Below, one piece after another: positions 1-10,346 of a stretch of DNA of 10,346 nt. The stretch's first letter is position 1; each line of letters begins with the position of its first letter. The notes under the pieces were generated by a model. That model ran no database searches. It had not been told where the DNA came from and worked only from the letters and a program-made list of their open reading frames with translations. Both the position numbers and the translations under genes were made by a program. This DNA is from Lentisphaeria bacterium (GTDB lineage Bacteria > Verrucomicrobiota > Lentisphaeria > Oligosphaerales > Oligosphaeraceae): the NCBI GenBank assembly GCA_016287975.1, contig JAEEXV010000121.1:1-10346 (forward strand), in the 5' to 3' direction.

Positions 1-291
<291 letters not shown>

Positions 292-304
292 TTGCATCGC
301 CTGG

Positions 305-332
305 CGCAGCCTGGGGGTTCCCCTGGGCTGCG
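305..332 (+). other. Stem-loop in the tuf-rpmG spacer
   Basis: Bases 305-316 pair with 321-332. This gives an outer 7-bp all-Watson-Crick stem (CGCAGCC with GGCTGCG), two G-U pairs, then G-C pairs around a GTTC loop. It starts 13 bp after the tuf stop codon. No T-tract follows directly, so it does not look like an efficient intrinsic terminator. It may pause polymerase, protect the tuf 3' end or mark an RNA processing site between the abundant tuf message and rpmG. A weaker GGTC/GACC hairpin (354-357 with 362-365) followed by TTTT at 370-373 lies just downstream and could reduce read-through. Function is inferred from structure only. Confidence 0.4.
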
Positions 333-410
333 ACGGGAGCAGAGTTCCGAGGGGGTCGGGCGACCGGCCTTTTCGGGGCGTGGATGCGAACCAGATAAGG
401 ACAGTTTCCC

Positions 411-563
411 ATGCCCTCCGAAATCATTACGTTGGCGTGCACCGAGTGCAAGCGCCGCAACTACACGACCTTGAAGAACAAGCGCAATACGCCTGGGCGC
501 CTTGAGAAGCGCAAGTATTGCCCGTTCGACAAGAAGACCACGGTTCACCGCGAAGTCAAGTAG
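411..563 (+). CDS. rpmG: 50S ribosomal protein L33, three-cysteine variant
   Basis: This 50-residue protein is the small zinc-ribbon or zinc-ribbon-derived component of the large ribosomal subunit. The start is ATG 411, with Shine-Dalgarno AAGGA at 397-401, 9 nt upstream; the stop is TAG 561-563. The L33 core [19 protein letters not shown] (residues 10-28) is unmistakable, and the tail TVHREVK is typical. Zinc-binding C+ forms have two CxxC pairs. Here Cys10/Cys13 and Cys37 are present, but the fourth position, residue 40, is Asp (KYCPFDKK). It may therefore bind zinc through Cys3-Asp, bind it weakly or not at all. Length matches the family. It sits between tuf and tRNA-Trp, as in many bacteria, and is probably cotranscribed with them. 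Confidence 0.96.
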
Positions 564-602
564 TGTCGTTGCATTGGCGTTAGCCGTTGTGTTTTTCCCC
601 GC

Positions 603-678
603 AGGAGAGTAGCTCAATTGGTAGAGCAGCGGTCTCCAAAACCGCAGGTCACAGGTTCGATCCCTGCCTCTCCTGCCA
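603..678 (+). tRNA. trnW: tRNA-Trp (anticodon CCA), with encoded CCA end
   Basis: A complete cloverleaf can be drawn. The acceptor stem AGGAGAG 603-609 pairs with CTCTCCT 668-674, with discriminator G675 and a genome-encoded CCA at 676-678. The D arm contains AGCTCAATTGGTAGAGC. The anticodon stem GCGGT/ACCGC encloses the loop CTCCAAA, with anticodon CCA at 636-638, which reads UGG (Trp). The T arm contains GGTTCGATCC. No variable-arm insertion or intron is seen. The gene lies between rpmG and secE, a placement conserved in many bacteria, so the tRNA is probably cut out of the tuf-rpmG-secE-nusG transcript. No separate promoter was recognised in the 40 bp upstream. Confidence 0.97.
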
Positions 679-733
679 TTTTCTTTTCTTTTATTTTCAT
701 TTTCCATCCGTTGCACAATAGGCGAGGTCCGAT

Positions 734-934
734 ATGACGAACCCGATTCAAGCCATCCGCACGATTTACCAAGAGACCGTCGCGGAACTGAAGAAATGCA
801 CATGGCCGACGCGGAAGGAGTTGTACGAGTACGTGTCGGTGGTGCTGTCGGGGCTGGTGATCTTCACCGTGACCGTGATGGTGTATGACATCGTGTTCCA
901 GTTTGCGGTGAAATACATCACGGGCATGAACTAA
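734..934 (+). CDS. secE: Preprotein translocase subunit SecE
   Basis: This 66-residue protein is the small essential inner-membrane subunit that clamps SecY in the SecYEG protein-export channel. An N-terminal amphipathic segment carries the conserved signature ELKKCTWPTRKEL (about residues 17-30), followed by a single hydrophobic transmembrane helix at about residues 34-58. This is the short one-helix form found in most bacteria, not the three-helix form of E. coli. The start is ATG 734, with GAGG at 724-727 as ribosome-binding site 6 nt upstream; the stop is TAA 932-934. The position between tRNA-Trp and nusG is the classic one, so cotranscription with nusG, 44 bp downstream, is expected. 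Confidence 0.97.
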   Translation: MTNPIQAIRTIYQETVAELKKCTWPTRKELYEYVSVVLSGLVIFTVTVMVYDIVFQFAVKYITGMN

Positions 935-978
935 GCGTCTGGCGGACCGAGAGGGATTTTCATCAGGAGCGTATTTCG

Positions 979-1545
979 ATGGCAGAATCGGCATGGTATG
1001 TGATCCAGGTGATGTCGGGGCAGGAGAACCGCGTGCTGGCGCGTCTGAATACGAAGCGCGAGGCGAACCGTGCCGCCGGCATTGACGACGGGGTCGAGGA
1101 GATCCAGATCCCTGTGGATCGCGTGGAGACGCGCCGCAAGAGCGACAGCAAGGTCGTGGTGAAGGAGCGGAAGCGTTTTCCTGGCTACATTCTGATCAAG
1201 GCGAGCCTGTATGACGAGCAGGGGGAGCGCAAGGCGGAGACGTGGGACCTGGTGCGGAACACGGATGGGGTCATCGGGTTCATTGGCGGTGCCTCGCCTG
1301 CGCGGCTTTCGGAGGCGGATGTCGCTAACATGATGAAGATGGAGGCGGAGGGCGCGACGCCGAAGCCGCGGATTCAGTACAAGATTGGCGAGACGGTGCA
1401 GCTCAAGGGCAGCGCGTTCATTGGCTACGAGGGCGTGATTGAGAGCATCGACAATGAGCGGCAGCGTCTGAAGGTCTCCGTGAACATCTTCGGGCGGGCG
1501 ACACCAGTGGAGATCGGCATCGACGAGGTCGAGCGGCCGCAGTAG
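979..1545 (+). CDS. nusG: Transcription termination/antitermination factor NusG
   Basis: This 188-residue protein binds RNA polymerase, promotes processive elongation, and links polymerase to Rho or to ribosomal protein S10. The N-terminal NGN domain (about residues 1-120) begins AWYVIQVMSGQE and contains the RKRFPGYILIK core strand and NTDGVIGFIGG. The C-terminal KOW domain (about 132-188) contains the motif around GSAFIGYEGVIESID and the closing IFGRATPVEIGIDEVE. The start ATG 979 has AGGAG at 965-969, 9 nt upstream; the stop is TAG 1543-1545. Length is normal. It is the last gene of the tuf-rpmG-trnW-secE-nusG block and is followed directly by a strong terminator. The usual downstream partner rplK is absent here. 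Confidence 0.98.
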   Translation: MAESAWYVIQVMSGQENRVLARLNTKREANRAAGIDDGVEEIQIPVDRVETRRKSDSKVVVKERKRFPGYILIKASLYDEQGERKAETWDLVRNTDGVIGFIGGASPARLSEADVANMMKMEAEGATPKPRIQYKIGETVQLKGSAFIGYEGVIESIDNERQRLKVSVNIFGRATPVEIGIDEVERPQ

Positions 1546-1571
1546 ATTTGACAGCGTGCAGTTGTTTTCAG

Positions 1572-1606
1572 AAAAGCCAGATGATGGAAGTCATCTGGCT
1601 TTTTTT
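1572..1606 (+). terminator. Intrinsic terminator after nusG
   Basis: A perfect 10-bp inverted repeat, AGCCAGATGA (1575-1584) and TCATCTGGCT (1591-1600), encloses the 6-nt loop TGGAAG. A T-tract follows at 1600-1606, and A residues precede the stem at 1572-1575, which would extend pairing to the T-tract and allow some function on the opposite strand. It lies 27 bp after the nusG stop. It should end the tuf-nusG transcript and insulate it from the secreted-enzyme genes that follow. Confidence 0.93.
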
Positions 1607-1647
1607 GTGTTCCGTGTGACAGGCAACAAGGATTGGGGTTTACGACG

Positions 1648-4260
1648 ATGAAGCGGATCTGGATGATGGCGTTGGTGGCGTTGGCGCTGTGGGCGAGGTC
1701 GTCGCAGGCGATGCCTTCGGTGGACGGGCAGTCGATGCTGTCGGAGGCGGGATTTTCCTTTGTGATCGAGACGGGGGACAATCCAGTCTCGCGGGAGGTG
1801 TGCTTTCCCGCGGTGGAGCGGAAGACGGGGCACACGGTGTGCCTGGCCTTTCGGATGTATCTGCGCAGCCCCTGGCCAGGCGGCTGGAATCCGCTGACGG
1901 CGTGGGAACTGAACGGCGTGCCGATGAAGAAGACGACGGCGGGGAACCGCTGGCGCCTGCTTGGGCGCGGCGAGGCGATGTTCACCACCCTCAAGGGGAG
2001 CGAGCGCCTGGAGTGGTGGCGCGGCAACCAGTTGATGACGCTGTTCGGGCCAGGCAGCGGCGAGGTGGACAAGCGCATTGCCGCGCCTCGTGAATGCGGG
2101 TATGACTATCTCCTCGACATCTCGGATCTGGTGCACTATGTCGAGCCTGGCGCCGACGGGCGGGTCGAGGCGGCGGTGGAGAATCGGCTGAAGTTGACGA
2201 ACCTGATGCTGAAGCGGTGGGCGCCCAAGGATCGGACGATCGACCTGGTCGTCGAAGGGCTGCGCGTGGTGCAGATGCCAGAGGCGGAGGTCGAGAAGCG
2301 GCGTCCAGCCGAGCAGCCGATTGCCTTTTCGCCGACGAAGGCGGCGGCGCGGCTGGCGTCGGCGGCGGGGAGCGTGACGGTGACGGAGTCGGGCGGCGCG
2401 GTCGTCGAAGTGCAGGGGGAGCGCTACTATCTGGAGAGCGCCTTCTCGTATCCTGCCAGGCCCGCGATGCGCTTCAACCGCCTTGGCGTGGGGGCGGGCG
2501 CTGGCGCGGAGAAGGCCTGGCGTCCGAAAGTGCGGCAGGTGGACGGGGCGACCGCCGAGGTCGTCGCGACGGGGGCGGGATACCGTGTCACGCAACGGCT
2601 GTCGCTCCAGGGGGACGCCCTGTCGATCCAGACGACGGTGAAGAATCTCGGGAAGGATGCGCTGGGGTGCCAGGTGACGCAACTGCTGGGGACGCCTGGG
2701 CTGCTGAAGGCGGGACAGTGGTTCCTGGGCGGGAACGACGACCAGGAGAAGGCCGATGGACTGGGCAGCAATCCGACGGTGATGACGGCGCAGGAGCGCA
2801 GTGCGCTGGGACTGGTCGCGGAGGACGAGGCGACGCGCAACCACATCGTCGCGGAGCGCCGAAACAACACGGTGTCCATGCATGAGCCAAACGTGGGCAT
2901 TCCTGGCGGCGCGGAGGCGACTCTGGAGTATACGCTCTATCTCCTGCCTTCACCCGACTATTTTGCGCTGGTGAATCGGGTGCGGCGCGCGTGGGGCGTG
3001 AACCAGCGCCTCGTCGGGCCGTTCTGCTTCGGCGCGCCGCCTCCAGGGCTGGAGTGCGCGGTCGCGGCGTTGCCGCCGTGGGTCGAGTATGCGTGGAAGC
3101 CAGGGAAACGGCTGACGCGGGAGCAGTATCGCGCGCAGTTGCAGAAGGAGATCGCGGCGCTGCGGAAGTCGCATCCAGGGATCACGCTGCTCGCGATGTG
3201 CGAGTGCAACCTGGTGACGATCGACAAGGGGGACGTCCCAGGCGGGGAGCGGCTGCCGAAGACGGGGAATGTGTGCGAGGGCGTCTACGGCTACCTGATG
3301 AGCCATGAGCAGTCCAGGCTCCTGGCGGCGCACCCGCTGGCGGATTCCATGCTGCGGAGCAAGGACGGGCGGATCTATGTGGATACCTTCTACCCCGCCG
3401 AGCCGTGCCTGGATCTGCAGGTGCAGATTGAAAAGGGCAACGGGCGCTTTCGGCAGGCGATGGAGCAGTTCACCTGGCTCACGACGGAGGTCGGTTTCGA
3501 CGGAATCTACTTCGACCAGTTCGCGCCAGGGTGCAACGGCGGCGTCCACCGCAAGGACCGCTGCTCCTTCGACCGCTGGGACGGGCGCACCGTCATCCTG
3601 GCGCAGGACGGCACCATCGCCGAGAAACTCTACGACTACGCGCTGACGGGGACGTCGGGACGCGTGGAGTTGATCCAAGGGTTGCTGAAACGCGGAAAGT
3701 TCTTCGTGGCGAATACGCAGCCAATCACGAAAGCGACAGCGGTGGCGGGGACGATGCGCTTCATGGAGATGGAAAGCGACAATATCGCGCCGATCCTGGC
3801 CGCGACGGGCAGGCCGCCGCTGTGCCGCCAGGAGCTGATGTGCCAGTTGTCGTGCGCGCCGATCGCGCTGGGCATCCGTCCGCCGCGCTACAGCGCGGAT
3901 CCGAAGGAGCGCGCGCGTCTGCTGCATCGCGCGGTGATCCTGGGGCTGCGGCACGGGGTGGTCTACTATCTCTACAACAAGTGGGTGGATCTCAAGGTGG
4001 GCGGCTACGGGATCATCAGCAAGATGTTCCCGATCACGCCAGTCGAACTGGGGGAGGGCTTTGTGGTCGGCAAGGAGCGCATTCTGACGGCGGTCACGCG
4101 CGGCTTTGTGACTGCCTCGAAGCCGAAGGCGGTGCACGTCTTCGACCCGCATGGACGGGAGCGTCCTGGCGAGGCGGAGACGGTGCAGGTCCCAGGCGGC
4201 TGGCGCACCACGGTGAAACTGGCGGACTGGCAGGAATCCGCCGCGATCATCCTGGAGTAG
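1648..4260 (+). CDS. Large secreted glycoside-hydrolase-like protein (TIM-barrel type), family not assigned
   Basis: The protein has 870 residues from ATG 1648. An in-frame TTG at 1633 only adds MGFTT before the signal peptide, so the ATG is preferred, although its ribosome site is weak (GGGG about 8 nt upstream). MKRIWMMALVALALWARSSQA is a clear signal peptide ending in SQA, so the product is exported. Residues about 25-440 look beta-rich and resemble the N-terminal sandwich of retaining glycosidases, for example YRVTQRLSLQGDALSIQTTV. Residues about 445-780 look like a TIM barrel, with strand ends LLAMCECN (Cys518-Glu519) and VGFDGIYFDQF (615-625), where Asp618 and Asp623 are candidate catalytic or substrate-binding acids. 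A C-terminal beta domain closes the protein. Polysaccharide or glycoside cleavage is inferred from architecture; no GH family is recognised. The next gene starts 3 bp later, implying coupling. The gene contains no CCGG site. Confidence 0.75.
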   Translation: MKRIWMMALVALALWARSSQAMPSVDGQSMLSEAGFSFVIETGDNPVSREVCFPAVERKTGHTVCLAFRMYLRSPWPGGWNPLTAWELNGVPMKKTTAGNRWRLLGRGEAMFTTLKGSERLEWWRGNQLMTLFGPGSGEVDKRIAAPRECGYDYLLDISDLVHYVEPGADGRVEAAVENRLKLTNLMLKRWAPKDRTIDLVVEGLRVVQMPEAEVEKRRPAEQPIAFSPTKAAARLASAAGSVTVTESGGAVVEVQGERYYLESAFSYPARPAMRFNRLGVGAGAGAEKAWRPKVRQVDGATAEVVATGAGYRVTQRLSLQGDALSIQTTVKNLGKDALGCQVTQLLGTPGLLKAGQWFLGGNDDQEKADGLGSNPTVMTAQERSALGLVAEDEATRNHIVAERRNNTVSMHEPNVGIPGGAEATLEYTLYLLPSPDYFALVNRVRRAWGVNQRLVGPFCFGAPPPGLECAVAALPPWVEYAWKPGKRLTREQYRAQLQKEIAALRKSHPGITLLAMCECNLVTIDKGDVPGGERLPKTGNVCEGVYGYLMSHEQSRLLAAHPLADSMLRSKDGRIYVDTFYPAEPCLDLQVQIEKGNGRFRQAMEQFTWLTTEVGFDGIYFDQFAPGCNGGVHRKDRCSFDRWDGRTVILAQDGTIAEKLYDYALTGTSGRVELIQGLLKRGKFFVANTQPITKATAVAGTMRFMEMESDNIAPILAATGRPPLCRQELMCQLSCAPIALGIRPPRYSADPKERARLLHRAVILGLRHGVVYYLYNKWVDLKVGGYGIISKMFPITPVELGEGFVVGKERILTAVTRGFVTASKPKAVHVFDPHGRERPGEAETVQVPGGWRTTVKLADWQESAAIILE

Positions 4261-4263
4261 GCG

Positions 4264-6129
4264 ATGCGACGGGAGCTGCTGGCGATTCTTCTGGGGATGA
4301 TGGCGCTGCATGGGGGCGAAGCGGCGTCGGAGCGCGTCCTCTTCGGGCCGTGGCGCAGTTTCATGAATGCGGACGCGCGGGTGGAGGAACTGGGCAACGC
4401 CTTCGTCTACTACACGCACATCCACCACCGCGGGCGCTACATCGATGAAAAGATCGCGGCGTGCCGACAATCCAACAAGCCTTTTGTGCTGGCGGAGATC
4501 ATTCCGCGAAATCGGCTGCGCCTCCCGCGGGAGAGGATGTACGAGGGGTATGTGGCGCCAGAGCGGATGACGGCGCTCCTGAAGGAGGCAGGGCCGCTTT
4601 ATCTGGGGCGGCTGGTCTGCGGCGAATACGGCGGCATGCTCTTCTGGGCGGAGACCTCGCTGGGGGAAAAACAGGAGTATCCCCGAATGCCGTCGGCGCG
4701 GGATCTGGAGGAGGCACGGAGCCATTACTATGCGGTGCTGAAGGAGTATACCGACAAGGAGCGGTCGCTGGTGCCTGGGCCGCTGATCGGCCTGTGCTCT
4801 GGCAGCAGTTTCCCGCCGCCAGGGATCTTCGACCGCTTTGCGCTGGAGATGATGCCTGGCGATCCAGAGCGCATGGCCCCTGCGGTGCGCGGGGTCTCCC
4901 GCGCCTATGGCACTGGCGACTTCTACACGCTCGTCGCGGCTGGCTGGTATGGCGGGGGGCGCTGGGATCCGCTTTTCCTGAAGCGTTTCCGCGTCGCCCT
5001 CAACTACGCCTATCTCGCAGGTTTCCAGGGGATCTTCGTTGAATCGGGCTTCTCTGGCTTCAAGGGCTACGGCAACCACCTCGCGATCGACGATCCGATG
5101 GTGGTCGAATTCCGCCGCATCATGCGCGAGTTCCGCGGGTTCTGCGAACGCGACCGACGGCCCGCTGGCGGCCCCGAGGCGCCGATGGCCTTCCTGCAGG
5201 GCAATCTGGATGGGTATCCTGGCCTCTGGACGAACTGCGTGTGGGGGCAATATGGCAATCCCGCCTTCTCGGCGGGGGAGCCTGAGCATGGGTGGCGGCT
5301 GATGGGGGAAATCTTTCGGAAGCGCCCCTGGCACGACAATCTCCTGCAAGGGGCGCGGGACGCCTCGGGGCAGCCGCCCTGCGGGATGTATGACCTGGTG
5401 CCCGCCAGCGCTTCCCTGGAGGCGCTGCGGCGCTACCAGTTGCTGGTGGTGCCAGGGTGGAACACCATGACCGACGAACTCTATGCGCGCCTTTGCGAGT
5501 ATGTGCGCGGGGGCGGGACGCTGCTGATGACGCTGGGCCAATTGCGCGTGAACACCCGTCGCGACGAGCCGATGCGCCTCTATCGCGACGGCGATCTGCG
5601 CGAACTCTTCGGCGTGCGCGTCGATGGCTTCGCGGACGCGCCCGTGACTGGCATCAAGTTCTGCCGCGCGGAATCGGGGGCGGGACGCTTCCGCTGGCCA
5701 GACTGGGGGGATGTCTGCGACCCGAAATTCGGCGGCGGCGCATTCCAGGCAGGACGCCTCGTGGAGAACCGCGCGACGGTGCTGGCGAAGAGTTCGCGGC
5801 ACTTTGTGGACAATGCGTCAACCGCATCCGCGCGCCAGCCAGTGCTGCTGGAGCATGCGTTGGGCAAGGGCCACGCGCTGCTGGTCAACGCGGCGTGCTT
5901 CCCGGGGGATCCCGCGATCTTCGACTTCGAGCGCACCTGCCTGGAGACGCTGATGCGCGGCATGCAGCCTGCGGAACTGCCTGTCATCGCCTCGGAGAAA
6001 CTGCGCTACGCCGTCTACGGCAAGGTCGTCTATGTGCTGAACACCGACTTCGACCTGGACGGCACCTTCATCCTCGGCGACCGCAAATACCAAGTCGCGC
6101 CGATGCAGTTGCTCCGAATCGAACGATGA
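4264..6129 (+). CDS. Secreted GH42-like two-domain protein (TIM barrel plus class I amidotransferase-like domain)
   Basis: The protein has 621 residues. ATG 4264 lies 3 bp after the preceding stop, and its ribosome site GGAG (4254-4257) lies in the end of the upstream gene, pointing to translational coupling. MRRELLAILLGMMALHGGEA is a likely signal peptide. Residues about 25-340 look like a TIM barrel. LVCGEYGGM (Glu121) and GFQGIFVESGF (Glu260) are plausible strand-end acids, and the latter resembles GFDGIYFDQF of the upstream protein. From about residue 380, RRYQLLVVPGWNTM and YVRGGGTLLMTLG match the trimerisation or class I glutamine-amidotransferase-like domain of GH42 beta-galactosidases, with no visible catalytic Cys. 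A short beta domain ends the protein. A glycoside-acting enzyme is the best inference; substrate unknown. It is convergent with the isomerase-like gene, 43 bp away. Confidence 0.68.
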   Translation: MRRELLAILLGMMALHGGEAASERVLFGPWRSFMNADARVEELGNAFVYYTHIHHRGRYIDEKIAACRQSNKPFVLAEIIPRNRLRLPRERMYEGYVAPERMTALLKEAGPLYLGRLVCGEYGGMLFWAETSLGEKQEYPRMPSARDLEEARSHYYAVLKEYTDKERSLVPGPLIGLCSGSSFPPPGIFDRFALEMMPGDPERMAPAVRGVSRAYGTGDFYTLVAAGWYGGGRWDPLFLKRFRVALNYAYLAGFQGIFVESGFSGFKGYGNHLAIDDPMVVEFRRIMREFRGFCERDRRPAGGPEAPMAFLQGNLDGYPGLWTNCVWGQYGNPAFSAGEPEHGWRLMGEIFRKRPWHDNLLQGARDASGQPPCGMYDLVPASASLEALRRYQLLVVPGWNTMTDELYARLCEYVRGGGTLLMTLGQLRVNTRRDEPMRLYRDGDLRELFGVRVDGFADAPVTGIKFCRAESGAGRFRWPDWGDVCDPKFGGGAFQAGRLVENRATVLAKSSRHFVDNASTASARQPVLLEHALGKGHALLVNAACFPGDPAIFDFERTCLETLMRGMQPAELPVIASEKLRYAVYGKVVYVLNTDFDLDGTFILGDRKYQVAPMQLLRIER

Positions 6130-6130
6130 T

Positions 6131-6160
6131 GGGGGCGCCGAAGTCGGGCGGGCCCCCCCC
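6131..6160. other. GC-rich stem-loop between convergent genes
   Basis: GGGGGC (6131-6136) can pair with GGCCCCC (6152-6157), with further pairs possible inside (CCG 6138-6140 with CGG 6149-6151, leaving one bulge). It fills most of the 43-bp gap between two genes that end face to face, the place for a shared transcription end. There is no T-tract on either side, so intrinsic termination is uncertain. The eight-C run at 6153-6160 is also a place where sequencing length errors occur, but no coding frame crosses it. Confidence 0.3.
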
Positions 6161-6172
6161 TTGCCATGGCGG

Positions 6173-7531
6173 TCAGTTTTCGACGGCGACAACCTCGATG
6201 CCTAGCCACTTGCAGAAGATCTTGAGGGGCTGGACGACGTCGGCGTGGATGACGGAGTAGTGGTGCTCGAAGCCGCGGTCCATCACGGTGTCGATGACTT
6301 TCTGGGCGGGGGCGTCGAAGCGGACGCGCAGGGGATTCCCGCGCAGGAATGCCTCGGTGTCGACGGCCTCGCCTGGGACGATCAGCATGCGGTTTTTGCC
6401 GTCGGCGTCCGTGTCGAATTTGGCGATGGTGACGCGCCCTGGCTTGAGGGGGAAGTCGCAGGTGAGGCCCTTTTTGTCGCCGCCGTCGACGCGCATGTGC
6501 ATTCGGAAGGTGGTTTCCTTGAAGTCGCGGCAGAGTTTTGTGGGGGCGGCGCCGCAGTGCCAGATGACGCCTGTGTTGTCCTTTTCGTCGAAACTGATGA
6601 GGTCGACGAAGAAGGCGATGCCGCCGTTGGCGAGGTATTCGAGGAGTTTCATGGTGACGGCGCCGTTGACGTCGCCCTCGCAGGAGGTGCCGAGGCCGCA
6701 GTTCGAGAGCATTCCGAGGACGGCGCAGGGGGCGATGCCGAAGATGTCGGAGAGTTCGGGCCAGCAGCGCACCGCGTATCCAGTGAGGCGGTACTTTTTG
6801 GCGACGGCGACGAATGCGCCGAAGAGCCGGGCGGCGAGTTCAAGGTCGTTGTCGCCCACCTGGAAGCAGCTGGCGGCGTTTGCCTGGACGGTCTTGCGGG
6901 CCTCGTCGAGTTCGGGGCCTGCGAGGGCGCGGGCGGTTTCGACGACCTCCAGCAGATCGAGCACCTCCACGGTGGTTCCGAAGTCGCGGCGGAGCTGCAG
7001 TTCATCGAAGTTCGAGGTGTAGAAGCCAGGGACGCGTCCGCCCGCAAGGCCGAGTTTGAGGTCCTTGAGGCCGGCGATGGCGCGGACGGCGGCGACGGGG
7101 GCGGCGAGTTTCGCGGCGGCCTCCTCGGGCAGCGCGAAGGTGAAGCTGTATTGCTTGCGGAGGCGGTTGAGGCCGTGCGCGGCCATGTTGGCGCCGCAGA
7201 AGGAGTTCTGCTCCCACATCTTGCCTGGGCCAGGCACTTCGGGATTGGCGAGCAGCAGGATCGGCACGTTGAGGCGCGAGGCGGCGGCGGGGATCATCGC
7301 GCCTGCGGGGAAGGTGACGAAGTACATGACGACCGCGTCGACGCGCGCGGCCATGAAGGCCTCCGCCTGGCGGATGGAACTCGCCTCGTCGCAGACGAGC
7401 CCGTCGAAGAGGATTTCGGTGTCGGGGAGCGTCCGCAGATTGCCGACGGTCGTCTCGACGATCTTTTCGATTTTGGGGGTGAGCCAGCTGGCTTTGGTGA
7501 AGGCGAAGACGCCGATCTTCAGGTTGCGCAT
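6173..7531 (-). CDS. L-fucose/L-arabinose isomerase-like protein
   Basis: The protein has 452 residues. The preferred start is ATG at 7531-7529, where the family's first strand (MRNLKIGVFAFTKASW) begins and AAAGGGA lies 9 nt upstream. A TTG at 7585 would add 18 low-complexity residues and is unlikely. This superfamily (FucI/AraA fold, COG2407 type) interconverts aldoses and ketoses using a divalent metal. Family-like stretches are LAGGRVPGFYTSNFDE, SCEGDVNGAVT, FVDLISFDEKDN and WHCGAAP. Likely metal ligands are Glu285, Asp310 and a histidine of the C-terminal pair His423/His424; His325 lies in the HCG motif. Members of this group often have unknown sugar specificity, and some are not true isomerases. 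The protein is cytoplasmic, with no signal peptide. It lies 50 bp downstream of the Gfo/Idh/MocA gene on the same strand and probably shares its transcript. Confidence 0.88.
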   Translation of the reverse strand: MRNLKIGVFAFTKASWLTPKIEKIVETTVGNLRTLPDTEILFDGLVCDEASSIRQAEAFMAARVDAVVMYFVTFPAGAMIPAAASRLNVPILLLANPEVPGPGKMWEQNSFCGANMAAHGLNRLRKQYSFTFALPEEAAAKLAAPVAAVRAIAGLKDLKLGLAGGRVPGFYTSNFDELQLRRDFGTTVEVLDLLEVVETARALAGPELDEARKTVQANAASCFQVGDNDLELAARLFGAFVAVAKKYRLTGYAVRCWPELSDIFGIAPCAVLGMLSNCGLGTSCEGDVNGAVTMKLLEYLANGGIAFFVDLISFDEKDNTGVIWHCGAAPTKLCRDFKETTFRMHMRVDGGDKKGLTCDFPLKPGRVTIAKFDTDADGKNRMLIVPGEAVDTEAFLRGNPLRVRFDAPAQKVIDTVMDRGFEHHYSVIHADVVQPLKIFCKWLGIEVVAVEN

Positions 7532-7581
7532 GGATTCGGTTCCCTTTGGGTGGTTGGAGGATGATGGATGAAAACTGCTTT

Positions 7582-8655
7582 TCAAGTGTTTTCTGCGGTC
7601 TTGTGCCCGCGGAAGCCGCTGACGCGGAAGACTTCCTCGGTGACGCGCACGACTTCGGCGGCCTGGTCGAAGGTGACGGGGCAGGGGATGCCGTTCACGA
7701 TCTCGTCGTAGTAGGTGCTCCAGATGCAGGGGAGGTCGTTGGGGGTCTCGTAGATGGAATCCACAAAGGAAAGCTTTTCGTCGAGGTTCCCGTAGGTCAG
7801 CGGGGGATTTTCGGGGTGTGGCGCCAGTCCCCCGCGTGCCAGTTCCGGTTCCAGGTGGCGTACGCGGATCTTGCCGTCGGCGCTGGATTCGCAGACCAGC
7901 GTGCCACGGCTGCCGATGACTTCGATTTCGCGCCCCGGGAGGGCGCTGCAGCCGGCGACCTCGATGTCCGCGAGGCGTCCGTTTTCGGCGGTGAGCAGGA
8001 TCTTGAAGAGGTCGTCGCCCTCGCCGATGCTGACGACGCGCCTGACATCCGCCCAGATCTGCTTGACGGGGGAATCCAGCAACTGGAGCGCCTGGTCGAT
8101 GAGATGGGGGCCCCAGTTGGTGAGCAGCCCGCCGTAGAACTCGGGCATCGTCATCCAGTCATTGCGGCGGCAGAATCCGACGCAGCGGTGGAGCTTGATG
8201 TACTGCGCCTGGCCAATCAGGCCGCTTTGGAGGAGCTGCCAGGTTTTGTGGAAGGCGGGCTCGAAGCGCCGGTTGTGTCGGAAGAAAAGCTGGTGTGGAT
8301 GCGATTGGGCGGCCTGACGCAATAGTTCCATCTCGGCGACGCTGGTGGCGACAGGCTTTTCCACCACCGCGATCTTGCCTGCGGCGAGAATCTGAAGCGC
8401 CATGGGGACGTGGTCGGGGTGGCGGGTGGCGATGGTCACCATCTCCACTTCTGGATCCTGGAGCATCTCCGCGAGAGACGCGTAGGCGCGGGCGTCGCGG
8501 GCGCCTTTCGGCAAGTCGAGGAGGCGTTCTGGGGCGGTGTCCGCCACGGCGACAATCTGGAAGCGACTGGGGAGGGCGGAGAGTTCCTGCACATGGCCGA
8601 AACGACCGATGCGGCCCAGGCCGCAGATGCCGACTTTGATGATTCGCTGCTGCAT
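7582..8655 (-). CDS. Gfo/Idh/MocA-family NAD(P)-dependent oxidoreductase
   Basis: The protein has 357 residues, normal for the family, starting at ATG 8655-8653 and ending at TGA 7584-7582. The N-terminal Rossmann fold shows GLGRIG (Gly12-x-Gly14-x-x-Gly17), Asp39 at the end of strand 2 as the likely NAD-preferring acid, and the hallmark EKP at Glu99-Lys100-Pro101. The C-terminal alpha/beta domain carries GGLLTNWGPHLIDQAL, with His184 and Asp187 at the usual catalytic positions. These enzymes oxidise or reduce sugars, inositols or sugar acids in the cytoplasm; the substrate cannot be read from sequence. It is the first gene of a minus-strand unit with the isomerase-like gene and diverges from the AraC regulator. 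No Shine-Dalgarno sequence is visible upstream (CATTCTCCAAACG before ATG), so initiation may depend on other features. Confidence 0.93.
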   Translation of the reverse strand: MQQRIIKVGICGLGRIGRFGHVQELSALPSRFQIVAVADTAPERLLDLPKGARDARAYASLAEMLQDPEVEMVTIATRHPDHVPMALQILAAGKIAVVEKPVATSVAEMELLRQAAQSHPHQLFFRHNRRFEPAFHKTWQLLQSGLIGQAQYIKLHRCVGFCRRNDWMTMPEFYGGLLTNWGPHLIDQALQLLDSPVKQIWADVRRVVSIGEGDDLFKILLTAENGRLADIEVAGCSALPGREIEVIGSRGTLVCESSADGKIRVRHLEPELARGGLAPHPENPPLTYGNLDEKLSFVDSIYETPNDLPCIWSTYYDEIVNGIPCPVTFDQAAEVVRVTEEVFRVSGFRGHKTAENT

Positions 8656-8691
8656 CGTTTGGAGAATGGCTTATTTGTGAAGCACGCTGGT

Positions 8692-8725
8692 GTCCAGTTT
8701 GCTGAGCAGATGGACGTTTTGCAGA
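8692..8725. promoter_or_regulatory. Repeat cluster, possible regulator binding site
   Basis: GTCCA (8692-8696) and TGGAC (8711-8715) form an inverted repeat around the near-palindrome TGCTGAGCA (8700-8708). In addition, TTTGCTGA (8698-8705) and TTTGCAGA (8718-8725) are direct repeats differing at one base, with starts 20 bp apart, about two helical turns. AraC-family regulators commonly bind direct-repeat half-sites with about this spacing. The cluster overlaps the -35 of the regulator promoter and lies just downstream of the -10 of the oxidoreductase promoter, so a bound protein could affect both. Binding is inferred. Confidence 0.35.
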
Positions 8726-8738
8726 AATCGTATATAAT
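8711..8738 (+). promoter_or_regulatory. Promoter for the AraC regulator unit
   Basis: A perfect -10 hexamer TATAAT (8733-8738) lies in a short AT-rich island in otherwise GC-rich DNA. TGGACG (8711-8716, 4 of 6 matches to TTGACA) is 16 bp upstream. Transcription would start near 8744-8746, leaving only about 12 nt before the small upstream reading frame at 8757. A weak -35 together with the repeats around it would suit a regulated promoter. Confidence 0.6.
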
Positions 8739-8763
8739 ATAAAAGGGGTCAAACGCATGGCAA
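8736..8763 (-). promoter_or_regulatory. Divergent promoter for the Gfo/Idh/MocA-isomerase unit
   Basis: On the minus strand, TTGCCA (8763-8758, 5 of 6 matches to TTGACA) is followed after 16 bp by TATATT (8741-8736), 5 of 6 matches to TATAAT. The start point would be near 8729, giving a leader of about 70 nt before the ATG at 8655. Its -10 overlaps the -10 of the opposite promoter, so the two polymerases would compete for one AT-rich box. Confidence 0.5.
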
Positions 8764-8807
8764 GCCTTTGGATTTGTCATTTTCGCACTGGAATTTGCAC
8801 AAAATGA
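8757..8807 (+). CDS. 16-codon upstream reading frame coupled to the AraC gene
   Basis: ATG 8757 is preceded by AAGGGG (8743-8748) with 8-nt spacing, the best ribosome-binding site in this intergenic region. It encodes MASLWICHFRTGICTK and stops at TGA 8805-8807. The stop overlaps the regulator's ATG (8804-8806) as ATGA. The regulator's own start has only a poor Shine-Dalgarno (TGGA, 11 nt away), so ribosomes ending here may be needed to start it. The peptide has no recognised family; two Cys and one Trp are notable. It could be a coupling device, a regulatory leader peptide or chance. Confidence 0.5.
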   Translation: MASLWICHFRTGICTK

Positions 8808-9613
8808 ACTTCTTTGACGGACAGGATTTCGTGGCCGGGGGGCTGGAGCCGGAGGCGCACGGAATGTTTCGGGCCACGGCAATCTACTATGGCGTGCAGT
8901 ACAACCATTGCGGACGGTTCTCCCTCCGCGTGGACCACGGTCCCGTCCACACGGCGGAAGGCCCGCATGCCTTCTTCACGGTGCCTGGCCACTATTATGA
9001 ATACGGCTGTGGCGATGACCAGACGCGCTCCCACAATTTCATCTGTTCATTGGGGCCGCGGTGTCGTCGCTACCTTGAGACGGGACTGTTCCAGGCGACG
9101 CGGAGTTCGCCATTGATTCCAGTGCGCAACCCCGAGCGTTTTCTGGCGACCTTGCGGGAGCTGGTCACCCTGAGCCGCAGGGTGGTCCCCGCCACGCCCC
9201 GAATGGTGCTGCTCTACGAGGATCTGCTGCTGCAGCTCCATGAGTCGGAGCAGGTGGTCGGCCGCGTCCCGGTTTGGCAGGAGGAGTTCATCAAGCGGCT
9301 GATGGCCGACATCGCGTCCGCGCCAGAACGGCCCTGGGACTTCGCGGCGCAGGCGGCGAAGGTTCATGTCACCCAGACGCATTTTCGGCGAGGCTTCAAA
9401 GCCGTGGCGGGGACGCCTCCCCAGCAATTCCTGATCCATCAGCGCCTGCGGCTGGCCTCGCAGCTGCTTTTGGAGATGCCGCCACGCTCGATCAAGGAAA
9501 TCGGCGAGAGCTGCGGCATCGGGAACCAGCAATACTTCTCCCGTCTTTTTCGGCACCATTTCCACGTGTCTCCGCTGGAGTTTCGGCGCTCGATGACGGG
9601 GCGGCGGCCTTGA
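8804..9613 (+). CDS. AraC-family transcriptional regulator (cupin plus double helix-turn-helix)
   Basis: The protein has 269 residues from ATG 8804. An in-frame TTG at 8768 would add 12 residues but has no ribosome site. The N-terminal half (about residues 5-110) is a beta-rich cupin-like effector domain, with HTAEGPHAFFTVPGHYYEYG as the clearest part; such domains usually sense a sugar or related ligand. The C-terminal half is a typical AraC DNA-binding domain. The first helix-turn-helix is near residues 180-201 (FAAQAAKVHVTQTHFRRGFK), and the second spans about 229-257 (SIKEIGESCGIGNQQYFSRLF), followed by the family's closing HFHVSPLEFRRSM. It diverges from the oxidoreductase-isomerase unit and most likely controls it, and perhaps itself. 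Start is probably by coupling to the overlapping 16-codon frame. Confidence 0.92.
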   Translation: MNFFDGQDFVAGGLEPEAHGMFRATAIYYGVQYNHCGRFSLRVDHGPVHTAEGPHAFFTVPGHYYEYGCGDDQTRSHNFICSLGPRCRRYLETGLFQATRSSPLIPVRNPERFLATLRELVTLSRRVVPATPRMVLLYEDLLLQLHESEQVVGRVPVWQEEFIKRLMADIASAPERPWDFAAQAAKVHVTQTHFRRGFKAVAGTPPQQFLIHQRLRLASQLLLEMPPRSIKEIGESCGIGNQQYFSRLFRHHFHVSPLEFRRSMTGRRP

Positions 9614-9632
9614 CGGGAGTTTTCGCGGTCCA

Positions 9633-9779
9633 GGCGACGCCGCCCTCGCGCAGATCCGCGAAAGGCGTTATGACGCGCCCTGCCGCGCCGAAGCCCGCCC
9701 CGTCTGGCTCGCCGGTCTCTCCTTCGACCGCAAGACCAGGCGGCTGGTCGACGCGAAGGCGGAGCGGATGACAAAGTAG
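9633..9779 (+). pseudogene. C-terminal remnant of an AAA-ATPase-like/PD-(D/E)XK nuclease-family protein
   Basis: In the frame ending at TAG 9777-9779, codons from about 9633 read GDAALAQIRERRYDAPCRAE, then RPVWLAGLSFDRKTRRLVD and a short basic tail. This matches the usual ending of proteins with an N-terminal AAA-ATPase-like domain and a C-terminal PD-(D/E)XK domain, whose last part has the form ALxQIxxxxY...GVxFxxxTR. There is no start codon, and the roughly 450 residues that should come before are missing. The remnant begins only 19 bp after the AraC stop, pointing to a deletion or recombination joint at about 9614-9633. The next gene downstream is the start of a protein of the same family. 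Recognition is from memory of the family pattern, not a search. Confidence 0.7.
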
Positions 9780-9864
9780 GAGACGCGGTTTGGGCGTGAC
9801 GGCAATTTCCTTTCGGCGGTTTATCTTATGGAGGAATGCATTTTCGGAACCGCAGGAGCGCGCC

Positions 9865-10346
9865 ATGACACTTCAGCCTATCGCCATTGATTCAGGGAAC
9901 TTCCCCGAACTCCGAAAGAACAAGTGCGTCTATGTGGACAAGACCGCCTATTTCCATCGGCTCATCACGAATCCTGGCGCGCGGCGCTTCTTCCTGGCGC
10001 GTCCCAGGCGCTTCGGCAAGTCGCTGATGATCTCGACGCTGAAGGCGCTTTTCGAGGGGCGCCGCGAGCTCTTCGACGGGCTGGCCATCACGCGGACCGA
10101 CTGGAAATGGGAGAAGTGGCCGGTGATATACTTCAACTTCGGCTTTGCTGCGTCATCCGCGTCGGCGGCGCAGACCAGGAGGGACTTCCGGGACGCCGTG
10201 GGGAGCGCCCTGACGGAGGCTGGGGCGGCGTATTCACGGCGGAAGTCCCCTGCAAGCAACTTCGGGTGCGCCATCGACGCGCTGTCGGCCGCGAACAAGG
10301 GCAGAGGCGTGGTCATCCTGATCGACGAATACGACGACCCCGTGGC
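9865..10346 (+). CDS. AAA-ATPase-like family protein, N-terminal part (runs off the window)
   Basis: ATG 9865 follows AGGAG (9854-9858) with 6-nt spacing, and the frame stays open for 160 codons to the window end. The N-terminus reads LQPIAIDSGNFPELRKNK, then VYVDKT (residues 22-27), then the Walker-A-like ARPRRFGKSL (residues 45-54). FEGRRELFDGLAI and a Walker-B-like VVILIDEYDDPV (about residues 150-160) follow. This is the AAA-ATPase-like (PF09820-type) domain, usually followed by a PD-(D/E)XK nuclease-like domain in proteins of about 500-560 aa. The family expands to many copies in some Bacteroidota and Lentisphaerota. Its biological role is not established; links to mobile DNA or defence are guesses. 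The remnant directly upstream is from the same family. Confidence 0.9.
   Translation, partial: MTLQPIAIDSGNFPELRKNKCVYVDKTAYFHRLITNPGARRFFLARPRRFGKSLMISTLKALFEGRRELFDGLAITRTDWKWEKWPVIYFNFGFAASSASAAQTRRDFRDAVGSALTEAGAAYSRRKSPASNFGCAIDALSAANKGRGVVILIDEYDDPV

What the first reader, a model, noticed from the sequence alone, without database searches (positions are those of the whole stretch)
1546..6129. Near-absence of CCGG across two 64%-GC-type genes
Reading every line, I found only one CCGG (5902-5905, inside CCCGGG) between 1546 and 6129. Independent bases at this composition would give about 45 in the two genes. The whole window has 17, against about 100 expected. Codon choice appears to follow this. 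Pro, Ala, Thr and Ser codons before a G-starting codon are often CCA/CCT, GCT/GCA, ACT or TCT (for example ACT-GGC at 4912, TCT-GGC at 4798), while CCG or GCC is used before other bases. The replacements CCTGG and CCAGG are what deamination of a methylated inner cytosine in CCGG would leave. This suggests a long-standing CCGG methyltransferase or restriction pressure in the lineage.
Basis: partly seen in the sequence, partly recalled or inferred. Interest (0 to 1): 0.72.

Follow-up and report, generated by a model that had tools for sequence, protein, structure and literature searches.

The report
Bacterial genes that avoid CCGG
A stretch of DNA from an unnamed, Lentisphaeria-like bacterium has lost almost all copies of the four-letter word CCGG through silent codon changes, most likely because a restriction enzyme cutting CCGG is, or recently was, in its lineage; this is a clear example of a known effect.

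Summary
CCGG occurs once in 1546-6129 and 17 times in the window; a maximal-order Markov model expects 29 and 69; synonymous codon shuffling expects 38 in the two genes and 65 in the six main genes, against 1 and 11 found. By codon-shuffle z it is the most depleted tetranucleotide, in all three frames (5/24, 4/21, 2/20). Frame and codon tests speak against deamination of one methylated cytosine as sole cause and for selection against the site. No genome is held for the window. Its five nearest held relatives have CCGG at 0.84-0.98 of expectation. In a partial survey of the class, only the window and G048 of 121 entries fell below 0.3, apart on a NusG tree. G046, not in that survey, carries an HpaII-type endonuclease and a methylase on a contig whose other genes hold 1 CCGG of 30 expected, but three other carriers are not depleted. 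G002 almost lacks GCGC and has an M.HhaI-like methylase. Best reading: Type II restriction-site avoidance, a known kind; the window's own system is unseen.

The parts
1546..6129 (.). Stretch with a single CCGG (51 expected from base composition, 28.7 from a Markov model)
1633..4260 (+). ORF of 875 aa from a TTG (an ATG lies at 1648), no Pfam or NCBIfam match; 0 CCGG against 20 expected under codon shuffling
   Evidence: a 99%-identical protein and a 56% one exist in ENA contigs
4264..6129 (+). ORF of 621 aa with a beta-galactosidase trimerisation domain (PF08532); 1 CCGG against 18 expected
   Evidence: of five related loci, three at 51-53% are in two Lentisphaeria/Lentisphaerae MAGs, two at 32-33% in Clostridiales and Oscillospiraceae MAGs
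5902..5905 (.). The only CCGG in 1546-6129, inside CCCGGG
979..1545 (+). nusG; 1 CCGG against 3.6 expected; used to place the window
6173..7585 (-). Fucose-isomerase-C-domain protein (PF02952), distantly like sulfoquinovose isomerase; 2 CCGG against 10 expected
7582..8655 (-). Gfo/Idh/MocA oxidoreductase; 4 CCGG against 5 expected (not depleted under codon shuffling)
8768..9613 (+). AraC-family regulator; 3 CCGG against 8 expected

Best explanation
The window shows recognition-site avoidance. The bacterium's genome has, or until recently had, a Type II restriction-modification system cutting CCGG (an HpaII- or MspI-like pair is the natural candidate). Cuts at transiently unmethylated sites are costly, so variants that lose a CCGG by a silent change are kept, whichever base changes. 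Shown: strong, all-frame, synonymous depletion of CCGG; its near-absence from the nearest held relatives; the same depletion elsewhere in the class, and in one genome an HpaII-type endonuclease with a methylase on a CCGG-poor contig. Inferred: that a CCGG endonuclease is or was in the window's own genome, and that cutting rather than another cost of the site drives the selection.
For: CCGG is the most depleted tetranucleotide by codon-shuffle z over six genes (11/65, z -10.4), and the next three are also palindromes. All three frames are depleted, none of 1000 shuffles reaching the observed value in any frame. Pro is CCG before G in 1 of 41 cases and before A/C/T in 38 of 50 in the two genes; Arg CGG after C is 2 of 61 against 59 of 156 in six genes. 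Gly/Arg and Val/Leu codons before G do not shift to A/T-ending codons in the same way, so this is not a general rule for codons before G. Lineage-restricted: 0.84-0.98 in the five nearest held genomes; below 0.3 in 2 of 121 entries surveyed. G046 has an HpaII-type endonuclease (305 bits) beside a C5 methylase, and the other ORFs on that contig have 1 CCGG against 29.6 expected. Calibration, one case tested: G002 has GCGC at 2/47, and the only C5 methylase found in it matches M.HhaI (GCGC, specificity recalled) over its whole length, target-recognition region included, 527 bits. Site avoidance by such systems, also after their loss, is described in PMC4687349 (abstract, section 20, first part of 21, and passages).
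Against: No restriction-modification gene was found among the window ORFs scanned, and no genome is held for it. Having the HpaII-type enzyme is not enough: of 4 carriers among 197 genomes, G050 (53/63), G078 (10/13) and G105 (111/104) are not depleted in the stretches read, and one short contig binned with G046 is not either (10/11.9). The most depleted genome of the survey, G048, shows no HpaII-type endonuclease, only two C5 methylases of unknown specificity. G002 also nearly lacks ACGT (3/36), which its M.HhaI-like enzyme does not explain. The Gfo/Idh gene in the window is not depleted under codon shuffling (4/5). The deamination-type products CTGG and CCAG are raised too.
Confidence: 0.75

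Rival explanations
1. CCGG is methylated (by a lone or paired methylase) and decays by deamination of 5-methylcytosine to CTGG/CCAG, with no restriction needed.
For: CTGG (105/79, z about 5) and CCAG (66/55, z 2.2) are raised over six genes; CCA is the commonest single replacement of CCG before G in the two genes (18 of 41).
Against: Inner-C deamination is silent only in frames 0 and 1, outer-C deamination only in frame 2, yet all three frames are depleted alike (5/24, 4/21, 2/20). In the two genes CAGG in frame 1 (13/5.2) and, more weakly, CCT-G (12/7.8) and CCC-G (10/7.0, z 1.7) in frame 0, which deamination does not produce directly, are also raised (CCTG over all frames is not: frame 2 is 25/35), and before CGG the preceding C is exchanged for T, A or G (TCGG 7/3.4, ACGG 6/2.6, GCGG 25/20). 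Deamination may add to selection.
Confidence: 0.1
2. A general aversion to short palindromes, or a codon-pair habit of this family, with CCGG as its extreme member.
For: GGCC, AGCT, GTAC and ACGT are also below expectation in the window, and all four lie below it in the five nearest relatives (0.25-0.84).
Against: Those relatives share that background but not the CCGG depletion (0.84-0.98), and GCGC and CGCG are not depleted in the window. In the class, different genomes nearly lack different palindromes (GCGC 0.04, ACGT 0.03, GTAC 0.04, CCGG 0.09), which a shared habit would not give.
Confidence: 0.08
3. The sites are, or were, recognised by another CCGG-dependent system, such as a methylase acting on gene expression or a modification-dependent nuclease, and selection acts against methylation rather than cutting.
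For: Rusinov and colleagues suggest that selection may act against sites whose methylation is unfavourable (PMC4687349, section 21, first part).
Against: The same paper reports avoidance for Type II systems with separate endonuclease and methylase and, in the vast majority of cases, not for other types (abstract and section 21, first part). Sequence alone cannot separate these costs.
Confidence: 0.05

Closest known systems
Recognition-site avoidance of orthodox Type II restriction-modification systems (Rusinov et al. 2015, PMC4687349)
   Same: A palindromic 4-mer far below Markov and codon-shuffle expectation, in some lineages and not in their relatives.
   Different: The cognate system is not seen, because no genome is held for the window. 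The Markov ratios here (0.03 and 0.24) are far beyond that paper's threshold of 0.78, though it used a different expectation model and whole genomes.
HpaII-type system (RE_HpaII, PF09561, with a C5 methylase) in G046 of the same class
   Same: Targets CCGG (specificity recalled); its contig is nearly free of CCGG.
   Different: Found in another genome of the class; no match in the window's five nearest held relatives.
M.HhaI-like methylase and GCGC avoidance in G002
   Same: Near-absence of one 4-mer in one genome of the class.
   Different: Different site (GCGC); here the methylase is visible and matches M.HhaI over its whole length.
CCGG over-representation in Helicobacter (PMC4687349, section 20)
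   Same: CCGG frequency departs strongly from expectation in a lineage with CCGG systems.
   Different: Opposite sign: there CCGG is over-represented and the authors give no explanation.

Membership tests
Type II restriction-site avoidance | Site well below Markov expectation | tested here: met
   1/28.7 and 17/69.4
Type II restriction-site avoidance | Depletion persists when amino acids and codon usage are held fixed | tested here: met
   1/38 and 11/65, 0 of 500 shuffles as low; one of the six genes (Gfo/Idh, 4/5) is not depleted on its own
Type II restriction-site avoidance | Site removed in every reading frame by whatever silent change is open | tested here: met
   5/24, 4/21, 2/20 by frame; codon tests
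Type II restriction-site avoidance | Depletion restricted to particular lineages | tested here: met
   0.84-0.98 in the five nearest genomes; 2 of 121 entries below 0.3; two separate changes on the NusG tree
Type II restriction-site avoidance | Cognate endonuclease and methylase in the same genome, or traces of them | not testable with these tools
   No genome held for the window; none among the window ORFs scanned
Type II restriction-site avoidance | Depletion genome-wide | tested here: inconclusive
   Depleted over the window (17/69.4), but only 10.3 kb is available and one gene is not depleted
Deamination footprint of a CCGG C5 methylase | Losses only in frames where C-to-T or G-to-A is silent, with only those products raised | tested here: not met
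   All frames depleted; CAGG in frame 1 raised as much as CTGG
Deamination footprint of a CCGG C5 methylase | CCGG methylated in the cell | not testable with these tools
   Needs bisulfite or nanopore data

The most novel reading that the evidence does not exclude
In class Lentisphaeria many lineages have nearly erased a short palindrome, and not the same one (CCGG, GCGC, ACGT, GTAC, AGCT or GGCC), so that the erased word is a fossil record of a past or present restriction system, readable from a single 10 kb fragment without the system itself; CCGG was erased at least twice independently.
Probability: 0.5. Interest if true: 0.4.

Novelty: new member of a known kind. Interest (0 to 1): 0.3.

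Why it matters
It suggests that a single metagenome-sized fragment can carry a readable trace of a restriction system that is not on the fragment, and the frame-by-frame test helps to separate selection against a site from decay of a methylated base. For Lentisphaeria it suggests which methylation to look for. The principle is already known.

Tried and rejected
Own genome: not held, so genome-wide counts and a search for its methylases were impossible. Plasmid records gave no match to the 621-aa protein. The protein search with the 875-aa ORF found 2 proteins (99% and 56% identical) in ENA contigs of at most 4.3 and 12.9 kb, which I had no tool to read.

G048 (CCGG 6/66) was first thought to show its CCGG enzyme on contig C44, where a C5 methylase overlaps a 336-aa ORF. 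That ORF has no Pfam or NCBIfam match; its only PDB sequence matches were two ribosomal-protein sequences (E 0.0007 and 0.003); relatives of it are named restriction endonuclease or hypothetical protein by sources, without a site; its model is of low confidence (pLDDT 68), with EcoRV-like best Foldseek hits, none with E below 0.001. Its specificity stays unknown. The same contig is in the G042 bin at 99.97% over 2944 bases, with a recA besides G042's own, so it is probably misbinned there; G048 itself shows three recA matches. An MspI-type endonuclease (PF09208) gave nothing in 9 genomes, but the control rang nowhere either, so this is no evidence of absence. A 34-residue stretch in G047 that resembles the G046 methylase, with a stop inside, could be a remnant but lies near the conserved start of C5 methylases and was not pursued.

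The survey used a greedy longest-ORF caller. In the window the longest ORF is a 950-aa antisense one, so the survey gives 15/70 there instead of 11/65; similar miscalls in other G+C-rich genomes are possible. The survey covers 127 of 197 genomes plus the window; 121 entries had at least 15 CCGG expected. G001 and G002 were read through the loci, G041-G044 and G056 through NusG and other contigs, the rest around nusG. G046 and G105 were read later and only on contigs chosen for their methylase or endonuclease genes.

Papers: the searches (4 papers; 0; 3; 15, of which 10 listed; 1) showed in their listings no study of CCGG avoidance in Lentisphaeria; only PMC4687349 was opened (abstract, sections 20 and 21 part 1, and passages).

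Full report
What was checked. CCGG was counted in the window and compared with independent bases, a maximal-order Markov model and synonymous codon shuffling within each gene, which fixes protein and codon usage. One CCGG lies in 1546-6129 and 17 in the window. Expectations are 51 and 104 (bases), 28.7 and 69.4 (Markov), and 38.2 for the two genes by codon shuffling (0 of 500 shuffles as low). For six genes the count is 11 against 65, z -10.4, the lowest z of the tetranucleotides with at least 4 expected. By Markov ratio a few A+T-rich words with small expectations are lower.

How the sites were lost. In six genes, frames 0, 1 and 2 have 5/24.3, 4/20.8 and 2/19.7 (0 of 1000 shuffles as low in each). 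In the two genes Pro is CCG before G in 1 of 41 cases and before other bases in 38 of 50; codons xCN (Ala, Pro, Thr, Ser) before GG end in C in 0 of 48 cases, against 28 of 102 before GA, GC or GT; over six genes Arg CGN is CGG in 2 of 61 cases after C, against 59 of 156 otherwise; C/T-ending codons before CGG end in T in 11 of 13 cases, against 10 of 69 before other CGN. Gly/Arg and Val/Leu codons before G do not show this shift.

What this says about mechanism. Deamination of the inner methylcytosine is silent in frames 0 and 1 but changes Arg CGG to Trp or Gln in frame 2; deamination of the outer one is silent only in frame 2 (genetic code). Either alone should leave sites standing in some frame; none is left at normal level. 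Replacements include a transversion, CAGG in frame 1 (13/5.2 in the two genes), as strong as CTGG (14/4.7). Against this, CTGG and CCAG, the deamination products, are raised as well. Selection against the site itself fits best; deamination may add to it.

Where the window comes from. The window starts with the end of tuf, then rpmG, tRNA-Trp, secE and nusG. No genome is held. Three of five loci related to the 621-aa protein are in Lentisphaeria/Lentisphaerae MAGs (51-53%), two in Clostridiales and Oscillospiraceae MAGs (32-33%). Of 197 genomes of that class, 161 have a NusG match; the best five, G041-G044 and G056, are 50-59% identical (60% at most). The NusG tree of 125 genomes plus the window nests it with G041-G044 (support 100/93) and next to G056 (100/98); its end branch is long and the bootstrap had not settled.

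How rare it is. In G041-G044 CCGG stands at 0.94, 0.89, 0.84 and 0.88 of expectation and in G056 at 0.98, in 28 to 80 kb each. Among 121 entries with at least 15 expected sites (120 genomes and the window), only G048 (6/66) and the window fall below 0.3; the median is 1.18. They lie apart on the tree and need two changes. G046 was outside that survey and, read later, would join them (12/44.5 over two contigs); short recA loci of G047 (2 against 11.7) and G048 (0 against 13.4) are also low by a Markov count. Other genomes nearly lack other palindromes: GCGC in G002 (2/47), ACGT in G063 (1/30) and G002 (3/36), GTAC in G069 (1/27), AGCT in G176 (8/55), GGCC in G140 (2/16).

Links to restriction systems. 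The only C5 methylase found in G002 matches M.HhaI over its whole length, 527 bits; M.HhaI recognises GCGC (recalled). This match between lost word and enzyme was tested in this one genome only, and G002's lack of ACGT is not explained by it. The HpaII-type endonuclease family occurs in 4 of 197 genomes. In G046 it sits beside a C5 methylase, and the other ORFs of that 13.7-kb contig have 1 CCGG against 29.6 expected; its recA locus has 0 against 5.5 by Markov; a second contig, 4.6 kb, has 10 against 11.9. The other three carriers are not depleted where read: G050 53/63, G078 10/12.8, G105 111/104. G048 and the window's five nearest relatives gave no match to that endonuclease.

Comparison with what is known. 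Rusinov et al. (PMC4687349; abstract, sections 20 and 21 part 1, passages) report avoidance for about half of 1774 site-genome cases of orthodox Type II systems, less often for recently gained ones, and avoidance without the system as a possible trace of a lost one. The window, G046 and G048 fit that picture, and so do carriers without avoidance. By kind this is not new.

Verdict. A real, strong and locally unusual signal with an ordinary explanation: avoidance of a Type II restriction site. The cognate system in this species remains to be found.

Noticed in passing
window 979-1633: The gene after nusG here is not rplK, whereas rplK lies just downstream of nusG in G041, G042, G044, G056 and G048. 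The two CCGG-poorest genes begin right after this break in gene order.
   Followed up: partly
window 979-9613: Third codon positions favour G on the + strand whichever way a gene points (+ strand GC3 skew 0.04 to 0.55 in six genes), as expected of a leading strand.
   Followed up: no
window 6173-7585: The isomerase-like protein matches the sulfoquinovose isomerase model SftI at 229 bits, far below its cut-off of 700; with the Gfo/Idh, AraC and beta-galactosidase-domain genes it may form a sugar-use cluster.
   Followed up: no
window 9865-10344: A partial AAA-ATPase_like protein (PF09820) lies at the window's end.
   Followed up: no
L214 and L218: The same contig piece with R-M genes and recA is in two genome bins (G048, G042) at 99.97% over 2944 bases, probably a binning error in G042, which has its own recA.
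   Followed up: partly
L001, L003, L002: In these Lentisphaeria loci CCGG is over-represented (G001 365/239, G002 126/97) while GGCC and ACGT are scarce.
   Followed up: no
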